Made by a program: the position numbers and the translations under genes
Assembly (NCBI GenBank): GCA_030620115.1
Contig: JAUXFG010000213.1
Span: forward strand, 1-5,581
Source of the DNA: Candidatus Fermentibacterota bacterium
Lineage (GTDB): Bacteria > JAFGKV01
DNA: 5,581 bases
Direction of reading: 5' to 3'
Part shown: positions 1-5,581 of the stretch, in pieces
Layout: each line of letters opens with the position of its first letter
Numbering within the stretch: the first letter of the stretch is position 1
The notes under the pieces: generated by a model
What the model saw: only the letters and a program-made list of their open reading frames with translations
The model's database searches: none
Told to the model about the DNA's origin: nothing

Positions 1-3000
1 CTAAGACCGCTTGGCCTCCGACTTCTGCGTTCCCATCTTCCCCACAAGGACCAGTTTTGGGCGTCGTCGCTTTGTCGATGCTCCGAAGAGGAGCCTGCGG
101 CTTCCACGAGCCATCGGTTCTTGCCCCGAGGCAGGAGGTCCAGTGTGGCGCGATAGGTATCGAGTGTTCCCGATGCGGTGATGGCAGACGAGTCAGCCGT
201 GGTCTGCTCCGAGCGAGTCATCCGCAATCGCAGGCTACTGTAGCGGGGAAGATAGATCACGGGGCCACCGCCAATCAGCCTATTGCGGGACATGGAGACG
301 TCCTTTGGGCCGCCCACCTCATCCAGGACATCAAGAAAGCCCAAGCCGGCGTCTACACCGCTGAAATCGTCCCGTAGGCTGCGTGAATAGGTTGCTTCCA
401 ACTGGACAGGCACTCTTCCCGGGCGCCACACCACAGACGTCAGCAGGCTCCGGTCGAGGCTGACGTCCTTTTCTCCCTCATCGAACTCTCCGGTGCCGAC
501 CCTCCCCTCTCCCCGCGCGTAGAGATCGATTCCCTTGAGCAGCGAAGAGCTCATCAGGGATATGCGCCCATAACCGTCTCCTGAAAGGCGAGACTCTCCC
601 TCGGTGCTCAGAGAATCGGCTCGACGGCCCCATGAATAGAGCGCGAGGTCAAAGAGCCCGCCGGGATTCAAGTCGAGCCTTCCCAATGCGCTTCTGTGTC
701 TGGTTTCTCGTGCTCCTACATGCTGTCTCGATTCGTGAAGCCTCGTCTGAACGCGGAGCTTGTTGAGCCATGGAACGGAGGAGGCGTGATACTCCGAACC
801 CACTTCCATCTTCTTCCACTCAGTTGACAGTGTGTCGCCTTCCCAAGACTTGCCCGCGACCTCCATGCTCAATGAGGGAAGCCCGGCCCGGTTCCAAAGC
901 ACCGTGCCGGCGCCTGTCTTCCCAGTTGCAGAATCCGTACGCATCCAACCGAGGCGCCACAAGAGCGGAAGCTCGTGCATAGGCTCCAGCCTGCCGGAGA
1001 GCTCGAAGTCGTCTATGAGAGAACCAAGCTCTTCACTGCGGCGCGCATCGGTCTCTATCTCCACGGGCAGTACAACTCCTGAGAACTGAAGCTCTATCCG
1101 ATCCGCCGAGTAAGAAAAAGAACCCCGTCCGCCCAGTTCGCTCTCATCAGGCGACACCAATAGCTCGTGTTGGATATTGAGCCTTCTCTCAGCGTCAGGA
1201 TCGGAGCGCCATCGCGCGGAAGTGGAGATCAGATTACGTGTGGAATCATCGGATGCTTCGTGGAGTGCCGACACAGTGGCGGTGAATCCGTCGCCCCGAT
1301 TGTACATGATCTGCGGCACTACGAGGGTAGCGCGGTCCTCGGCGTCATCGAGCCAGTAGTCATACTCAACGCGAATGACGGAATCTTCCGTCACCAAGTC
1401 CCTTTCCTGGAATGAGAGAAAGAACGAGCCGCTGCTGTGATCCAGTGTATACTCGCCTTCCTGGAGTAACTGGTCGTCAATGGAGAGCCGCACAGTACCG
1501 ATGACGATTTTGCCTCGAGACAGGTGGTACGCCGGCGCGCCACCCTGGAAAAACTCCGTGGCGTGGCCTGTGGTACGCTCACCGGCCCATAGATTCATTT
1601 GCGCGGCGCGTCGATGCCTTTTCGGGCTTCTCCCTCCAGTCTCTGCCCAGAGATATCCTCCCTTGTAGCCGCTCTTTCCCAAGAGCTGGGCCAGTTCGGG
1701 CTCCGCTGTTCCCCACCCAGCGCTCGCCTCCCGCAAGACCGCATCGGTCTCTCCCTTATACTGAGCTCCCCACCGGTCTCCCAAGAGCAAGTCGGTGTTG
1801 TCATAGAACGCGGTGAATCGTTTGCTTCTCCCCGAGAGTCTGATTCTGTGGCGATAGGAACTGTCCCAACCGCTGTCGAAGATATCCCAGTCATTTCGGT
1901 TTGCCTGAGCGAGATACGTGTAGGTGCCGAGGAGGTTTATTGGCGGAGCAGGCGGGAGTGATAGCTCGAGTCCACTGTCGCCCAGCCGAACATGCGGACC
2001 GACATCACGAGTCTGGCCGCTCTTCTGCGGCGGCTCGCGAAGCCTCCACTCACCTTCGTCCTCCAAATACACGGCAAGGAACCCCAGACCAAGGGCCACC
2101 AATCGTTTCCCTGTACTCGTGATCCTGACCAGAGGGGATTTTGTGAGACCGTCGACCTGTCCAGGGAATGTCAGATCTCCCTTGAGCTCGGCGAGATCAC
2201 CTTCTGGAGTGAACACCGCAAGTAGTTGGTCCGTGGAAATGTACAGTTTGCCTTGATGGAGGGTGGCGTCCAGAAACTCGACACCGGTGATGCGCGAGGA
2301 CCAAGGGGGGATCCGATAGGATTCGCCTTCGATGTCATAGACCACGAATCCATCCCGAAAGAGCAGCCAGACGAGACTGCCCTGTATCACCACCTGTGCT
2401 GGGGGATCAACCTGGGCCTCAAAAGGAGGAATGACACGCCATGTTTCCGATGTGGGGTTGAATCGGGCAATGCCGTCGGAGCCGAATAGCCAGAGCTCAT
2501 CACCGACCTGTTTCATCCACGAGAGAGACTTCAGTGGAACGTCTATCTCCGTTTGATAGACACGGATCTTTTCATACAAAGGATCGAACCTGAATAGCGC
2601 GGCACGGCTGCACAGCCAGACATCTGATCCGAGAAAGACAAGATCGAGCAGTGTATCGGCTCCGGTTGCGAAGAGGGTCCACTCCTCAGCGTACGGGTCC
2701 ATCCTTCCTAATCCACCATGGCCGGCGACCCAGATCGCGTCCTCGCCAAATGCCAAACCAGCGTAGCCCGGGAGCGGGGCGCCTGTCCCCGGGCCATAGG
2801 TAATCCAATCGTAGTACCGTGTGTCGGCGTTGGCAAGAAGATCATCCGCTGCCACCCAGAGTATGCCGTCAAACAAGTGGAGCTCTCGCAGCTCCTTGCC
2901 CTGCATCTCGAGAGGCAATTGGATATGGCTCCATTCCAGGTTCGCGGGGTCACAACGCAATAGAGACGACCCGTCTATGACGAATAGGATTCCTTCCTCA

Positions 3001-3089
3001 TCCACGGCCCATTGCGCGGGGCCACCCGCACGAGCGGATTGCCTAGCCAGAAGGAGAAAGGCAGCCAGGACCAGCAATCTCGCCGTCAT
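1..3089 (-). CDS. Large exported beta-propeller / outer-membrane barrel-like protein, 3' end beyond window (partial)
   Basis: Reading the minus strand from ATG at 3089 gives 1029 codons plus 2 bases with no stop, so the gene continues past base 1. Residues 1-21 are a signal peptide: basic start, hydrophobic core LLVLAAFLLL, and ARA before G22 as an AXA signal peptidase I site. Residues 34-350 form a repeat domain with aromatic anchors at F36, W78, W120, W158, W200, W241 and Y283, spaced 38-42 residues, followed by an eighth looser unit near 330-350. Several units end in D-P-x4-W (D131-W137, N211-W217). This fits a seven- or eight-bladed beta-propeller. Residues about 440-520 contain a Y-x-G and GWG segment and FFQGG, and 538-578 hold a strand-turn module (LLQEGEYTLD ... 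GSFFLSF ... IRVEYDY). From about 590 to 1029 short alternating strands separated by charged loops resemble an outer-membrane beta-barrel. Function is unknown; a surface or outer-membrane role is inferred. It is the third gene of the probable operon. An in-frame ATG at 3107 is an alternative start, but 3089 has a better ribosome binding site. Confidence 0.85.
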   Translation of the reverse strand, partial: MTARLLVLAAFLLLARQSARAGGPAQWAVDEEGILFVIDGSSLLRCDPANLEWSHIQLPLEMQGKELRELHLFDGILWVAADDLLANADTRYYDWITYGPGTGAPLPGYAGLAFGEDAIWVAGHGGLGRMDPYAEEWTLFATGADTLLDLVFLGSDVWLCSRAALFRFDPLYEKIRVYQTEIDVPLKSLSWMKQVGDELWLFGSDGIARFNPTSETWRVIPPFEAQVDPPAQVVIQGSLVWLLFRDGFVVYDIEGESYRIPPWSSRITGVEFLDATLHQGKLYISTDQLLAVFTPEGDLAELKGDLTFPGQVDGLTKSPLVRITSTGKRLVALGLGFLAVYLEDEGEWRLREPPQKSGQTRDVGPHVRLGDSGLELSLPPAPPINLLGTYTYLAQANRNDWDIFDSGWDSSYRHRIRLSGRSKRFTAFYDNTDLLLGDRWGAQYKGETDAVLREASAGWGTAEPELAQLLGKSGYKGGYLWAETGGRSPKRHRRAAQMNLWAGERTTGHATEFFQGGAPAYHLSRGKIVIGTVRLSIDDQLLQEGEYTLDHSSGSFFLSFQERDLVTEDSVIRVEYDYWLDDAEDRATLVVPQIMYNRGDGFTATVSALHEASDDSTRNLISTSARWRSDPDAERRLNIQHELLVSPDESELGGRGSFSYSADRIELQFSGVVLPVEIETDARRSEELGSLIDDFELSGRLEPMHELPLLWRLGWMRTDSATGKTGAGTVLWNRAGLPSLSMEVAGKSWEGDTLSTEWKKMEVGSEYHASSVPWLNKLRVQTRLHESRQHVGARETRHRSALGRLDLNPGGLFDLALYSWGRRADSLSTEGESRLSGDGYGRISLMSSSLLKGIDLYARGEGRVGTGEFDEGEKDVSLDRSLLTSVVWRPGRVPVQLEATYSRSLRDDFSGVDAGLGFLDVLDEVGGPKDVSMSRNRLIGGGPVIYLPRYSSLRLRMTRSEQTTADSSAITASGTLDTYRATLDLLPRGKNRWLVEAAGSSSEHRQSDDAQNWSLWGRWERRSRRPSGL
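22..1349 (-). other. Barrel-like C-terminal part of the large exported protein (protein domain)
   Basis: This stretch encodes roughly residues 581-1023 of the large protein. It has no recognisable enzyme motif. It is a succession of 8-12 residue segments with alternating polar and hydrophobic or aromatic residues, joined by charged or glycine-rich turns. Examples are TSVVWRPGRVPVQLEATYS near residues 886-904, LRLRMTRSEQT near 955-965, and RWLVEAAGSSSEH near 991-1003. Such a pattern is typical of transmembrane beta-barrels of the outer membrane. The barrel cannot be judged complete because the C-terminus, where a terminal aromatic residue would be expected, lies outside the window. The barrel reading is inference from pattern alone; a stack of extracellular beta-sandwich domains is the alternative. 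Confidence 0.45.
1356..1478 (-). other. SprA-like strand-turn module in the large protein (protein domain)
   Basis: Residues 538-578 read as a hairpin-rich module: DDQLLQEGEYTLD, then H-S-S-G-S-FFLSF, then an SVIRVEYDY strand. The arrangement 'V-D-G-x-L-x-x-G-x-D-Y-x-I-D-x-x-x-G-x-I-x-F ... S-x-I-x-V-x-Y-x-Y' recurs in giant outer-membrane proteins such as SprA of the type IX secretion system and in large surface proteins of related phyla. The upstream segment (residues about 440-520, with Y-K-G-E and FFQGG) also recalls the 'GVRYRGREDD' region that precedes this module in those proteins. The similarity is recalled from family patterns and has not been tested by alignment. Confidence 0.45.
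2037..2990 (-). other. Seven- or eight-bladed beta-propeller region of the large protein (protein domain)
   Basis: Residues about 34-350 are built from a repeating unit of about 42 residues: a hydrophobic pair followed by W-V or W-L (for example IWVAG, VWLCS, LWLFG, VWLLF), then G-rich turn, then R-(M/F)-D-P or N-P, then W and a strand. Anchor positions F36, W78, W120, W158, W200, W241 and Y283 give spacings of 42, 42, 38, 42, 41 and 42. The last unit (330-350, LVALGLGFLAVY then EW) is spaced by about 48 and may close the ring or be an eighth blade. The pattern resembles Kelch-like or two-component-regulator-type propeller repeats, which usually bind proteins or glycans. No catalytic residues are recognised, so the ligand is unknown. 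Confidence 0.7.
3027..3089 (-). other. Signal peptide of the large exported protein
   Basis: The first 21 residues have a basic residue near the start (R4), a hydrophobic core of about 11 residues (L5 to A15), and a c-region ending A19-R20-A21 before G22. This is a typical Sec signal with signal peptidase I cleavage after A21. There is no lipobox cysteine, so a lipoprotein is not indicated. If the upstream ATG at 3107 is used, six residues (MRDRIP) are added to the basic n-region and the signal still works. Confidence 0.75.
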
Positions 3090-3094
3090 GGGAA

Positions 3095-3098
3095 TCCT
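3095..3098 (-). promoter_or_regulatory. Ribosome binding site for the large exported protein
   Basis: On the minus strand AGGA lies 5 bases before the ATG at 3089. This supports the ATG at 3089 over the in-frame ATG at 3107, which has only a weak GGGATGAG-like sequence before it. The site lies in the 21-base gap between the radical SAM stop and this start, as expected of linked genes. Confidence 0.45.
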
Positions 3099-3110
3099 AT
3101 CCCGCATTTC

Positions 3111-4229
3111 TCATCCCGCGTCCGCCGCGGGACCCGAGCGCCATCCTCGCGGCCACCGGTTGAGCGCCCAGTCGTCGAGTAATCCCTTGACGTCCAACGG
3201 AGTGCGGGGCTCCCATCCAAGGGCCTTTTTCCAGTATCGTGACGCCTCCATGCATAGGTACACAGGGAGGCCATACCGTCGCAGCCGGCTGGTCAGCTCC
3301 GAGTACATCTTGAATCTCAATTCGGGCAAGTATCTGAATCTGCCGTCATAGCCCTTCTGCAGTTCCGCCAGGTCTAGTGTTGTTGAGGGATTCCAGGTTC
3401 TCATGCGATACCGGAGCGTCTTATCCAGGCGCAGAGTGCCCAGGCTGACCCAGACGATCGCCTCCGGATCCAACAGGTCATCTATCATCTCGACCACCTC
3501 ATTATAGCGTCGCTTCCACTCCTCCACCTCAACCAAGGGATCGAAATGGAGCCCCACTCTATAGCCATGCTCCTGAACGGTGGCCGCTGCTTTCAGCCGC
3601 TCCACAAGGGAGGCAGTTCCGCCTTCTTCCTGCTCCACGATCTGCGGGAGCGAAAGGCTGAAGGATACAATGGTTCTGTATCCATGATCGAGACCAAGGA
3701 GGTGATGAACTCGGTTGCTCTTGCTCTTGAGTTCGAGGAATCCTTTGGCTTTCGACGCGAAGAGCTCGACCAGATACGGCGATATCCCCGCGATGTAGTC
3801 CAGCGCAAGGCTGTCACTAAATTGGCCTGTTCCCACCCGGTGGATCTTTGTGTGGGGATTGAAGACGTTCCGTTCCAGCTCAGCTTCGAGGTCCTCTGTG
3901 TTGGCGTAGATGGTGAGGAAAGGGGAATTAATGACCGCCCCCAATGCACAATACGTGCAAGAGAACGGGCACCCGTTGATCACGTGAAGGATGAAGTAGG
4001 CGCAGCAGTTTGATCCTTGATATCCAGGGCACAGCTTGAGGAATCTTCCCCGCTGCTTTGCAAGAAGAAGACGACAGCCTCCATCCTTGTCCGGATCTGC
4101 CTTGTGGAGCGTGCGTGATTCTTCTTGGGTGATGTGTCGAGTGGGGATGGTCGGCAGGGCAGTCTGGGCTTGACGCGTTATCCACGAATCCGCCACAGCA
4201 TCTTCGATCAGGAGCTCCTTGATGTTCAA
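3111..4229 (-). CDS. Spore photoproduct lyase family radical SAM protein
   Basis: The protein is about 372 residues from the TTG at 4229, or 390 from ATG at 4283. Numbering here is from the longer start. The radical SAM cluster motif C-x3-C-x2-C is C105, C109, C112 (GCPFSCTYC), which would hold a [4Fe-4S] cluster that cleaves S-adenosylmethionine to a 5'-deoxyadenosyl radical. Family features follow: KLCPGYQGSNCCAYF before the motif (C85, C93, C94), GTGQFSDSLALD at 151-162, an ELKSKS segment near 184, HFDPL at 246-250, WVSLGTLR near 278-285, and YLCMEA at 342-347. These match the SPL-like branch common in bacteria that do not form spores. True lyase activity is doubtful: aligning the S-D of GTGQFSD with the C-T-S-D of the spore enzyme puts Q154 where the H-donor cysteine (C141 in Bacillus subtilis) should be. 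No spore or DNA-repair genes are nearby. The TTG start is preferred because GAGGAAGG lies 9 bases upstream and it overlaps the glycosyltransferase stop; ATG 4256 and 4283 lack a good ribosome binding site. Substrate unknown. Confidence 0.88.
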   Translation of the reverse strand: MNIKELLIEDAVADSWITRQAQTALPTIPTRHITQEESRTLHKADPDKDGGCRLLLAKQRGRFLKLCPGYQGSNCCAYFILHVINGCPFSCTYCALGAVINSPFLTIYANTEDLEAELERNVFNPHTKIHRVGTGQFSDSLALDYIAGISPYLVELFASKAKGFLELKSKSNRVHHLLGLDHGYRTIVSFSLSLPQIVEQEEGGTASLVERLKAAATVQEHGYRVGLHFDPLVEVEEWKRRYNEVVEMIDDLLDPEAIVWVSLGTLRLDKTLRYRMRTWNPSTTLDLAELQKGYDGRFRYLPELRFKMYSELTSRLRRYGLPVYLCMEASRYWKKALGWEPRTPLDVKGLLDDWALNRWPRGWRSGPAADAG

Positions 4230-5365
4230 GGTGAGGCGCCTTCCTCGGCGAGACATTCCAGAGCCGTCACGAGATGATCCCATGAGAAGCGTTTCTTGTA
4301 TGCCGCAATGTGTGCAGCGAAATCCGTATGGTCCTTTGCGGCCGCAAAGCGCTGAATTGCCACCGCCAAGGCTTCGGGATCATTGGCAGGAATCACGAAC
4401 CCTGTTTTCCCTTCTTCAACAGCCTCCGGCAAACCACCCACGTCACTTATGATGACCGGCTTGTTGAAGTGATAGGCGATGGGGAGAATGCCGCTCTGGG
4501 TTGTGGTAAGGTATGGCAAGGAGACGACATCGGCGGCCGCGAAGTACATCCCAACATCTTCATTGGGCACGTATTTGTTCACCACGGTTACTCTGCCTTC
4601 AAGACCTAGATCGGATATCTCATCTGCATACTCATCTACCTTTTCGTAGAACTCCCCCGCGATCAATAGACGGGCATTCATATGCTCGGAAAGCTTCGCC
4701 ATGGCGCGAATTGCCACATGCAGCCCTTTGTAGCGCCGTACATGCCCAAAAAACAGAATCACGATCTCCTTTTGGCCGATACCGAGTTTCACCCGCGCGT
4801 CGCTCCTTACCATGTGGTCACGAAACAAGTCGAAGATAGGAAGCGGGACGAGCTTGTGTGGCGCCTTGGGTCTCACGGCCAACAGATCGTGTTGTACTGA
4901 CTTCGAGTGAACGAGGAAGGCGTCGACCAGACGAAAGCCGACTGCGGTCAGAAACCGATCTCCCACACGGCGCTCATGAGGAATAATGTTGTGGCAAATG
5001 AACAGGATTCTCGCGCCGGTGAGGAATCGTGTCAGGAGTGCCACGCTGGAGTAACATGGCAGGAAGAAAGGCATCCAGTAATTGAAGATCACAAGATCGG
5101 GAGCATAACCCCGTATTTTTTGGGCTGTCCTTATCCAACTGATGGGGCAGATGGAATCCAGGAGCGGCTCGCATGGAACAGGATCCGTTACCTGACTTGA
5201 ATCCATCTGCGTGGTGCCCGGGAAGAAGAGCGAGGGGTACTGCCGCTTGAAGGAGAGAATCCTTACCTCGTGGCCACGCTTCCTAAGGCTCTCATAGAGG
5301 AGACCCAGGTAGTGCGCCATGCCCCCACGCATGGGGTGCGCTGTTCCAACGAGCACTATCCGCAT
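4226..5365 (-). CDS. Glycosyltransferase family 4 (GT-B fold), TQSG-type subgroup
   Basis: This 379-residue cytoplasmic protein has the usual length for a GT4 enzyme, which moves a sugar from a nucleotide-sugar donor to a lipid-linked or glycan acceptor. The N-terminal half (1 to about 185) is the acceptor domain: MRIVLVGTAH, then the glycine-rich loop R13-G14-G15-M-A-H, then HEVRILSFKRQYP and FPGTTQ at 48-53, and CHNIIPHE at 124-131. The C-terminal donor domain starts near 200 with LFFGHVRRYKG (204-214), includes AGEFY near 236-240, PYLTTTQSG at 284-292, NKPVI and DVGGLPEAVEEGKTGFV (308-324). The usual E-x7-E sugar-binding motif is missing; T288 and I296 sit at the two positions, and Q290-S-G takes the place seen in the 'TQSG' subgroup. 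Sugar and acceptor cannot be predicted. It is the first gene of the probable operon. An envelope or exopolysaccharide role is inferred. ATG at 5365 has AAGGGA 8 bases upstream. No membrane segment or signal peptide is present. Confidence 0.92.
   Translation of the reverse strand: MRIVLVGTAHPMRGGMAHYLGLLYESLRKRGHEVRILSFKRQYPSLFFPGTTQMDSSQVTDPVPCEPLLDSICPISWIRTAQKIRGYAPDLVIFNYWMPFFLPCYSSVALLTRFLTGARILFICHNIIPHERRVGDRFLTAVGFRLVDAFLVHSKSVQHDLLAVRPKAPHKLVPLPIFDLFRDHMVRSDARVKLGIGQKEIVILFFGHVRRYKGLHVAIRAMAKLSEHMNARLLIAGEFYEKVDEYADEISDLGLEGRVTVVNKYVPNEDVGMYFAAADVVSLPYLTTTQSGILPIAYHFNKPVIISDVGGLPEAVEEGKTGFVIPANDPEALAVAIQRFAAAKDHTDFAAHIAAYKKRFSWDHLVTALECLAEEGASP
4239..4246 (-). promoter_or_regulatory. 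Ribosome binding site deciding the radical SAM start
   Basis: On the minus strand GAGGAAGG sits 9 bases before a TTG at 4229, which overlaps the glycosyltransferase TGA as TTGA. Upstream ATGs at 4256 and 4283 have no purine-rich match of similar quality at the right distance. The residue pattern IKELLIED right after the TTG looks like the conserved start of SPL-family proteins, which argues that the preceding 18 residues are not part of the protein. Confidence 0.4.
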
Positions 5366-5373
5366 TTGATTTT

Positions 5374-5379
5374 TCCCTT
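5374..5379 (-). promoter_or_regulatory. Ribosome binding site of the glycosyltransferase
   Basis: AAGGGA on the minus strand lies 8 bases before the ATG at 5365, good spacing and complementarity. It supports this ATG as the true start; the residues that follow, MRIVLVG, are the usual first strand of a GT-B fold. Confidence 0.6.
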
Positions 5380-5435
5380 GCGCACATACGCACCGTGAGA
5401 CCGACAGGCAGGGGTCCTCCTTGCGCTAACCGAAG

Positions 5436-5464
5436 AGTATTGCATGATGCACTTGGTGAATCAA
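5436..5464 (-). promoter_or_regulatory. Candidate sigma70-type promoter for the operon
   Basis: On the minus strand TTGATT (5464 to 5459) and AATACT (5441 to 5436) are separated by 17 bases. Each matches its consensus hexamer at 4 of 6 positions. Transcription would begin near 5428-5430, giving a leader of about 60 bases before the ATG at 5365. Matches this weak arise by chance, and the sigma factors of this organism are unknown, so the call is tentative. Confidence 0.3.
5441..5451. repeat. 11-base palindrome TGCATGATGCA
   Basis: TGCAT-G-ATGCA is a perfect inverted repeat around a central G. It sits inside the spacer of the candidate promoter and touches the -10 hexamer. Such a position would suit an operator, but the arms are only 5 bases each and could be chance. 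Confidence 0.3.
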
Positions 5465-5581
5465 GGCTAAGACCGGGGAATGGGAAAAAGGTCCAAATAT
5501 GTGAATGCTTGATTGCAGGAATGAGGGGTTTTGGATAAACCTCGCGCATCCGTCTTCGCTCGTCAGCTTCGCCGTGACAAG

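Follow-up and report, generated by a model that had tools for sequence, protein, structure and literature searches.

The split gene and its setting

The analysed stretch of DNA, referred to here as the window, is the whole of contig C84 (5581 bases) from genome G000, an assembly of 4.1 Mb in 296 contigs. Its left part is occupied by the 5' portion of a long minus-strand gene for a putative exported propeller-barrel protein, upstream of which lie a radical-SAM gene and a glycosyltransferase gene on the same strand. The features, with their coordinates in the window and the evidence for each, are as follows.

1..24, minus strand: adapter remnant outside the gene (BGI/MGI adapter word AAGTCGGAGGCCAAGCGGTCTTAG)
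25..3089, minus strand: propeller-barrel gene, 5' part, ~1021 codons (open frame; homologues in genomes G001 and G002; continuation on contig C162)
3027..3089, minus strand: signal peptide MTARLLVLAAFLLLARQSARA, followed by GG (sequence; cleavage site judged by eye)
2037..3011, minus strand: eight-bladed beta-propeller, residues ~27-351 (AlphaFold2, Foldseek, VIA-align, profile match)
1530..1991, minus strand: junction domain, residues 367-520 (conserved in 7/7 family members from 3 phyla; HMM/profile matches)
1350..1526, minus strand: SprA-type module, residues ~522-580, HLSRGKIVIGTVRLSIDDQLLQEGEYTLDHSSGSF..SVIRVEYDYW (group-A barrel HMM matches SprA here)
25..1349, minus strand: rest of the barrel-like part, residues ~581-1021, continued on C162 (hairpins, alternation, C-terminal signature)
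3111..4283, minus strand: radical-SAM gene, spore photoproduct lyase-related, just upstream (PF20903, 97.8 bits)
4226..5365, minus strand: GT4-type glycosyltransferase gene, upstream (PF13692, PF00534 and PF13439 over cut-off)

The preliminary description of this DNA had claimed a giant gene whose minus-strand frame, beginning at ATG 3089, stays open for 1029 codons to the window edge with 2 bases left over, and re-reading of the window sequence confirmed this frame; the accompanying remark that the closed frames within positions 1-3089 are small shadow frames only was borne out by the list of open reading frames. An in-frame ATG at 3107, upstream of ATG 3089, opens the frame. We took it to be a gene because the probability of its arising by chance was ~6e-17 at the base composition of the window and because its codon-position GC contents (63/48/65%) were like those of the neighbouring genes. 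The frame stood, but its final codons did not: the last 24 minus-strand bases of the window are AAGTCGGAGGCCAAGCGGTCTTAG, the beginning of the BGISEQ-500 left adapter (PMC10788357), and because the window edge is adapter sequence the terminal ..SRRPSGL of the reported frame is an artefact, leaving ~1021-1022 genuine codons. Contigs C57 and C88 carry the same word at their ends, continued there by GAA or GAAGACAAA, the next adapter bases. Remains of the BGI/MGI adapter occur on at least three contigs (C84, C57 and C88, at window 1-24, L003 1519-1542 and L004 1501-1524), and leftover adapter lengthens open frames artificially in the assembly of G000.

The missing stop codon, for which a leftward extension of the contig had been proposed, was located on C162, a contig of the same genome that overlaps the window in frame. 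Window positions 24-62, beside the adapter, matched the end of C162 at 92% over 39 bases, the mismatches sitting at the outermost C162 bases; the 3' part of the gene lies on the minus strand of that contig and runs for 109 residues past the overlap to a stop at C162:5267-5269, so that the joined protein ends in ..LFLDLKAGADF. The adapter at the contig edge and the mismatched outermost bases of C162 are what might be expected if the frame were an assembly artefact or a decaying gene, an explanation that we consider exceedingly improbable and that is already refuted as regards the frame: intact full-length homologues, 46-48% identical, are present in two other genomes, the C162 fragment aligned in frame with the C-termini of both at 48-49% identity, and the family profile strongly matched two pieces only in G000, those on C84 and C162, with no second full copy of the gene found in a profile search of the genome contigs. 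Judged from sequence, the two pieces are one gene, with a predicted joined product of ~1130 aa, and both the gene and its architecture are well supported, more so than the topology of the barrel or the function.

No type IX secretion system (T9SS) gene lies beside the propeller-barrel gene. The window GT4 is 55% identical to the GT4 encoded directly upstream of the propeller-barrel gene in G001, while the G002 contig begins at the propeller-barrel gene. The radical-SAM gene scored 101 bits, below the NCBIfam equivalog cut-off of 400; this spore photoproduct lyase-like gene adjoins the glycosyltransferase gene. On C162, an isochorismatase-like hydrolase gene (recognised by eye; L005 4311-5240) follows on the same strand, 26 bases past the stop of the split gene, and in G001 a surE-like gene occupies this place.

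Predicted architecture of the protein

The claimed signal peptide is evident in the sequence. The propeller, described initially as built of ~42-residue repeats, was recovered with blades of ~41 residues: the propeller alone (residues 22-363, modelled from a three-sequence alignment) reached an AlphaFold2 pLDDT of 83.7 and a pTM of 0.82, and the strands of the model fell into eight groups of 3-4, the structure prediction suggested for this part thus returning an eight-bladed propeller. When the model was submitted to Foldseek, BT4663 was the top match (E 7e-12) and BT4673 was among the best matches; the designed eight-bladed protein Tako8 had the highest TM-scores among the matches listed (0.67/0.72), and PorZ stood at rank 38. 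Comparison by VIA-align gave Z-scores of 23-26 against WD-type propellers, Tako8 and BamB, and at the sequence level profile A1 matched 3ott (E 8e-4) and 4a2l (E 1e-3). Neither the Pfam repeat model PF07494 (Reg_prop) nor PF21544, the PorZ N-terminal propeller, matched the window protein. The profile, AlphaFold2 and Foldseek results place the predicted fold close to solved Reg_prop domains; since propellers are widely alike, the structural matches indicate fold rather than function.

The junction domain carries the motifs FYDNTD....(W/Y)G..Y(K/R)G..D...(R/Q)E and GERTT...(E/D)FF.G. In all seven family members we found FY(D/N)(N/D)TD (FF in G002) and then G..(Y/W)(K/R)G, and a G...T..(E/D)(F/Y)F.G-like motif is likewise common to the seven.

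A barrel-like C-terminal half of outer-membrane type is supported by the models and sequence patterns. Alternating stretches numbered 14 in the window barrel vs 8.1 +/- 2.7 in shuffles, an excess absent from the propeller part, and the C-termini of family members show the alternation seen in outer-membrane proteins and finish on F or L, with one break in the alternation in G106. Like outer-membrane proteins, the protein thus combines a signal peptide with an alternating C-terminal signature that closes on F or L. AlphaFold2 prediction of the full-length G001 homologue gave a pLDDT of 36, too low for a reliable fold, with the C-terminal 120 residues modelled at low confidence as long hairpins. 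The long barrel-like part that had been claimed is therefore supported by the C-terminal signature and by this hairpin-rich, low-confidence prediction. The preliminary description had named no known family with the full architecture, and Pfam and NCBIfam hold none that covers the propeller-barrel protein; a phmmer search of the PDB with the single window protein returned no significant match.

Homologues and relation to SprA/Sov

The search for the same architecture elsewhere, which had been recommended, found it in six further genomes, with three phyla represented overall. A contig search with the window protein alone gave no matches; a three-sequence alignment then recovered full-length homologues, 46 and 48% identical, in both other examined genomes of the window phylum. 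These are G001 (contig JAFGKV010000147.1, record label Candidatus Fermentibacteria) and G002 (contig JALOPK010000364.1, record label Candidatus Eisenbacteria); the two records bear differing candidate-phylum labels, yet both are assigned to the family of the window genome. We refer to these two proteins and the window protein as group A. Group B comprises proteins of the same layout but greater length (1362-1406 aa) from G147, G392 and G393, which belong to one other phylum, and from G106, the single genome representing a third. Full-length hhalign comparison of groups A and B gave 99.5% (E 1.3e-22) over 856 columns, and by MAFFT the two were collinear at ~20% identity (15-16% for G106), with a ~250-residue block of group B missing from group A. 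The neighbours of the group-B gene in G147 and G392 differ from those in the window lineage. G318 and most other propeller matches were rejected as family members, being propeller-only matches. In G392, a KPNISxPNP-motif protein and a DEISGW-motif small lipoprotein-like protein precede the group-B gene (L084 10834-12325), and similar pairs were seen in G147 (L045 564-2458) and near the G001 SprA (L083 2395-3935), all by eye.

Likeness to SprA/Sov, the T9SS translocon, was clearest in group B. The G147 protein matched TIGR04189 (E 1.3e-8) at the SprA-type module, and hhalign of group B against 31 SprA sequences gave 99.4% and E 2.6e-21 (G106, 9e-15), compared with 0.07 for the best of 20 shuffles and 0.56 for a TonB receptor; the alignment spans residues 228-619 of the G001 SprA, with the group-B proteins matching SprA over ~330 columns. 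The group-A barrel compared directly with SprA by hhalign was not significant (E 0.04), so the link between group A and SprA rests on the intermediates and one module. With the group-A barrel HMM, the best matches among 243 ORFs from the retrieved loci were the G393, G147 and G392 proteins (1.5e-20 to 8e-16), with G106 next (2e-9); SprA proteins followed, the best of them at 1.2e-7. The matches to SprA and to a protein on contig C139 run through one 50-90-residue module, of DYxxDYxxG type (TIGR04189 positions ~583-651), which is present in the window protein (HMM best E 1.2e-7).

The window protein did not reach the TIGR04189 cut-off of 200 bits and had no NCBIfam match even at E 10. The N-terminal SprA block (~residues 230-620 of the G001 SprA) is present in the G147, G392, G393 and G106 proteins, and group A lacks most of it. 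A tree built from the region in common placed group B in a single clade (support 0.998) outside the sampled SprAs, among which the SprA of the window genome clustered. Sequence comparison, then, links the window protein to SprA through descent via group B and through one common module, and leaves it outside SprA membership. The first interpretation of the locus held for its signal peptide, propeller and barrel-like part; the adapter and the relation to SprA had gone unnoticed. A literature search that took in few subscription papers found no propeller-SprA fusion.

SprA/Sov (TIGR04189; PDB 6H3I, 6H3J) and the window protein have in common the barrel module, Sec export, an alternating C-terminal signature and occurrence in the same kind of genome. 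They differ in length (~1130 aa vs ~1900-2200 in the retrieved SprAs) and in the N-terminal propeller, which was undetected in the 20 SprA-type proteins that were the best barrel matches of a wide search; the window protein is, moreover, without the SprA hallmark block and far below the family cut-off, and its group-B relatives branch outside SprA in the tree. The 1218-aa protein on C139 of G000 (L023 1880-5536) is outer-membrane-like and carries the same SprA module; its gene directly precedes one at L023 258-1880 that by eye looks to encode a BamA/TamA-type barrel, and frames of 1100-1300 aa resembling it turned up in many genomes in the wide search.

Possible roles beside the type IX translocon

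G000 has a canonical SprA, which scored 370 bits against the TIGR04189 cut-off of 200, with neighbours on C28; its gene is split over contigs C28 and C277 (L086 1-3504; L087 866-3559). The genome also gave fourteen PorV-family matches, several of them over cut-off, and ~70 sorting-domain matches, with a model that matched in two control genomes as well. The PorZ model PF21544 had no match in three genomes, a search that is uninformative because no positive control matched. We read the window protein as a new variant, a SprA-related barrel with its own propeller, and the explanation that we tentatively favour, at somewhat less than an even chance, is that this exported protein, made up of a propeller and a SprA-stock barrel, resides in the outer membrane and works alongside the canonical SprA, as an accessory or an alternative component, without replacing it. 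Against this explanation stand the non-significant direct hhalign comparison of the group-A barrel with SprA, the missing hallmark block, the low-confidence full-length model, the differing gene neighbours in G147 and G392, the lack of an adjacent T9SS gene and the sorting-domain matches in control genomes.

The mechanism we propose begins with a Sec signal peptide that would export the ~1130-residue protein to the outer membrane, where a beta-barrel of the same stock as SprA/Sov would be inserted. On the simplest reading the propeller would face the periplasm, in front of this SprA-derived outer-membrane pore. Domains that precede a barrel usually stay periplasmic, as in PgaA, BcsC and TamA. 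The propeller may bind a glycan or glycan-bearing cargo, perhaps one that the neighbouring glycosyltransferase helps to make, and may then hand it to the barrel or gate the barrel; the protein would thereby take part in handling type IX cargo or glycans. With 36 strands, SprA is the largest outer-membrane barrel whose structure has been described, and its pore is closed on the periplasmic side by the Plug and at the lateral opening by PorV (PMC7463736). That the propeller substitutes for the SprA Plug is speculation.

The parallels with BT4663 and PorZ and the adjoining GT4 gene make it plausible that a glycan, or glycosylated cargo, is recognised at the pore. The closest solved propellers by profile and by Foldseek are those of the hybrid two-component periplasmic sensors BT4663 and BT4673 (Reg_prop PF07494; 3ott, 4a2l), the former a sensor of heparin and heparan sulphate according to its structure title; unlike these sensors, the window protein is without a kinase and Y_Y_Y domain and has the barrel-like part in place of a signalling part. 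PorZ (PF21544; PDB 5M11) is a T9SS propeller protein of noted similarity to BT4663; its ligand is A-LPS, which it presents to the sortase PorU (PMC8545088). It resembles the window protein in having a Reg_prop-like propeller, and the G147 protein weakly matches PorZ_N. PorZ, however, has two propellers, each seven-bladed, followed by a T9SS C-terminal domain, and has no barrel (PMC8545088), whereas the window protein joins one eight-bladed propeller to a barrel-like part.

A competing explanation has an appreciable chance of being correct while falling well short of even: the protein may serve the outer membrane as a glycan receptor or in a structural role and reuse SprA-like modules, its propeller capturing polysaccharide and its barrel serving as an anchor, with no protein moved. 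The closeness of the propeller to the heparin sensor by Foldseek agrees with this, as do the recurrence of the common module in the large outer-membrane-like protein on C139 of the same genome and the length of the window protein, ~60% that of SprA and without its hallmark block. Group B, however, retains the SprA hallmark region (E 2.6e-21), and therefore translocon descent is favoured over module reuse alone. The position of the glycosyltransferase genes, close upstream on the same strand in G000 and immediately upstream in G001, would also suit a polysaccharide exporter in the outer membrane whose substrate is made with the GT4, the propeller acting as a periplasmic guide; this we consider quite unlikely, since no polymerase or Wza/Wzc-type gene adjoins in the stretches read, no adjoining GT4 gene was seen in the other lineages, and Pfam and NCBIfam revealed no likeness to known exporters.

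It is conceivable, if unlikely, that the proteins of groups A and B form a second, propeller-gated translocon line, descended from an ancient SprA relative in several candidate phyla, in which a periplasmic plug and the glycan-binding function of PorZ are fused; such a line would move or decorate a dedicated set of cargo in parallel with the canonical type IX system. SprA has been regarded as a single translocon with a single role. A distinct lineage of shorter, propeller-bearing proteins in three little-studied bacterial groups, coexisting with SprA where this was checked, would serve as a natural experiment on the roles of the translocon parts and may reveal how the pore came to be linked with cargo recognition or glycan attachment.
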